The notes beneath the pieces were generated by a model. That model did no database searches. It was not told the DNA's origin and worked only from the letters and a program-made list of their open reading frames with translations. A stretch of DNA of 64,000 nucleotides. Source: Gimesia sp. (GTDB lineage: Bacteria; Planctomycetota; Planctomycetia; Planctomycetales; Planctomycetaceae). This document shows positions 1 through 64,000 of this stretch, piece by piece. Every line of letters begins with the position of its first letter. Positions within the stretch are counted from its first letter, which is position 1. Both the position numbers and the translations under genes were made by a program. The stretch spans positions 1-64,000 of the forward strand of contig NZ_JAVJSQ010000002.1 of the NCBI RefSeq assembly GCF_040219335.1. Direction: 5' to 3'.

Positions 1-1
1 G

Positions 2-211
2 GGACGAGTCCGGATCCGGAACGGGTTATACATGCCCACCGTCACGGCCCTGAATCACAACCCCAGGATCAAAGCGTTCTACAAACGGCTCGTGGAAAAT
101 GGAAAGCCCAAAATGGTGGCGCTGGTCGCTGCGATGCGAAAGCTACTCATCATTATCAACACCATGGTAAAGGAAGGGAAAAAATGGGAGGCTAACGTGA
201 TAAATTTCTGA
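2..211 (+). mobile_element. IS110-family transposase, C-terminal fragment
   Basis: The reading frame is open from the window edge and ends with TGA at 209-211, giving about 69 residues. It reads GRVRIRNGLYM, then HNPRIKAFYKRLVENGKPK and VALVAAMRKLL, the typical end of the Transposase_20 half of IS110/IS116/IS902 enzymes, which are DEDD-type transposases guided by a bridge RNA. Only the C-terminus is visible, so whether the element is intact cannot be judged here. It converges on the TreZ-fusion gene with 27 bases between them and no clear terminator hairpin. No terminal repeat is expected in this family. Confidence 0.85.
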
Positions 212-238
212 TTTTTTAAGACAGTCGCTACTACTTTA

Positions 239-2860
239 TTAGTGTTGAAATATCACCAGGTGATCGGGGGCGAGTTGGATTTCGTTGTCCTGGATCAGGG
301 GCTCTGATACCGAGGAGAGCTCAAGCGAACCTGTAAGGGGGATGCGAACGGGTTCTGCGTCCGTATCTGTGACCGGGGTGAGACGGGCGTGGATAGTGAT
401 CGTGCTCCCCTGCTCTGGCTGCAGGTATTGGAGCGTGAAAATATTGTGCTCCCGGTCAACGCTGGTCTGCAGGTGGTCAGCGGTCAGCCAACCTGCGTCG
501 ATCCCCTGTTTGCGGAAGTGGAGCAGGCTTTGATACCAGTGGAACATGTCCGGATCTCGGTGCGGGGCTTCATTCCATTTCGCTTTGAAAAACGCTTCGG
601 CCTGCGAGGGGAGCAACGCATCCTGCCAGATATGAGGTGGGTAATCGCCTCGACGGCCGATGTCGACGGCGTCGCGGAGATGTCGATCTTCAAAGTCGAC
701 GAAGAAAGGAAACGGCGCGGAAGTTGCGAATTCTTCCCCCATGAAGATCAGCGGAATTCCAGGATATAGGAGTACCAGACCGGCGGCTGCTTTCTGGAAC
801 GGTTTGGACGTCAGATGGTGAATCCGTTTGCCGTGCGGATGGTTGCCGACGCTGTCATGGGTTTGCAATGCGATGACCAGCGACTCGAAATGCCGGCTGT
901 CCCGTTCCCTGTCAGTGACGCGTTGTGAGTCTTTGCCGGCGAAGACGTATCCGTGAGCCAGCGACTCCACGAGGTCCGCAGTTCCGTGGTACTGACGGTG
1001 AGTCAGCGAGAGGTCCGGCAGGACGTGAGAATAGATCGAGTACATCAGGCAATCGCACCAGATGCCGTCGTAAGGAGTGCGGTCCTGATCGGGAGTGAGG
1101 AGTTCGTGGTTGTAGGCATTGGTTTCGGCGAAGAGGTGGATGGGCCAGCGTACGGTCTCCGCGAATCGTGAGACGCCCTGGCGGATGTCATCCAGGATGT
1201 CAGGGCGACTGTCATCGTACATGCAGTGCACGGCGTCGAGGCGAAGTCCATCGAGGTGAAACTCTTCGAGCCAGTAGACAGCATTATCGACGATGAACTG
1301 CCGGACGTGTTCTGATTCCGGACCATCGTAGTTGAAGGCGTCTCCCCAGGGGGTGTGATGTTTGTCGGAAAAATAGGGACCGAATTCAGAGAGGTAGTTC
1401 CCCTCCGGTCCCAGATGGTTGTAGACCACGTCCAGAATAACGGCGAGGCCGGAGCGGTGACATTCGTCAACGAAGGCGCGGAAGTCGTCAGGTGTGCCAT
1501 AGGTGTTACGGACGGCGAAGAGGTCGACCCCGTCGTAGCCCCAGTTCCAGCGACCGGGAGACTGGGCGACCGGCATGATTTCCACTGCGGTGATGCCGAA
1601 CTCGTTCAGTTCCGGCAGGCGTTCGATGGCCGCTCGGAACGTGCCTGCCTGGGTGAAGGTGCCGACGTGCAGTTCGTAGATCACGAGGTTTTGTTTTTCA
1701 ATTCCCTGCCAGCGCTCATCGGCCCAGGGGAAGTCGCGGGGATCGATGATCTGCGAGACATTGTGGACTCCCCGCGGCTGATAACGCGAGGCGGGATCGG
1801 GGCGCGTGGTTTCTCCATCAAGGCGGTACTGATAGCAGGCATTCGTGGAGGCCTGGGGAATGGTGCCTGAATGATATCCCTGATGATCGCGCACCAGTTC
1901 GTGGCTGATGTTCGCGCTGTCGGTATTGATCTCGACATGCACCTGCTTACAATGAGGCGCCCAGACGCGGAAGTGCGTATCCCGGGAGGTCACAGGGGTG
2001 GCGCCAGGACGCGTGATTTCCGTTGGTTCGGGGGCTGCGAGTCCAAACCAGCGACAGCCTTCCAGCACTGCGGAGGTGGCGGTGGCTGAAGCGAGAAAGA
2101 GGCGGTCATCCCAACCGGATTGGCGGTGCAGGTTATAGACTCGCTGGGCCAGGCTGCGGTCGGCATTTCCGACCAGAATCGTACGGTAGCCTGCAGTGAG
2201 CGCGGCCAGGTCGTTTCCGGAGTCTCCTGAAAAGACGGTGCTGGAAGGATCGAGCTGATTCTCCTTGTGCCACCACTCGAGGGCCAGGGCCTTGGAGACG
2301 GTAGCGGGGAGCAGATCGATCAGACCATCTCCGTTAAAGGGATCGACGCTGTGAATGATCGAGTATGGGGCGTCGGTCTTGTCGAGAATCTGCTGGATGC
2401 GGTCGACTTCCTGTTCCAGCAGTGACGCGTCGGTGTAGTAACTGAGTTTGAATCTCCCCTGCTTTTCCGGTTCCTGTAAACGCAGGCCGGAAATCGGCTG
2501 CAGGAGTTCGCGGAGCTTCTCGATGGGCATCGAGGTAATGATTTGATCCTGGTAGTCCTGGTAGGCCGAGACCGGTTCAAATTCACCTGAAGTCTGGCGT
2601 TTAAAGATGGATGTGCCGACGTCGCAGATGATCCACTGCGGGATCGGCAGTTCGAACTCTTTAATCGCCTGGGAGACGGAAGCGAAGTGACGGCCCGTGA
2701 CGAAGACGACGGATACATTACGGCTCTGGAACTCTGTGGTGAGAGTCTTCAGATCGGCCTGGTTTTGGGGATCCTGATTCAGGGGGATAAAGGTGCCATC
2801 CAGATCGGTGGCCAGAATCTGGGCTGCGGGATCTGTCAGCGGATTGTCTGCGCGAGACAT
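239..2860 (-). CDS. HAD phosphatase (sucrose-phosphatase-like) fused to TreZ-like GH13 trehalohydrolase
   Basis: The protein has 873 residues in two enzymatic parts. Residues 1-275 form a HAD hydrolase of the sucrose-phosphatase/Cof type: nucleophile motif D19-L-D21-G-T and motif IV GDSGND at 212-217. Residues 290-873 match malto-oligosyltrehalose trehalohydrolase (GH13): GYDGVDLFAV near 441, VVYNHLGPEGNY near 478, nucleophile D542 in DGLRLDAVH, acid/base E579 in FAETN and D669 in QTHDSVGN. TreZ alone is usually about 580-620 residues, so the HAD part is an added module. The start has GGAG six bases upstream. It is the last gene of a minus-strand operon, 15 bases after amylosucrase. No treY partner is present, so the true substrate of the GH13 half is uncertain. 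Confidence 0.88.
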   Translation of the reverse strand: MSRADNPLTDPAAQILATDLDGTFIPLNQDPQNQADLKTLTTEFQSRNVSVVFVTGRHFASVSQAIKEFELPIPQWIICDVGTSIFKRQTSGEFEPVSAYQDYQDQIITSMPIEKLRELLQPISGLRLQEPEKQGRFKLSYYTDASLLEQEVDRIQQILDKTDAPYSIIHSVDPFNGDGLIDLLPATVSKALALEWWHKENQLDPSSTVFSGDSGNDLAALTAGYRTILVGNADRSLAQRVYNLHRQSGWDDRLFLASATATSAVLEGCRWFGLAAPEPTEITRPGATPVTSRDTHFRVWAPHCKQVHVEINTDSANISHELVRDHQGYHSGTIPQASTNACYQYRLDGETTRPDPASRYQPRGVHNVSQIIDPRDFPWADERWQGIEKQNLVIYELHVGTFTQAGTFRAAIERLPELNEFGITAVEIMPVAQSPGRWNWGYDGVDLFAVRNTYGTPDDFRAFVDECHRSGLAVILDVVYNHLGPEGNYLSEFGPYFSDKHHTPWGDAFNYDGPESEHVRQFIVDNAVYWLEEFHLDGLRLDAVHCMYDDSRPDILDDIRQGVSRFAETVRWPIHLFAETNAYNHELLTPDQDRTPYDGIWCDCLMYSIYSHVLPDLSLTHRQYHGTADLVESLAHGYVFAGKDSQRVTDRERDSRHFESLVIALQTHDSVGNHPHGKRIHHLTSKPFQKAAAGLVLLYPGIPLIFMGEEFATSAPFPFFVDFEDRHLRDAVDIGRRGDYPPHIWQDALLPSQAEAFFKAKWNEAPHRDPDMFHWYQSLLHFRKQGIDAGWLTADHLQTSVDREHNIFTLQYLQPEQGSTITIHARLTPVTDTDAEPVRIPLTGSLELSSVSEPLIQDNEIQLAPDHLVIFQH

Positions 2861-2875
2861 GGGACGCTCCGTCGG

Positions 2876-4839
<1,964 letters not shown>

Positions 4840-4843
<4 letters not shown>

Positions 4844-7077
4844 TCGATCCGATCGTTGGGAATGGTAATCTTATCTAAGAAGTTGTAGTACTTGATTCCT
4901 TCGAGGATGCCTGCAGCGTGGGTTGCCTGCGCGAAGTAGACGCGGGGTCGATTACGCAGACGTTCCAGCTCTTCGCTGTGGTTGCCGACGACGACTCCCA
5001 GGGTGCGTCCCAGCAGCATTCCCGCGTCATTTCCGGAATCGCCAGAGACAAGAACGTGTTCGGGAGCGAAGCCCCATTTCCAGAGCACGTGCCTCATTGA
5101 CAGGTCGCTGCCCCCCCGCACGGGGATGACATCCAGGTACATGCCGAGCGACATCACAACCTTAGCACGTAATCCTGCTTCCCGGAGAATTTTTTTGATT
5201 TCCGAGAGGCTGGGGCTGAGACTGGTATCAATTTCATAACTGATTTTGAATTCTGACTGATGTTCTTCGATTTGCGGGAAAAATCCGGGGAGTGAATCCA
5301 GCACTTCGCGAATTTTCTCGGGTTGCCAGGCGTAATCGATTGATTTACGCCAGCTGAGGTCGGGAGTGAGATTCTCGCCGTAGTGTAACTGTGTTCCCGC
5401 GTCCGTATCAATCAGGTCCGGCTGAGGGAGCCCCAACTCCTGGATCAGTTCCATGGCACTGTCCAGACGTCGGCCCGTCGCAATTCCAAAACCAATATGA
5501 TCATTCGCACGGATGAGTTCGATGAACTCCTGCAATGCCTCGTCATCTCCCGTCAGTGTATTGTCCAGATCGGTGATAATCAACCGGTCAAATTCGGGAA
5601 GACGACGCGAGGTCGATTTGTCGGCCAGCACGGGGGCGGGAGAGTGCTCCAGGATATCCTGCAGGTCCCTCAAGTAACGCTGCGCGTGGTTATTCCAGGA
5701 GTAATGTTCACGGGTGCCTGCGATCCCGTTTGTGGACCAGTCAGACCACTGCTCCGGCTCAGTAAGGGCGCGGAGTAGTGCGTGTTCGATGGCTTCTTTA
5801 TCCAGAGGATCGACAAGCAGGCCGTTCTGGCAGTTGGCGATTATGTCCCGCGGTCCTCCATCGTTGGTGGCGACGACGGGGAGCCCTGTGGCACCGGCTT
5901 CAAGCAGTGTGAGTCCGAACGGCTCCGTCAGGGCGGGATTGATGAAGACCCCCTTCAAAGATGTAGCGAGCCGGTAGAGCTCAGGGACATCACTCGGCGT
6001 ATGGGATTTAGGGTACGCGACCTTCCCATACAGGTTATAGCGGTCAACCAGGTAGAGCACGCGGTTGATGATGGTCCGCTGCGATTTGGGCAGATCGCGG
6101 AGGTCATCGCGAGTTCCCATGACCATCACGAGGTTGGCTTTCTCCTGCAGCTGTTCGCTTTCGCCGTAAACCTTGACCAGCATTTCCAGGTTTTTGCGTT
6201 CATCCGGTCGCGCCATGGTGAGGATCATTGGCTTGTCCGGCTCGCGCAGGAAGGGTTTCAGCTCTTCGGCGAATGCAGGTATTTTCCAGTCAGGTTTCGC
6301 AGGAGAAAATGACGAGAGATCCACGCCGGGAGGGATGACTTCCATCCGGGCGGGTTCATAGTGGTCGTAGAGTTCGTATTGCTGCTGGACTTCCTGGTTC
6401 GTGCTGGTGACTACCATGGAAGCGGTTTCCAATGCGAGTTCTTCCGCTTCGATGCGTGCGGTGAACTTGTAGCGGTTTTCCAGTTTATCCATTGATTCCG
6501 GATCAGTTTTCCCCAGTGAGAGTCGCTGGCGTTTGACCCGTCCCAGTGAATGTCCAGTAAAGACATAAGGAATGTGCAGCAGTCGGGCCAACTGGGCTCC
6601 CGCTACGCCAGCGTCCGCGTAATGTCCGTGAATGATGTCAGGCAGACCCGTGCGACGGAAGTGCTGCAGCGTCTGGTCGATAAACAGTTCCAGGTACGGC
6701 CAGAGCGATTCTTTACGCAGATAACGTTTGGGGCCGAACGGGACGCGGACGATCTTTGCGTTCTCAGAAATTGGTTCTTCAACCTGCGCGTAAGCGTCAT
6801 CGACTTTGGGGTCAATGATCTGGCGGGTGAGTACCTCGACTTCTTTAACGCGCGAGTGAGCGGCGAGTTCTTTGGCCAGTTCCAGTACGTATTTGACCTG
6901 GCCGCCGGTATCCGCATCGCGGCCCAGTTCGGGATCGTGTGCCCGAATCAAACCGTGCAGACTGATGAGCGTAATTTTCAGATCACCGCGTCTCGCAGAG
7001 GCAATGCCTGCCCCACGAGGATCAACGACTGCGTCTGAAAAGGGTTCATTTAATACGTTATGGCTCATTGAGTTCAT
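4840..7077 (-). CDS. sucrose-phosphate synthase with C-terminal sucrose-phosphatase-like HAD domain
   Basis: The 745-residue protein is a GT4 sucrose-phosphate synthase (UDP-glucose plus fructose 6-phosphate to sucrose 6-phosphate) joined to a HAD domain. The GT-B part shows [22 protein letters not shown] (39-60), HGHYADAG (150-157) and the E-x7-E motif E385-PFGLTLL-E393. From about residue 495 follows a HAD phosphatase with D503-L-D505-N-T and a VSGDSGND motif, so both acids of the phosphatase centre are kept and the enzyme may be bifunctional. Two starts are possible: ATG 7077, or ATG 7068, which sits better behind ACAGG. It is the first gene of the operon, with a roughly 530-base divergent spacer upstream. 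Confidence 0.9.
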
Positions 7078-7236
7078 CCTGTTAAATTCTATTCCTGAGT
7101 TAGGGGCCCGCTGCGATGTCGCAATCCTGAATAACGGGAGTGATGGTAAGAGGTTCGCGTGAAAACGTGTCGGCGGGAGCGCGGCGAAAAAGTCGTTCGC
7201 CGATTTTGAATAACGTCAAAGTCGGCTCTGTTGAGT

Positions 7237-7310
7237 GGAGATATCAGTCGAGCAGGTCCGGTCGCTGAGCGACCACATTGGTCGCCAGCCAACCACCCGG
7301 GGATATCTCC
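7237..7310 (-). other. branched inverted-repeat structure, possible leader RNA
   Basis: A perfect 9-bp outer stem, GGAGATATC (7237-7245) with GATATCTCC (7302-7310), encloses a perfect 6-bp hairpin GGTCGC-TGA-GCGACC (7260-7274) and a second small hairpin TTGG..CCAA (7279-7293). Folded as RNA it would give a three-way arrangement within the presumed sucrose-operon leader. I do not recognise it as a known riboswitch class. The strand is inferred from the putative promoter. Confidence 0.35.
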
Positions 7311-7454
7311 TGCTGGGGCGAGTACAATCAAAACGGGTTTGTTAATTGCTTTCTCCTGAATGGTCATCCTGAGTCCAATGTACTGGGAATTAACTATGCA
7401 AAGGGCATGCCGAACCGGGGGGTAGAGGTCCAGCAGTGATGAGACATATCTGGC

Positions 7455-7469
7455 CCAAAATAAGTGCCA
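7455..7469 (-). promoter_or_regulatory. putative sigma54 (-24/-12) promoter for the sugar operon
   Basis: Read on the minus strand this is TGGCAC-TTATT-TTGG, against the consensus TGGCAC-N5-TTGC. Spacing is exact, and the only mismatch is the last C of the -12 element, which is an important position. It points toward the sucrose-phosphate synthase gene, starting a leader of about 360 bases, and lies next to a divergent gene for a sigma54 activator. No upstream activator site has been demonstrated. Confidence 0.4.
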
Positions 7470-7609
7470 CAGTTGTCTCATATGTGTGCGTGATGATATA
7501 ATGGGAAACGCGTGTCGCATTTGCGAGTGAGAAATCGACCGTCGATTTCTCTGTAAATTCAGTCTCGTGCTCGCTGAATTCACCGCAAATAGTGGCCGGG
7601 AGGTGTCTC

Positions 7610-9022
7610 ATGGAAAAACCTTTGCTCGTCTGTACGTTATCGAAACGTCAGGCCAGGACAGCCCTGGAGTCTGAAGGCTGCGATCTGCTGGTGGTCTCCT
7701 CTGCCGAGCAGATTCTGTCGACGGAATTCCCTCGCTCGCCCCGTTTGTTTTTGATGACGGCGACTGCAGAGAACCTGGAAGAAGTTCTGGGCGTCATCAG
7801 CGTTTTGCGCAATCAATGGCCACTGACGGACATTCTGATCTGGGCACCGGTTATCGAGAATGAGCAGGTCCGTATCTTGTTTCAGTCAGGCGTGAGGGAT
7901 GTATGTCTGTCTCAGTCCGTGGAGCAACTGCAGCAGTTGGTGAAAGAGACGCTCGAGAATCAGCAGTTTCTGCCCCGCATGCACGATCTGAGTCATCAGC
8001 GGAAAAAAGGGGCGCGTTTTGAATCGATGCTCAGTCGCAGCCTGGCGATGTGGGATCTGTTCGAACTCTGCACGCGTGTGGCACCGACGGATGCGACCGT
8101 TTTGATCGTGGGAGAGACGGGGACCGGTAAAGAACTGCTGGCGCGAGCCGTACATCGTCGTTCGGGAAGATCGGGGCGTTTTGTCGCTGCGAATTGTGCG
8201 AGTATTCCTGCGGAACTGATCAACTCCGAACTGTTCGGTCATGAGAAAGGAGCCTTCACCGGTGCGGAACGGGCCAAGAAAGGTCTGGTGATGCATGCGA
8301 ATGGAGGGACACTGTTTCTGGATGAAATTGGCGATATGCCTCCGGAAGCACAGCTGTGCCTGCTGCGGATGCTGCAGGAAAAACGGATTCGGCCTGTGGG
8401 CAGTCAGTCTGAAGTCGAGATTGATGTGCGGATCGTGGCGGCAACGAATGTACTGCTGGACCTGGCTGTCCGCGAGGGACGATTTCGCGAGGATCTGTTT
8501 TACCGACTCGATGTGATCCGCGTGAATGTGCCTCCACTGCGTCAGCGTCCGGAAGATATCTTTCTGTTGTTCGGCCATTTCACCAAACGACTGGCGCGGC
8601 ATTACGGGTTGGAACCGCCGGTCTTTACGGACAGCTTTCTGGATGCCCTGCTCGATTACGAATGGCCGGGTAATGTGCGTCAGCTGGAAAATTTCAGTGA
8701 GCGGCTGGTACTGGCCCGGTTTCCCTCGGCTCTGACAGCACGGGATTTTGCCCGACTGCGGAGTACCAATCTGGCAGAGACCGGGCAGACGCTGGAACAT
8801 AAGCAGCAGGCGGTCTGGCGGAAGAGCATTGATGCGTCGCGGACGCTGCAGGAGAATCTGGAGCCCGTGATTGAGCAGCTGGAACGCGAGTATTTACGGG
8901 CGAAGCTCAAGCAGAATTCCGGTCGGGTGGCAGAAACCGCTGACGCCGCAGGGATCAGCAGACGGACCCTCTTGCGCAAGATGAAACAGTATGGAATCGA
9001 GAAGCAGGATTTCAAAGACTGA
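7610..9022 (+). CDS. sigma54-dependent transcriptional activator with degenerate receiver domain
   Basis: This NtrC-type activator has 470 residues. The AAA+ domain shows Walker A GETGTGKE (168-175), the sigma54-contacting GAFTGA loop (214-219) and Walker [14 protein letters not shown] Fis-type helix-turn-helix ends the protein ([16 protein letters not shown]). Residues 1-130 look like a receiver fold, but the acidic pocket and phospho-Asp are not apparent, so it is probably not controlled by ordinary phosphotransfer. ATG 7610 is preferred over GTG 7592 because GGGAGGTG lies just upstream. It is divergent from the sugar operon, which makes that operon its most likely target. Confidence 0.9.
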
Positions 9023-9172
9023 CAGTTCGGGAATTTTAAGCTGACCGGGCAACCCGCAGATTGTATTTCCTCCCCCCTCTGATTAGAGTAATTACTAAAC
9101 AAGGTTATTGAATCGGCTGAGAGTCAAATCCAGCCTGGTTGTCAGCGTCATTATATCAAGAAGGAATGATCG

Positions 9173-9922
9173 ATGAATTTAAAGTCACTCTGCAAAAGTG
9201 GTCTGTTTTCCCTGCTGGTTCTGGCTGTCATGGGAACTGCTGCCGTGAATGCAGGCGAAAAGAAGTCCGACAAGAAAATGAATCAGCCTCCGGAAGGCTT
9301 TATCGCCCTGTTTAACGGTAAAGATCTGTCCGGCTGGATCGGCATGAATTATCACATCGTCAAAGGGAAAAGCCCGATGGCCGTGAAGAAGATGTCGGAA
9401 AAAGAGCGGGAAGAACTGCTCAAAAAGAACTGGGAAGACGTACTGGAACACTGGTCCGTGGAAGATGGGGAACTGGTGAATGACGGTCATGGCGTCTATC
9501 TGACAACAGCTGAAGACTTTGGTGACTTCGAACTACTGCTCGATTACAAGACCGTCGCGAAAGCAGACAGCGGTATCTACTTACGCGGTGTGCCTCAGGT
9601 GCAGATCTGGGATACGACCGAAGAAGGTGGTAAATGGGATCGGAAGGCGAATCTGGGTTCCGGTGGTCTGTTCAATAACAAAGGGGAAGGCAAGTATCCG
9701 CTGGTACACGCCGATAAACCCTTTGGTGAGTGGAATCATTTCCGGATCATCATGAAGGGGGATAAGGTTACGGTCTACTTCAATGACAAACTCGTTGTAG
9801 ACAACAAAAAGATGGATAATTATTATGAGAAGGACCAACCGATCTATGAGACGGGGCCGATTCAGCTTCAGACTCATGGCGGTGAAATCCGTTTCAGAAA
9901 TGTCTTTCTGAAAAAGCTGTAA
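9173..9922 (+). CDS. secreted DUF1080 (3-keto-disaccharide hydrolase-like) protein
   Basis: The protein has 249 residues, with a Sec signal peptide ending around AVNAG (residues 1-28). A DUF1080 beta-sandwich follows: FIALFNGKDLSGWIGM near 43-58, WSVEDGELVND, the central GIYLRGVPQVQIWD and the C-terminal GPIQLQTHGGEIRFRNV. Such domains are concanavalin-like and very abundant in planctomycetes. Some have 3-keto-disaccharide hydrolase activity, but the substrate here is not shown by the sequence. AAGAAGG precedes the ATG. A 10-bp hairpin follows the stop. It stands alone ahead of a PQQ lipoprotein in the same direction. Confidence 0.85.
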   Translation: MNLKSLCKSGLFSLLVLAVMGTAAVNAGEKKSDKKMNQPPEGFIALFNGKDLSGWIGMNYHIVKGKSPMAVKKMSEKEREELLKKNWEDVLEHWSVEDGELVNDGHGVYLTTAEDFGDFELLLDYKTVAKADSGIYLRGVPQVQIWDTTEEGGKWDRKANLGSGGLFNNKGEGKYPLVHADKPFGEWNHFRIIMKGDKVTVYFNDKLVVDNKKMDNYYEKDQPIYETGPIQLQTHGGEIRFRNVFLKKL

Positions 9923-9946
9923 ACCGTACAAAACAGAATTCGGAAC

Positions 9947-9974
9947 CAGCTGTCCCCCGGGTGCGGGACAGCTG
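9947..9974 (+). terminator. hairpin downstream of the DUF1080 gene
   Basis: A perfect 10-bp stem CAGCTGTCCC/GGGACAGCTG with an 8-base loop lies 25 bases past the stop codon. There is no clear T-run after it, so termination may be weak. Confidence 0.5.
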
Positions 9975-10021
9975 AACTCCGGGTGCTGTTTTCGATATAA
10001 GATTCAGGGAGGAGTTAAGGA

Positions 10022-11371
10022 ATGGTTTCCTGCACGCACCGCTTATTTGTGACCGGCCTATTTTTATGGCTGCTGGTCGGCTGCACCAAAACGACTCCCG
10101 TTGAAGAAATCTCTGTCCAGTCCAGCGGCGTCTCCCTGAGTGATTCTGACGTTCCCGATCTGTCAGATGTCTGGCCAGGCTGGCGTGGACCGGAACGGAA
10201 TGGACACGCCCCGAACCAGGACCTGCCCGTCCAGTGGAACGCGTCCAAGAATGTGGTCTGGCGTACTGATATTCCCGGACGCGGACACAGCTCTCCCATC
10301 GTGGTTGGTGACCAGGTGATGCTGGCCACCGCCGATGATGCGGATCAGGAGCAGATGGTGATCGCCTATCACCGCAAGGATGGCACCGTGCTTTGGGAAA
10401 CCGTCGTGCATCAAGGGGGCTTCCCCTCTGACGGGGAACTGCATAAAAAAGGAACCAATGCGAACGGAAGTCTGCTCTGCGACGGCGAGCGGATCTTTGC
10501 TGCCTTTCTGAATTCAGGGAAAGTCATCGCGACCGCACTGGATCTAGAAGGTAAGCAACTCTGGCAGCAGGAACTCGGGGCCTTTAATTCCAAGTTTGGA
10601 TACGCTCCATCTCCCCTGCTCTACAAGTCATTTGTAATCATAGCCGCCGACAACCGGGGGGGCGGATACATTGCTGCTCTGGATCGACAGACGGGCAAGA
10701 TCGCCTGGCGGGTCGCGCGACCGGCGGTGAGTACCTATTCCAGCCCGATCGTGGCGCATGTGGGAGGTCGGGATCAACTGCTGATCAGCGGCTGTGACAG
10801 TGTCGCCAGTTACGACCCGGCAACGGGCAAGGAATTCTGGAGCACTCCCTGTCTCGCGGAAGCAACCTGCGGGACGATTGTCACTGCCGATGACAAAATC
10901 TTTGCCAGCGGCGGTTATCCCAAGCGGGAAACGGTGGGGCTCTCGGCAGAGGGAAAACTGCTCTGGACGGATAAGACCAAAGTCTATGAGCCTTCCCTGC
11001 TGGCAGATGGTAAATACGTGTACGGCGTGACCGATGACGGGATCGCCTACTGCTGGGCAGCCGGATCGGGAGAGGTCATGTGGCGGAACCGGCTGCGGGG
11101 TTCCTTCAGTGCCTCACCGATTTTGTGCAACGGGTTGATTTATGTCTCGAATCTGTCGGGGGAGACGTTTATCTTCAAAGCGACTCCTGACGGATACGAA
11201 GAAGTCGGCTTCAACAAGATTGGTGATGACTGCTACGCGAGTCCCGCGGTGGCGGATGGCGAACTGTTCCTGCGGATCGGTAAAGAACAGGGAGGCAAAC
11301 GACAGGAGCAACTGGTCTGTCTGGCTAAGATGTCTGAATCCAAAGCTGCCGAGTCCGACCAGGCCAGGTAG
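10022..11371 (+). CDS. PQQ-like beta-propeller lipoprotein
   Basis: The 449-residue protein starts with a lipoprotein signal (LFLWLLVGCTKT, lipidated Cys near residue 20). Repeated propeller blades follow, with the W-R/W-K-T and 'D-x-x-TGK-x-x-W' signatures seen in WPGWRGPERNGHAP, ALDRQTGKIAWR and YDPATGKEFWS. Planctomycetes encode dozens of these outer proteins. They resemble BamB or quinoprotein dehydrogenases, but PQQ-binding residues cannot be confirmed by eye. The start has a strong GGGAGG site. It converges with the next gene, 36 bases apart. The function is probably scaffold or binding; enzymatic activity is uncertain. Confidence 0.83.
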   Translation: MVSCTHRLFVTGLFLWLLVGCTKTTPVEEISVQSSGVSLSDSDVPDLSDVWPGWRGPERNGHAPNQDLPVQWNASKNVVWRTDIPGRGHSSPIVVGDQVMLATADDADQEQMVIAYHRKDGTVLWETVVHQGGFPSDGELHKKGTNANGSLLCDGERIFAAFLNSGKVIATALDLEGKQLWQQELGAFNSKFGYAPSPLLYKSFVIIAADNRGGGYIAALDRQTGKIAWRVARPAVSTYSSPIVAHVGGRDQLLISGCDSVASYDPATGKEFWSTPCLAEATCGTIVTADDKIFASGGYPKRETVGLSAEGKLLWTDKTKVYEPSLLADGKYVYGVTDDGIAYCWAAGSGEVMWRNRLRGSFSASPILCNGLIYVSNLSGETFIFKATPDGYEEVGFNKIGDDCYASPAVADGELFLRIGKEQGGKRQEQLVCLAKMSESKAAESDQAR

Positions 11372-11407
11372 GTAACCCTCGGTCTCACGAAACTGATTCG
11401 GACCGAT

Positions 11408-12214
11408 TTATTTCTGATTCGGTTCCGCTTGCGGCCGTTTTTTGAAATGCTGTTCTGCTCTTGGAAGTTGGTGTGCCCAGTCAGGGCTGAGAAATTCGCG
11501 GATGCGTTTCTGATCGCGGGTGAGGAATGAACCGTGCTTCTGCGTGGTCCAGTAAGCGTAAAACTCGGTGTGAAGCCGGGGATCATCAATGCTGAATTCC
11601 CCCTGCTTTTCCCGAGCCTGCAGCCAGCGGTACATGCCGTCGAATGCTTCGATGCCGGCCTGTTGCCAGAGAATTCTTCCTTTGCCGTAAGTCAGATAAA
11701 CATGTCGCTGGAATTTCCAGCGGTCGAGCATGAAACGGGCAAAGGTGCGACAGGGCATGTCCAGACAAGCCTGGAGTTCGGTCTGCTGTTCCTGCAGTTT
11801 CTGTTTTTCAGTTGATGCAAGCTGTTCTGTTCTGAGCTGCTTTTCTATCGTCAGCAGCTGTTGACGGATCATATTCTTTTCTTTGTCATTCAGTCGTCGG
11901 ATCTGCTGGTCACGACAGAAAAAAGACGCCGCGTACGAGATTTCCTGTTCGGTGGGAACAAGCGACTTCCGACGGTCACTGATGTATTGTTCTTTGACAG
12001 GCTGCGCGAACAGCCGAAAGAGTTCTTCGCGTTGTGTTACATTCTTGCCGGTGCGGAGCTGGTCTCGATAGACGGCGCGGCCCATCACGGTGCCGATCTG
12101 CTCGTGTCCCGGGTTCTTGGGATCTTGAGACGCGGTCGTGAAAGACAGGCAGACAAAGAGAATATACAGGCAACAGACGGAGACGATGCTCCCCCTGGAT
12201 AAAATAGAATTCAT
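11408..12214 (-). CDS. exported protein of unknown function
   Basis: I do not recognise this 268-residue protein. It has an N-terminal hydrophobic signal (about residues 10-30, ending TTASQ). The rest is very polar and helical, rich in Gln, Arg, Lys and Glu, with a probable coiled coil at 115-155 (KNMIRQQLLTIEKQL, KQKLQEQQTELQ) and two Cys near 150-160. The layout, with a signal, a small beta-like segment GTVMGRAVYRDQL and then helices, faintly recalls SurA-type chaperones, but no rotamase domain is visible. GAGGG precedes the ATG. It is a single gene with a minus-strand neighbour upstream. Confidence 0.6.
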   Translation of the reverse strand: MNSILSRGSIVSVCCLYILFVCLSFTTASQDPKNPGHEQIGTVMGRAVYRDQLRTGKNVTQREELFRLFAQPVKEQYISDRRKSLVPTEQEISYAASFFCRDQQIRRLNDKEKNMIRQQLLTIEKQLRTEQLASTEKQKLQEQQTELQACLDMPCRTFARFMLDRWKFQRHVYLTYGKGRILWQQAGIEAFDGMYRWLQAREKQGEFSIDDPRLHTEFYAYWTTQKHGSFLTRDQKRIREFLSPDWAHQLPRAEQHFKKRPQAEPNQK

Positions 12215-12304
12215 TGCAGGCCCTCGGAAAGAATCTTGCTTCAGTGATGCTAAACCGATGAGGGCATTCTAACCGCGGATCTCTGTAACACTAGAAAAAT
12301 TCTG

Positions 12305-13708
12305 CTATTTATGGCGTTTCACACTCAATTCGCGCTTCCAGTTGAGTTTTTTCTCAATGGCGGAGATCATCATGCCGGCGATGTCTTTACCAGTGGCTGC
12401 TTCAATACCTTCGAGTCCAGGCGAAGAATTAACTTCGAGCAGCAGTGGACCATGTTTGGAGCGAATGATATCTACACCGGCAATCATCAGGCCGAGCGCT
12501 TTTGTGGCTTTCACCGCCAGCTTACGTTCGGTCGGTGTGATCTTGATGATGGACGCAGTGCCCCCCTGGTGGATGTTCGCCCGGAATTCTCCCGGGGCTG
12601 CTTCCCGCTGAATCGACGCGACGACCTTGCCGTCGATGACGAAACAGCGAAGGTCCTTCCCTTCGGCTTCTTTGATAAACTCCTGCACGAGCAGGTTGGC
12701 ACGCAGCGCTTTGAAGGCATTGATCACACTTTCAGCGGCTTTGCGGGTTTCCGCGAGCACGACGCCGCGCCCCTGCGAGCCTTCCAGCAGCTTGACGATT
12801 AATGGAGCACCTCCCACCATTTCAATCAGGTCGTTGGTATCGATGGGAGAATTGGCAAAGCCGGTCGTGGGGATATTGATTCCGCTCTTGAGCATCAACT
12901 GCAGTGAATACAGCTTGTCGCGAGACTGGGTGATGGCGACAGACGTATTCACCGTCAGTACATTCATGCTCTCGAACTGACGGGCCAGCGCACAACCATA
13001 ATAGGTGATGCTGGGACGGATGCGGGTAATGACGGCATCCAGGTCATCGAGAATGGTGCCACCCCGGTAGTGAGCCTCAGGTTCGACCGCGTCGAGTTTC
13101 ATGTAGCACTGTTTGATATCCAGAAACTCCATCTCATGCCCCCGCTCTTCTCCCGCTTCGAGAATCCGCTGGTTGCTGTAGAGTTCCTGATTACTGGCGA
13201 GCACCGCGATTTTGAGTCCGCTACGGGTCTGTTCCCGCTTGCCATAATGTTTATTCAACGTGTCGCTGGTTACCTGCCCCTGACAGAAGCTGAGGGCGGG
13301 ATCAACCAGCATCCGCCCGCTCATCGCTTCGCGTCCCAACAGCATGCGATAACCCATGGAATCACGATTGGCGAGTGTGAGTTCAATTTCCCAGGCCTGA
13401 TCGCCCATCTTGAGTGTCGCCAGGATGACATAGCGGGTTTCCGAGATCCCACTGGAACTTTTCACCACGCGCTTGTCGACGATGGGACGTTCGCAGCGGA
13501 CCACGGTGCGACGGTTATTCTGAAGGGGATGGACTTCAAAACTGACCCAGGTTTCCCCCTGGCGGCGGAACTTCTGAACGTTGAAGGCGTGGATGGAAGA
13601 TGTTTTGGCTCCGGAGTCCACACGGGCTTTGATGGCGGGAATACCCAGGTCAGGGAAGGCGCACCATTCTTCACAGCCGATAATCTGTTTGTTTTTCTCA
13701 TCTTTCAT
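12305..13708 (-). CDS. RimB-like retropepsin-type protease fused to RimK-type ATP-grasp ligase
   Basis: The 467-residue protein joins two domains usually encoded separately. Residues 8-150 match the RimB/Zn_protease family (PF05618): [32 protein letters not shown], with the aspartyl-type motif D31-SGAKTS and a [13 protein letters not shown] end. Residues 165-450 are a RimK ATP-grasp ligase: [29 protein letters not shown], the [18 protein letters not shown] strand and the metal site [14 protein letters not shown]. RimK adds glutamate to the C-terminus of ribosomal protein S6, and RimB trims or processes such tails. This fused form could perform both. The protein target cannot be read from the sequence. 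It is preceded by a GNAT gene on the same strand, 65 bases away. Confidence 0.9.
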
Positions 13709-13773
13709 GATGGGGAGTGTCGTTTCTATTTCGAACCTGCCAGGCAGGGATGGTTTAAAACTTCGAGCAGGAG

Positions 13774-14223
13774 TCAGAGGGAATAGTGGTAGACGAAATA
13801 CTGTTCGTCCCGCTTCCAGCCTGCGGTCTGATACAGGTCCTGTGCGGTTTCGTTCGTCATTTCTGTGGACAGGGTCAGCCGGACCGCCTGGAGTTCCCGG
13901 GCATATGCGATGGCAGCGGAGAGCAATTCTGTTCCCACTCCCTGCCGTCGACCTTCCGGTGCGACAAACAGATCATTTAAGATGAACGTCCGCGCCAGCG
14001 AGATCGAGGAAAAGCCGGGATATAACTGGGTAAAACCGACTGGCGTGTCTTCCTGATACGCGATGAACAGGACCGATTCGCCATGGTTAAAGCGGTCTGA
14101 AAGAAAGTCGCGTGCCGCCTGTGGATCACTTTGTTGCCGGTAGAACTGGCGATAGCTGTCAAACAGCGGTACGAGATCATCCAGATCTGTGAGAACGGCT
14201 TGTCTGACGGTGATCGAATTCAT
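13774..14223 (-). CDS. GNAT-family N-acetyltransferase
   Basis: This small acetyltransferase has 149 residues. It shows the N-terminal [25 protein letters not shown] strand-helix, the core strand [12 protein letters not shown] and the acetyl-CoA pyrophosphate loop R-R-Q-G-V-G-T near 95, followed by [18 protein letters not shown]. These place it with confidence in the GNAT superfamily. The acceptor is unknown. ATG 14223 is preferred to the GTG four codons upstream. It lies upstream of the RimB-RimK gene on the same strand, and a protein-modifying role beside that gene is possible but only an inference. Confidence 0.85.
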
Positions 14224-14235
14224 AATGCAGGCCAC

Positions 14236-14538
14236 AAGGTTGAACGCGATAGGGGGGAGTCACTATGCGTAAAATAGTCGCTCTCGGCAGCTGTGTCCAC
14301 AACACGTCTGTTAGTTTTCCGTGTTTGACGCAGTTCGAACGCTTTCTGCCTGGGTAACCAGCTCTCGCTACAGGAGGCGGAATTCCTGTGGACTGGCCGG
14401 GATGGTCATTTTACTGCATTCTCAAGTGTGAAAAACAGATGAAACGGGGGCGAAATGAAATCATCCCCTCACCGATGCTGTATCGGAGAGGGGATGATTC
14501 AAAGGGCACGACGCAGCTCTGTGCTAGAGGCCACGGTC
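14236..14538. other. intergenic region with terminator
   Basis: No gene is seen in these 303 bases. The part nearest 14539 holds a strong terminator for the PQQ gene, and the rest must carry the promoter of the GNAT gene. Confidence 0.6.
14459..14499 (-). terminator. Rho-independent terminator of the PQQ/Rrf2/TPR operon
   Basis: A 12-bp perfect stem AATCATCCCCTC/GAGGGGATGATT encloses a second stem CCGAT/ATCGG with a 5-base loop. On the minus strand it is followed by TTTCATTTC. It lies 40 bases beyond the stop of the gene ending at 14539. Confidence 0.8.
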
Positions 14539-15891
14539 TTATTTTTCAGGTGTACCAATACAGAATAATTCGGTGCCGGTACGAATCAGCAGGGTCTGGT
14601 CGACGGCTGCGGTTCCATAAACGGCGATGGGACCTGCTTCCGCGTATTCGGTTTTGGGTTTGTCCTGCTGTCCTGGAGCGGTTTTGGATTTCTCTGCATC
14701 TGCAGAGTCCGCCAGGAGAGCATTGGACGCGATGAGTTTAAACTCCGGTCCGGGGGCGATGACGTCAGTAATGCCTTTTTTGGTGAAGAAATAGATCTGG
14801 TCGCCGGCGGCCAGGGGCGAACTCCAGCAGGGACCGGAGAGCCTTTGGGCGTAGTTCTGTTTGCCGGTCTTGAGATCGAGACAGAAGACCACGCCGACCT
14901 TATTGACGAAATAAGCGCAGCCCTCATACGCCAGTGGAGTACAGTAATAGGAGACGGCCTTTTCTGCTTTCCAGAGCACTTCGTACCCCGGTTTCCCGTC
15001 CTTGGTTACAAGTCGGAGGCAGCAGTTGGAATCGCTGGCATTCGCGCCCCCCGGGTTGCGGCGGTCGGTGGACGCTCCAATGAGTACGTAATCTTCAAAG
15101 ACTGACGCAGACGGAATTGTATTGCCGCTGATACCGGACATGGTCCAGAGGAGCTTGCCGGTCAACCCCTGGTAGCCTTTTACGGTACCGCGGGCACTGA
15201 CAATGATTTCCGGCGTACCAGCACGGTCGGCAACGACGGGAGAAGTCCAGGCGACTCCTTCCTCTCGATCGGTCTTCCAGTTCGTTTCTCCCGTTTTCTT
15301 ATTGAGAGACAACAGGTAGGAGGGGCCATCGTGGGCAGTCAGTACAAACAGTTGATCGGCTGTCTGCGCCACTGAGTTTCCGATGCCGTGGTTACTGACG
15401 AATGCACCGTAATCTTTCACGAGCGAACGATGCCAGAGTGGTGAGCCATCATGCCTGCAGGCGAAGACATCACCACTATCATAGAACGCATAGATCCCCT
15501 GCCCGTCAACTGCGGGAGTCGGTGCGGCACGGGAGACCATGGAAGTTGATTTCTTAGTCTGGCTGGCTTTGAATTCTTTCGTCCAGTTCAATTTTCCCGA
15601 GGCGAGATCATACGAGTGCAGCAGGCAAGTTTCCTGTTGTGGACCTGCGATGGATGTAACGAAGACCTGATTTTTCCAGATAACAGGCGAAGACTGACCA
15701 TAGCCGGGGACTGCCTGCTTCCAGCGAATTCCCTGGTCGGCAGACCATTTCAGTGGCAGATCGCGGGCTGAGGAAATATTGGAGCCTGTCCCGCGAAAAC
15801 CGGTCCAGGTATCAGAGGCGTTCGCAGTCGTGATGGTGGACAGCAGGCAGACTGCCAGCAAAATTCGAGTCGATTTATAATTCCTGGGCAC
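14539..15891 (-). CDS. secreted PQQ-like beta-propeller protein
   Basis: The 450-residue protein has a Sec signal peptide (ILLAVCLLSTITTANA) and then propeller blades: WTGFRGTGSNISS, WKQAVPGYGQSSPVIW, SYDLASGKLNWTKEF, LNKKTGETNWKTDREEG and LDLKTGKQNYAQRL. It is similar in layout to the lipoprotein at 10.0 kb but carries a cleavable signal instead of a lipobox. The start is a GTG at 15891 with AAGGAA upstream, inside the end of the Rrf2 gene. The genes overlap by 17 bases and are probably coupled. Most such planctomycete proteins have no assigned role. A BamB-like or dehydrogenase function is only a possibility. Confidence 0.83.
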   Translation of the reverse strand: MPRNYKSTRILLAVCLLSTITTANASDTWTGFRGTGSNISSARDLPLKWSADQGIRWKQAVPGYGQSSPVIWKNQVFVTSIAGPQQETCLLHSYDLASGKLNWTKEFKASQTKKSTSMVSRAAPTPAVDGQGIYAFYDSGDVFACRHDGSPLWHRSLVKDYGAFVSNHGIGNSVAQTADQLFVLTAHDGPSYLLSLNKKTGETNWKTDREEGVAWTSPVVADRAGTPEIIVSARGTVKGYQGLTGKLLWTMSGISGNTIPSASVFEDYVLIGASTDRRNPGGANASDSNCCLRLVTKDGKPGYEVLWKAEKAVSYYCTPLAYEGCAYFVNKVGVVFCLDLKTGKQNYAQRLSGPCWSSPLAAGDQIYFFTKKGITDVIAPGPEFKLIASNALLADSADAEKSKTAPGQQDKPKTEYAEAGPIAVYGTAAVDQTLLIRTGTELFCIGTPEK

Positions 15892-16315
15892 AGCTGGGTT
15901 CCTTGAGATGTGGGGGTTCCGGAGGCGCTACCAGATCTGCCAGTGACGTCTGATGCAGGGTGGTTTCCAACATGGAAAAGGAGTTCAGCAGATGCTGGTG
16001 TAGCTGGCTGATCTCGGTCGAAACAGAGTCTGTGTGGGAAAGCGTCTCTCTGAGAGAGGTGGTATTCACGGCATTAATGATATCAAGCAGGCTGGTTTCA
16101 CCGGGATCACGAAGCAGCGTGTATCCGCCGTTATGGCCGCGCTGCGAGCGGATGAGCCCGGTTCGGTTGAGTTCCAGCATGATTTTGGGCAGGTAGGCAT
16201 GCGGGACCTGGGTGACTTCAAACAGCTGATCGCGGGTCATATAGTCCGGATAACGAAACGCCAGACAGGTCATTGCTCGGAGAGCATACTCTTCGGTTTG
16301 AGAAATCATATTCAT
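15875..16315 (-). CDS. Rrf2-family transcriptional regulator lacking iron-sulfur cysteines
   Basis: The protein has 146 residues with the classical Rrf2 start (MISQTEEYALRAMTCLAF), the winged helix YLPKIMLELNRTGLIRSQRGHNGGYTL and the LLDIINAVN linker. IscR and NsrR hold three cysteines around residues 90-110 to bind an iron-sulfur cluster. Here that stretch has none, and the only late Cys is near the C-terminus (PSCAQEL), so cluster sensing of the usual sort is unlikely. It lies between a TPR gene (12 bases upstream) and a PQQ gene that overlaps it by 17 bases, so it probably regulates its own operon. Confidence 0.87.
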   Translation of the reverse strand: MNMISQTEEYALRAMTCLAFRYPDYMTRDQLFEVTQVPHAYLPKIMLELNRTGLIRSQRGHNGGYTLLRDPGETSLLDIINAVNTTSLRETLSHTDSVSTEISQLHQHLLNSFSMLETTLHQTSLADLVAPPEPPHLKEPSCAQEL

Positions 16316-16327
16316 AGTGATCAGGAC

Positions 16328-17128
16328 TCAATGGCGTATCTGTCGAGGAGGCTTCGGCAGGCGATTTCTGACGAACGAGCCTCTCTCTGATTGTGTGGGG
16401 GATTGCAGTTGCAGCAGTTTGTTCCGGCAGATGTCGTAACGAATCTGGTCATTCGCATCTTGAAAAATGGCCATGAGCCTTTCCAGGCAGCTGCTACAGT
16501 GGATCTGCTGTAATTCTGAGCGACTGATCTGTTTGACAACGCGGTAAGCTTCGTCGAACTGTCCCATGTGTTCGAGGAGGTTACTGAGTGCGAGTCTGTA
16601 ATGTCGGTTCTCCGGATCCAGACTGACTGCCTTGCGGAGAATGCTGGCAACCTGTCGTTGCGGGTAACCGAGCTGATTCATAAAGTGGGCCATCCCCAGC
16701 CAGGAATCGGCCTGATCCGGATCGCGGCGGACTGCTTTGCGGCAGGCCTGCAGCGCCAGATGTTTCATCTCGGAGTGTCGTCCCAGGTAGGTCGAGAGTG
16801 CGGGCAGCAGCCGATCCGGAATGTCTTCTCGCTGTAAGAGGATCGTGAATACCGACTGGGCCAGAGCGGTTTTACCGGTTTCCAGGTAGTTCTTAGCCAG
16901 AACGTATTGCCCGGAAGCGGAGAGCGGGATGAGTGTTGTTGCCGTTTCAAGTGAATGGATCGAGGTATTGTGCCAGCTGAGCGAGTCTTCAATCAGTCCT
17001 TTGAGTTCCCAGGCTTTTCCTGCATCGGGATCAACGGTGTGCAACTGTGTGATCTGGTCCAGTGCCTGGTAATGCAGTCCCTGTCGAAACAGATCGATGG
17101 CCACCTGCAGCGTTTGCTGTGTTTCCAT
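16328..17128 (-). CDS. tetratricopeptide-repeat protein
   Basis: This all-helical protein has 266 residues. Helix pairs show TPR-like spacing: TLQVAIDLFRQGLHYQALDQITQLHTVDPDAG, then ALQACRKAVRRDPDQADSWLGMAHFMNQLG, then ILRKAVSLDPENRHYRLALSNLLEHMGQFDEAYRVV. Two Cys at the C-terminal part (HCSSCLERL) are notable. No signal peptide is seen, so it is probably cytoplasmic. ATG 17128 is chosen over 17164 because GAGAGGA is correctly placed before it. It is the first gene of the TPR-Rrf2-PQQ operon. Its partner is unknown. Confidence 0.75.
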   Translation of the reverse strand: METQQTLQVAIDLFRQGLHYQALDQITQLHTVDPDAGKAWELKGLIEDSLSWHNTSIHSLETATTLIPLSASGQYVLAKNYLETGKTALAQSVFTILLQREDIPDRLLPALSTYLGRHSEMKHLALQACRKAVRRDPDQADSWLGMAHFMNQLGYPQRQVASILRKAVSLDPENRHYRLALSNLLEHMGQFDEAYRVVKQISRSELQQIHCSSCLERLMAIFQDANDQIRYDICRNKLLQLQSPTQSERGSFVRNRLPKPPRQIRH

Positions 17129-17176
17129 AGTCATCCTCTCTGAAAGGAAATTATCAGGCTTCACCTGAAAAAGAGG

Positions 17177-17228
17177 AGAGACAAGAGTTCCCGGAATGGG
17201 GCGTATCCAGAACAGAACTCTTGTCTCT
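17177..17228 (-). terminator. Rho-independent terminator of the DUF4198-Kelch gene
   Basis: A 13-bp perfect stem AGAGACAAGAGTT/AACTCTTGTCTCT with a 26-base loop lies between 17128 and 17248. On the minus strand it is followed by CTCTTTTTC, which fits termination of the gene ending at 17248. Confidence 0.75.
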
Positions 17229-17247
17229 TCAAGCGGAAAACTTGACT

Positions 17248-18891
17248 TTAATTCAATTGAATCTGCTCGATCGTTTTGAGGTGCCCTTTGCGTGAAGCGC
17301 CTCCGATGGCGAGCAGACCGCCGTTACCGTCAGGGAGCAGACGATGGAAGAAACGCGGTGTGGCCAGTGATCCTACCTGCTTCCATTGGTTGTTCTTCTG
17401 ATCCAACTGGAAAACACCGCCGTCCATTCCGCTGAAGTAGAGCTGGCCACCCAGGCTCCAGGCGGTGGTACCGAAACCGTTCATGGTACTGCCGGGCAGT
17501 TCCGGTCCTTTGGACCATTTGCCGGTCTGGGTGTCGTAGACGTCGACTTCGTGGCTGATATCGCCGTCAGCATCGATGCCTCCCATGGCGTAGATTTTAC
17601 CTTCGTGGGCAGCAGCGGAGAGAGCCCGCCGCTGGAAGGGTTGCTTAATGGTTTTCCATGTGGGTTTGTCTGCAGCAGCATCGAAGACCAGCATATTCTC
17701 CTGCCAGATCGATTCATCCCCTTTTCGCATCTGCCAGCCACCCACAACGTAGAGCTGATCTCCCAGGAAGACAGCGTCATGTGAGGAGCGACCATTAGGC
17801 ATCGCGGTGATGGGTTCCCAGCTGTTTTTGCCGGGCTCAAAGCGTTCCACACTGGGCAGCGATTCCATCAGGGATTCTTCTCCCTTTTTGTTCGTGACCG
17901 ACAGGCCACCGACCCGGTAGACGCTTTCTCCGTGAGGTGCCATGGCCAGGCCCTGTAATGGAGTTTTGAGCGGCAGAGTTTCCCAGTTTTTGGGCTGCTT
18001 GAGGTTGAGCCGCTGGAAGTTCTGCGAAAGGTTGTCTGCACTGTGCTGATGGGCGCGTCCGGTGTGACCTGAATAGACATAGAGGTAGTCTCCACTGACG
18101 GCTGCACCGAAGCTGGAAATGGCATCGGGCAGCTGAGGATATTTGCTGTCGACAGCGGTCGTTTCCGTTTTGTCGGCCACGGGCACATAAGGGAGCGTCA
18201 GTGTGGAGTAGTGACGGATGCTGTCGTACTTGTCCCCTTTATGTTCGCCTGCTTTTTCTTCCACGTGTTTAGCGCGGATCGAATACAGGCCTTTGCTGAG
18301 TTTGAACTGGTACTGACCCTGGTCGTTGGTGCTGGCGGTGACCGTTTCGCTGGTGGTTTCCGGACCGATGACTTTGACCTCTGCACCAGCCAGCGGTTTA
18401 CCGTTCAGGTTGACCTGCAGGGTGACTTCTTCCCCCTTGAGTGTAGGGATGATTTCCAGGGGCAGCTGTTCGGTGCAGGTGATCTTATTCCAGACCTGCT
18501 GACTTTTCTGCGGGAATGTCTTGGCGTAGTACTTGAGCAGGAAGTTGCTTTCGCCGCGCGTGATCACGCCATAGGTGTGATTCAGCCCATAAGCGGCTTT
18601 ACCGGCTCCTTTGGGTTCGGGAGTGATGAACAGCGAGTCATCACCTGCTGTCAGGGAGTAGGTCTGCAGTTTGCCGTTCTGCTGTTTCTCCCAGACTTTG
18701 ATGCTGGTGAGTCGTTTTAGCAGATCGGGGTCATCGGGTTCGGCTACCTCACCAAAGTAGAGCTGCACTTTGGCAGCGTTATTCTTGCCTTCGGCCTGGG
18801 GAAGCAGCCAGAGGAAATGGGCGTATGCCTGGTTTGTCGCGACGACTGCCAGCAGGCAGAGCATGGCGGCGGAAAATGTGAATTTTTTCAT
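17248..18891 (-). CDS. secreted DUF4198 plus Kelch beta-propeller protein
   Basis: The 547-residue protein has a signal peptide (residues 1-24) ending Q-A-Y-A, so the predicted mature chain begins with H25-FLWLLP. Residues 25-240 form a DUF4198-like domain, including a carboxypeptidase-regulatory-like segment (GKPLAGAEVKVIGPETTSETVTASTNDQGQYQF). Residues 255-547 are Kelch blades: AVSGDYLYVYSG, RSSHDAVFLGDQLYVVGGW, GKIYAMGGI, DVYDTQTGKWSKGPELP and GNGGLLAIGGA. DUF4198 proteins are often linked to metal handling, and an exposed N-terminal His would suit metal binding. It follows the DUF3386-like gene by 44 bases, in one operon. It ends in a strong terminator. Confidence 0.8.
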   Translation of the reverse strand: MKKFTFSAAMLCLLAVVATNQAYAHFLWLLPQAEGKNNAAKVQLYFGEVAEPDDPDLLKRLTSIKVWEKQQNGKLQTYSLTAGDDSLFITPEPKGAGKAAYGLNHTYGVITRGESNFLLKYYAKTFPQKSQQVWNKITCTEQLPLEIIPTLKGEEVTLQVNLNGKPLAGAEVKVIGPETTSETVTASTNDQGQYQFKLSKGLYSIRAKHVEEKAGEHKGDKYDSIRHYSTLTLPYVPVADKTETTAVDSKYPQLPDAISSFGAAVSGDYLYVYSGHTGRAHQHSADNLSQNFQRLNLKQPKNWETLPLKTPLQGLAMAPHGESVYRVGGLSVTNKKGEESLMESLPSVERFEPGKNSWEPITAMPNGRSSHDAVFLGDQLYVVGGWQMRKGDESIWQENMLVFDAAADKPTWKTIKQPFQRRALSAAAHEGKIYAMGGIDADGDISHEVDVYDTQTGKWSKGPELPGSTMNGFGTTAWSLGGQLYFSGMDGGVFQLDQKNNQWKQVGSLATPRFFHRLLPDGNGGLLAIGGASRKGHLKTIEQIQLN

Positions 18892-18935
18892 TTCAGATTA
18901 CTTTCAAAAAGCGAGTCGCTGAGTAGGAATCCTGC

Positions 18936-19712
18936 TCAGTTAGTTTGTGAGAGTGCAGAGTCGGTCAGCAGGCGGTGATTTGTCAGCTTGATGGAACCGA
19001 CGTTGCGATCGAATTTTTCGCCACATTCTACGGTCAGCATGGATGTGGGCAGGTCGAACTTGCCGACCCGGGTGAAGGCAAACGTATTGCTGCGGTTGGA
19101 CAGAATTTCGCCTGTCTGGGGATTGCGGTAAGTCACTGAGGTGACCTGCGGGAGGGTTTCATTTTCTTTGGTCCGCAGTACGTCCAGCGTGGAAATGGTA
19201 AACCACGATTTATCAGAACGGCGATGGACTTCTGTCATGACATCCCCCTGCAGGCGAAATGAAACGTTTTTGCCGTCAATGTTGACCAGGCGGCCGAGTG
19301 GATGGTCGACTTCCTGATCAGCGAACGTGGCGGGGATTTGTTTCTGCTGACGGTATTTCCGATGTCCAATCACGGACTTCAGCTTGGGCAGGCTCCACTC
19401 GGAAAGTGATTCGTCCTGCAGAGTCAGCTTGATTTTGAACTGATTGTCTGCGACGAGTTTCCCGGTGGTGCACTTCCCATTGTAGCAGACGGTGACATCT
19501 GCCGTAAAACCGGGAAAGTCACGCCAGGTCGCCCGGGCTTCCCTGACCTTCTGGTATAGTTTGGTCGCGGCTGCTTTTTCCTGCTGGGAATCGGTCGATT
19601 CCTGTTCCCGGGCAGGCGTCCATTCCATGGTAGCAGAGAGAGCCAGCAAAACGATCAGGCCAGCCAGGCCCCATTGCTTGAGTTCTCGCGTGATTTTTTG
19701 GCGAAACGGCAT
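18936..19712 (-). CDS. exported DUF3386-like protein
   Basis: The protein has 258 residues. A single N-terminal hydrophobic segment (GLAGLIVLLALSATMEW) acts as a signal or anchor. The body, starting KLYQKVREARATWRDFPGFTADVTVCYNGKCTTGKLV, resembles DUF3386, a family known mainly from cyanobacteria. Later segments are PQVTSVTYRNPQTGEIL and FDLPTSMLTVECGEKF. The two Cys in CYNGKC might form a disulfide. The ATG has GGAGA six bases upstream. It precedes the DUF4198-Kelch gene, and the two probably act together outside the cytoplasm. The reaction is unknown. Confidence 0.65.
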   Translation of the reverse strand: MPFRQKITRELKQWGLAGLIVLLALSATMEWTPAREQESTDSQQEKAAATKLYQKVREARATWRDFPGFTADVTVCYNGKCTTGKLVADNQFKIKLTLQDESLSEWSLPKLKSVIGHRKYRQQKQIPATFADQEVDHPLGRLVNIDGKNVSFRLQGDVMTEVHRRSDKSWFTISTLDVLRTKENETLPQVTSVTYRNPQTGEILSNRSNTFAFTRVGKFDLPTSMLTVECGEKFDRNVGSIKLTNHRLLTDSALSQTN

Positions 19713-19789
19713 CGGATGTCTCCATCGTTATGAGGTAAGTAGGTTCGCGTTGGCGGAAAGTGGGGATTGAAGTCAAACTTCAAACAGGT

Positions 19790-20248
19790 TTATTTCTTAG
19801 CAGTCGATGTCAGGGCAAAGGTAAAATCGTTGTCTTGCTCTGCACTGATGGACTTGGTCAATTTGCTCTGTTTGTTGTATTGCGGAGGGACTTTGACAAC
19901 TTCGATCCTTTTAATACCTTCTGCTCTCAAACGTTTGAAAGCCTCTTCATCATCCTCTGCAAATCCTCCATCGTCAGTGGAGATGATTTCAATGCGATTG
20001 GTACCTACGACAGGGCCGAAATCGAGTGGGACATTGAAAATCCCCTCGCGAATTGAGGCTGAAGCCTGGGGACCTTCGTTTTCACCATCCGGAATAAAGC
20101 GGATGACACCTTTGGAGAGTGGATCGCCATCCAGGGTCACGATCCCCCGCACCGCAGCACGGGGGTATTCTTCAGAAGATCCACAGCCTGTCAAAGCAGA
20201 CAGAACCAGGCAGAAGCACAAAATGAGTGATACCTGTTTAGAATTCAC
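19790..20248 (-). CDS. small lipoprotein with carboxypeptidase-regulatory-like fold
   Basis: The 152-residue protein has a lipobox LTGC near residue 22. The rest looks like a beta-sandwich of the carboxypeptidase-regulatory type: [47 protein letters not shown], ending with NDFTFALT. It starts with GTG at 20248, after a strong GGGAGGTG site. That start lies inside the end of the DUF1559 gene (11-base overlap), so the two are coupled. The same gene pair occurs again at 33.7-35.2 kb. The role is probably structural or surface-bound, and no catalytic motif is seen. Confidence 0.8.
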
Positions 20249-21176
20249 CGATCACCTCCCCACCGTTTCGGGTTGCCAGGGCATCCAGCAGGTCGGCGTC
20301 AATATTTTCAGAGATGAAGTGTACCGAGCCATCGACAAAGACGAACTGTACGCCGCCTACATGGTCGCTGCGAAATGATTTTCTCCAGTTACTGTCAAAG
20401 ACAGAGTCGTTAGCAACATCGTGAGGATTAAAGTCTGCAGCCGTGAAGCAGACGGTTGATCCCGGGTAGGGATTAGCCCAGTAAGTGAATCCGTAACGAG
20501 ACTGACCATTACAACTGGAACTGGCACTGGTGAATTTATAGTCCGGCAGGTTGTAAGCGGTTTCTCCGATTAACAGTGTCGTTGAGGTACCATCGGTGAT
20601 GTCCCGGAAACGAATTTTACCGGCAGTGCTGCCTGTGTATACGATGGCACCATTCTGTGCTGGAACCGGATCGCCAACGTGGCTCCAGTAAATATTGTAG
20701 TCTTCTGTACCTCCACAGACCGCATAGTGTCCGGGAGCACGGCCGTTATCATCTGAACAACTGGGGACAGCGCGACGCATCGGCGATGTGGGGCACATAT
20801 AAAACGGTAGCTTCTGAGAGGTGACCGTCACATTGTATGGGTCTGAGTTATTCAGATCAAAATTGTAAAGGTTATATGCGTTCGACTGATCGATGAAGGG
20901 GAGGATCGAAACAAAGAGACTACCTCCACTTGTGATGGAGTCGGAATTACCACAGTTAGCATTGGGGAGAGTAGTGTAGACGTCGGCATAGTTGTGAACG
21001 GCCAGGCCGATCTGTTTGAGGTTGTTTTTACATTGGGTCCGGCGGGCGGCTTCACGGGCCTGCTGGACGGCGGGGAGCAGAAGGGCGATCAGAATCGCGA
21101 TGATGGCGATGACGACCAGCAGCTCGATGAGGGTGAATGCACGACGCCGCTGGGGGTGAGTGGGGGTGAGTAACAT
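20238..21176 (-). CDS. DUF1559 prepilin-like H-X9-DG protein
   Basis: The 312-residue protein has a type IV pilin/pseudopilin leader: [26 protein letters not shown], with cleavage expected just before F, then the conserved [11 protein letters not shown] and [15 protein letters not shown]. Near the end [12 protein letters not shown] gives the H-X9-DG signature that names the family. DUF1559 is greatly expanded in planctomycetes and may form surface fibres or parts of a secretion apparatus. The ATG at 21176 is preferred to upstream starts because CTGGAG sits six bases before it, and the leader is then short as expected. It overlaps the following lipoprotein gene by 11 bases. Confidence 0.88.
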
Positions 21177-21517
21177 GGTTTCTCCAGAAGGTTGTAGTAC
21201 CAGATTGATGAATTTGAACCGATGGATGATCGATTCAACGCCCGACGGATCTGGCTGGCTGGCTACGCATGGAGAAGCGTCATGTTCGCTGGCTGGCTGA
21301 TTGAAATTGAAACTCAATCTCAATACAGGGATGATATAATTGGATCCCCTGCTCTGCAAGTTTTTAGACAACAAAATCAGTGAAAATTAATAAAATTACA
21401 TGGGGTGTCTTAAGTGTCGCTGTATAAGTCACTTAAGTTGGTTTTTCTCTGGTGGAGAGGTCCAGGAATGATCTGGTCAGATGCTCCCAGAGCTAATACG
21501 GAGAGAATAATAGAGTG
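21177..21517. other. intergenic region upstream of the first DUF1559 gene
   Basis: There is no gene in these 341 bases. They contain an 8-bp inverted repeat CTTAAGTG (21409-21416)/CACTTAAG (21430-21437) with a 13-base loop, an AT-rich stretch near 21360-21400 that may hold the promoter, and short GCTGGCTGGCT repeats near 21255 and 21290. Confidence 0.5.
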
Positions 21518-23353
21518 TTAGTCTTGAGATTCATTCTCAAAAGCAGCGATCGATTCCAGAAACGGTGTCCCGAAATCATCGCATTTTTTCTGACCCACGC
21601 CCCAGATTTCAAGGAATTGTGCCGTGGTTGCCGGTTTATGGCGAGCCAGTTCCCGCAACGTGGCGTCGCCGAAGACCATGTAGGGTTGAATCCCTTTTTC
21701 ACCGGCGATCTGCTTCCGTAGCTCGCGGAGCACTTCAAACAGCCCTTTATCGACCCCCTTCCAGTTCAGGTTGTCGAACTTGTCGCGGGAACGTTGTGAC
21801 TTTTCAGCCTGACTGTCCTGTGTGGTCCGCATGAGCTGTGGAGTTGCTTCCCCTTTGAGGAGTTGCCAGCCGCTCTTTGTGATTCGCAGCTGCTGGTATT
21901 CTGCCGTCTTGGTCAGGAATCCCTGGGACATCAGCTGGTTGAGCCAGCTGCGGATTGTCGCCAGGCTTTCCCCTTTCAACAGACCGTAGGTACTCAACTG
22001 GTCGTGTCCGTTATTGAGTACTTTTTTGTCTTTGGAACCCTTCAAGACTGCTGCGGTATAGGAGGCTCCAAAATTCTGATCCTGACGATAGATCGAGGAG
22101 AGGATTTTCTGTCCGATCACCTGGGCATCGTCGACCTGTTTGAATTCTCCCCGGCAGAGATCACAGCCCGTTTCACAGTCCTCTTCCAGGTCCTGACCGA
22201 AGTGCCGCATCAGGTAGCGGTGCCGACAGTCGAATGCGTGACAGTAGTTCTGCATCGCCTGCAGTGATTCAAAGGCGCTCGCTTTGGATTCGTCAGGCTG
22301 ATCTTCGAGGATCCGCTGCCAGATCATCGCATCCTGCTCGGAATAGAGCAGTACGCACTCGGCTTCAAGACCGTCCCGCCCTGCCCGACCACTTTCCTGC
22401 TGGTAATTTTCCAGTGACTTGGGCAGACCTGCATGAATTACATAACGCACGTTGGGTTTATCGATGCCCATGCCGAAGGCGATGGTGGCGACGATCACAT
22501 CGATCTGATCTTGAATGAAGGCTTCCTGGTTGCCCGCACGTTCGACATCGGGCAATCCTGCATGGTAGGGGCGCGTTTCGTAACCGGCGTCGTTGAGCGA
22601 CTCACTCAGCGATTCCACATCGGCCCGGGAGATACAGTAAATCACCCCCGGTTCATCCGGGTGGCGGTCGATGACCTCACAGACCTGCGAGAAGCGATTG
22701 CTCCGGCGGGCGACGGTGTAACTCAGATTGGGACGATCGAACGAGCCGATGAGCAGTTCCGGATCCTGCAGGCCGAGTTGACTGGCAATATCGTTGCGAA
22801 CCAGTTCCGTTGCGGTGGCGGTGTAAGCGTGGATGCCACACTGCGGAAAGATGCGTTTCAGTTCCTGGAGTTCCCGGTAATGAGGGCGAAAGTCGTGCCC
22901 CCACATACTCACGCAGTGTGCTTCATCGATGACGATATAAGCCAGCTTGATTTCGGCGAGCATGCTGAGCATACTCTCGAGCATGAGCCGTTCGGGGGCG
23001 ACATACAGAAGTTTGATCTTGCCTGCACGCAGATCTCGAAAAACCTGTCGGGCTTCTTCCTGGTCGAGGGAACTGTTGAGACAGGCGGCGGAGATGCCAC
23101 AGACGCGGAGCGCATCGACCTGGTCTTTCATCAGGGAAATCAGCGGGCTGACAACAACCGCGGTCCCTTCCACGCAGAGTGCGGGAGCCTGGTAGCAGAG
23201 AGATTTCCCACCCCCCGTTGGCAGGACGACCAGTGAATCACGGCCTTCCAGTACCGAAGTCATCGCGGCCTGCTGCAGGGGGCGAAATTCGGAATATCCC
23301 CAGTACTCGTGTAAGACATCCAGTAACGCGTCGTCCATCCCTGTTTCAGCCAT
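21518..23353 (-). CDS. recQ: ATP-dependent DNA helicase RecQ
   Basis: The protein has 611 residues, the usual RecQ length. Motif 0 (FRPLQQAAM, 23-31), Walker A TGGGKS (46-51), DEAH (143-146) followed by the aromatic loop CVSMWGHDFRPHY, and the helicase C domain (VIVATIAFGMGIDKPNVRYVIHAGLPKS, QESGRAGRDG) are all present. The RecQ-Ct zinc site is seen in CRHRYLMRHF and CETGCDLC. A winged helix and an HRDC domain (FEVLRELRKQIAGEKGIQPYMVFGDATLRELA) finish it. It unwinds DNA 3' to 5' in recombination and fork repair. The second Met (codon 6) could also start. It is a single gene followed by an intergenic region. Confidence 0.95.
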   Translation of the reverse strand: MAETGMDDALLDVLHEYWGYSEFRPLQQAAMTSVLEGRDSLVVLPTGGGKSLCYQAPALCVEGTAVVVSPLISLMKDQVDALRVCGISAACLNSSLDQEEARQVFRDLRAGKIKLLYVAPERLMLESMLSMLAEIKLAYIVIDEAHCVSMWGHDFRPHYRELQELKRIFPQCGIHAYTATATELVRNDIASQLGLQDPELLIGSFDRPNLSYTVARRSNRFSQVCEVIDRHPDEPGVIYCISRADVESLSESLNDAGYETRPYHAGLPDVERAGNQEAFIQDQIDVIVATIAFGMGIDKPNVRYVIHAGLPKSLENYQQESGRAGRDGLEAECVLLYSEQDAMIWQRILEDQPDESKASAFESLQAMQNYCHAFDCRHRYLMRHFGQDLEEDCETGCDLCRGEFKQVDDAQVIGQKILSSIYRQDQNFGASYTAAVLKGSKDKKVLNNGHDQLSTYGLLKGESLATIRSWLNQLMSQGFLTKTAEYQQLRITKSGWQLLKGEATPQLMRTTQDSQAEKSQRSRDKFDNLNWKGVDKGLFEVLRELRKQIAGEKGIQPYMVFGDATLRELARHKPATTAQFLEIWGVGQKKCDDFGTPFLESIAAFENESQD

Positions 23354-23462
23354 GATCGTTTCCGTTAATAGTAGAGCGAAATTGCCTGTGCAGGCAGATC
23401 TCTATCGTAACGGCTGGAGTTGAAAAGCTAAAGGATGTAACGTCGCTGGAACGTCAATTCTT

Positions 23463-24803
23463 CTAGAGCACTTCGTGCAGTGGCTCGTAGTCGTCGACCA
23501 GGTATTGGGGACGTCCGGCGAGGTCCGGGATAGTGGTGCCGTGGAAATCGATGCCCAGGTGACGGTAGAGCGTGGCAAAGACTTCACCGAAGTGAATCGG
23601 CCGGTCTGCTACCTGGGCTCCCAGGCGATCAGTGGCGCCGATGACCTGACCGGTTTTGAATCCGCCGCCGGCAAGCAGGCCAGCTCCAACGGCCGGCCAG
23701 TGATCGCGGCCGCCATCTTTGTTGATCTTGGGAGTTCGTCCGAATTCGCCCCAGGCGACCACGGCGACGTCATCGGCCATGCCCCGCTCGTGCAGGTCTT
23801 CGATCAGTGTAGCCAGGCCCTGGTCGAATTGTGGCAGGTGGGTATTTTTCAGACCGCCAAAGTTGTTGCTGTGGAAATCCCAGCGACCGAAGTTCAAGGT
23901 CACAATCCGGGCACCGGCTTCCACCAGACGGCGGGCCATCAGGAAGTGCTCCAGGTTACGCGGTGCGCCATCGCCGAAGTTTTTGGGATCACCTTTTCCG
24001 TAACGCTCCCGGATGGCGGGATCTTCCTGGGAAAGATCGAGGGCGTTGACCAGTCGATTGGAAGTCAGGATATTGAACACCTGCTGGTTCATGTCATCCA
24101 TACCCTGCATCGAGCCGCTGGCATCGGCATCGCGTTTGAATTGATCGAAGGTGGCCAGCAGTTGCTTACGATCGTTCAGTCGTGCTTCATCAATGCCGTT
24201 GAGGACCATGTTTTTCCGCGAGGGACCTGAGGGGCGGAAAGCGGAATGACTGACACCGAGGAATCCGGGAAGCCCCGGAGAGCCGTAAGGGGGATGCCCC
24301 GTATCGGGAGCAAGCCCTACGAAGGGAGGGACAGCAGGATCGGCGGCTCCCTGAATCTTGGAAACGACCGAACCGATGGACGGCCATCCGCCCGCCGGCT
24401 GGTTCCGAGTCGTACGACCGGTGTAGCAGATGAATGAATCGTGTGCTCCATTAGGAGAACCATAGACCGAACGCAGGGGAATGATCTTCTCGGCGATATT
24501 TCCCAGTCGCGGCAGATGTTCACAGATCTGGAAGCCGGGAACGCGGGTGTCGATGGGACGGAACTCGCCACGGATTTCCGCAGGGGCGTCCATCTTCAGG
24601 TCGTACATGTCCTGATGCGAAGGTGCGCCGCACATGTAGATCATGATCACGGCTTTATGTCGTTTACTACTGCCTGCTGCGGATTCTGCCTGCAGAAGTT
24701 GAGGCAGACTGATGCCACCCAGTCCCAGCGCACCGATCTTCAGGATTTCCCGACGGGAAATACGATCGCAGAGCTTCTTTTCCGGTCCCCAGATAGACAG
24801 CAT
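23463..24803 (-). CDS. DUF1501 secreted protein with Tat-type signal
   Basis: The 446-residue protein starts MLSIWGPEKKLCDRISRREILKIGALGLGG, a twin-arginine signal (SRREILK) typical of planctomycete DUF1501 proteins. The body has the sulfatase/phosphatase-like core: VIMIYMCGAPSHQDMYDLK, the mid-part ETGARIVTLNFGRWDFHSNN-like segment and VAVVAWGEFGRTPKINKDGGRDHW. The fold belongs to the alkaline-phosphatase-like group, but DUF1501 proteins have no proven reaction. ATG 24803 is favoured over 24854 because AAAGGA lies before it. An 11-bp inverted repeat sits 67 bases upstream. It is a single gene. Confidence 0.87.
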   Translation of the reverse strand: MLSIWGPEKKLCDRISRREILKIGALGLGGISLPQLLQAESAAGSSKRHKAVIMIYMCGAPSHQDMYDLKMDAPAEIRGEFRPIDTRVPGFQICEHLPRLGNIAEKIIPLRSVYGSPNGAHDSFICYTGRTTRNQPAGGWPSIGSVVSKIQGAADPAVPPFVGLAPDTGHPPYGSPGLPGFLGVSHSAFRPSGPSRKNMVLNGIDEARLNDRKQLLATFDQFKRDADASGSMQGMDDMNQQVFNILTSNRLVNALDLSQEDPAIRERYGKGDPKNFGDGAPRNLEHFLMARRLVEAGARIVTLNFGRWDFHSNNFGGLKNTHLPQFDQGLATLIEDLHERGMADDVAVVAWGEFGRTPKINKDGGRDHWPAVGAGLLAGGGFKTGQVIGATDRLGAQVADRPIHFGEVFATLYRHLGIDFHGTTIPDLAGRPQYLVDDYEPLHEVL

Positions 24804-25373
24804 GAAAAATCCTTTCTCAAGGAAGGGCAGGAGTTTAGTGAGGTTATCGGGCATTGCGCCTGGCAGGAGTTATATCAATGATCAAAAAACATTGATATAA
24901 CAAATTGTAGCACTTCGGGGGGCGGAATTCCAAGCCCAAACTTCAAAACTCGGCTTTCAGATCAGGAAAAATCAGCTGACATTCCAGACCTGGTAAACTG
25001 ACAAAAGCCTGACAAACAGGAGAGGTTTTAATTGTTTCAAAAGGAATTCGTGCCCTGGGGGGACCAGTTCTTTTGTATTCGTGATTTCCACAATATTTCC
25101 CTGCAGAATCTCCTGCTCTGACGTCTGTTTCCGGGCCTGATCTGTAACCAGATCTACTTAGCTGCCTTCAAAATCCTGCGAGCAAACCAGTTAATCCTGT
25201 TTTGGGAAATTCGCGGAATAGTGTTCATAATGCCAAAAAAAGATTTGAATTTTTGAAATAGAGTGAGAAAATAAGGGAGATTACTTAATTCTAACTATGT
25301 TTAAAAATCGAGGGAAAAGCCGGCGTTTGCTTACTGAATGAGATTCTGATCGCTTTAGTTAGGGAGATCAAAG
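24804..25373. other. 570-base intergenic region with inverted repeat
   Basis: This spacer separates divergent genes, and I see no coding sequence in it. The DUF1501 side has a perfect 11-bp inverted repeat at 24870-24900. The CFA side has an AT-rich tract at 25225-25320, a likely promoter, and AGGGAG before the GTG at 25374. Confidence 0.5.
24870..24900. promoter_or_regulatory. 11-bp inverted repeat, possible operator or attenuator
   Basis: TTATATCAATG and CATTGATATAA are perfect complements around a 9-base loop. The element lies 67 bases upstream of the DUF1501 start, where an operator or leader hairpin could act. No cognate regulator is identified. Confidence 0.45.
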
Positions 25374-26720
25374 GTGAATCCAATCAACTCTGATTTTAAG
25401 ACCAGGCAAGCTTCCTCAAGTGAGTCGAGTGATTCTGAAGGTCCAGTAGAACTGGCTTCTCAACAGACTCCGTTGTTTCAACCTCCTCCCCCTACCAGCG
25501 GTGACTCTTCAAAACTGGACCGCTGGCTGATGCGGACCATGCTCGAAAAAGCCGGTAATCCGGAAGTCGAAGTGGTCTTGTGGGATGGGAGTGTCATCAC
25601 CACGGCGACTTCTCCCGTTTCGGTTCGCGCGCATATTCGCAATCGCAGTACATTGTACAAGCTGCTGTTCGATCCGAGTCTGTATTTCGGGGATGGCTAT
25701 TCGCTGGGAACCATCGAGGTCGAGGGGGGGCTGGTCGAATTTAATGAGGCGATTGATCAAGGCACTCACAAGATCGATACGCAGGGGTTCTATCGGGATC
25801 GGTTTCGCAGAAGTCTGAGCTGGTTGAAGCGGAATACCATAGATGCCGCCCGGCACAATATTCATCACCACTACGATATCGGGAATGACTTTTACCAGCT
25901 TTGGCTCGACGAACAGCTGGCCTACACCTGTGCCTATTTTCCTGATCCTGACGCTTCTCTTGAAGCGGCCCAGGTCGCCAAGATGGATCATGTCTGCCGT
26001 AAAGTCGGTTTAAAGCCGGGGGGCTCGGTTGTGGAAGCCGGCTGTGGCTGGGGCGCGCTGGCGATTCACATGGCGAAACATTATGGCGTGAGTGTGCGTG
26101 CTTTCAATATTTCCCGCGAGCAACTTGCATATGCCCGCGAACGTGCCAGGCGCGAAGGGCTTGAAAAACAGGTTGAATTTGTCGAAGACGACTGGCGGAA
26201 TATTACGGGTTCTTATGACTCATTCGTCTCGGTCGGCATGCTGGAACATGTCGGCTTGAAGAACTACGAGGAACTGGGCCGCGTGATTGCCCGCTGTCAG
26301 CGTCCCCACGGACGCGGTCTGATTCATTCGATCGGCTGTAATTCGCCCCGGGTACTCGACAGCTGGACGACCAAACGGATCTTCCCTGGTGCCCACGTAC
26401 CCAGTCTGAGTGAGTTCATGAGGATCTTTGAGCCGCAGAAGTTTTCCGTACTCGATGTCGAAAACATCCGGCTGCATTATGCCCGAACGCTGGAGCACTG
26501 GCTGGAACGCTATGAGCAGAACATTGACCAGGTCCGCGATATGTTCGATGAAACCTTTATTCGCACCTGGCGACTTTATCTGTCGGCTTCGGTGGCTGCG
26601 TTCCGCTCCGGTTCGCTGCAGTTGTTTCAGGTGGTCTTTACGAATGGAGCCAATAACGAAATTCCCTGGACCCGAGCCGGCCTGTATCAGGACCAGCAGT
26701 CCGGTTCAGTAGAAGGATAG
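25374..26720 (+). CDS. cyclopropane-fatty-acyl-phospholipid synthase family protein
   Basis: The 448-residue protein has a poorly conserved N-terminal 110 residues, then the CFA synthase core: HHHYDIGNDFYQLWLDEQLAYTCAYF, the SAM-binding E-A-G-C-G-W-G (221-227), FVEDDWRN, SVGMLEHVGLKNY and the end LYLSASVAAFRSGSLQLFQVVF. The family adds a methylene from SAM across a phospholipid double bond at the membrane. Related enzymes make 10-methyl or methylene products. It starts with GTG behind AGGGAG. The next gene, a FAD reductase-like enzyme, begins 4 bases after its stop. The pairing suggests two-step lipid modification. Confidence 0.88.
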   Translation: MNPINSDFKTRQASSSESSDSEGPVELASQQTPLFQPPPPTSGDSSKLDRWLMRTMLEKAGNPEVEVVLWDGSVITTATSPVSVRAHIRNRSTLYKLLFDPSLYFGDGYSLGTIEVEGGLVEFNEAIDQGTHKIDTQGFYRDRFRRSLSWLKRNTIDAARHNIHHHYDIGNDFYQLWLDEQLAYTCAYFPDPDASLEAAQVAKMDHVCRKVGLKPGGSVVEAGCGWGALAIHMAKHYGVSVRAFNISREQLAYARERARREGLEKQVEFVEDDWRNITGSYDSFVSVGMLEHVGLKNYEELGRVIARCQRPHGRGLIHSIGCNSPRVLDSWTTKRIFPGAHVPSLSEFMRIFEPQKFSVLDVENIRLHYARTLEHWLERYEQNIDQVRDMFDETFIRTWRLYLSASVAAFRSGSLQLFQVVFTNGANNEIPWTRAGLYQDQQSGSVEG

Positions 26721-26724
26721 ACCG

Positions 26725-27855
26725 GTGTCAGAGACAGACAGCTGTGATGTACTGATTGTGGGCGGAGGTCCGGGCGGTTCATCCTGTGCCTGGGGGCTTC
26801 GCGAGTCGGGGCTGGATGTGCTGATTCTCGACAAAGCGACATTTCCCCGGGACAAAGTCTGTGCCGGCTGGATCACCCCGGCTGTGGCAGAGCTGCTGGA
26901 ACTCGATCTGGATGATTATTCTCACGGGCATGTCCTGCAGCCCATCAGTCGCTTTCGTACGGGTCTGATTGGCGGAAGCACGCTGCACACTGAATACCCC
27001 GAAACGGTCAGCTATGGGATTCGTCGTTGCGAATTCGATCACTATCTGCTGCAGCGCTGCGGAGCACGGACCCGGCTGGGAGAGTCCTTTCAGTCGCTCG
27101 AACGAACAGCGGACGGCTGGCTGGTAAACGGGAATCTTTCTGCGAAAATGGTGGTCGGTGCCGGAGGACATTTCTGTCCGGTGGCCCGCGAAATTAACGA
27201 CAAACATGCGGGTGATCACTCGGTGGTCCTGGCCCAGGAGACCGAAGTTCAACTCACTCCCGAACAACAGCAGCGGTGCCGCGTTCAGCCCGATACGCCC
27301 GAGCTTTATTTCTGTCGCGATTTCAAAGGCTATGCCTGGTGTTTTCTGAAGGATGGTTATCTGAATGTGGGCATCGGTCGTGAGGGAGAAAAGCAACTCT
27401 CCACGGCCCGGGATGAGTTCACGGAGTACCTGGATCGGGAACAACGCGTTCCCAGGGACATCCTCGGGAAATTCAAAGGGCACGCCTATCGCCTGTATGG
27501 TCTGCAGAAGCGCACGATCATCGACGATGCCCTGCTGCTGATCGGAGATGCCGCCGGCCTGGCGTCACCACAGAGTGGCGAGGGAATTCGTCCGGCCATC
27601 GAATCGGGGTTGATGGCGGCAGATGTGCTGCAGAACTGTCAGCCGAATTTTGAGAAAGGGCAGCTGCAGGTCTATCAGGACCGACTGCTGGAACGGTTCG
27701 GTCCCTGGCCGGATGAGCCCGCGCACAGCATGCTGCCCGATGTCTTCCGTCAGTTCCTGGGTCGACAATTAATGGGAACCCAGTGGTTTACCCGCAAGGT
27801 GCTGCTGGATCGCTGGTTCCTGCAGCAGCATCTTCCCCCACTGGTCCGCAGCTGA
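26725..27855 (+). CDS. FAD-dependent oxidoreductase, geranylgeranyl-reductase-like
   Basis: The 376-residue protein has a dinucleotide-binding start, VLIVGGGPGGSSCAWGLRESGLDVLILDKATFPRDKVCAGW, then RCEFDHYLLQRC, VGAGGHFCPVAR and the FAD motif LLIGDAAGLASPQSGEGIRPAIESG. This is the pattern of geranylgeranyl-reductase-type flavoproteins, which saturate isoprenoid or similar double bonds. It starts with GTG, with AGAAGGA eight bases upstream, directly after the CFA synthase gene. The two are certainly one operon by spacing. A role in reducing a methylene- or isoprenoid-lipid product is inference. It ends 9 bases from the converging FAD gene. Confidence 0.87.
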   Translation: MSETDSCDVLIVGGGPGGSSCAWGLRESGLDVLILDKATFPRDKVCAGWITPAVAELLELDLDDYSHGHVLQPISRFRTGLIGGSTLHTEYPETVSYGIRRCEFDHYLLQRCGARTRLGESFQSLERTADGWLVNGNLSAKMVVGAGGHFCPVAREINDKHAGDHSVVLAQETEVQLTPEQQQRCRVQPDTPELYFCRDFKGYAWCFLKDGYLNVGIGREGEKQLSTARDEFTEYLDREQRVPRDILGKFKGHAYRLYGLQKRTIIDDALLLIGDAAGLASPQSGEGIRPAIESGLMAADVLQNCQPNFEKGQLQVYQDRLLERFGPWPDEPAHSMLPDVFRQFLGRQLMGTQWFTRKVLLDRWFLQQHLPPLVRS

Positions 27856-27864
27856 GTCAGCGAT

Positions 27865-29589
27865 TTAACTCAGTTGGGACCATTCAAGCTCGATGCCCTG
27901 CCCGGTCAGCTTTTGCTGGAAGTCTTCCAGTTGCTGTGGCGTGTTTCTGATCTGGCGTGGTGTCGTGTGACTGGTCAGTGCGTGGGCACACAGGGCACCT
28001 GCTGCTTCGCCAATCGACCATTCCACGGGATGCAGACGATAGCAGCCGTTAGAGATATGTGTCGTTCCAATGTTTTTGCAACCCGGGATCAGGTTTTCGA
28101 CACGTTCTGGAATCAGCGCACCCAGTGGGACCTGGAATGGCACGCTTCCCATGTCGATGTAGTTGTCGCCTCCCGTACTGGGATGCAGATCCAGATGGTA
28201 ATAGCCAATGCCAACCGAGTCGGCGAAGGGTTTGGCCAGCAGTGGCTTTTGGTCCTTGCCCTGCACTTTGAGACGTTCGTCGTAGGTCAGGTCCTGTTCC
28301 TTGATGGTCAGCTCAGCCTTGATGCGGCGGGACTCGCGGATGTAGGGATACTTCGCCAGACCGTCTTCTGTTCCCACAATATCTTTCCGCAGACGCAGGC
28401 CCGGCCAGCCTTCTCCGCCATCCGGACGGGGAGCGGAGGTCTGCAGCCAGTAGAGGAGTGACAGGCTGAGTTGTCTGGCGGCGTGGAGCTGTTTCTCCCG
28501 CTCTGCCTGAGTAACGTCGGTAATGTTTCCCAGCATATAGTCGTTTTGCGGCCAGTTAACGACGGTGATGTCGCTGACATACGAACCGGGAGTGAAGTTG
28601 CTGCGATCGATCATCCGGCGGTAGAGCCAGAGATTGAGTGATTTCGTGCGGGGCGCAGGTCTCTCTTTTCCAGAGGGGACAAACGAGAGCGCTTTGGGTT
28701 TGAGCGTACGCGGGTGCGAGTAATTGAGTGAAAGAATCTTGCCGGACCAGGCTGGGTTGAGGGGGGGCACATGGTCTTTCCAGAAATCATACATCGCAGG
28801 ACGATCGATGGTATGATCTTCCCCTTCCCGATGATCGATGGCGAAGCAGTGCGTGAGCGCCTGGATGTTCTGCTTATTGGCTGTTTCCGGGGCATGCGGT
28901 TCGCCGGTTTGAGCCTGCGATTCTGCGCCCAGTACGTATTCGGTTTTCGTCAGTGGGAGCAAGTCCCCTTCTTCGCTGGCATCAACAAAGTAAGTGCCAT
29001 GAAGTGTGACGGGGTGACCACTTCCTGCGATCTGACAGTCAACGCTTTCAATGCGGTCTCCTGTGCAGGCTGCTGACAACGGTTGAGTGTTGATGAGCAG
29101 TGTGAGCTGACCGCTGCTGATCAGTGGTGCCAGCATGGACTGCAGGGCTGCGACGCCGACCCGGGGTTCATGGCAGATCCGGGAGACCGAACCGTTGCCC
29201 GGATTCAGGTTCTCCAACTGGCGGGCTTTTTTCGTCAGCGGGTAGTGCTGTTTATAATAGTCGCGGATCAGAGTCCGGAGCTGGGCGTAGCTCTGTGTGC
29301 GTCCAAAGGACTCAATCCACTTATGCTCATCGGGGGGGACCGCCTGCTGTGAAATCTGCCCGCCGATCCAGTCGGTCGGTTCAGTCAGAATCACCGACAC
29401 GCCGTTGCGGCAAGCTGCGAGGGCGGCAGCACAGCCTCCCAGACCAGCGCCGATCACGACAACATCTGCTTTCAGTTCGCGTGGCATTGCGGCAGCGGCA
29501 CTACGGGACTGCATGGCCTGCAGAAAACCAAGACTGAAGATACCGGAACCGTAAAAGCCACACTGTTGCAGGAAACGTCGTCGATGCAT
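27865..29589 (-). CDS. secreted FAD-dependent oxidoreductase
   Basis: The 574-residue protein starts MHRRRFLQQCGFYGSGIFSLGFLQ, a signal with Tat-like arginines. ADVVVIGAGLGGCAAALAACRNGVSVILTEPTDWIGGQ then gives the FAD_oxidored (PF12831) motif, and FVDASEEGDLLPL and IPGCKNIGTTHISNGCYRLHPVEWSIGEAAG complete the pattern. These planctomycete proteins are exported folded with FAD and may act on sugars or polysaccharides. The substrate is unknown. It converges with the geranylgeranyl-reductase-like gene. No partner is encoded beside it. Confidence 0.85.
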   Translation of the reverse strand: MHRRRFLQQCGFYGSGIFSLGFLQAMQSRSAAAAMPRELKADVVVIGAGLGGCAAALAACRNGVSVILTEPTDWIGGQISQQAVPPDEHKWIESFGRTQSYAQLRTLIRDYYKQHYPLTKKARQLENLNPGNGSVSRICHEPRVGVAALQSMLAPLISSGQLTLLINTQPLSAACTGDRIESVDCQIAGSGHPVTLHGTYFVDASEEGDLLPLTKTEYVLGAESQAQTGEPHAPETANKQNIQALTHCFAIDHREGEDHTIDRPAMYDFWKDHVPPLNPAWSGKILSLNYSHPRTLKPKALSFVPSGKERPAPRTKSLNLWLYRRMIDRSNFTPGSYVSDITVVNWPQNDYMLGNITDVTQAEREKQLHAARQLSLSLLYWLQTSAPRPDGGEGWPGLRLRKDIVGTEDGLAKYPYIRESRRIKAELTIKEQDLTYDERLKVQGKDQKPLLAKPFADSVGIGYYHLDLHPSTGGDNYIDMGSVPFQVPLGALIPERVENLIPGCKNIGTTHISNGCYRLHPVEWSIGEAAGALCAHALTSHTTPRQIRNTPQQLEDFQQKLTGQGIELEWSQLS

Positions 29590-29777
29590 GAGAATAGATT
29601 TCAGAAAACGGGTGAGATTGTCGGTGATGATTGATTAAGATAAGCGAATCACCGGTTTCACAAATAATGCGAGCTGATTTACTTTATCTTGTTTAGTATA
29701 TCGGAAGCGAGACCGAACGAAAGTGAAGTTGTCTGGTGAATGAATAATCGTGACAAGAAAAAATGGGAGAGACTTTG

Positions 29778-31298
29778 ATGCGGAACATCGCGTGCCTGCT
29801 GTTCATCGCCTGGTGTTGTGCTCCCCGGTTGTCGCTGGCGAGTGACTGTTTCCAGATTCGTGTGATCGACGCTGCTACGAAACGGGGCATTCCGCTGGTC
29901 GAGTTGAAGACTGTCAATGAGATTCAGTATGTGACCGACAGCAATGGGATCGCTGCGGTAAATGAACCGGGACTGGTGAATCAGGAAGTCTATTTTTTCA
30001 TTCGCAGTCATGGTTATGAATATCCCGCGGATGGTTTCGGGTATCGGGGCAAGAAGCTGAAAGTGACGTCGGGCGGGAACGCGGTTCTGGAACTGAAACG
30101 CATCAACCTGGCGGAACGACTTTATCGCATCACGGGAGGCGGAATCTATCGGGACAGCCTGCTGACGGGAGAACCGGTGCCTTTGAAACATCCGGTACTC
30201 AATGCGCAGGTACTGGGATCGGACAGTGTGCAGAACACGTTATTTCAGGGACGGGTCTACTGGTTCTGGGGAGATACGAACCGCACCAGTTATCCGCTGG
30301 GGAACTTTCAGGTTCCCGGGGCCATCTCGGAACTGCCCCAGCGGGGAGGCCTGCCGATCGAGCGGGGAATAAACCTGGAGTATTTCGTCGATGAGAGTGG
30401 CTTTGCCAGCCAGACCTGCCCGATGCCGGGACCGGGACCGACCTGGATCGATGCGCTGGTGACCTTGGAGGATGAATCGGGTCGGGAGCGTCTGTTTGCG
30501 AAATATGTGAAGGTGAAGGCACCACTGACGGTCTACGAACGGGGGCTGGTTGAATTCAATTTAGAATTGAACCAGTTTGAAAAGCGGAAGACATTCGATT
30601 TCGACGCACCGCTCTACCCGGTCGGTCATCCGGTGCGGTATGAAATGGAGGGGCGTGATTATCTGCTGTTCGGACTGGAGATCCCCCTGATCCGTGTGCC
30701 TGCGACCGTGGATGCCCTGGGAGAACTCAGTGAATATGAAACTTACTCGTATCTCCAGCCGGATGCTAAGAAAGGTCTCTGGACTGTAGACCGCGATGAT
30801 CGGGGACATGTGAAATACACCTGGCGGAAAGGAGTTCCCCCTTTGAGTTATGAACTGGAGCAGAGGCTGATTGCTGAGCAGCGGCTGCGACCGGAGGAGG
30901 CCTTTTTCCAGTTTCGCGATCTAAAAACAAAGCAACGTGTGCAGCTGCATAACAGTTCGGTGGCCTGGAACGCGTATCGTAATAAGTGGACGATGATCGC
31001 TTCGCAGAAGAACGGGACCTCGATGCTGGGTGAGATCTGGTATTCGGAAGCTGACAGCCCACTGGGGCCGTGGAAGTGGGGCCGCAAGATCGTGACACAC
31101 GACAGATACAGCTTTTACAATCCGAAGCAGCATCCCCTGTTTGCCCGGGAAAATGGACGACTGATTTATTTTGAGGGGACTTACACGACGCTCTTCTCGG
31201 GGAACAAAGTCAAAACGCCGCGTTACGATTACAATCAGATCATGTATCGCCTGGACCTGTCCGATCCACGACTCACTGCAGACCAGTTCGCGCAATAA
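29778..31298 (+). CDS. secreted protein, five-bladed-propeller-like, unknown function
   Basis: The 506-residue protein has a signal peptide (MRNIACLLFIAWCCAPRLSLA). Residues 25-110 look like a small beta-sandwich (FQIRVIDAATKRGIPLVELKTVNEIQYVTDSNGIAAVNEPG), and the main part may be a GH43-like or DUF4185-like propeller: GRVYWFWGDTNRTSYPLGNF, TWIDALVTLEDESGRERLFAKY and GEIWYSEADSPLGPWKWGRKIVTHD. ATG 29778 is chosen because GGGAGA stands before it. Carbohydrate binding or hydrolysis is plausible but not shown. It ends at a bidirectional terminator. Confidence 0.7.
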   Translation: MRNIACLLFIAWCCAPRLSLASDCFQIRVIDAATKRGIPLVELKTVNEIQYVTDSNGIAAVNEPGLVNQEVYFFIRSHGYEYPADGFGYRGKKLKVTSGGNAVLELKRINLAERLYRITGGGIYRDSLLTGEPVPLKHPVLNAQVLGSDSVQNTLFQGRVYWFWGDTNRTSYPLGNFQVPGAISELPQRGGLPIERGINLEYFVDESGFASQTCPMPGPGPTWIDALVTLEDESGRERLFAKYVKVKAPLTVYERGLVEFNLELNQFEKRKTFDFDAPLYPVGHPVRYEMEGRDYLLFGLEIPLIRVPATVDALGELSEYETYSYLQPDAKKGLWTVDRDDRGHVKYTWRKGVPPLSYELEQRLIAEQRLRPEEAFFQFRDLKTKQRVQLHNSSVAWNAYRNKWTMIASQKNGTSMLGEIWYSEADSPLGPWKWGRKIVTHDRYSFYNPKQHPLFARENGRLIYFEGTYTTLFSGNKVKTPRYDYNQIMYRLDLSDPRLTADQFAQ

Positions 31299-31299
31299 A

Positions 31300-31339
31300 A
31301 ACACAGAGCCAAGTCCGATCAGGGGCTGACTCTGTGTTT
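31300..31339. terminator. bidirectional terminator between converging genes
   Basis: A 10-bp stem AAACACAGAG/CTCTGTGTTT lies just after the stop at 31298. Read on the minus strand it is followed by TTTATTG, which suits the esterase gene ending at 31367 as well. Confidence 0.7.
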
Positions 31340-31366
31340 GATCTCAGTCAAACAATCGCGAGCCGC

Positions 31367-32275
31367 TTACGAATCATCGCCTGTGAGTTTATCGATCAGA
31401 AATTCATTCGTGTTTTTGTATTTCTCTGATTTCGACACGCCGGGGATCAAGAGGTGGCATTCCATACCGGACTTATCGGCTTTCTCTTTCATTTTGACAC
31501 CGTAAACCGGGTGATGAATTCCGTGGCCGGCGTTTTCTGATGGGAGTTTCATATTGTTGCCGTATGTCATCAGCAGTGGTGGGTCGTCCGCGGTCACGTG
31601 GTTGTAGGGAGAGAACTCCTTGTACAGAGCTGCGTGCTTTTCGTAGTTGTCCATGACTTCCTGCATGCTTTTACCGCCCACTGATTTGTAAATCATGGCG
31701 TGCTTGAGCACGTTCGGACCGAGCCAGGGTTCGATGACTTTGGGGTCGATGGAAGTCTGGCCCCCGCCGACAGCTGCTGCGGTGACCCGCGTTGATTCAC
31801 GCAGGACCGGGTCTTTCGCTTTGGGATCGGCCATATCATCGTGGCAGAGCAGCCACATGGATGTGCAGGCACCGGCGCTACCTCCCGTCAGGGCGATTTT
31901 ATTCTTGTTGATGTTCCACTCTTTGGCCTTGTGCCGCAGAAACTGAATTGCCCGCGCCGCATCGTATACAGGAGCGGGCAGCGGTGCTTCCCCCGTCAGG
32001 CGGTAATTGACTGCCGCGTAGGAAATGCCTTTGTCGAGAAACGTTTTGATATTGCCGGGCAGACGGGCTTTGTTGCCTCCGATCCAACCACCCCCGTGGA
32101 TATAAACCAGCAGCGGTCGCGGCCCTTCCCCTTTGGCTTCCCAGAAGTCGAGCTTGTTCATGTTGTAGGGACCGTAGGAAACATCAGCGTAGGTCGGCTT
32201 CGGCTGGTCTGCTGCCAGGGCCGTTGAGGTCATCAGTGTCAAAGCCGCAGCGAGCGAAAGAAACAGGCGTTGCAT
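31367..32275 (-). CDS. secreted alpha/beta hydrolase (acetyl-esterase type)
   Basis: The 302-residue protein has a signal peptide (residues 1-22, TSTALAADQ). It shows the oxyanion motif H60-G-G-G-W, the nucleophile elbow G-G-S133-A-G, and the late LLMTYGNNMKLPSENAGHGIHHPVYG segment holding the Asp and His. It is close to BD-FAE/carbohydrate esterases of planctomycetes that deacetylate polysaccharides. The exact ester is unknown. The ATG has AAGGA about nine bases upstream. It is divergent from another alpha/beta hydrolase gene across about 200 bases. Confidence 0.85.
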   Translation of the reverse strand: MQRLFLSLAAALTLMTSTALAADQPKPTYADVSYGPYNMNKLDFWEAKGEGPRPLLVYIHGGGWIGGNKARLPGNIKTFLDKGISYAAVNYRLTGEAPLPAPVYDAARAIQFLRHKAKEWNINKNKIALTGGSAGACTSMWLLCHDDMADPKAKDPVLRESTRVTAAAVGGGQTSIDPKVIEPWLGPNVLKHAMIYKSVGGKSMQEVMDNYEKHAALYKEFSPYNHVTADDPPLLMTYGNNMKLPSENAGHGIHHPVYGVKMKEKADKSGMECHLLIPGVSKSEKYKNTNEFLIDKLTGDDS

Positions 32276-32482
32276 AGGACGAGATCCTTATATCGGGTGA
32301 AAATAACCAGAAGGAGTTCTGAAGAAAATGAATTCCTTTCTGATCATCTTGTGCAGTTTTGGGATGGGAATCAAGAATCTAATGCGAGGAGTTCCTTTCA
32401 ATCGCCGGACGGGCTATGATGCTGGAGTGTGAAGAATGAGCTGCTCTGGAGAAAACAACCGTTGATAAGGGAGAGTGTTTTG

Positions 32483-33646
32483 ATGAAACAATGGTTTCTA
32501 AGTGGATTGGTGTGGTTGTGTCTGTTAAGTACATCTCTGCTGCAGGCCGGCGATAAGACACCAGAAGTATCTCCCGCACGCGCCCAACAACTCTGGCAGC
32601 AGATCGCTCCCTTTTTTGAACCCGGTGCTGAATTCCAGGGTGACCTGGGGGATTTGAAAACACCGCTGAAATTCTACGATGGGAGTCCGGTGAAGACCAA
32701 AGCGGACTGGCAGAAGCGTCGTCAGGAAATTCTCAAGACCTGGCACACAATGATGGGTGGATGGCCGCCCGTGAATGAACATCCCGATGTGAAAACTCTC
32801 AAGCAGGAGCAGAAGGAAGGATATACGCAGTACACGGTCCAGTTCGACATTGCTCCCGGGCATCCCAATACCGGTTACCTGTTGATTCCCGATGGTGCGA
32901 AGCCGGATCACAGTCGTCCGGCTGTGCTGGTGGTCTATTATGAACCGGAGACTGGTGTCGGCCTGAAAGGCGAAAATCGGGACTTTGCCCGGGCCCTGGC
33001 CAAACGGGGTTTCGTGACATTTTCTGTCGGCCATGACTATTCACTCTACTATCCCAATCGCGAGAAAGCGGAGATCCAGCCGTTGTCTGCTTTGGCCTAC
33101 GGAGCAGCGAATGCCTTTCATGTGCTGGCGAACCGCAGTGAAGTCGATCCCGAACGGATCGGAGTCATGGGGCACTCGTATGGCGGCAAGTGGTCGATGT
33201 TCGCTTCCTGTCTGTACGATAAATTCGCCTGTGCTGCCTGGTCGGATGGCGGGATTGTCTTCAATGAAAAGCGTCCCAGCGTGAATTACTGGGAACCCTG
33301 GTATCTGGGATATGAAGGGCCGGATTTCCGCAAACGGGGATTACCTACCAAAGAGAATCCACGAACCGGGCTGTATAAACGGCTCGTCAAAGAAGGCCAC
33401 GATCTGCATGAACTGCATGCGTTGATGGCGCCGCGTCCCTTCCTGGTGTCAGGCGGTTCGGAAGATCCCCCCAGTCAGTGGCGGGCACTGAATCACACGA
33501 TCGCTGTAAATGATTTCCTGGGATATAAAAACCGGGTCGCGATGACGAATCGTGAGAAGCATTCACCGAACCCGGAATCGAATGAGCAAATCTATCGCTT
33601 CTTCGAATACTGGCTGATGCAGGATCAACTGGATCAACAGAAGTAA
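32483..33646 (+). CDS. secreted alpha/beta hydrolase, dienelactone-hydrolase/glucuronoyl-esterase-like
   Basis: The 387-residue protein has a signal peptide (WFLSGLVWLCLLSTSLLQA). The nucleophile elbow is G-H-S232-Y-G-G-K in a VDPERIGVMGHSYGGKWSMF context, and the C-terminal half has RPFLVSGGSEDPPSQW with a late His in EKHSPNPES. The GHSxGGK elbow and the large size recall CE15 and acetylxylan esterases, so polysaccharide ester cleavage is a fair guess. ATG 32483 is chosen over 32429 because of GGGAGAG at the right distance. It is a single gene. Confidence 0.8.
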   Translation: MKQWFLSGLVWLCLLSTSLLQAGDKTPEVSPARAQQLWQQIAPFFEPGAEFQGDLGDLKTPLKFYDGSPVKTKADWQKRRQEILKTWHTMMGGWPPVNEHPDVKTLKQEQKEGYTQYTVQFDIAPGHPNTGYLLIPDGAKPDHSRPAVLVVYYEPETGVGLKGENRDFARALAKRGFVTFSVGHDYSLYYPNREKAEIQPLSALAYGAANAFHVLANRSEVDPERIGVMGHSYGGKWSMFASCLYDKFACAAWSDGGIVFNEKRPSVNYWEPWYLGYEGPDFRKRGLPTKENPRTGLYKRLVKEGHDLHELHALMAPRPFLVSGGSEDPPSQWRALNHTIAVNDFLGYKNRVAMTNREKHSPNPESNEQIYRFFEYWLMQDQLDQQK

Positions 33647-33676
33647 ACTGAACGCATCTGGCGAAACGGTCGAGCG

Positions 33677-34117
33677 TTATTTCAGATCGAATTCCAGATC
33701 GGATGTGCCCCCTTCCGGAACCGTTGCCTTGAAAGGCGAAGTGCCGAAATCGCTGAATTTGTGAGGCAGTTGATTGATGGCACCGACGTCTGCAGGGAAT
33801 TCGCTTTCGGGAACCTGGGAACCATCGGGCATCACGAAATGTTCGAACAGCACGCGGTAGTTTCCGGGAGGCACGCCGTCGCGGCCGTCCTGGTAGCGGA
33901 GCATGAACTGGCCTGACTCATCGGTGGTGCCACGTCCCCCCTGCCCGCCGGTCTGGCCGTCAGGAAAGAAAACCACGGAGACCCCCGGCACTGCTTTGCC
34001 CTTAATCTTTACGGTTCCCCAGGTGGGAAAGGTTTTTAATTCATCACGCTTGGTCTCTGAACTGCCGCAGGCAGTCAGGCATAACAACGACAGAACACAA
34101 AAAAATCTTACAGCCAT
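33677..34117 (-). CDS. small carboxypeptidase-regulatory-like lipoprotein
   Basis: The 146-residue protein has a lipobox LTAC near residue 16 (FFCVLSLLCLTACGSSET). The body resembles a transthyretin/carboxypeptidase-regulatory sandwich: WGTVKIKGKAVPGVSVVFFPDGQTGG, GQFMLRYQDGRDGVPPGNYRVLFEHF, ending GGTSDLEFDLK. ATG 34117 is preferred to a TTG 16 codons upstream. It lies 87 bases after the second DUF1559 gene on the same strand, the same pair order as at 19.8-21.2 kb. It is probably anchored outside the cytoplasm beside its pseudopilin partner. Confidence 0.8.
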   Translation of the reverse strand: MAVRFFCVLSLLCLTACGSSETKRDELKTFPTWGTVKIKGKAVPGVSVVFFPDGQTGGQGGRGTTDESGQFMLRYQDGRDGVPPGNYRVLFEHFVMPDGSQVPESEFPADVGAINQLPHKFSDFGTSPFKATVPEGGTSDLEFDLK

Positions 34118-34204
34118 GGGATTCGTTTCAAATAATATTTCTGGATGAAAATCAACCGGCGACAATTGTGCCGCCGATTGAAGAGTGAAACTGTCCGTCA
34201 GAGA

Positions 34205-35176
34205 TTAAAATTCGCCGAGTACGTTTCCGTCGGCGATATAGGAGAGATAGACCCGCGTGGTGGCGTCAATGTTTTCGCTGATGAACCGGACGGCTCCATC
34301 GCCGAGTAGAACATGACAGCCACCCGTGTGAAGACTACCCGAGTAACCCCAGGATGCGAGATTACCTACGGGACCGCTGGAGTACCAGGTATTGATGTTC
34401 GCACCCGCGAAGTTGGTACCATTGCCGACCCATTTTGCAAAGCCCCAGGCGGTTCCTTCACCGTTGGCAACCAGACGTGTGGTTTCCACAACAGCGACTG
34501 TATTGCTCATGCCGTCTGAGACATCACGGAATTTGGCACACCCGTTGAAACCGAACATCGGTCGGCTGGAAATACCGAGTTCTCCCCAGTTGGTGCAGGT
34601 CGAATACTGGCTGTTGGTGCTGAAATCATAGTTCGTGAACACACCCAGCAGAGTTGAGTTCCCCGGGGAAATGGAATAATGGGTGCTGGATGTTGTGCTG
34701 TAAACCTCGGGGGTCGCGTCTGACGGACAGTGGAATGCCTTAATGATGGTCGAAACAACTTCGTCATTGGCATTCCCAGAAGCTCCCGGTGCGACAATGT
34801 TCCCGCCTGAAGGGTTGTAAGAACCCGAGGCGTAACTTGAGTTGAATTTATTATACAAAGCACTCTGTTCGAGATAGGGTAAGAGCAGCAACCAGCCGCG
34901 GTGATTCAGGGTAACTTTACCACCTGTGCTGGCCGAGCCGGCACTACAGGAACCGGAGTGGGAAACAGAGTAAGGCAGCACTCCAAACGTTTCGTTGTAG
35001 TTGTGCAGTGCCAGTCCCAGTTGTTTGAGATTGTTCTTACAGGTGGAGCGTCGTGCTGCTTCACGTGCCTGCTGGACAGCGGGCAGCAGGAGCGCAATCA
35101 GGATAGCGATGATGGCAATGACCACCAGCAGTTCGATCAGCGTAAATCCTTTACGGCGTGGTTTGGGAAAGGACAC
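34205..35176 (-). CDS. DUF1559 prepilin-like H-X9-DG protein (second copy)
   Basis: The 323-residue protein has the pseudopilin leader [27 protein letters not shown], then [28 protein letters not shown]. It ends with H-TGGCHVLLG-DG, the family H-X9-DG signature, followed by AVRFISENID. The GTG at 35176 is chosen because AAGGAG is six bases upstream, giving a 9-residue leader. A longer form from ATG 35227 is less likely. It is followed by a small lipoprotein gene as in the first pair. Fibre or secretion-apparatus roles are assumed for the family and are not proven. Confidence 0.87.
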   Translation of the reverse strand: MSFPKPRRKGFTLIELLVVIAIIAILIALLLPAVQQAREAARRSTCKNNLKQLGLALHNYNETFGVLPYSVSHSGSCSAGSASTGGKVTLNHRGWLLLLPYLEQSALYNKFNSSYASGSYNPSGGNIVAPGASGNANDEVVSTIIKAFHCPSDATPEVYSTTSSTHYSISPGNSTLLGVFTNYDFSTNSQYSTCTNWGELGISSRPMFGFNGCAKFRDVSDGMSNTVAVVETTRLVANGEGTAWGFAKWVGNGTNFAGANINTWYSSGPVGNLASWGYSGSLHTGGCHVLLGDGAVRFISENIDATTRVYLSYIADGNVLGEF

Positions 35177-35579
35177 AGAGGACTCCTTAAGAAAGAATAA
35201 TGACGATCGATGAGAGAACAGCCGCACGATCTCTGCCAGTCATGAATGTCTGGCGTGACCGAATTCAGAATGTTCAGTCATTAGAAAAAGATAATAAATA
35301 TCTTTAAGCAAGCAGCGTGCCAATCAGTGTGATTCGTGTCTCAGTCTGGTCGTTTTTTTGTGCATAATCAGATTAAAATAGAACTTTTGAGTTTTCTTGA
35401 GTGAATCCTCGCTGTTGTCCGAATTAGAATGGAACAGTGAAATCGGGCTCTGCTTCAGCTGTTATTGCCTGATTATTGGGCACCATCTCCCACTGACAGT
35501 GGATTCTGTCCCGCTTTGAACAGTACTGTAAATTGTTGATTCCCGGCACTTTGTTCTTAACCCAGACGAGGTTCTCACC
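35177..35579. other. 403-base divergent intergenic region
   Basis: No gene is seen. The spacer must hold the promoters of the DUF1559 gene (minus) and the HdeD-like gene (plus). It has an AT-rich 7-bp inverted repeat, AAAGATA/TATCTTT, at 35287-35305. Confidence 0.5.
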
Positions 35580-36155
35580 ATGTCGACCACTACTCCGCCC
35601 GTCATCAAAAACTTCAAAATGACTGGAATCATTCTCTGTGTGCTCGGGGTGATTTCTCTGATCACACCCGCGGTGGCCGGGACAGCGGTCGTGCTGGTGA
35701 TTGGTTCCCTGCTGATGTTCGGTGGATTTCTCTACCTGTTTCAGACGTCACAGGCCGGAGACACGTCCGGTAAAATGATGCACATCATCCTCGGGGTTCT
35801 GATGATTCTCGGAGGCTTTGGGATCATCAGTCATCCCCTGTTCGGGTTGTCGTTCCTGACATTGATGATGGCGATGTTCTTCCTGTTTGAAGGGACCTGG
35901 AAGGTTCTGATGTCCTTCAGTCTCAAGCCCGCTGCAGGTTGGGGACAGGTCCTGTTCAGCGGACTTATCTCACTGCTGCTGGGGGGACTGATCTGGGCTG
36001 AGTGGCCTCTCTCCGGGCTCTGGGCCGTAGGAACTCTGCTCGGCGTCGACCTGCTGCTGACCGGATTTTTCCTGATCAACGTCGGCAATCTGCCCGGAAT
36101 GCCTGGTCAAGATCCATCTGCGACTCCCCAGGATACTGAATCTCCGCAGCAATAA
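35580..36155 (+). CDS. HdeD/DUF308-family membrane protein
   Basis: The 191-residue protein has six predicted membrane helices with the internal repeat typical of HdeD/DUF308, for example IILCVLGVISLITPAVAGTAVVLVIGSLLMFGGF and HIILGVLMILGGFGIISHPLFGLSFLTLMMAMFFLFEG. E. coli HdeD supports acid resistance, and most homologues have no known role. ACGAGG precedes the ATG. The C-terminus is polar (GQDPSATPQDTESPQQ). It converges with the next gene, 12 bases apart. Confidence 0.85.
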   Translation: MSTTTPPVIKNFKMTGIILCVLGVISLITPAVAGTAVVLVIGSLLMFGGFLYLFQTSQAGDTSGKMMHIILGVLMILGGFGIISHPLFGLSFLTLMMAMFFLFEGTWKVLMSFSLKPAAGWGQVLFSGLISLLLGGLIWAEWPLSGLWAVGTLLGVDLLLTGFFLINVGNLPGMPGQDPSATPQDTESPQQ

Positions 36156-36167
36156 GCGGAGTGTAAT

Positions 36168-37382
36168 CTACTGCTTCGGCACTGGTGGCAGTGCCGGGGC
36201 GGCCGGAGTGACCGGCTTGAGAACTTTCACGTTGGCCTTGGCCTCTGTGGATTCATCCGGTGTCTTGTAGCTTTTGCTGCCCAGTTGTGCGGTTCGATTG
36301 GGATCCATTCGGTTCCGGTAGATGACCAGTCCATCGATGGCGTGATACAGGGCGGAATAATTGACCTTTTCCCCTTTGTTATCGATGATATCGTTGGCCA
36401 GCAGAGAAACTGCTTTACGAACCCATTCTTCATTCAGACGCTCATCCGGCAGCGCCATCATCAGGAATTCGAGGGTATGCCCTGTCGTTTCCAGACGCTC
36501 CTGGAAGTTTTCGCAGGCGCTTTTCTGGAAGAAGTAATCGTAAGAGAAGGAACCGTCCAGGTTCTGCATCGCTTTGGCTTCTTCAATGTATCGCTGCAGT
36601 TTCTGATCTGCTTCCAGCCAGTAGCTCGATAACCGATGTCCTGCGTTCCGATAGGTGTTGCGGGCATAAGCGAGTGCGAATAAAGCGTGTGTACCACCGC
36701 AGGGAGAGTCGTTGGTGACGGTGTTGTTCTGCATGTAAACCAGGTCTGACATATGCCACTCTTCCCCGTTTTTATCGTACCAGACGGCGTCCGGTCCGAG
36801 GTAGTGGACCAGGGCCCACAGAGACCAGGTGACCTCTTCATTTTCCTGGATTTCTTTCTTGGCATTTTCGACCATGTCTGCCACGGTGATGGGACCATCG
36901 GGAGTCTGAACCTGGTGATCTAAGGGTATGTCAGCCATCGCCATGATCGCCAGTGACTGATTCTTATGACCTTCGAAGGCGTTCTCTTTTGTGTAAGGAT
37001 GGGGACGTCCGCCGAACTCGGTTTTCTGGAACCAGGGTTCGCCGTCGTAGGTGACTCCGGACGAGAGCCATTCCAGGGCATTGACGGTCTGGCCATCTTT
37101 CTTGATCTGATAGTCTTTGCGAAACGCCAGAATGCCGTGGAAAATTTCCCAGGGAGAATGCTTTTCCGACTCGAGATACTTCTGCTGCGAGACCTCGATG
37201 GCCTGCTCTACTTTTTTCAGCAGTTCTTCGGGTGATTCGAGCTCTCTGCTGCTGGCAACTTTGGTTTCCGTTTCACTGCTGGAATCTGCGGAATCCGAAG
37301 GGGATGACTGATTGCAGCCCGTTGTGAAACAGAGGCCGGCGAACAGAAGTACAAACAGCGAAAGACGTAACGAAACATTCAT
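36168..37382 (-). CDS. large lipoprotein, possible alpha/alpha toroid, unknown function
   Basis: The 404-residue protein has a lipobox (LLFAGLCFTTGC, Cys near residue 23) and a Ser/Glu-rich linker. The body is helical. Segments such as GTHALFALAYARNTY, MQNLDGSFSYDYFF and TTGHTLEFLMMALPDERL recall the repeats of alpha/alpha toroids (terpene cyclase or prenyltransferase beta-subunit type), but no catalytic acid motif can be confirmed. I do not assign a reaction. The C-terminus is Ala/Pro-rich. It is a single gene followed upstream by a 382-base empty spacer. Confidence 0.6.
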   Translation of the reverse strand: MNVSLRLSLFVLLFAGLCFTTGCNQSSPSDSADSSSETETKVASSRELESPEELLKKVEQAIEVSQQKYLESEKHSPWEIFHGILAFRKDYQIKKDGQTVNALEWLSSGVTYDGEPWFQKTEFGGRPHPYTKENAFEGHKNQSLAIMAMADIPLDHQVQTPDGPITVADMVENAKKEIQENEEVTWSLWALVHYLGPDAVWYDKNGEEWHMSDLVYMQNNTVTNDSPCGGTHALFALAYARNTYRNAGHRLSSYWLEADQKLQRYIEEAKAMQNLDGSFSYDYFFQKSACENFQERLETTGHTLEFLMMALPDERLNEEWVRKAVSLLANDIIDNKGEKVNYSALYHAIDGLVIYRNRMDPNRTAQLGSKSYKTPDESTEAKANVKVLKPVTPAAPALPPVPKQ

Positions 37383-37764
37383 GATTGGGGAAATTCCAGG
37401 GATATTAACGTATTTCAGGGATAATCGCAGGCAGGAGCCGCTGCAGGAGTTGAGCTCACCGGCGGCTGTCTGTTTGAATGTACCACGTAAAATGGCGGAA
37501 GTAAATCATATAAGTTGTCTAAAATGTCTATATTTTCAGTCGAGGCGCGTTGGTTTGAGGGTTGTTTTATGCATTACACAAAGATTGCAGGACTTACGGT
37601 GCCATTTACATGAATTCGAAATCTGAGAACTGCTGCAACCGCACTGCTCCCCCACATTTCAACCGGGCATAACATCGCCGACCTGATCTCACACCAGGTA
37701 ATGCTGGGAATCCGGTTCAATTCGCTGGGGAATCTGATCGGCTGCCGGTAAGTAGCCTGGCTGG
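37383..37764. other. 382-base intergenic region, nothing recognised
   Basis: I see no gene, tRNA or strong hairpin here. The part near 37400 must carry the lipoprotein promoter, and the rest is downstream of the three-gene operon ending at 37765. Confidence 0.5.
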
Positions 37765-38196
37765 TCAGAGTGTTGCATCGTTGATCAAGGTGAGTACATT
37801 CAGCAACCGGGCCGCATCCGATTGCTGTGTCTCATCTGGATTGAAGCCATAGCTGTCCATCCACCCTTTTAATGACTGTCGGTTGAAGAGCCGGAGTGCC
37901 GAACAGTGGATGCGCAGGTTGTCTGATTCATCGAACAGCAGATAACCGGACTCATCATTCAGTCGGCAGCTCAGGCGTTCGACCGGAGCCTGCTGTGTAT
38001 CGGACAGCGACAGACTCTGACAGCAGGTACAGACGAGAAACTGAGGTTCCGCGTCCTGCGATTGCAGTCGGAGCACAGCGATGGCATGTGAGAGTGTGTA
38101 TGTCAAAAATCGCACTTCCCCCTGCTCCAGTAGAACTCGTGTTTCCTGCGGGGCACATTTGATCCAGCCGCTTTCCGCATCGGATGTAGAAGTCAT
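37765..38196 (-). CDS. hypothetical protein, third gene of small operon
   Basis: I do not recognise this 143-residue protein. It is soluble, with no signal or membrane segment. It has several Cys, including CTCCQSL near 57-63 and a later C in RIHCSALRLF, an acidic middle (NDESGYLLFDESDNLRIH) and a short helical C-terminus. Its ATG overlaps the stop of the DUF2007-like gene as ATGA, so it is translated with it. The operon order is 38616-38972, then 38193-38540, then this gene. A role with the DUF2007-like protein is a guess. Confidence 0.55.
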   Translation of the reverse strand: MTSTSDAESGWIKCAPQETRVLLEQGEVRFLTYTLSHAIAVLRLQSQDAEPQFLVCTCCQSLSLSDTQQAPVERLSCRLNDESGYLLFDESDNLRIHCSALRLFNRQSLKGWMDSYGFNPDETQQSDAARLLNVLTLINDATL

Positions 38197-38540
38197 ATCG
38201 CCAGGACCAGCAGCATGAGCAGCGCGACGGCGTTACCGATGATGAGCGTCCAGTAGCCGAACTTTCTGAGGCTGGTGGTATACTCGGCGTCCTGTCCTGC
38301 TGACTGGTACTGGGCGTTCAGCGCTTCGTTTTCTGCGATGATTGCGCGGGCGGCAGCCTGTTGATCCTGCAGCACCATGACTTCGACGCCCCCCGGTGCT
38401 TCGGCCCGGAATTGTGCGGTGAAGCCGCCGGTCTGTGTGGCGGTAATGCCCTGCTCTGCGAGCAGATCGATCAGCAAGGCAGCTTCGAGTTCGGTGGAGA
38501 CTGTCGCGACAGTGATCAGTGATGTTTGGTTGGGAGCCAT
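38193..38540 (-). CDS. DUF2007-like protein with C-terminal membrane helix
   Basis: The 115-residue protein has a N-terminal 70-residue domain (LITVATVSTELEAALLIDLLAEQGITATQTGG, GVEVMVLQDQQAAARAIIAEN), the pattern of DUF2007 'putative signal-transducing' proteins, a GlnB-like ferredoxin fold. A single membrane helix ends it (YWTLIIGNAVALLMLLVLAI). It overlaps the following gene by four bases. AGGAACAG precedes the start. The family has no settled function. The tail anchor would hold it at the inner membrane facing the cytoplasm. Confidence 0.72.
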   Translation of the reverse strand: MAPNQTSLITVATVSTELEAALLIDLLAEQGITATQTGGFTAQFRAEAPGGVEVMVLQDQQAAARAIIAENEALNAQYQSAGQDAEYTTSLRKFGYWTLIIGNAVALLMLLVLAI

Positions 38541-38615
38541 GGCGGCTGTTCCTGTTTGTTGTTCTGCCGATCGGGGTGAACCAGTGGCGGAGGCGGACTG
38601 TCTGGTTACCAGAAC

Positions 38616-38972
38616 TCAGTCCTGCTGCATTGATCGTAAGCTCTTTGATTTATTGACGAGTTCTTCAATGAGCGGTAATACCATTTCGTGCAGTGGATTC
38701 AACTCACATTTCATTCGGGAATAAGGATCGACCATCACGAAATAATCCATGAGAGGCGCTTCGGGATGGGGTTCGTAACCCACGACGATGGTGATTCTGT
38801 CGGGACCCTGGGTGTATTCCAGAATCTCGGACCAGCCTGTCGAGTTAGTGAAATCGTACTCTTCTTTGGTATGACTGACTAATTCAAGTCCACTGCACCG
38901 TTGTTGGACCTGTTGTAGTACCGACATCGCAGTCGGGTGATCGAGCTCATAGAGGCAAAGCGCTGCTGTCAT
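38616..38972 (-). CDS. hypothetical protein, first gene of small operon
   Basis: I do not recognise this 118-residue soluble protein. It seems alpha/beta: LYELDHPTAMSVLQQVQQRCSGLELVSH, then acidic stretches, RITIVVGYEPHPEAPLMDYFVMVDPYSRM and a helical end LHEMVLPLIEELVNKSK. There is no signal peptide. It is 75 bases upstream of the DUF2007-like gene on the same strand and likely belongs to that operon. CAGGAACG precedes the start. The function is unknown. Confidence 0.55.
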   Translation of the reverse strand: MTAALCLYELDHPTAMSVLQQVQQRCSGLELVSHTKEEYDFTNSTGWSEILEYTQGPDRITIVVGYEPHPEAPLMDYFVMVDPYSRMKCELNPLHEMVLPLIEELVNKSKSLRSMQQD

Positions 38973-39175
38973 TGGGCGTTCCTGGTGTGGATTGTTTTTT
39001 GTGTCGCCGTTTGAATTTACTTGTAGTATACATATTTATGGTTGTGGGTTCAATCTGTTTCTCTGGTGTCGTTCAGTCTGATAACGGTCTGACGACGTGG
39101 GGAGATCAACTTTTATTGCCTCTTTGGAGGAATGAAATCCTGGATTGAGAGCAGCCCTCCACTGGTATCTCTATC

Positions 39176-39433
39176 ATGACCTACATCAAACGCAGAAAGT
39201 CAGTTCGTCCGGTGTTGGCTGAAGTCGCGCTGGCGCCGTTCAATTTGGTCTTCACTGGTTTGATGATCGCGTGGATCAGCCGGTACCTGTTACTCATCGG
39301 TCTGTGCGCGATGTTCTTCAGTATGTGGATGGCGGGACAGTCGTTCGCGGCGGCAGTGCCTGACCGGGAGACGTGCGGCTTGTTTTATCTGAATTCGCGG
39401 GAAGCGTTTCGCATCGAACAGTTTTACCTGTGA
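39176..39433 (+). CDS. small hypothetical membrane protein
   Basis: The 85-residue frame has a basic N-terminus (MTYIKRRKSVRP) and one or two membrane helices (LAPFNLVFTGLMIAWISRYLLLIGLCAMFFSMWMAG). The ribosome site before the ATG is weak. The hydrophobic pattern makes it credible, but no family is recognised. It lies 129 bases ahead of the zinc-enzyme gene in the same direction. Confidence 0.45.
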   Translation: MTYIKRRKSVRPVLAEVALAPFNLVFTGLMIAWISRYLLLIGLCAMFFSMWMAGQSFAAAVPDRETCGLFYLNSREAFRIEQFYL

Positions 39434-39562
39434 TTTGGGAGCAGCTTGTGTTGCTTCTTGAAAGCTCAGGGAGTGATGCTTCCTTGCCTCTGTTTCTCTG
39501 GCGGCTTAGAATCGAAGTCTCTCGATCGATTCCCCGAACTCAGCCGTAATAGAGGAAGAGCC

Positions 39563-40831
39563 ATGCGCGTGTGTCGTCTTGTTGCTGGATTGATGATTCT
39601 GGCCGTGTGCCTGTCTGCTTCGGGATCGCTCTGGGCCTGGGGGAAAGGGCATCGGCTGATTCGGCTCTGGGCGGTGGCCCGGCTGCCGGAATGGCAAACA
39701 GAATTACTTGGCCAGGAAAATCTCACCCGTCTCTGTCGGGATTACACGTCGCTGCAGGACAAGCACGCCGGTGGAAAGATGCCGCAGTTGGATGCTTACT
39801 GCCTGGTGCCGGGCGTGCGGCTCTCGCTGCATGATGTCAACCCGCCGACACAGAGTGCGACCGCCATCCAGTGGTACCTGGAGCAGATCGCCGCTAACCT
39901 GCAGGCAGGCAAAACAGATGAGGCGATGAAATACCTGGGCGTGCTCTGTCACTGGAACGAAGATCCGGGCTGTCCCTCGGCACACAGCAGTCCCGTTTCC
40001 GAACTGCAACTCAAAACACTGCTGCCTCCCCCCAAGGACAAGGCACGCTATAACTATCTGTTTGGCGCGGGCGGCTTCATGGATTCCGGCAACTATCAGC
40101 TGGCGGAAGAAGCGTATACGCCTCGACTTTTGGGGCGGACGCGTGCTGAGGCGGCGCTGCGGATCTATGAGCATCAGAAGCTGCTGCGGAACAATGCCGC
40201 GGCGCACATCATTCCCATCGTACAGGACACGATGCAGGGAGACGGAACCAAAGCGGACGAACATCGGGGGGCAGCGGCCTTGGTCAACGGACGGCATACG
40301 GCGGATGTGATCTTCACCGCGATCTGCCTGGCGACGGACCATGTGGACGATCAGGAGTTTCTGTTCGCTGATCAATCATTGACAGAATGGTTGCCCGATT
40401 TCCGGGGGCGGATGATTCCTCACCCGTATTACGTGAAGCCGTTCCTGGTGAACCAGGCAATGGACGCCCGGCGGCAACTGCATCCCCTCAAGATTAATGA
40501 GACCAAATACGAAACCGGTTATGGCATGGGGACGCCGTTCGAGCTGGACTTCGTGCTGGCCCCGGGGAATGTCTTCAAGCGGTTTACGTGCGATGTCGGA
40601 CTGCATCCCACCGCGGGCAAGAAGGGAGCAGTCATGTTCGCGGTCGAGGCGAACGGTAAGGAACTGGTCCGCACCAGACCGCTGCGTGTGGGGGATGAAC
40701 CCATCCAACTGGACGTCCCCCTGCCCTCGGCTGAGGTCTTGAAGCTGTCGCTGAAGACAATCGCCGGCGAAGGATCGGAACCGAGTCATAACCTGGCGGT
40801 GTGGGGACAGCCGGTGTTGAAGACTGAGTGA
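39563..40831 (+). CDS. secreted S1/P1-nuclease or phospholipase-C-like zinc enzyme with NPCBM-like C-terminus
   Basis: The 422-residue protein has a signal peptide predicted to end at SLWA, leaving W26-G-K-G-H30 as the mature N-terminus. In S1/P1 nucleases and related zinc phospholipases the N-terminal Trp and a nearby His bind zinc. Further candidates are SLHD and the H-x3-D...H array in LCHWNEDPGCPSAHS. The last 130 residues (YETGYGMGTPFELDFVLAPGNVFKRFTCDVGLHP, AVWGQP) resemble an NPCBM carbohydrate-binding module. The substrate may be a phosphoester near a glycan. ATG 39563 is chosen because GAGGAAG precedes it. It would act outside the cytoplasm. Confidence 0.68.
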   Translation: MRVCRLVAGLMILAVCLSASGSLWAWGKGHRLIRLWAVARLPEWQTELLGQENLTRLCRDYTSLQDKHAGGKMPQLDAYCLVPGVRLSLHDVNPPTQSATAIQWYLEQIAANLQAGKTDEAMKYLGVLCHWNEDPGCPSAHSSPVSELQLKTLLPPPKDKARYNYLFGAGGFMDSGNYQLAEEAYTPRLLGRTRAEAALRIYEHQKLLRNNAAAHIIPIVQDTMQGDGTKADEHRGAAALVNGRHTADVIFTAICLATDHVDDQEFLFADQSLTEWLPDFRGRMIPHPYYVKPFLVNQAMDARRQLHPLKINETKYETGYGMGTPFELDFVLAPGNVFKRFTCDVGLHPTAGKKGAVMFAVEANGKELVRTRPLRVGDEPIQLDVPLPSAEVLKLSLKTIAGEGSEPSHNLAVWGQPVLKTE

Positions 40832-40900
40832 GTCAGCAGAGTTTGGGAGAACGCTTTCTGTCTTGATCTTGAGATTTTGGAGAGAGCACAGGAGCGAAAA

Positions 40901-41362
40901 ATGAAATTTGATCTCTCTGTAGAAACGATACTTAAGGCAAATGGATGGACCGAAAATCGGTCTGTTGACCCAACACCCTGGATTCAAACACTTAATGAGA
41001 ATGGATTTGAAGTAACGCCTGATGTTGAAGCGTTTTTAAAATGTTTTGGAGGACTCCAATTTACACCTCCTGTAAATCCTAAAGGGAAATATAGACCAGA
41101 AGAACTTTCTTTTTCTCCTGCCGATCCAGTGTGCGAATTTGAAAGGGTGTCTTATTGGGCAAAAAAGTTGAATGAAGTACTCTGTCCAGTGGGGGCTGTA
41201 TTTCGGAGAGCAACTCTCTGCATCGGCGAGTCCGGGGCATATTACCTGATTTCTGATGTTGGAGTTCACCTCGCAGGAGAAAATCTTTTTGACTGTATGG
41301 AATGCCTCTTCGCTGCTTCGACTAAACCCATTGAAGTGCTTCTTGCTCCAGAAAGAGATTAG
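40901..41362 (+). CDS. SUKH-3 family immunity-type protein
   Basis: This 153-residue cytoplasmic protein shows the SUKH-3 pattern: AFLKCFGGLQF near 46, ADPVCEFERVSYWAKKLNEVLCPVGAVFRRATLCIGESGAYYLISD and FDCMECLFAA. SUKH proteins neutralise polymorphic toxins. No toxin gene is found next to it. Its base composition is clearly more AT-rich than its neighbours, which suggests recent transfer. The ATG has AGGAGCG upstream. It may protect the cell from a toxin delivered by neighbours. Confidence 0.78.
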   Translation: MKFDLSVETILKANGWTENRSVDPTPWIQTLNENGFEVTPDVEAFLKCFGGLQFTPPVNPKGKYRPEELSFSPADPVCEFERVSYWAKKLNEVLCPVGAVFRRATLCIGESGAYYLISDVGVHLAGENLFDCMECLFAASTKPIEVLLAPERD

Positions 41363-41688
41363 GTTTGTTTCACTTAGAAGTTCGCGGTGGGGCGGAATAG
41401 CTTTCCAGGCGTGCGCGGCGGTAGTTGCAGGCGTCGACCTGGAACGAGTGCAGTCGATGATAAAAAGATAAAAGACGAGATCAGTGAGCATTTCGTATGC
41501 GACTCACCTGATCAAAGGAGGTGTTTCCAGCCAATTGAAAACCTTCAATTGACCTCCCCCTGTCAGAAAAAAGTTGACAGTTGAAATTGCGCAGTCGATA
41601 ATCGGGGTCCAGTCACTGTTCAAAATTCTCTGATCAATCGCTACGGAGAGCAGGTCCAGGACGGCTATCGCCGTGAAAGGGAGATGCC
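41363..41688. other. 326-base intergenic region with several hairpins
   Basis: There is no clear gene. It carries a stem GATCAGTGAG (41479-41488)/CTCACCTGATC (41503-41513) with one bulge, a 19-base stretch resembling the 16S rRNA 3' end on the minus strand (41514-41532), an 8-bp hairpin CAATTGAA/TTCAATTG (41532-41551) and CTGTCA/TGACAG (41560-41580). The purpose is unknown. Confidence 0.4.
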
Positions 41689-42078
41689 ATGCTTCGTCTT
41701 CTCGCCTCCACTGTCTTGTATGTACTCGGGAATGCGATTGGAATCGTTGTGGCTGCCCAGTTGTTGCCCGGCTTCTCCATCGACTTCTGGTCGATCGTCA
41801 TCGTCGCGGCGATCTTCACGCTGATCGTGGTTGTGATCACTCCCCTGCTGATTAAGATCTCGATCAAGAACGTGCCCCAGATGAGTGGCGGCGTCGCCCT
41901 GGTCGCAATCCTGGTCGGTCTGATCGGAACCAGCATGTTTTCCGATGGACTGAAAATCTCCGGCCTCACCACCTGGATTCTCGCGCCGTTGATCATCTGG
42001 GTCGTCGCGCTGATCGCGGGACTGGTGCTGCCGTTGTTCCTTTTCAAGAAGACACTGGAAAAGGTGAAGGAGTCCTGA
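41689..42078 (+). CDS. phage-holin-like four-helix membrane protein
   Basis: The 129-residue protein has four membrane helices (TVLYVLGNAIGIVVAAQLLPGF; IVIVAAIFTLIVVVITPLLI; GGVALVAILVGLIGTSMF; ILAPLIIWVVALIAGLVLPLFL). The length and pattern match the PF04020 group, called phage holin or Mycobacterial 4-TMS holin, which is common in bacteria without lysis function. No phage genes lie nearby. It is followed by a good terminator. Confidence 0.75.
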   Translation: MLRLLASTVLYVLGNAIGIVVAAQLLPGFSIDFWSIVIVAAIFTLIVVVITPLLIKISIKNVPQMSGGVALVAILVGLIGTSMFSDGLKISGLTTWILAPLIIWVVALIAGLVLPLFLFKKTLEKVKES

Positions 42079-42117
42079 GCGAGGTCTGCGGGATCACTTT
42101 TAACTCAGCGCATTAAA

Positions 42118-42155
42118 AAAGCCAGAAGCATTACTGAGAGAATGCTCCTGGCTTT
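42118..42155 (+). terminator. Rho-independent terminator of the holin-like gene
   Basis: A stem AAGCCAG-a-AGCATT/AATGCT-c-CTGGCTT with an 8-base loop is followed by TCTTTGTTTG. It lies 40 bases past the stop at 42078. Confidence 0.75.
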
Positions 42156-42190
42156 CTTTGTTTGTTGCGCTGTGTCTTTTGTCTGAGGCA

Positions 42191-42263
42191 GGTAGCCGAG
42201 GCGGGACTCGAACCCCCGGCATGTGGAATATGATTCCGCATTCTGAATCGACTGACTCGTTAG
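42191..42263 (-). pseudogene. truncated tRNA-Met-like fragment (candidate attachment site)
   Basis: On the minus strand the 3' half of a tRNA is recognisable: an anticodon-arm-like GCGGA-ATCATAT-TCCAC with CAT in the loop and one stem mismatch, an intact T arm CGGGG-GTTCGAG-TCCCG, and CCTCGGCTACC. The 5' acceptor and a proper D arm are missing. Its 37 bases from 42203 to 42239 match 33 of 37 bases of the intact tRNA-Met at 47890-47926, in the same orientation. Confidence 0.6.
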
Positions 42264-42575
42264 ATAATACTGAGAAGCAGCAAGGCGAAAATCGCGTTTA
42301 CACTCCGGTTTAAACCACAGACGCTAAATTACAGTTCATTGTAGATTCATGGGGTGAATTACCAGATGACACTAAACAAACAATTTTACGTATTGTGAAA
42401 ATAGTTCACAGTCAATTAAAGAGTTAACTAGTTTCATAAATGGGTCGAATTACAGGACGTCTGAAGAAACAAATGAGTTTATTGTATGACGTTTTGCGTA
42501 ACCGGGTGGCGACGGCTGACGTTGATTTCAAATTCGGCGTGAATCGCCACTCCGGTTCACGCTGTTGTTATGCAG

Positions 42576-43199
42576 CTACTCGAACCCTTTTTGATCTGCA
42601 TAGCTGTCGACAGGATAGCACAGAAACGTACCGGCGTATTGGAGCGTTGCAGTTCCTTTGATTGCCCATTCCATGTGCTCGCTCAAGTCCCATGCCGGAA
42701 CCACGTATGCGACGGCAACATTGGGAACCTCAGGATCCAGTCGGATGCTGTTGATCTTGATGTGCGGCCAGATTTCGCCGGGCTTGGCAATTTTGGGGAG
42801 AGACTCGTCGCCAATCATCTCGACCATGTCGCGATAGTGGCGAAAGCACGCCTTCTCGATCTTTGCTTTCAGGGGCGGTGTCCACTTGGGCATCTTCTTG
42901 AACATCGGGTGTGAGTAGTCAATTGGGGCGTTGTCGTCAGTTAGCTCGACGGGGATGTCGCAACCGAGAATTGGAATGTCAACCACCAGCGACGGTTTGT
43001 ATCCCTTCTTCAGTTTTTGGGCGGTGACCTTATCAGCTGCTGCCGATGCCTCGGTGGGGCTCTTAAACGACTTGGTTTTTGTCTGTCCCTTTGAGCCGAC
43101 TTTCCCGTAACGGACGGTGTAAGAACTCTCGTCGATAGAGATCGACCAGAACTTAGCTGACGAACCGTCGTGGAACTCGTACCAATTACGTGCGACCAT
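42576..43199 (-). CDS. WGR-domain protein
   Basis: The 207-residue protein starts with a WGR-like domain: NWYEFHDGSSAKFWSISIDESSYTVRYGKVGSKGQTKTKSFKSPTEASAAADKVTAQKLKKGY. The signature WGR is YGK here, as seen in diverged members. WGR domains bind nucleic acids or ADP-ribose-related partners and often occur with PARP- or MolR-like proteins. The C-terminal half (PMFKKMPKWTPPLKAKIEKACFRHYRDMVEMIG) belongs to no family I recognise. ATG 43199 is preferred as it fits the domain start, though a longer form from 43268 is possible. The gene lies inside the tRNA-bounded segment and may be foreign. Confidence 0.72.
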   Translation of the reverse strand: MVARNWYEFHDGSSAKFWSISIDESSYTVRYGKVGSKGQTKTKSFKSPTEASAAADKVTAQKLKKGYKPSLVVDIPILGCDIPVELTDDNAPIDYSHPMFKKMPKWTPPLKAKIEKACFRHYRDMVEMIGDESLPKIAKPGEIWPHIKINSIRLDPEVPNVAVAYVVPAWDLSEHMEWAIKGTATLQYAGTFLCYPVDSYADQKGFE

Positions 43200-43669
43200 C
43201 GCTTTGCTGTATAACTTGTTATTAACCTGCACGGCCTTGTTCTGATATGATGCCAGTATGCTGTACATGATACCGGTCGTAATTAGATTTTCAAGGCGTT
43301 ACTCTATTCTTGATCTATGTTTACAGCAATTACTTGCTGATATTGAAAAAAAGAAAACACAACAAGGTGTAAAAAAACATGAAACTCATTGAGTAACACA
43401 ATCAGAAAACGTTCGTTTTGGTTTTCTGTCCTGCATTTGACGAGTTTCGCAGACAAAAATGAGCTGTCTGAATGGTATGGACCGATTTCAGATCAGCCCG
43501 AAGTGACGCGATGCCGTTTAATGGTCGCTTAAAAACGCATTTGCGAAAACGCTTGAATAGATCGGACGAGGGCAAGAGTAATAACCAAGCTTAAGGAATA
43601 TGACCAGCGTGATTCATGGACCCAGGTCAATTCTACAGGAATTCGAATCGATCAGATTATCTTAATTAA

Positions 43670-43685
43670 TTAGACATATGTCTAA
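43670..43685. promoter_or_regulatory. BlaI-type operator 1 (perfect palindrome)
   Basis: TTAGACATATGTCTAA is a perfect 16-bp palindrome about 80 bases before the repressor start, the normal place for BlaI/MecI/CopY autoregulation. Its core GACATATGTC resembles the TACA/TGTA dyads of the family. Confidence 0.75.
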
Positions 43686-43703
43686 ATGCGTATTGACCAA
43701 ATA

Positions 43704-43717
43704 TAGACGTATGTCTA
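43704..43717. promoter_or_regulatory. BlaI-type operator 2 (near-perfect palindrome)
   Basis: TAGACGTATGTCTA differs from the core of operator 1 at one central base. The two centres are 33 bp apart, about three helical turns, which places bound dimers on one face of the DNA. Confidence 0.72.
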
Positions 43718-43762
43718 AATTGGTGAGGTGTCTGATTCACCAGTTACTTCAGGAGATTTTCA

Positions 43763-44188
43763 ATGGCAAAGAATTCCAGGAGTGGTCACTCCGATTCCCA
43801 GGATTTACCTGAGGCAGAGCTTGAAGTTCTGGCTTGCCTTTGGAATGCAGGTGCTTTGACGGCTGGAGAAATCCGAAATCAATTAGAGTCATATCGACCG
43901 ATGGCTCATGGTTCGGTGCTTACACTGCTCAATCGATTGTCTGAAAAGAAGTTCGTGAAGCGAGAGAAGTCAGGACAAGGCAAATCATTTACTTACCGCG
44001 CGGCACGAGGTCCAGAATCCACTCATCGTCGAATTCTGCAGAAGCTCAGACAACGAATATTTGGCGGAAACTCAGTCGCCATTGTGGCATCCCTGCTGGA
44101 AAGTCACCCCACCAGTCCGGAAGAAATTGAGGAACTCAAGGCTCTCATCGAACGTCTTGAACAGAATCAGAAATTGGAGGACAAATAA
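43763..44188 (+). CDS. BlaI/MecI/CopY-family transcriptional repressor
   Basis: The 141-residue protein has the winged-helix start LPEAELEVLACLWNAGALTAGEIRNQL, the recognition region GSVLTLLNRLSEKKFVKREKSGQGKSFTY and a dimerising helical end. BlaI repressors are cut by an M56 peptidase of the BlaR type, which releases the operon. AGGAG precedes the ATG, and two palindromic operators lie just upstream. The stop overlaps the next start by one base (TAATG), so repressor and sensor are coupled. It controls its own operon at least. Confidence 0.9.
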   Translation: MAKNSRSGHSDSQDLPEAELEVLACLWNAGALTAGEIRNQLESYRPMAHGSVLTLLNRLSEKKFVKREKSGQGKSFTYRAARGPESTHRRILQKLRQRIFGGNSVAIVASLLESHPTSPEEIEELKALIERLEQNQKLEDK

Positions 44189-47100
44189 TGTCCGTTGATA
44201 CCATTAATTCCGTGGCCGAGGCGTGGCTCTTTATTGTGATGCACATGTTTTGGCAGTCAACTGTCGTCGCATTGCTTGTCCTGGTAGTTGTTTGCTGGAA
44301 GGATCGTATTTCAGCAAATATTCGGTATGCTTTGCTGATGCTGGCTCTGATCAAGTTTGTTGTGCCACCGTTTTTTGCGATGCCGGGTGGGATTTTCAGT
44401 CAGTGGGAAATATCAAACGGTTCTTCGGTGGAAAAGACCTCGAGTATGGTTTCCGTACTCCCGCCAGAACGTGAGAACCTGGTAGTGCCGTCTTTTGAAT
44501 CAGTAACACCTGGCAGAAATGATCTGCCTGTTCCTGTCCAGAATAACCCGAAGAAAGAAGTGAGATCGACTACTGAAATAGCTGAATCCCCGGTTTCGAT
44601 AATACCCTCATCATCAGTAATCCAGCAGGAACCGACGGTCAGTATTAGTCCCATTGCCTGGTTAATGATCGGCTCCCTTATCGTAACCCTGGCGTTTCTG
44701 CTGTGGATGGCGAAAAGCAGTTTTCACCTGATGCGAATCATGGCCCGTTGTAAGGATGCAGATGGTTTAATGCTGGAAGAATTCAGAGAACTGACTCGAT
44801 CAATGGGATTGCGCCGCCGCATACGTTTGCTTTTAAGTCCGGCCCCCGTGACTCCGATGGCATGTGGCCTGATTCGACCGACAGTCATTGTTCCCGCAGC
44901 AATGCTGGCTCAACTGTCGGCGACTGAGCAGCGTGCTGTTTTTGCGCACGAACTGGCGCATCACCGTCGTTTTGATCCTGCTGCACTTTGGATTCAGGGT
45001 TTTATTCGCGCTCTCTGGTGGTTTCATCCATTGGTATGGATGTTGCATCGCAACATGCAACGCGTCCGAGAACAATGTTGCGATGATCTTATTGTGGTTG
45101 AGAATCTGGTTACGAAAGACGAATATTGTGCAGCATTAGTCCGTGCACTGGAGTGGTGCTCTGTGCGAACACAGATTTTGCAATTATCTGCTTTGCAGAT
45201 GCGACCGCTTCAGTCTCGCATCACACGCGTCCTGAATCCACGGGTCCGTCGATCGGCCAGGTTATCAAAACTCGCCTGGGGAATCGCGATACTCTTGAGT
45301 GCAGCCATACTTCCAGGTCTTGCTTTACGGTCTGGAGACGCTGTAGCCGATGTTCTCGCAACGAACAAAAGTGAGCAGCAAGAGAATGACCAGGCAGTGA
45401 TAGAATCGAATCCTGACCACGCCGAAATTGGTGGTTTGATTCTCGATGAGAAAGGTAATCCCGTAGAGGCAATCGTTTATTGCAGTCAGGTGATAAATAA
45501 AGTTGTTGACTTCCAGTCAACGACGACAGATGCAGATGGCCGTTTCCATTTTGATGATATTTCAGCAGATAGATGCGCATTAACAGTCGTTGCCGCAGGG
45601 AAAAGTTACACCGGCACGTACGTAACTGTTCAAGCAGGGCAGAACCAACGGAATCTGAAGCTCATTGTTTCTCGTCCCGAATCTCTGGTTCTTAATATCC
45701 AAGACAAGCAGGGAAAACCTGTTGCCGGAGTCGAGTTTTCCTACGTCAACTGGAATGTGAAGGGCGGAAGTCGATGGTGGCTTCAGCGGGAGTGGCTTGA
45801 CCGAATGAAAATTGCCTGTCCCACATCAGATGCGGAGGGCAGACTTGTGATCGAAGGAATTCCAGCAGATGTCGATTGTAATGTGCTCGTCAAACACAAG
45901 GACTATGTCAACGGTTTAATCGAAAATGTCAGAACATCAAAAGAGAACACAATCACTCTGGATAAAGGAGTGCCTGTAGAAATTCAAGCAATCGAGGCAG
46001 AAACGGGGGAACCTGCGACAGAAGCCACCATCAGAATCACAGGTTATCCGAAAAGTATTAACGTAAGTAACGTTCCCGTAGATTCGGAAGGCAAGTATCG
46101 CACTCGATTCCCGATCATGTCTCATCGCGTATATATCAATGTGCGACATCCATCGCTGGCGACAACTGAATCAGCTCGAATACTTAGTGGAACGGCTCAC
46201 AGTAAGTATGAATTCAAGCTATACCGCCGAGGAGCAGTGCGCGGACGTGTATTGAGCCCAGATAACCAGATGCCGTGTTCCGGAGTGCAGGTGCAACTCA
46301 TCAGCAAGCGGGCAATTATTCTAAGTAGTTACACCGACAGTGAGGGACGCTTCGAAATGAACCCGCCATCCGGCAGGTTTGGAATTGTTGTTGGTTCAGG
46401 AAATGGTTTCTATGGGGAAGACAAGAATTGGAAAGACGTCCACATTAAACCTGGCGAAACGACGGAACTGGGAGATCTAAAAGCCAAACGGCTTCCGCTG
46501 ATTCGTGGGATCGTGCTATTACCGAATGGCCAACCTGCCGTCAATGCATTGGTGATGCAGGGCGATCAGCAAACTCAGTCCGTCTTAACCGATGAGAATG
46601 GACGGTTCGAATTACAAATGGAGCATAAGCCATGGGTCGCACATATCATGGCGTGCCATTTGACTGAAAAGTTAAGCTCGGGAGTGAGCCTCTCGGTTTC
46701 CAGCCTGGAAGAGGGGACTGAAGCACGCATTCAACTTGAGCCGGAAACGATGTTGAGCGGCTCAGTCGTCGACACAGCAGGAACTCCGCTGGAAGATGTA
46801 GATGTGACACTTTGGTCAGTATATGGTGATAAAAAAAGAAGTGAATCCAGAAGACTCTCGACCCATAAAACTGATGCTTCAGGTGAATTTCGCAGTTGGG
46901 GACTAAGCAGACATCAAAAGTATCAGGCATTGGTCAGCGTAACGCGCAATACCAATTTACCTGGATTCGCCAGCGTCAAATCTGATATGACTCAACTTAC
47001 AAAACCAGTACAACGCCTGGCACCAATCAAAGTTGATTCCCAGATCTATCAAGATCCTAGTCAACCCCCGTCTTCGGCTGCGGAGATCGTGTGCCGTGAC

Positions 47101-47496
47101 TGGATCAATTCGGACGAACTGAATCTGGATACACTCCGCGGCAAAGTCGTCTTACTGGACTTCTGGGCCACATGGTGTGGACCTTGTATGGCAGATTTGC
47201 CCAGGCTTCAATTGGCGCATGAGCTTTACGGGGAAAAAGGATTGGTGATTATTGGCCTTCACAATAATTCAGTTCCAACAGACGAAGTAAAAGCGTTCGC
47301 AAAAAAACGTGGACTGACCTTTCCGATAGGACTCGATACGTTGTCTGGTGAAACTTGCGGGAATTATAATGTGAACAGCTATCCGACAAAGATTTTGATT
47401 GGCCGTGACGGAAGAATCATTGCCACGCAAATCAGCACTGCAGAGTTACTCCCGATTCTTCGAAGCAATGTCCTCTACCACAACGATCAGAAATAG
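44188..47496 (+). CDS. BlaR1-type M56 sensor peptidase with regulatory repeats and C-terminal thioredoxin domain
   Basis: The 1102-residue protein begins with membrane helices (15-36, 45-65, 155-175) and an M56 zinc peptidase centre HELAH (254-258) with REQCCDDLIVV downstream. A further helix lies at about 362-385. Repeated carboxypeptidase-regulatory-like domains follow (for example GGLILDEKGNPVEAIVYCSQ, GRVLSPDNQMPCSGVQVQL and LSGSVVDTAGTPLEDVDVTLW). It ends with a TlpA/AhpC-type domain (LRGKVVLLDFWATW) holding C997-G-P-C1000. BlaR1 normally ends in a penicillin-binding sensor; here that sensor is replaced. The signal is likely redox or a wall-side ligand, but this is inference. The gene overlaps blaI by one base. 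Confidence 0.88.
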   Translation: MSVDTINSVAEAWLFIVMHMFWQSTVVALLVLVVVCWKDRISANIRYALLMLALIKFVVPPFFAMPGGIFSQWEISNGSSVEKTSSMVSVLPPERENLVVPSFESVTPGRNDLPVPVQNNPKKEVRSTTEIAESPVSIIPSSSVIQQEPTVSISPIAWLMIGSLIVTLAFLLWMAKSSFHLMRIMARCKDADGLMLEEFRELTRSMGLRRRIRLLLSPAPVTPMACGLIRPTVIVPAAMLAQLSATEQRAVFAHELAHHRRFDPAALWIQGFIRALWWFHPLVWMLHRNMQRVREQCCDDLIVVENLVTKDEYCAALVRALEWCSVRTQILQLSALQMRPLQSRITRVLNPRVRRSARLSKLAWGIAILLSAAILPGLALRSGDAVADVLATNKSEQQENDQAVIESNPDHAEIGGLILDEKGNPVEAIVYCSQVINKVVDFQSTTTDADGRFHFDDISADRCALTVVAAGKSYTGTYVTVQAGQNQRNLKLIVSRPESLVLNIQDKQGKPVAGVEFSYVNWNVKGGSRWWLQREWLDRMKIACPTSDAEGRLVIEGIPADVDCNVLVKHKDYVNGLIENVRTSKENTITLDKGVPVEIQAIEAETGEPATEATIRITGYPKSINVSNVPVDSEGKYRTRFPIMSHRVYINVRHPSLATTESARILSGTAHSKYEFKLYRRGAVRGRVLSPDNQMPCSGVQVQLISKRAIILSSYTDSEGRFEMNPPSGRFGIVVGSGNGFYGEDKNWKDVHIKPGETTELGDLKAKRLPLIRGIVLLPNGQPAVNALVMQGDQQTQSVLTDENGRFELQMEHKPWVAHIMACHLTEKLSSGVSLSVSSLEEGTEARIQLEPETMLSGSVVDTAGTPLEDVDVTLWSVYGDKKRSESRRLSTHKTDASGEFRSWGLSRHQKYQALVSVTRNTNLPGFASVKSDMTQLTKPVQRLAPIKVDSQIYQDPSQPPSSAAEIVCRDWINSDELNLDTLRGKVVLLDFWATWCGPCMADLPRLQLAHELYGEKGLVIIGLHNNSVPTDEVKAFAKKRGLTFPIGLDTLSGETCGNYNVNSYPTKILIGRDGRIIATQISTAELLPILRSNVLYHNDQK

Positions 47497-47879
47497 ATTG
47501 AATGCGCGAACTTTGAATTATGCCTGAATCCGCTAAAGAGTATGAGTTCTTCATGTGTGTTTAACGTTCGTTTTCGCGGAATACTGGCGAATTAGTGGTT
47601 ACCACACTGAAATTCACAGACTGATTCCCATGAACTCATCTCTGAAATCAAAGTACAGGATTGCCGTGAAATCAGAGGTTAATGATTCGGCACTTTCGTA
47701 CCATCTTCGCTGCGAGTTCCCCTTCGTCCCGCCGTCGCGTCAGCCTTCACCCCTGCCAGGCTGAGGTTGCGAGATGGGAAAGCATTGCCACTGCGAACAC
47801 CAACAAAAAAACGCCTGAACCCCAAGTTGGGATTCAGGCGTTTTTGATTCTCTCTGCGTGCCAATGTTTGACACTAAAG
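47497..47879. other. intergenic region after the BlaR-type gene
   Basis: These 383 bases hold no supported gene. Their main feature is the strong hairpin at 47807-47845, next to the tRNA-Met 3' end. Confidence 0.5.
47807..47845. terminator. bidirectional Rho-independent terminator
   Basis: A 13-bp stem AAAAACGCCTGAA/TTCAGGCGTTTTT with a 13-base loop ends in T-runs on both strands. It lies 35 bases beyond the tRNA-Met 3' end and so probably ends tRNA transcription on the minus strand. Confidence 0.85.
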
Positions 47880-47953
47880 TAGCGGTGGAGGGACTCGAAC
47901 CCCCGACACGCGGATTATGATTCCGCTGCTCTAACCAACTGAGCTACACCGCC
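47880..47953 (-). tRNA. tRNA-Met (CAT), elongator type
   Basis: On the minus strand the 74 bases fold as a full cloverleaf. The acceptor is GGCGGTG with CACCGCT and a G-U at the end, the D arm is GCTCAGTTGGTTAGAGC, the anticodon arm GCGGA-ATCATAA-TCCGC holds CAT, and the T arm is CGGGG-GTTCGAG-TCCCT. Position 73 is A and no CCA is encoded. Elongator Met is favoured over initiator, and Ile2 with a modified C is possible. Its 3' half is echoed by the fragment at 42.2 kb. Confidence 0.93.
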
Positions 47954-48234
47954 GGATGGTGTGGGCGTCTGTGTTGAGACAGACACTCCTATCCTAGTGG
48001 AAGTTCGCTGGGGAGAAAAGGTTTCTCCGGTGCTAACTTCCTTAGATATCTCACGTTATCGGCAAAAAAGCCGTTGAGAAGTCGCAAGATTAACAAAATC
48101 TTGTTAGTACGCAAGTCAACCGCCGTTTTCATTCGAAAATGTCGCAGAAATTCGTTGATTGTGGGGCTTTTCCGGGGGCGTTATACTCGAATCTGCTCAT
48201 TTGATACCCCTGAATCTCGCTCTGGAGTGCCCGC

Positions 48235-49392
48235 ATGATGAAATCGCTCGCGTTCGGTCTGGTTCTCTCGCTCCCGTTCCTCTCGACTGCCCCTCTCCCG
48301 GCAGCGGCACCTGCGGAAACACCCCAAGCCCTTGAGACAGTCATACGGACGACCGTGTTTGAGAAAGGGGAAGCCGGCTATCACGGGTTTCGGATCCCGG
48401 CGCTGCTGGTGACGCCGAAGGGAACGCTGCTCGCGTTTGCTGAGGCGCGGAAGAACAACCTGGGCGACAGCGGCGATATTGATCTGGTGCTCAAGCGGAG
48501 CAGCGACAACGGGAAGACCTGGTCTCCCCTGGCGGTGCTGTGGAATGACGGGGAGAACACCTGCGGGAATCCCTGTCCGGTGGTGGATGAGTCGACCGGG
48601 CGGATCTGGCTGCCGCTGACCTGGAATCATGGCAAGGACCATGAGAAGCAGATCAAGGCGCAGACCGGTCTGGATACGCGGCGGGTCTATATGAGTTATT
48701 CCGATGATGACGGTCAGACCTGGAAGCCGCCTTACGAAGTGACCGAGACGACCAAGAAGCCTGAGTGGACCTGGTATGCGACCGGGCCGGGCAACGGGAT
48801 ACAGCTGGCGCAGGGACCGCACAAAGGGCGGCTGGTGATTCCCTGCGATCATAATATGACGCTGGACGGTAAGGTGGTGCGGCGGTCGCATGCGATTTAT
48901 TCGGACGATCATGGCGAGACGTGGCAGTTGAGTGAACCGATCGGCGAGATGACGAATGAATGTGCGGTCGTGGAACTGGGCGACGGTCGGCTGCAGATGA
49001 ATATGCGGAGCTATCACGGCAAGAACCGGCGGGCGATTGCGTATTCCGACGATGGCGGGGCGACCTGGTCTGAGGTGACGCTCGATCCGACGCTGATTGA
49101 GCCGGTCTGCCAGGCGAGCCTGATTCGCGTCTCGTTTCCCAAATATGGAACGCCGGGGCAGATTCTGTTCAGCAACCCCGCCAGCAAAAAACGGGAGAAG
49201 ATGACGGTCCGGTTGAGCAAAGACGACGGGCAGACATGGTTGGCGTCGCGACTGGTAACGCCGGGTTCGGCCGCGTATTCCTCTCTGGCTTTGTTGAAAA
49301 ATGGTCAGGCGGGGCTGTTGTATGAGCGGGACCGTTATCAGAAAATCGAATTCGTGGCGTTTGATTTAAAACAGTTTACTGCCGGACGTTAG
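48235..49392 (+). CDS. secreted exo-alpha-sialidase (BNR-repeat)
   Basis: The 385-residue protein has a signal peptide (residues 1-25, TAPLPAAAPA). It carries the sialidase FRIP motif (F-R-I-P-A-L near residue 46) and five Asp-boxes: SSDNGKTW, YSDDDGQTW, YSDDHGETW, YSDDGGATW and LSKDDGQTW. This is a six-bladed propeller. Acidic residues of the active site (EAR following FRIP) can be seen. It would release sialic acid from sulfated or host-like glycans outside the cell. Either ATG 48235 or 48238 can start it. CTGGAG lies upstream. It is a single gene. Confidence 0.88.
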   Translation: MMKSLAFGLVLSLPFLSTAPLPAAAPAETPQALETVIRTTVFEKGEAGYHGFRIPALLVTPKGTLLAFAEARKNNLGDSGDIDLVLKRSSDNGKTWSPLAVLWNDGENTCGNPCPVVDESTGRIWLPLTWNHGKDHEKQIKAQTGLDTRRVYMSYSDDDGQTWKPPYEVTETTKKPEWTWYATGPGNGIQLAQGPHKGRLVIPCDHNMTLDGKVVRRSHAIYSDDHGETWQLSEPIGEMTNECAVVELGDGRLQMNMRSYHGKNRRAIAYSDDGGATWSEVTLDPTLIEPVCQASLIRVSFPKYGTPGQILFSNPASKKREKMTVRLSKDDGQTWLASRLVTPGSAAYSSLALLKNGQAGLLYERDRYQKIEFVAFDLKQFTAGR

Positions 49393-49539
49393 GTTGTGGT
49401 GTGGATCTGGTTTAGAGGCTGCGTCCAGACGACAGCGTTTCAACCGGGGCTAATGCCCTGCGGCTAATGGCTTCATAAGTTAGCAGGTGTCCCCTCGCTG
49501 GGGCGCCTTACTATTTTCTGAAAGATAAAGTGACCGCCG

Positions 49540-50772
49540 ATGGATACATTACTTGATCGTTTTCTGCGTTATGTCAAAGTGGATACCCAGTCGGACGAAA
49601 CCAGTCCCTCGTTTCCGAGTACGAAGAAGCAGCTGGATCTGAGCCGGATGCTGTGTGAAGAGTGTGAGCAACTCGGGCTGGAAGATGTGACGATCAGTGA
49701 GTACGGCATCGTGATGGCGACGATTCCTGGTACGGTTGAAGGAGAAGTGCCGGCGATTGGCTGGGTGGCTCACGTGGATACGTCGCCTGAATTTTCCGGG
49801 ACGAATGTGAAACCGGTCGTGCATGAGAACTATGACGGGAGCGACCTGGTACTCCCCGGCGATACCTCACGCGTGCTGCGGGTCAGCGAGGAGCCCCGAC
49901 TGAAAGAGATGGTGGGTAAAACCGTGATCACCACGGACGGAACCACGCTGCTGGGAGCCGATGATAAATCGGGCGTGGCGGTGATGATGTCTGCGGCAGC
50001 GCACCTGATGAGCGATCGCTCGATTGCCCATGGTCCGATCCGGCTCTGCTTTACCTGTGACGAAGAGATCGGCCGCGGGATTGAGAAGCTGGACCTGGAT
50101 GTGTTCGGCGTTTGTTGCGCTTACACGCTCGACAGTGACGGCAGTGGTCGCATCGATTCCGAGACCTTCTCGGCCGATCAGGCGGTGATTACCGTGCGGG
50201 GCGTGAATACGCATCCTTCAGTTGGTAAAGGCGTGATGGTGAATGCGATTCGGATTCTGAGTGATCTGATCTCATCCTTGCCGACAGAAACACTGAGCCC
50301 GGAAACGACGGACGGCCGCGACGGTTTCATTCACCCCTATCATATCGAAGGGGGCGTGGCGGAAGCGTCAGCCCGGCTGATCCTGCGTGATTTTGAAACC
50401 GAGAAACTGGCCGAGTATGCCGGCCTGCTGGATTCCCTGGCGCAGCCGCTGCGCGAGAAATATCCGCGGTCGGAAATCAAGGTCGACGTGCATAAGCAGT
50501 ACCGCAACATGCGGGACGGTCTGGGTAAGGAAGCGCGGGCGCTGGAGAAAGCGATTGAAGCGACACGTGCTGCGGGGCTGGAACCGAACCTGAATATCAT
50601 CCGCGGTGGAACCGATGGCAGTCTGCTGACCGAAAAGGGGCTGCCGACGCCGAATCTTTCCAGCGGTCAACACAATCCGCATTCCCCCCTGGAATGGACG
50701 ACCGTGGAAGAGATGGAAAAGGCCGTTGATGTTTTAGTGCAACTCGCGATTCTCTGGGGCCAGGAACGTTGA
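49540..50772 (+). CDS. pepT: peptidase T (tripeptide aminopeptidase)
   Basis: The 410-residue protein matches PepT in length and motifs. The metal ligands are H78 in GWVAHVDTSPEFSG, D141 in GADDKSGV, E175-E176 in FTCDEEIGRG, a later Asp in TLDSDGSG and a His near the end in GQHNPHSPLEW. The enzyme is a cytoplasmic dizinc aminopeptidase of family M20B that removes the N-terminal residue of tripeptides. The upstream ribosome site is weak. It is a single gene with an empty spacer on its downstream side. Confidence 0.95.
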   Translation: MDTLLDRFLRYVKVDTQSDETSPSFPSTKKQLDLSRMLCEECEQLGLEDVTISEYGIVMATIPGTVEGEVPAIGWVAHVDTSPEFSGTNVKPVVHENYDGSDLVLPGDTSRVLRVSEEPRLKEMVGKTVITTDGTTLLGADDKSGVAVMMSAAAHLMSDRSIAHGPIRLCFTCDEEIGRGIEKLDLDVFGVCCAYTLDSDGSGRIDSETFSADQAVITVRGVNTHPSVGKGVMVNAIRILSDLISSLPTETLSPETTDGRDGFIHPYHIEGGVAEASARLILRDFETEKLAEYAGLLDSLAQPLREKYPRSEIKVDVHKQYRNMRDGLGKEARALEKAIEATRAAGLEPNLNIIRGGTDGSLLTEKGLPTPNLSSGQHNPHSPLEWTTVEEMEKAVDVLVQLAILWGQER

Positions 50773-51209
50773 AGTTTTTCACGTCCAGTTGAGTCTTTCT
50801 GGCAACGTACCCTCTTTTTTTTCGAAACACGCCGATCTGGTTCCGGTTATTCCACCTGTGGAAGCTGGTGAATTCAACCAGACATTGTGCATTCTGCTGC
50901 GCCTGATGTGGCAAGGAGTTAAGACGATTCGCATCTGAAGGAAATCGGGCGACGGCGTGCTGTTCTCCTGTCTGTTATTTAAGCTGTAGCGATTGTGGTG
51001 ATTGTACCACATCTTCGTGAAAACGATTGTTTGACCACCGTTTTTTTGTGGCTTATGTTAAACATATCGGCAAGCTACCTGTTTAAATAATCGCTGTGCA
51101 TTGACGTGTGCAGCGCTGTTCGGTGTTTTGCATTTCGTTTACTTGTGCTGTGCCCTGATTGTGGTGGCCTGCAAGTGCGAATGACGTGCATCGACATAGA
51201 GGGGGAACA
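50773..51209. other. 437-base intergenic region, no gene recognised
   Basis: No tRNA, repeat or strong hairpin is seen. A T-rich run near 50815 may end transcription of pepT. The part near 51000-51120 must carry the promoter of the S41 protease. Confidence 0.45.
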
Positions 51210-52880
51210 ATGTTTTCTACTACCAAGATGCGACTTCTTAAGAGAGTCTACTCGAGTTCGCTGTGTATCGTGTTACTGGGATGTCAGCTGGCGGTCACTA
51301 CGACTGTCTCGTATGCGGATCCCGGTCCTCTGCCCATCGTCATTCCCGTTACTCAGACCCAGGCGGTTGCCAAAGGGGAAGAGTTTGAACGGACGCGACA
51401 ATGGATTAAGGCTATTGAGCACTATGAAGAAGCGCTCAAAGAATGGCCGGACAATGACAGCATCAAGTACGGGCTGCGTCGTGCCAAGATTCATTTCGGC
51501 ATTGATCGACGTTACCATGACGACAGCTTTAATAAAGTTCTGCTGGTCCAGTCCCGTCGCGAATCATTCATTCTGTATGACGAAATTTTAGCGAAGATTC
51601 AGTCGCACTTCGTCGACCCGTTGAGCACAACCTCGTTTGTCGCTCATGGAACAGAAAGCCTCTACCTCGCTCTGGCCAACGATGAATTTGTGAAGGTGCA
51701 TCTGAAGAGCGTGCCACCGGAAAAGATTCGTAATATGCGTCGGATTCTTCGCGAGAGATACTGGAACAAAGGTGTCAACGGTTTTCACGGTGCCCATCAG
51801 CTGATCAACGAGGTCTGTGACCTGTCGTATCAGAACCTGGGACTGCGTGACTCAGCCGTAATTGCAGAATACACGTTCGGTGGCTGCAATGCCCTGGACG
51901 ATTACAGTAGCTTCCTGACTCCCGAACGTTTGGGCGATCTGTACGACAACATCGAAGGCGAATTCGTCGGTATCGGCATCGAAATGAAAGCCGAGATTGG
52001 CGAAGGCATGCTGTTGATCAACGTACTGCCCGAGAGTCCTGCAGAAAACGCAGGCGTGCTGGCAGGCGATCATATTGTGAGCATCGATGGCACCGACTGT
52101 CGTCACATGACGACCGATGCGGCAGCCAATCTGCTGCGGGGCACCTCCGGCAGCCAGGTCGTTCTGGAACTGGAAAGTCCCAAAACGGAACAGGTCCGAA
52201 CGGCCCGCGTGACTCGCAAGGCGGTTCAGGTTCGCAGTTTTCCGATCGTGAAGATAATCGATCAGGAGAACGGAATCGGCTACATTAAAATGACTGGTTT
52301 CCAGAAAACCTCAGCAGCAGAACTCGATGCTGCCCTGCAGAAGCTGCACGGCGAAGGCATGCGGGCTCTGATCTGGGACGTACGTGGAAACCCGGGTGGT
52401 CTGCTTTCTGCGGCTGTAGAAGTGCTGGATCGATTCATCGATGAAGGTAAACTGGTTTCCACCAAAGGTCGTGTTTCCGATCAGAACTGGAGCTACACTG
52501 CTCATCGTCCTGGTACCTGGAAGATTCCGCTGGTCTTGCTGGTGGATGAAAACAGTGCGAGTGCCAGTGAAATTGTGGCGGGAGCACTCACCGATCATCG
52601 TCGGGCGACCGTGGTGGGTCGCAAGACTTACGGTAAGTGGTCGGTCCAGAGTATCTTTCCGATCCGCGGATCTACGGGATTGCGTCTGACGACTGCCAAA
52701 TTCTATTCGCCTCACGGAAACACATATGGTAAGATCGGGATCAAACCCGGAATCACGGTTGAGAAAGATGAACTGCGGACGGCCATGTATGGGGCGTCAC
52801 AGGAACAGAAACTGGCGACAGATTCTGATATCAAACGTGGCTTACAAATTCTGCAAAGGCAATATGCTGTAACACCATGA
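51210..52880 (+). CDS. S41 carboxyl-terminal processing protease with PDZ domain
   Basis: The 556-residue protein has a N-terminal signal with an LLGC lipobox-like site and also a possible cleavage at SYA-D. TPR-like helices follow (GEEFERTRQWIKAIEHYEEALKEWPDN), then a PDZ domain (GVLAGDHIVSIDGTDCRHMTTDAAANLLRG) and the S41 core. The catalytic set S451, K476 and Q480 has the spacing of E. coli Tsp (S430, K455, Q459). ATG 51210 is chosen for GAGGGGG just upstream. Its stop overlaps the propeller gene start in ATGA. It probably trims exported proteins. Confidence 0.9.
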   Translation: MFSTTKMRLLKRVYSSSLCIVLLGCQLAVTTTVSYADPGPLPIVIPVTQTQAVAKGEEFERTRQWIKAIEHYEEALKEWPDNDSIKYGLRRAKIHFGIDRRYHDDSFNKVLLVQSRRESFILYDEILAKIQSHFVDPLSTTSFVAHGTESLYLALANDEFVKVHLKSVPPEKIRNMRRILRERYWNKGVNGFHGAHQLINEVCDLSYQNLGLRDSAVIAEYTFGGCNALDDYSSFLTPERLGDLYDNIEGEFVGIGIEMKAEIGEGMLLINVLPESPAENAGVLAGDHIVSIDGTDCRHMTTDAAANLLRGTSGSQVVLELESPKTEQVRTARVTRKAVQVRSFPIVKIIDQENGIGYIKMTGFQKTSAAELDAALQKLHGEGMRALIWDVRGNPGGLLSAAVEVLDRFIDEGKLVSTKGRVSDQNWSYTAHRPGTWKIPLVLLVDENSASASEIVAGALTDHRRATVVGRKTYGKWSVQSIFPIRGSTGLRLTTAKFYSPHGNTYGKIGIKPGITVEKDELRTAMYGASQEQKLATDSDIKRGLQILQRQYAVTP

Positions 52881-53776
52881 TGGATGAACGTGCCGCCTGG
52901 CTGACCCAGGGAAAAGGAATTACTCCCAGCCTCCGCTGGTCATTTTCCACCGAAGCGCCTCTCCTGGCGCTCGATCTGGCACGTGAAACCGGAGAAATAC
53001 TGGCCGCCGATATTTCCGGCGGCCTTTATTTATTGGATCGGCAGGGACAGTTCCTGCATCTGAACCGCGGGATCAAGGATGTGCAGCTGGTACACTGGAG
53101 CGATCACGGCAAGCGGGGGGCCGCGATCTACTCCGATAATAATATCTGCTGTTTCGATCGCGATCTGAACGTGACCTGGGCGATCTCCTTCTCCGTGGAA
53201 TGCCTGGCGATTGCCATGGATTCCTACGGCGATTATGTCGCCGTCAGTCTGGCCAGCGGGAAAACGATTCTGATCGATTCCCAGAAAAAGAAGGTGGCCA
53301 GCTTTGAGACCATGAAGCCGCTGAGTTACCTCGAATTTCAGATGACCGAACCCCGGCTGATGGGGGCGGCTGAGAATGGCCTGGTCTGCTGTTACGACCT
53401 GGAAGGCAACTGTCTCTGGACGGAGAAGCACTGGTCGAACTGCGGCGGGCTGGCGATGTCAGGCGATGGTCAGCGGATCTACCTGGCGGGATTCAATTAT
53501 GGAATCCTGATCTTCGATCATGAAGGCGATTCCGCGGGAACGCTGGTATTCGAGGGGACGCCGAAGGTTCTTGCCTGTGATTTTCAGGGTAACCGGATCG
53601 TCACTGCGACCATTGAACAGGAATTGTACTGGCTCAACCAGGAGGGCAAACTGCTGTGGGGCGGGATTATTCCTGATGAAGCAATCGAGGTCGCCTGCGA
53701 CCCGTTCGGACAGTGGTGCGTGTGCGGTGCTAAATCGGGGCTGGTGCAGTGCCTGGACTGGAGTGACTCACTTTAA
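52877..53776 (+). CDS. cytoplasmic beta-propeller (WD40/PQQ-like) protein
   Basis: The 299-residue protein has no signal peptide and is made of propeller blades: PLLALDLARETGEILAADISGGLYLLDRQG, VECLAIAMDSYGDYVAVSLASGKTILID, RLMGAAENGLVCCYDLEGNCLWTE and ACDFQGNRIVTATIEQELYWLNQEGKLLWGG. The start overlaps the S41 stop by four bases, so the two are coupled. It may be a binding partner, but of an exported protease it would have to meet it on the inside. The function is unknown. It is followed by 242 bases before the large kinase gene. Confidence 0.8.
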   Translation: MMDERAAWLTQGKGITPSLRWSFSTEAPLLALDLARETGEILAADISGGLYLLDRQGQFLHLNRGIKDVQLVHWSDHGKRGAAIYSDNNICCFDRDLNVTWAISFSVECLAIAMDSYGDYVAVSLASGKTILIDSQKKKVASFETMKPLSYLEFQMTEPRLMGAAENGLVCCYDLEGNCLWTEKHWSNCGGLAMSGDGQRIYLAGFNYGILIFDHEGDSAGTLVFEGTPKVLACDFQGNRIVTATIEQELYWLNQEGKLLWGGIIPDEAIEVACDPFGQWCVCGAKSGLVQCLDWSDSL

Positions 53777-54018
53777 ATGTGTTTGTGTGGGGGGCGGTGC
53801 GAACATGTGGTGATGTGCACTAACCCGTTTTCTAGGCAGGATCGTAGAAAAGGGCCAAGGTCTATTTTGACTCTCCCCTTGCAAATGCTTATTATATAAG
53901 CTCTTCCTGCAACACATTTATTGCGTCTCACTTTCAGTTCCTGTTGATTCACACTTTCTCTCACACTGGCGACATGCGTTACTAACACCGGCGAATCAGA
54001 TCATTTCTGGGGCAGGCG

Positions 54019-57000
54019 ATGGCCAAGCGGAATAAAGATACTCCTGAAAAGAAAAAACGCCAGTCCGCGCGCGTGCCCAAGCTGGATTCGCTGGGGAAAT
54101 ACCAGATCGAGAAAGAGATTGGTGCCGGCGGCATGGGAGCAGTCTTTCTCGCCCGCGACACAACGCTGAATCGACTGGCGGCGCTTAAAGTTCTACCCCG
54201 GGACAAGGCGGAAAACCCGGTTCTGGTCAAACGATTCAAGGCTGAGGGACAGGCGGCTGCTCACCTGCGGCACGAGAATATCGTCTCTGTCTACGATGCG
54301 GGCGAAGAAGACGGTTATCTCTACATTGCCCTCGAGTATGTCGAAGGGACCGACCTCCATAACATGATCAGTAAGCGGACCCGGCTGCCCGTTCGGCGTT
54401 CACTGGAGATTATCACGCAGGTGACGGAAGCCCTCGCGCATGCGTACCAGCAGGGTATCGTCCATCGGGATATCAAGCCGGCCAACATCCTGATTCGTCA
54501 GGATGGGGTCGTCAAGCTGACCGACCTGGGGCTGGCCCGTTCGATTGATGACAACACCGAAACCAGCATTACCCGGGCGGGTACGACTGTGGGAACGGTC
54601 GACTATATGGCTCCCGAACAGGCACGGGACAGTAAAGCGGCTGATATTCGCAGCGATATCTATTCGCTGGGCTGCACCTGGTATCACATGCTGACCGGAC
54701 GGGCCCCCTTCTCCGAGGGAAGCCTGACCAATAAACTGGCCGCACATGCTACCACTCCCCCGCCCGACCCACGGGAATTGAATGAACGCGTGCCCGAAGG
54801 GATCGTGGCGATCATTCACCGGATGATGGCCAAGTCCAAGAACGACCGCTACCAGACGCCGGAAGAACTGCTGGAAGATCTAAAGGACCCAAATCTGAAG
54901 CGTTCCAATGTCGACAATAATGTGCTGGAAGCACTGGCCTCAGATGAATCGGATGGGGAACAGCCGACGCGTGAGGTCGATATTATTCTCCCGGCTGACA
55001 GCAGCGATTTTCAGATCAATCAGTTCATTCCCGATTACAACAGCCAGCCGGATGAGGACGATGACGATCACGCAGATGCAGATGGCGGGAACCGTCTGAG
55101 TACCAGCTTTGATCTGCAGCAACTGGCGGGAGAAGTGGAACTGGAGTCTGAAGTCACGGTGCCAGGTCTTAAACGTTCGACAAAGTCGTCGCCTGAAAAG
55201 AAAAGCGAGAAGAAGTCATCCCGCTCGAAATCGGGACCGCAAAAAACGGTCGACCGTTCAAGTACCCGGAAGCCTGTTGAGGAACCGGAAGAAGAAGGCT
55301 CCGTGATCTCCGATTCCGCGATGAAGACGCGGAAGGCGAAACGTTCTCGCAAAAGTGAGCCGGACTCATCACAGGGTAAGCGGAGCCGACCTGCTGCAGC
55401 GGGCAAAAAACAGAACCGGCCTCAAGCGACGAAACGCAGCAGCGGAAGCCGCAAATCGGTTCGAGAAACGTCTCCGGTTATGAACGGTGACGCCGATGCG
55501 AACGAGAGTGAGATTTCACTCGACTACCGGCAGATTGGTCTGGTGCTGGGCGGGTTACTGCTGGTCATCATACTGATCTGGTGGGCTGTGAGCAGTATGG
55601 GGTCTGGTTCTGGACCACAACAGGGACCAGGCAGTAATCCATTTGATCCCAATGCCGAGGCACCTGCGCCGGCCGAAAACACAGCGGTCGCTGCCGCGGA
55701 TGAGCAAAAAGCTGATGCTGAAGCGGAAAAAGAAACAGAACAGACCAGTACCGAAGTCACAAAAACAGAGGAAAAGCCTGCCGGTTCCCAATGGGAAGAA
55801 GCAGCGGTACGAGGGCAGGAAAAACAGTTTCTGCCCGAGTGGGGAAAAGGCTTTTCGGCATTGACGGGGGCGAATGCCAGCCAGCCGGAAGCTCAGTTGA
55901 CCCTGCTCAAAGTTGCCCATGGATCGTCGGCGCAGGGAATCTACTCCAGCCTGGATGACGCGTTGGCAGAGGTAGCTAACCGCGGGGCTGTCATTCGTCT
56001 GTACGGTCCCGGTCCGTTCACAATGAGTCCGCAGCGACTCGCGGGAATTTCGCAATTGATCATCATGGCAGCGGATTCCAGCCAGAAACAGCCGACCGTG
56101 ATCTTGAACCCGAGTAGTGGGTCTGATGCACAGACGATTTCTGATTACCTGAGCTTTGCCGGGGGGCTGCTGCGTTTGCAGGGAATTCATTTCCTGTGTG
56201 ACGCGGGCCGTCTGACTGGTAATGGCGACTGTAACCTGCTGGCTCTGAACCAGAGTGATCTGACCATTCAGGAATGTTCCTTTTCACTGACAGGAACCGG
56301 GACACGTGAGTTTCGTCTGATCAATTCTACCGGAGTTCCCCGCACCGAGACCGATCGGCCCGAGGGGGAGTCGCGGATTCTGCTGGAGAACTGTGTCGTT
56401 ACCGGCAGAAAGCTGGAAGTGGTGCGCGTGGATCAGCCCTACTCCGATGTGATGCTTTCCAACTGTTATTTTTCCGTGACCGAGGCCCCCTGCCTGGAAC
56501 TGACGGCGTTGAATCCGAATCTGAACCTCAGCAGTGTGCTGCAGGCACGGAAGGTTCCCCGCACGCTGCGTGTGTTTTCCAGTACGCTCGTCTCTGATCA
56601 ATCGATCTTTGAACTGATCGGGCCGGTGGCGAAACAGGCCCAACCTGCTGCCGAGAACCAGGAGACTCTGAAGACGCAGACCGACCTGATCGTGATCAAT
56701 TCGGTACTCGTGGGAGATCCGCAGGCAAAACGGGCTGCGATGCTGACACTCGTCGACTGGCCGCAGGATAAACTGCGCCAGCAGAGCAAGAGTCGCTTCA
56801 AGGACCTGGATCTGCAACTGGAGAGTGTCATGTTCTGGGGTTGGCCGTTGTATCTGAGATCGACCGAACCGGGCAGTCCGCAGAGTACGTTTGAGATTGA
56901 TGCCCATCGAACCTGGCAGCAAAGCTGGGGAAAGCCGGTGGCGGTCGAGTCCTTCGATGCCGATCTGCCTCCCAAGTATGCGGCACTGCAGAAGCCGGCC

Positions 57001-58371
57001 TTCGACAGCAGCCTGCTCAATTTTTCCAAAGTCAAAAATGTCTACCGTGTTTCTTCAGGGGGGATCGTACCTGGCTGCGACCCGAACCGTCTGGCGACGC
57101 TTTCTGCCGGCGAGCAGGAGCGGATCCAAGCCTATGTGAGTCAGCCTCAGATCGGAGAAGCGATCGCCGGCAAGTTCGCTAAATCGAAAACGGTTGCTTT
57201 CGATATGTCGAAAGGAAATCTGAGTGACTTTCTCAACAGCGCTGCCGTTTCAGGACCCACCCGGGTGAATGTGACCGGCCAGGGCGTCTGTTACACGGCT
57301 CCCATCGAGCTGGAAAACAAGCAGGTGCAGTTAAATTTCGATACGCCTACTGGTGCGACTCCTTTGATTGTGGAACTGAAGCTGCTGCCTTCCGCAGGGA
57401 AGACGCGGTCGCGTGATTCCCGTAGTGCGGGAGTGGACTCTTTTATTGCCCTGAAGAATTCTACCCTGGCGATTCACGGTGGGAAATTTCGGATTTCGGC
57501 CGACCGGAAAGGTGTGGTCCCCCGGAATTTCATTTCGCTGCAGAACAGTCAGCTGACACTTGAAGATTCTGCCCTGGATGCTCTGCTGCTCAACGACAAA
57601 CGCTTTCAGTCCGTTGTGCAGGTTAGCGGGGGAACGGGGAATCAACCGAACCAGGTGCTGTTGAGTCGCACCTATCTGTCGACTTCGGGAACGATTGTTA
57701 ATTCAGAGACGCCGCAGCTGGACCTGGATGTCTCCGAGAGCCTGTTATTGAGCCAGAATGATCTGTTCGCACTGGCGGTGAAGCCGTCGTCGAGTCCGCG
57801 GGTTCGGGTTTCTCTGAATCAGAGTACCCTGGCGCCTCGCGATTCCGTGCTGGCTTTTAAGGAAAGCGACGGTTCTCAATCTACTGGAACCGCTGCCCGG
57901 GTGCTGGCGGAAGAATGTCTGTTTCTGCCTGTGCCAGCCGCGTCAGGCGGTCGCTCTGACTCTTCTCGTTCCGCTTCCCTGCTCCGGCTCCCCCAGAGTC
58001 TGCAGAAGCAGGTGCAGTGGTGGGGTTCGGGTAATGGGTATATGGTAGAGCGGCTGAAAGCACTCGGGGAATCCGGCTCGCTATCTGCGGGAGCTGGCGG
58101 CGATTTTGAACAGACGCTGGCTCAGTTGTTCGGCGACCAGGCGGATCAACACGCACTGGCGATGCCGGGCGGGGTTCTGCTGCAGGAACAGAAACTGCCT
58201 CCCCTGACGAAGATTCAGCCAGTCCACTTTCGGCTGCTCCCTGCCTGTAAGGCGGCGACCTGGTCGGACCTCAAACAGCCGCTGGGGGCCGATCCCGTTG
58301 CACTCCAGGCGATGCTGGAAGGCAATCCGCAGGACCGGGCGAAAGCGGCACGCAATAAACGCTCGTTCTAA
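54019..58371 (+). CDS. very large transmembrane Ser/Thr protein kinase (PknB type)
   Basis: The 1450-residue protein has a kinase domain at 28-285: glycine loop GAGGMG (35-40), K57 in AALKV, H149-R-D151 with KPAN, D169-L-G and MAPEQ. A low-complexity basic/acidic linker (about 310-500) is rich in Lys, Ser and Glu. One membrane helix spans about 505-527. The remaining 900 residues are outside and seem beta-rich with repeats like a right-handed parallel helix (e.g. LTIQECSFSLTGTG, LILLENCVVTGRKLEV-type strands). Outer ligands are unknown. It ends 8 bases from a converging FHA histidine kinase, a possible partner. Confidence 0.88.
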   Translation: MAKRNKDTPEKKKRQSARVPKLDSLGKYQIEKEIGAGGMGAVFLARDTTLNRLAALKVLPRDKAENPVLVKRFKAEGQAAAHLRHENIVSVYDAGEEDGYLYIALEYVEGTDLHNMISKRTRLPVRRSLEIITQVTEALAHAYQQGIVHRDIKPANILIRQDGVVKLTDLGLARSIDDNTETSITRAGTTVGTVDYMAPEQARDSKAADIRSDIYSLGCTWYHMLTGRAPFSEGSLTNKLAAHATTPPPDPRELNERVPEGIVAIIHRMMAKSKNDRYQTPEELLEDLKDPNLKRSNVDNNVLEALASDESDGEQPTREVDIILPADSSDFQINQFIPDYNSQPDEDDDDHADADGGNRLSTSFDLQQLAGEVELESEVTVPGLKRSTKSSPEKKSEKKSSRSKSGPQKTVDRSSTRKPVEEPEEEGSVISDSAMKTRKAKRSRKSEPDSSQGKRSRPAAAGKKQNRPQATKRSSGSRKSVRETSPVMNGDADANESEISLDYRQIGLVLGGLLLVIILIWWAVSSMGSGSGPQQGPGSNPFDPNAEAPAPAENTAVAAADEQKADAEAEKETEQTSTEVTKTEEKPAGSQWEEAAVRGQEKQFLPEWGKGFSALTGANASQPEAQLTLLKVAHGSSAQGIYSSLDDALAEVANRGAVIRLYGPGPFTMSPQRLAGISQLIIMAADSSQKQPTVILNPSSGSDAQTISDYLSFAGGLLRLQGIHFLCDAGRLTGNGDCNLLALNQSDLTIQECSFSLTGTGTREFRLINSTGVPRTETDRPEGESRILLENCVVTGRKLEVVRVDQPYSDVMLSNCYFSVTEAPCLELTALNPNLNLSSVLQARKVPRTLRVFSSTLVSDQSIFELIGPVAKQAQPAAENQETLKTQTDLIVINSVLVGDPQAKRAAMLTLVDWPQDKLRQQSKSRFKDLDLQLESVMFWGWPLYLRSTEPGSPQSTFEIDAHRTWQQSWGKPVAVESFDADLPPKYAALQKPAFDSSLLNFSKVKNVYRVSSGGIVPGCDPNRLATLSAGEQERIQAYVSQPQIGEAIAGKFAKSKTVAFDMSKGNLSDFLNSAAVSGPTRVNVTGQGVCYTAPIELENKQVQLNFDTPTGATPLIVELKLLPSAGKTRSRDSRSAGVDSFIALKNSTLAIHGGKFRISADRKGVVPRNFISLQNSQLTLEDSALDALLLNDKRFQSVVQVSGGTGNQPNQVLLSRTYLSTSGTIVNSETPQLDLDVSESLLLSQNDLFALAVKPSSSPRVRVSLNQSTLAPRDSVLAFKESDGSQSTGTAARVLAEECLFLPVPAASGGRSDSSRSASLLRLPQSLQKQVQWWGSGNGYMVERLKALGESGSLSAGAGGDFEQTLAQLFGDQADQHALAMPGGVLLQEQKLPPLTKIQPVHFRLLPACKAATWSDLKQPLGADPVALQAMLEGNPQDRAKAARNKRSF

Positions 58372-58379
58372 GGACTTGC

Positions 58380-60110
58380 TTAGATATTCGAGAGTGTGGC
58401 GTGGGGGTGATCTTCATCCAGGCGCGGAACGGTCAGCGTGAAACGGGACCCTTTACCGGCTTCGCTTTCGATACTGATTTCTCCCCCGTGTTCGCGGATG
58501 ATTTTCTGGCTGACCGCCAGGCCGATACCAGTGCCGCGGGCGCCCTTGGTGGATTCGAACAGGTTGAAGATTTTACTGATCTGATCCGCGGGGATGCCGG
58601 GGCCATTGTCGGAGACCATGATCAGGATCTGATCGGGTTTCGCGAGGTAGCGGGTTTCCAATAGAACGATTCCCTGCTCCAAACCTTCGACGGCATCGAT
58701 GGCGTTGATGACAATATTCAGGATCGCGCGATGAAGGCCTTCGTGGTCGAATACGCTTTCCGGCAGTTCCGGGTCCAGTTCGCATTTCAACTGAACGCCG
58801 CACTCTTCGGCACGCGCCTGCATCAGTTCATGCACGTCTTTGACTGGCGTATTGATGGAACCTGGTTCGAGGGCCGGCTTGCGTTCGGTGCTGAAGGTCA
58901 ACATGTCCATCACCAGATGATAGATTTTGTTCTGGTTCTTCTCGACAATGTTCCAACCTTTGCGGACGAGGTCTTCCTCAGACTTGTTGAGTCCCATGTC
59001 GATCAGGTAACTTCCGCCACGAACCCCTTGCAGGATGTTCTTGATATGGTGGCTCAGGGTGGCGATGGTCTGACCCATGGCGGCAAAGCGTTCCGCTTTC
59101 AACATCGCATTCTGGAAGCGGTAGTTTTCGATGGCCAAGGCGGACTGACGACCGATGGCGACCAGCAGTCTCAGGTGTTCTTCGCTGAATTTTTCGACGG
59201 CCCCGTTTTTGAGCAGGGCTTCGGGATGAGAAGTCGTCGTGTCGACGTAGATGACGCCCATCAGTTCATGGCGGCCCTGCATAGGAACGCACATGGCTTC
59301 GCGAATGCCTGCCTGCAGGATACTGCGGCCCCCTTCAAATCGCTGATCGCGCTGCGCGTCTGAGGTGCGGACCCCCTGTTTTTTGTTGAGCACGTAATCG
59401 ACAATACTGTGGGAAACGGGCATGCGTGCGCCGGACTTTTTCTCGGCACGACTGCTGAAGATCTGGGGTTGGATATCACCCGATTGCGGGTCGGTGATCA
59501 ACATGCAACCCCGATCTGCGGCGACCGTATTGATGGTCAGGTCCAGGATGCGCTTGAGTAGTTCTTCCTGTGAAATGGTCGGGCTGACCGCGGCTTCTGC
59601 GATGCGGTACAGAGCCTGCAGGTCGTTTTGCACATCCTGCTGCTGGACAATTCCGGAGACATCTGCTGTGTCCAGCACCATAGAGTCAAACTCGTGATTG
59701 ACTTCATGGGTAATGCTGGACTGATTTGAATCCTCGTTGCTGATCAGGTCGATCTTTTCCGCCATGTAGCGGGAGTCTTCGTCGATCGCCTGACTGGAGA
59801 ACAGCAGCAGACTGCGTCCGATCTGGATATGATCGCCGTTACTGAGCCGGGCGGATTGAACCTGGGTCCCGTTGACCATTGTTCCATTGGAACTGTTCTG
59901 GTCGGTGATGATGTAGGAGCCGTTCTTGAAGGAGATCGTAGCGTGCTGACGGGAGGCTTCGGTATCCAGGATCCGGATCTCGTTTCGCACTCCTCTCCCC
60001 ACACTGGCAGGATCTGTTCCCAGTTGGAAGCGGGTTCCGAGGTCCACTCCCTGGATAACCAGCAGGGTCGCTTTGCCCCCCTCTTGTGCGTTTTCTATCA
60101 GCCTTTTCAT
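58380..60110 (-). CDS. FHA-GAF sensor histidine kinase
   Basis: The 576-residue cytoplasmic protein has three parts. The FHA domain (13-105) has the phosphothreonine-binding set R39, S53-R54-x-H56 and SSNGT (73-77). A GAF domain follows (165-330). The histidine kinase (340-576) has phosphoacceptor H354 in TLSHHIKNIL, the N box NIVINAIDAVEG, the G1 box DNGPGIP and the G2 box GTGIGLA. It has no membrane helix. The FHA domain could bind the phosphorylated Ser/Thr kinase encoded opposite, linking the two phosphorylation systems. A receiver-like gene lies 270 bases upstream on the same strand. Confidence 0.9.
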   Translation of the reverse strand: MKRLIENAQEGGKATLLVIQGVDLGTRFQLGTDPASVGRGVRNEIRILDTEASRQHATISFKNGSYIITDQNSSNGTMVNGTQVQSARLSNGDHIQIGRSLLLFSSQAIDEDSRYMAEKIDLISNEDSNQSSITHEVNHEFDSMVLDTADVSGIVQQQDVQNDLQALYRIAEAAVSPTISQEELLKRILDLTINTVAADRGCMLITDPQSGDIQPQIFSSRAEKKSGARMPVSHSIVDYVLNKKQGVRTSDAQRDQRFEGGRSILQAGIREAMCVPMQGRHELMGVIYVDTTTSHPEALLKNGAVEKFSEEHLRLLVAIGRQSALAIENYRFQNAMLKAERFAAMGQTIATLSHHIKNILQGVRGGSYLIDMGLNKSEEDLVRKGWNIVEKNQNKIYHLVMDMLTFSTERKPALEPGSINTPVKDVHELMQARAEECGVQLKCELDPELPESVFDHEGLHRAILNIVINAIDAVEGLEQGIVLLETRYLAKPDQILIMVSDNGPGIPADQISKIFNLFESTKGARGTGIGLAVSQKIIREHGGEISIESEAGKGSRFTLTVPRLDEDHPHATLSNI

Positions 60111-60380
60111 GGTCTCTGATTCTCAGTCGGTGACTGGACCTGCTCATCAGGTAAACGTACGCTGCACCAAATATCTGCAACCCGCGCGGTGATACATGAA
60201 TTCAATGTGCAGTCTGTTTCAGTCGAGGAACGCCCGGGAAACGATTCCGTTTTCCTGAGTTCTCTGTGAAGGGAAATCCTTTACAGAAAAGCCCCTACGG
60301 AGAATCATATCTCAACCGGGAGCGCTGTTCAAATCCCAACATCCGTTTAGAGTGAGATCTGTCAGGAGAATCTGAGCGGA

Positions 60381-60755
60381 CTACTGGTGAGATCGAGGCT
60401 GATTGAGCAGGCTTTCAATCGAATCGATCAGCTCTGCGTATTGAAATGGCTGGACCAGGAAGCGTGTGGACTGGTCGGTTTCGGGAGTGGCAGGAACTTT
60501 TACTGAACCGATGACAACTTTAGGGACTTCGTTCCAGCCCGGTTGTGCTGAGGAAGAGGCGGCCAGGTCGTCATCGTGCAGAACGACAATGCTGGGCAGT
60601 TCGTCCTCGGTGATGACATCCCCCGGTTGTGGCTTGCGGATGCGATTGACGCGGCATCCCTGGGGTTCCAGGACTGCTTTAAGAACTTCTTCGGTTTCGT
60701 GTAATCCATCCAGGACGACAACATGTTGACCATTTACCACTTGAGGGTTCCTTCC
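60381..60755 (-). CDS. degenerate receiver-domain protein
   Basis: The 124-residue protein has the order of a response-regulator receiver: HVVVLDGLHETEEVLKAVLEPQGCRVNRI, LPSIVVLHDDDLA and TRFLVQPFQYAELIDSIESLL. The first acidic pair is reduced to one Asp, the third strand ends H-D-D-D and the conserved Lys before PF is Gln. Phosphotransfer is therefore doubtful. It may be a pseudo-receiver that binds the FHA histidine kinase encoded downstream. A start at 60794 is also possible. It has no output domain. Confidence 0.65.
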   Translation of the reverse strand, partial: GRNPQVVNGQHVVVLDGLHETEEVLKAVLEPQGCRVNRIRKPQPGDVITEDELPSIVVLHDDDLAASSSAQPGWNEVPKVVIGSVKVPATPETDQSTRFLVQPFQYAELIDSIESLLNQPRSHQ

Positions 60756-60927
60756 CATGACCACGGTAAAGCCTGATGAGCTCCACAAATCCATTTGTCA
60801 ATCAGGCAGGTCGGAAAGATAGCCTGTTCCAAAGTTTGTGTCAAAATCAGTTAGGAGAGCTGAAATTGAGTTTTTGGAATTATGTAAACTTTACAACCGG
60901 TTCGTGGTAGTACGTGGGTTACCTGGT

Positions 60928-61314
60928 TTACCAGGCGGATGGAGCCGGGAAGTTCTCGTTAAACAGCGGTTCCTGATTGATGTAGTCGTCTGCCCGTTTC
61001 ATACTGTCCAGTTGAAGTTTACGCTGTTCCTGCTGGAGTTCTTCGCTGGAAATGGGGCCTCTGACTTCAGCCAGCGGTGCGACGTATTTGGGCTGTTTGA
61101 CTTTTACGTCGGTCGGATAAAAGACGCCCCGGTCCTGTGGAACAGCGGCTGCAGAGGCATCTGAGGCGGAAGCGATCGCGGTTTCAGGGTAGATTCGCTT
61201 GTGATAGGTGCTGCTGAAACCGGCGGGCTGATGATAGTCGGGAATGTTGCGGCACCCGACCTGCAGACAGGTCAGACCAAGCAGAATCAGCATGTATCTG
61301 CTGTATTGAGGCAC
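60928..61314 (-). CDS. small lipoprotein of unknown function
   Basis: The 128-residue protein starts with GTG at 61314 after AAGGGAATCCTG. A lipoprotein signal (YSRYMLILLGLTCLQVGCRN) places the lipidated Cys near residue 21. The mature part is polar: PDYHQPAGFSSTYHKRIYPETA, then AAAVPQDRGVFYPTDVKVKQPKYVAPLAEVRG and an acidic helix SSEELQQEQRKLQLDSMKRADDYIN. No family is recognised. It lies past the terminator of the superoxide dismutase gene on the same strand and is likely a separate unit. Confidence 0.65.
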   Translation of the reverse strand: MPQYSRYMLILLGLTCLQVGCRNIPDYHQPAGFSSTYHKRIYPETAIASASDASAAAVPQDRGVFYPTDVKVKQPKYVAPLAEVRGPISSEELQQEQRKLQLDSMKRADDYINQEPLFNENFPAPSAW

Positions 61315-61339
61315 CAGGATTCCCTTCCGAATAACAGAA

Positions 61340-61370
61340 AAAGCGGCCCTCAACAGGAGAGGGCCGCTTT
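61340..61370 (-). terminator. Rho-independent terminator of the superoxide dismutase gene
   Basis: A 12-bp stem AAAGCGGCCCTC/GAGGGCCGCTTT with a 7-base loop lies 65 bases past the stop at 61435. On the minus strand it is followed by TTCTGTTATTC. Confidence 0.75.
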
Positions 61371-61434
61371 CGTAATATCGGCGATTCAGGGGAAGGCTGT
61401 CGATTAAAAATCAGACAAATCCCGGAACCAGTGC

Positions 61435-62046
61435 TTAACCTTTGGCAGCCGCATAGCGTTTAGCGACTTCATCCCAGTTAATCACATTGAAAAATGCGGA
61501 GATGTAGTCAGGACGCTTGTTCTGGTAGTTTAGGTAGTATGCGTGTTCCCAGACGTCCAGTCCCAGAATCGGGGTGTGACCTTCTGAGAGTGGTGTGTCC
61601 TGGTTGGGAGTGCTTTCGACGACCAGTTTACCGCCATCGACAGAGAGCCAGGCCCAGCCGGAACCGAAACGGGTGGCTGCAGCATTGGCGAACTGTTCTT
61701 TGAAGGCATCGAAGCTGCCGAAAGTGGCGTTGATGTCATCGCCGAGCTCACCGCTGGGTGTTCCACCGCCGTTGGGGGACATGATGGTCCAGAACAGGCT
61801 GTGGTTTGCGTGTCCGCCACCGTTGTTGCGGATGGCAGTACGGATATCTTCAGGAACGGCGCTCAGGTCGCTCATCAGGTCTTCGATGGACTTGGAAGCC
61901 AGGTCGCTGTGGCCTTCGAGGGCAGCGTTGGCTTTGGTGATGTAAGCCTGGTGGTGCTTGGTGTGGTGGATCTCCATCGTGCGGGCATCGATGTGAGGTT
62001 CCAGGGCATCGTAGGCATAGGGCAGGTCAGGAAGTGAGTAAGACAT
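61435..62046 (-). CDS. sod: manganese/iron superoxide dismutase
   Basis: The 203-residue protein is a standard Mn/Fe dismutase that converts superoxide to oxygen and hydrogen peroxide in the cytoplasm. The metal ligands H27, H82, D164 and H168 lie in [17 protein letters not shown] and [17 protein letters not shown]. The M-S-P-N-G-G-G (89-95) after the second ligand favours manganese over iron. AAAGGAG precedes the ATG. There is no signal peptide. It ends at a clear terminator. The upstream spacer is 306 bases, with no gene. Confidence 0.96.
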
Positions 62047-62352
62047 ACGACAAACTCCTTTGTGTTTCGGTGTAATTAGTCTAAAGTTGTGAGTGACTTT
62101 ACGTATATTGCCCGGCGTCTCAAATCCAGTAGATCATTAGAGATAACCGGATCTGTGTGCAAATACATCCTTCTTCCCCATTGTAGAGGATTATCTGATT
62201 CTCACAACCAACTGGTCGATAAGTTTTCACATTGGCGCCTGCAGCCTGCTTCCTGCCGATGTGCATAGTTGACGTTTAACCGGTGGGTTCTACAATAAAA
62301 CCGTGCCGAAAAAAATTCGACAGAATTCTCCGGATTTGTAAAGGATCTGATT
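62047..62352. other. divergent intergenic region between sod and the glycosyltransferase gene
   Basis: No gene is seen in these 306 bases, which must carry both promoters. I cannot identify a Fur or OxyR-type box with confidence. Confidence 0.45.
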
Positions 62353-63129
62353 ATGCACAGGAAAGCTCTGGTTGCTTTACCCGTATTCAATGAAGAACGT
62401 CATGTGATTGAGGTTTTGACCGAAGTCCGCAAGTACGCCGAGGCGATTCTGGTCGTCGACGATGGTTCTTCGGATCGGACTCCAGAGCTGCTCAAAGAAG
62501 TGTCGGGCATCGAAGTTCTCACGCATCCGGAAAATCGTGGATATGGTGCTGCTCTCAAAAGCGCCTTCGATTACGCGGTCGCGCACCAGGATGAATACGA
62601 TATCCTGGTCACCATCGACTGCGATGGTCAGCACGAACCCACCCTGCTCCCGAATCTGGTCCAGCAGATGCGCGAACAGCCTGTTGACGAACCAATCGAC
62701 ATGCTTTCGGGCAGTCGTTATCTGAAGCAGTTTGATGGTGCCAGTATTCCTCCCGAAGATCGTCGGCAGATTAACGTCGCCGTCACGCGTCGGATCAACG
62801 AACAACTGGGCTTTGATCTGACGGATGCCTTCTGTGGTCTGAAGGCGTACCGCATTGAAGCGTTGGCGAAGTTCAACGTGACCGATCTTGGCTACGCGAT
62901 GCCGCTGCAACTCTGGGTTCAGGCCGCTGCTCACGGAATGAAGATCGTTGAATTCCCCGTTCCGCTGGTCTACCTCGAAGAAGAACGCAGCTTCGGTGGT
63001 TCGCTCGATGATGCGATCAAACGCAAAGCATACTACGATGAAGTGCTCGACCGGGAAATGCAGGCAGCCGGGCTGACCTGCTGTGCCTCTGATTGTTGTA
63101 ACGATCGTACCGATTCTTTCAGCGAGTGA
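62353..63129 (+). CDS. family-2 glycosyltransferase (polyprenyl-phosphate hexosyltransferase-like)
   Basis: The 258-residue protein has the GT2 layout: VALPVFNEERHVIEVL at the start, ILVVDDGSSDRTPELL, NRGYGAALKSAFDYA and the metal-binding D-C-D in VTIDCDGQHEPT. This pattern matches dolichol/polyprenyl-phosphate mannose or glucose synthases and related enzymes. The C-terminal membrane helices of some members are missing, and a Cys cluster (CCASDCC) ends it. AAGGATC precedes the ATG. The acceptor and the sugar are unknown. Confidence 0.85.
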   Translation: MHRKALVALPVFNEERHVIEVLTEVRKYAEAILVVDDGSSDRTPELLKEVSGIEVLTHPENRGYGAALKSAFDYAVAHQDEYDILVTIDCDGQHEPTLLPNLVQQMREQPVDEPIDMLSGSRYLKQFDGASIPPEDRRQINVAVTRRINEQLGFDLTDAFCGLKAYRIEALAKFNVTDLGYAMPLQLWVQAAAHGMKIVEFPVPLVYLEEERSFGGSLDDAIKRKAYYDEVLDREMQAAGLTCCASDCCNDRTDSFSE

Positions 63130-63353
63130 TCTGCCGGGTATTCGGTTCAGATCAGCCTCTGCGGATGCATCGGGCGATTTCCCTCTGAATTCAATTCAAA
63201 AGGACTCGACAATCAGTTGTGCACTCATCAAACTGAAAGCCGCTCAACCATACCGCTCGGGCGGTGGTTCTGTTATGATAGGGCCGATTGACGGATCTTC
63301 TCGCCTGCCCGTACCTGATTTTGATTCATTCCGCACACCCGTAAAGCGTTGAA

Positions 63354-64000
63354 ATGTCATCAGTGACTCCTTTTCCCTGCCAGAATCCTGAATCCCGATT
63401 TACATCCAGTTCCGCGGTGCCGGAACCGGTCTGGGAAAAACAGTATCTGCGTGTGCCCCGCTCCGACGATGTGGTCTTTTCACGGCCCGATCGCTCGGAG
63501 ATCATCGCGGATGCCGAAGCGAACCGCAGCATGTTTGAAGCCTGCTCCCGGGAACGCAGTGGTAAAATTATTTCCAGCCTGCGGAGCTGGGCCCGGAAAG
63601 CAGTTCTGGAAGAAGCGGCCCGCTACACCAGCGAATTGACGGGGACCCCTGTCGAACTGCCCGCCGATCTCGACGAACGTCTGCTGTTCATGACGGGACA
63701 TCAACCGGCGCTGTTTCACCCGGGCGTCTGGGTGAAGAACCTGCTGGTCGGAAACGTGGCCCGGCAGACCGGGGGCCTCAGTCTGAACCTGATCGTCGAT
63801 AATGACCTGGTGAGTACTACTTCGATTCGCGTGCCCCAGGGGACACAGGTTGATCCGGAACTGGTCGAAATTCCTTTTGATGAAACCATTGAGAAAAAGC
63901 CCTGGGAAGAGACGACCGTCCAGAACCGGGAGCTGTTCTGCTCTTTTGAGAAACGCGTCAGCAAGGCACTTCAGCAGTGGCCCGACCTGGGAGCGCCCCT
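63354..64000 (+). CDS. BshC-like protein, N-terminal part (runs off window)
   Basis: The frame opens with ATG 63354 and stays open to the window edge, at least 215 residues. A FMTGHQPALFHPGVWVKN segment near residue 108 resembles the TGQQ-x-GLF-x-GP-x-xxxK start of the BshC family (bacillithiol synthase). The next part (LIVDNDLVSTTSIRVP) also fits the family's D-x-D region. BshC adds cysteine to glucosaminyl malate, but planctomycete members may have another role. Only a partial protein is visible, so the call is tentative. Confidence 0.5.
   Translation, partial: MSSVTPFPCQNPESRFTSSSAVPEPVWEKQYLRVPRSDDVVFSRPDRSEIIADAEANRSMFEACSRERSGKIISSLRSWARKAVLEEAARYTSELTGTPVELPADLDERLLFMTGHQPALFHPGVWVKNLLVGNVARQTGGLSLNLIVDNDLVSTTSIRVPQGTQVDPELVEIPFDETIEKKPWEETTVQNRELFCSFEKRVSKALQQWPDLGAP

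Follow-up and report, generated by a model that had tools for sequence, protein, structure and literature searches.

A planctomycete sucrose operon with a recurrent fusion of a predicted sucrose-6-phosphate phosphatase to a TreZ-like domain of changed acceptor site

Introduction

Among the closest described systems, Synechococcus PCC 7002 has an spsA-sppA-frkA-amsA operon (PMC11046441), and the bidomain sucrose-phosphate synthase (SPS) of Synechocystis has a non-functional phosphatase domain (PMC4390843). Sucrose has been reported, or is predicted, to serve planctomycetes as a compatible solute, and trehalose has also been reported in them, R. baltica included (PMC13342039). In TreZ, the equivalent of Sulfolobus H312, Dr H332, recognises the alpha-1,1 linkage of trehalose, and the Y325 position is selectivity-related (PMC3716775). 

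Here we describe a Gimesia operon whose third gene joins a HAD phosphatase domain to a TreZ-like domain. A literature search, covering titles, openings of abstracts and selected passages, returned no description of such a HAD-TreZ fusion, which is not proof of its absence.

Results

Operon layout

The window, by which we mean the whole 64,000-nucleotide stretch of Gimesia sp. DNA that was analysed, carries three consecutive minus-strand genes for SPS, amylosucrase and the HAD-TreZ fusion. Their spacing is as originally predicted, SPS and amylosucrase overlapping by 4 bases (4840-4843) and amylosucrase being followed by HAD-TreZ after a 15-base gap (2861-2875).

4840..7077, minus strand: sucrose-phosphate synthase (SPS), bidomain, GT4 glucosyltransferase plus HAD (TIGR02472 and TIGR02471, both above cut-off)
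4879..5589, minus strand: C-terminal HAD (S6PP) domain of SPS (PF05116 at residues 497-733; alignment to 1s2o/slr0953)
2876..4843, minus strand: amylosucrase (GH13; closest solved relatives 3ueq/1g5a; D295/E337/D402 present)
239..2860, minus strand: HAD-TreZ fusion, 873 aa, a single open frame
2039..2821, minus strand: N-terminal HAD of HAD-TreZ, predicted working sucrose-6-phosphate phosphatase (D19, D21, K190, D213, D217 present)
242..2008, minus strand: C-terminal TreZ-like GH13 domain with a CBM48-like N part (catalytic D542, E579, D669)
998..1051, minus strand: changed acceptor-side stretch in the TreZ-like domain (C604, M606, Y607, T620, H621)
7592..9022, plus strand: sigma-54-type activator (AAA plus Fis HTH), divergent from the operon (Sigma54_activat PF00158, E 1.4e-65)

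The sucrose setting first proposed for these genes is supported by the family matches of SPS (692.6 bits to TIGR02472) and of the middle gene, whose closest solved relatives, matched over nearly its full length (residues 37-653), are the amylosucrases 3ueq/1g5a (E 2.5e-205), with the sucrose hydrolase 3cze ranking behind them (E 1.1e-135); its D295/E337/D402 we take to be catalytic by analogy with Neisseria amylosucrase. The window's contig stops 238 bases beyond the HAD-TreZ stop codon, and in G097, which is 87% identical and a single contig, the next long open-reading frame after HAD-TreZ is in convergent orientation, which suggests that the operon ends with HAD-TreZ. The divergent sigma-54-type activator is a possible regulator of the operon, and homologues of 57-88% identity lie near the operon in L041, L085, L077 and L086; a scan of the window for sigma-54 promoters gave 13 matches against 17.55 expected, no signal above chance, and therefore lends no support to control by this activator.

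The two phosphatase-like domains

HAD catalysis needs the motif III lysine, and a HAD phosphatase without it is expected to be crippled. Both HAD domains of the operon keep the DxDxT and GDSGND motifs and an F-K-[LI]-S-Y segment, as the original prediction had it; what had been missed is that Ser657 of the window's SPS (5107-5109) replaces the motif III lysine of slr0953 (K163, Synechocystis SPP). Across this SPS type the K163 column holds Ser in 24 sequences, Thr in one and Ala in one, with Lys in none of the 26, and the 25 lysine-less SPS HAD rows of the HAD tree form one clade, so the lysine contrast amounts to one phylogenetic event. Inside that clade lies G088, a 65% complete genome with no third HAD among the matches listed. 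Lysine is kept in 6/6 other bidomain SPS (G002, G017, G040, G051, G074, G095), from genomes that likewise have no third HAD among the matches listed, and in the separate SPP-like protein of G096.

The N-terminal domain of the third protein matches PF05116 at residues 14-274 (E 3.3e-54) and has all the SPP motif residues: D19, D21, the Thr of the slr0953 T41 column, K190, D213 and D217. The motif III lysine is present in 32/32 third-gene HADs and in all 120 database relatives listed. Since this lysine is missing from the SPS HAD and present in the third-gene HAD, the latter is probably a working SPP, predicted from these residues to be the sucrose-6-phosphate phosphatase of the operon, and the SPS HAD is a probable pseudo-phosphatase. 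The SPS HAD could still be the active sucrose-phosphate phosphatase despite its missing lysine, with the third-gene HAD acting on some other sugar phosphate: it keeps its other motifs, it scores 303 bits to TIGR02471 (cut-off 209.75) where the third HAD reaches only 82.5, and it is the more constrained of the two (dN/dS 0.047 vs. 0.084 against G097). We hold this to be unlikely given that lysine is lost throughout its SPS type, that the S6PP family matches the third HAD at E 3.3e-54, and that 11 of the 14 standalone third-type HADs fetched from relatives without the fusion adjoin SPS or amylosucrase (the exceptions being the copies of G065, G018 and, on a 9-kb contig, G005). From these neighbours we infer that the HAD was probably in the operon before TreZ joined it. 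The third-gene HAD, first taken for a paralogue of the SPS domain, is no recent copy of it: third-gene HADs form their own clade (support 100/99) and occur as a standalone gene in relatives. The window's third-gene HAD also falls below the plant/cyanobacterial SPP cut-off TIGR01485, scoring 89.1 vs. 183.65 bits.

Against L085 the dN/dS was 0.041 for the SPS HAD, 0.109 for the third HAD and 0.130 for the TreZ part, which gave 0.084 against G097; dS is near or above 1 in these comparisons and the ratios are rough. The value of the SPS HAD against G097 argues that the domain is retained, not decaying, and it may still serve a structural or regulatory function, whilst the 0.084 of each fusion half against G097 (dS about 1) places both under purifying selection. 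In a structure model of the HAD-TreZ protein (pLDDT 88.1, pTM 0.87) a fold search matched 1s2o to the HAD, in one row only, and TreZ structures to the rest, in most rows.

The TreZ-like domain and its acceptor site

Residues 296-820 of HAD-TreZ pass the TreZ equivalog TIGR02402 (560.1 bits, cut-off 538.8). A tree of 101 TreZ-like domains, made by a quick method without bootstrap, places 17 fused and 51 unfused members from Planctomycetes/Verrucomicrobia on one side of a branch (SH-aLRT 100), and this clade stands apart from the TreY-associated group. Acceptor-site positions were compared in Sulfolobus TreZ numbering, at the positions named in PMC3716775 plus neighbours (H311 and Y326 are not among the positions named in the part of that paper available to us), and the canonical TreZ group (n=27) comprised 24 family or TreY-linked rows, two solved chains and L144; its rows G026 and G051 come from genomes without TreY.

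The catalytic triad (D252, E283, D377) is kept in 68/68 clade members and in 120/120 database relatives listed, and the donor-side Y152, D153 and W215 are invariant in the same 68, as are D308 and N381. With the three carboxylates and the donor side so conserved, it is highly unlikely that the TreZ half serves only as a glucan-binding scaffold, holding the phosphatase on glycogen without important catalysis, a role for which the CBM48-like part and the adjoining glucan-making enzyme would speak. The acceptor side has changed. Y325 is Tyr in 27/27 canonical and 8/8 Firmicutes sequences, in 0/68 clade members and in none of the 120 database relatives listed; H311 is His in 27/27, 8/8 and 0/68 respectively; and Y326 is Tyr in 27/27, 8/8 and 1/68, and is lost in 118/120 of the relatives listed. 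H312 is kept in 51/51 unfused members, 11/17 fused members and 90/120 relatives listed, and the Dr Y349 Tyr in 17/17 fused and 43/51 unfused members. In the window's protein C604, M606, Y607, T620 and H621 replace D309, H311, H312, Y325 and Y326 of Sulfolobus TreZ, so the H312 and Y325 pair expected of a TreZ is Tyr and Thr there; D308 and N381 (Dr D328, N404) and the Dr Y349 Tyr are kept in it as in all 17 fused proteins. With the triad kept and acceptor residues lost, the simplest reading is a functional hydrolase whose leaving-group site is altered and in which some trehalose contacts remain; these replacements also make a different substrate likely. Judged by these residues, the TreZ half has likely lost trehalose release or specificity, with the other named acceptor contacts kept.

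Fusion-specific residues (R594 and scattered sites) were tried as a pointer to sucrose and rejected, the acceptor-site changes being largely common to genomes without sucrose genes. As a separate observation, seven of the eight Firmicutes TreZ loci (L138, L140, L141, L143, L145, L146, L150) have a TreT-like trehalose synthase homologue near TreZ, no TreY on the fetched stretch and canonical TreZ acceptor residues; the homologue of L140, the sole one family-scanned, scores 526 bits, below the 775 cut-off.

TreY and other trehalose routes

TreY, the usual partner of TreZ and the maker of its substrate, had been noted as missing, and wider searches bear this out. A TreY profile search of the window's assembly (99.99% complete) gave nothing above cut-off, the best match (50 bits) being the amylosucrase itself, and TIGR02401 was matched above cut-off in 0/18 fusion genomes (0/6 from the family and 0/12 further ones); it is present in 20 of the 101 family genomes. 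OtsA (E 1e-20) was likewise found in 0/18 fusion genomes, and TreS above cut-off in 0/18, with weaker GH13 matches, amylosucrase included, in 17/18. Ordinary standalone TreZ occurs in 21 family genomes among the matches listed, 19 with TreY and two (G026, G051) without. For the unfused clade members 38 genomes were tested, 13 further unfused loci being left out, and TreY was found in one of them, Rhodopirellula maiorica. This genome (L104/G130) is the only one of 50 tested changed-clade genomes that also has TreY.

These counts make it improbable that the operon serves both sucrose and trehalose through a TreZ half that works as a conventional maltooligosyltrehalose trehalohydrolase on trehalose-capped chains from some unrecognised source, and Y325 and H311 are lost from every clade member, the window's protein being without H312 too. 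Such an enzyme would nevertheless explain why the equivalog cut-off is passed, why H312 persists in most fused and all unfused members with N381 and D308 in 68/68, and how R. baltica, in which trehalose is reported (PMC13342039), comes to have a member of the changed TreZ clade and no TreY found in its assembly.

Distribution of the fusion

The full HAD-TreZ fusion was found in 6 of 101 same-family genomes among the matches listed (G000, G097, G076, G066, G089, G022) and in 12 further genomes (L075-L082, L085-L087, L136; L083 is G022 again), the latter from a contig scan of which the best 80 of 539 confirmed stretches, equal to 79 distinct loci, were used. There are thus at least 18 distinct fusion genomes, all titled planctomycetes except L077 ('bacterium'). 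Of 8000 candidates scored in a protein search, 7385 reached E 1e-60 or better, and all 120 listed of these have both the S6PP and alpha-amylase Pfam domains; carriers among them include Gimesia alba, Gimesia aquarii, Posidoniimonas, Aeoliella mucimassa and Pan216. One of the 120 (P0115, 1233 aa) comes from a eukaryote protein set, perhaps through bacterial contamination. The fusion proteins are named malto-oligosyltrehalose trehalohydrolase in several database sources, and otherwise alpha-amylase or HAD-IIB hydrolase.

The fusion is real and recurrent, and the annotation artefact that might have undone the original prediction is dismissed by one open frame in 17/18 genomes (in L075 it is split into two). 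The frame at L086:9902-14302 is 1466 aa long, running ~500 aa past the TreZ domain, and holds one undetermined residue. Examined for a single origin of the fusion, the TreZ tree has 6 changes, at least 2 of them forced by starred branches, and the HAD tree 7, at least 1 forced. That the fusion would always follow SPS and amylosucrase proved too strong: 14 of the 18 come immediately after amylosucrase in the same orientation (13 of these overlap it or lie within about 70 bases, L077 at about 620 bases), that of G022 is divergent beside SPS, the L080 locus runs into a contig edge, and those of L082 and L136 have neither neighbour. Neither amylosucrase nor SPS was found anywhere in the L082 and L136 assemblies, and in that of L075 amylosucrase was found and SPS was not. 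The most divergent HADs are those of L082:9803-12631 and L136:7105-9756 (41% and 37% identity to the window's), with the lysine kept.

The 38 genomes tested with an unfused clade member, which include MAGs and may be incomplete, divide into 22 that show no SPS, amylosucrase or S6PP-family phosphatase and 16 that show all three. Within 7 kb of the unfused genes (clusters judged by eye) neighbour families recur within sub-clades, none recognised as belonging to a sugar pathway; amylosucrase and SPS are shared neighbours at the fused loci. Because unfused members without sucrose genes largely share the acceptor-site change, this change either predates the link to sucrose or is unconnected with it. 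The same observation weighs on another possible substrate. The TreZ half may clip sucrose off sucrose-capped glucans built by amylosucrase, a sucrose counterpart of the TreY/TreZ route that is attractive because an amylosucrase can glucosylate sucrose: the D. deserti enzyme turns it to theanderose (PMC11565756). As TreZ cleaves beside a non-reducing disaccharide end, accommodating fructose would mainly call for changes on the +2 side, and the domain is fused to a likely sucrose-making phosphatase beside an amylosucrase. With largely the same changed residues in genomes without found sucrose genes, and with the D. deserti enzyme yielding no detected erlose, which is the alpha-1,4 product (PMC11565756), we regard this substrate as decidedly unlikely. 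If it were true, the fused protein would make sucrose twice, from sucrose-6-phosphate and from stored glucan, and the malto-oligosyltrehalose trehalohydrolase name would conceal a family of TreZ-derived hydrolases whose end-group specificity is new.

Discussion

The reading we prefer, to which we give slightly better than even weight, is that the third protein is two-headed, its HAD half a likely working sucrose-6-phosphate phosphatase and its TreZ-like half a predicted alpha-1,4-glucan hydrolase that does not release trehalose. In this scheme SPS would make sucrose-6-phosphate, the third-gene HAD would dephosphorylate it, amylosucrase would transfer glucose from sucrose to alpha-glucan, releasing fructose, and the TreZ-like domain would shorten or remobilise the alpha-glucan so made, the fusion uniting in one protein the sucrose-making step and the breakdown of the polymer built from sucrose. 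Given the intact donor side and the adjoining amylosucrase, the best substrate guess is alpha-1,4-glucan. Several observations count against the preferred reading: the L082 and L136 fusions lie in assemblies without found amylosucrase or SPS; D308, N381 and the Dr Y349 Tyr persist in every fused protein and H312 in 11 of the 17; the loss of the SPS lysine is a single event; and the TreZ cut-off is passed whilst TIGR01485 is missed. The 22 of 38 unfused-clade genomes without SPS, amylosucrase or S6PP phosphatase count against a sucrose-specific role.

The name malto-oligosyltrehalose trehalohydrolase is probably wrong for the fusion, and its use would imply a trehalose route in planctomycetes where searches found no TreY. 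The alternative is a phosphatase that probably replaces an impaired SPS domain and is physically joined to a glucan hydrolase whose acceptor site has changed, a finding which bears on how planctomycetes balance sucrose against stored glucan.

Compared with known systems, the window's protein differs from TreZ (TIGR02402, GH13; PDB 3vgg, 2bhz) in that Y325, Y326, H311 and H312 are all replaced, and in that it is fused to a phosphatase and sits in a sucrose operon of a genome in which no TreY was found. Its HAD shares 25% identity with the Synechocystis SPP slr0953 (PDB 1s2o; PF05116) in a structural alignment, and differs from it in forming its own clade, in falling below the TIGR01485 cut-off and in its fusion to a glycoside hydrolase. 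The Synechocystis bidomain SPS (PMC4390843) is alike in pairing a phosphatase-like domain on SPS with a separate phosphatase; here the likely replacement phosphatase lies in the same operon and is fused to a TreZ-like domain. Similarly, the Synechococcus PCC 7002 operon (PMC11046441) brings genes for sucrose synthesis, phosphatase and amylosucrase together, but the available part of its description names no TreZ-like domain, and the three genes of the window do without its fructokinase.
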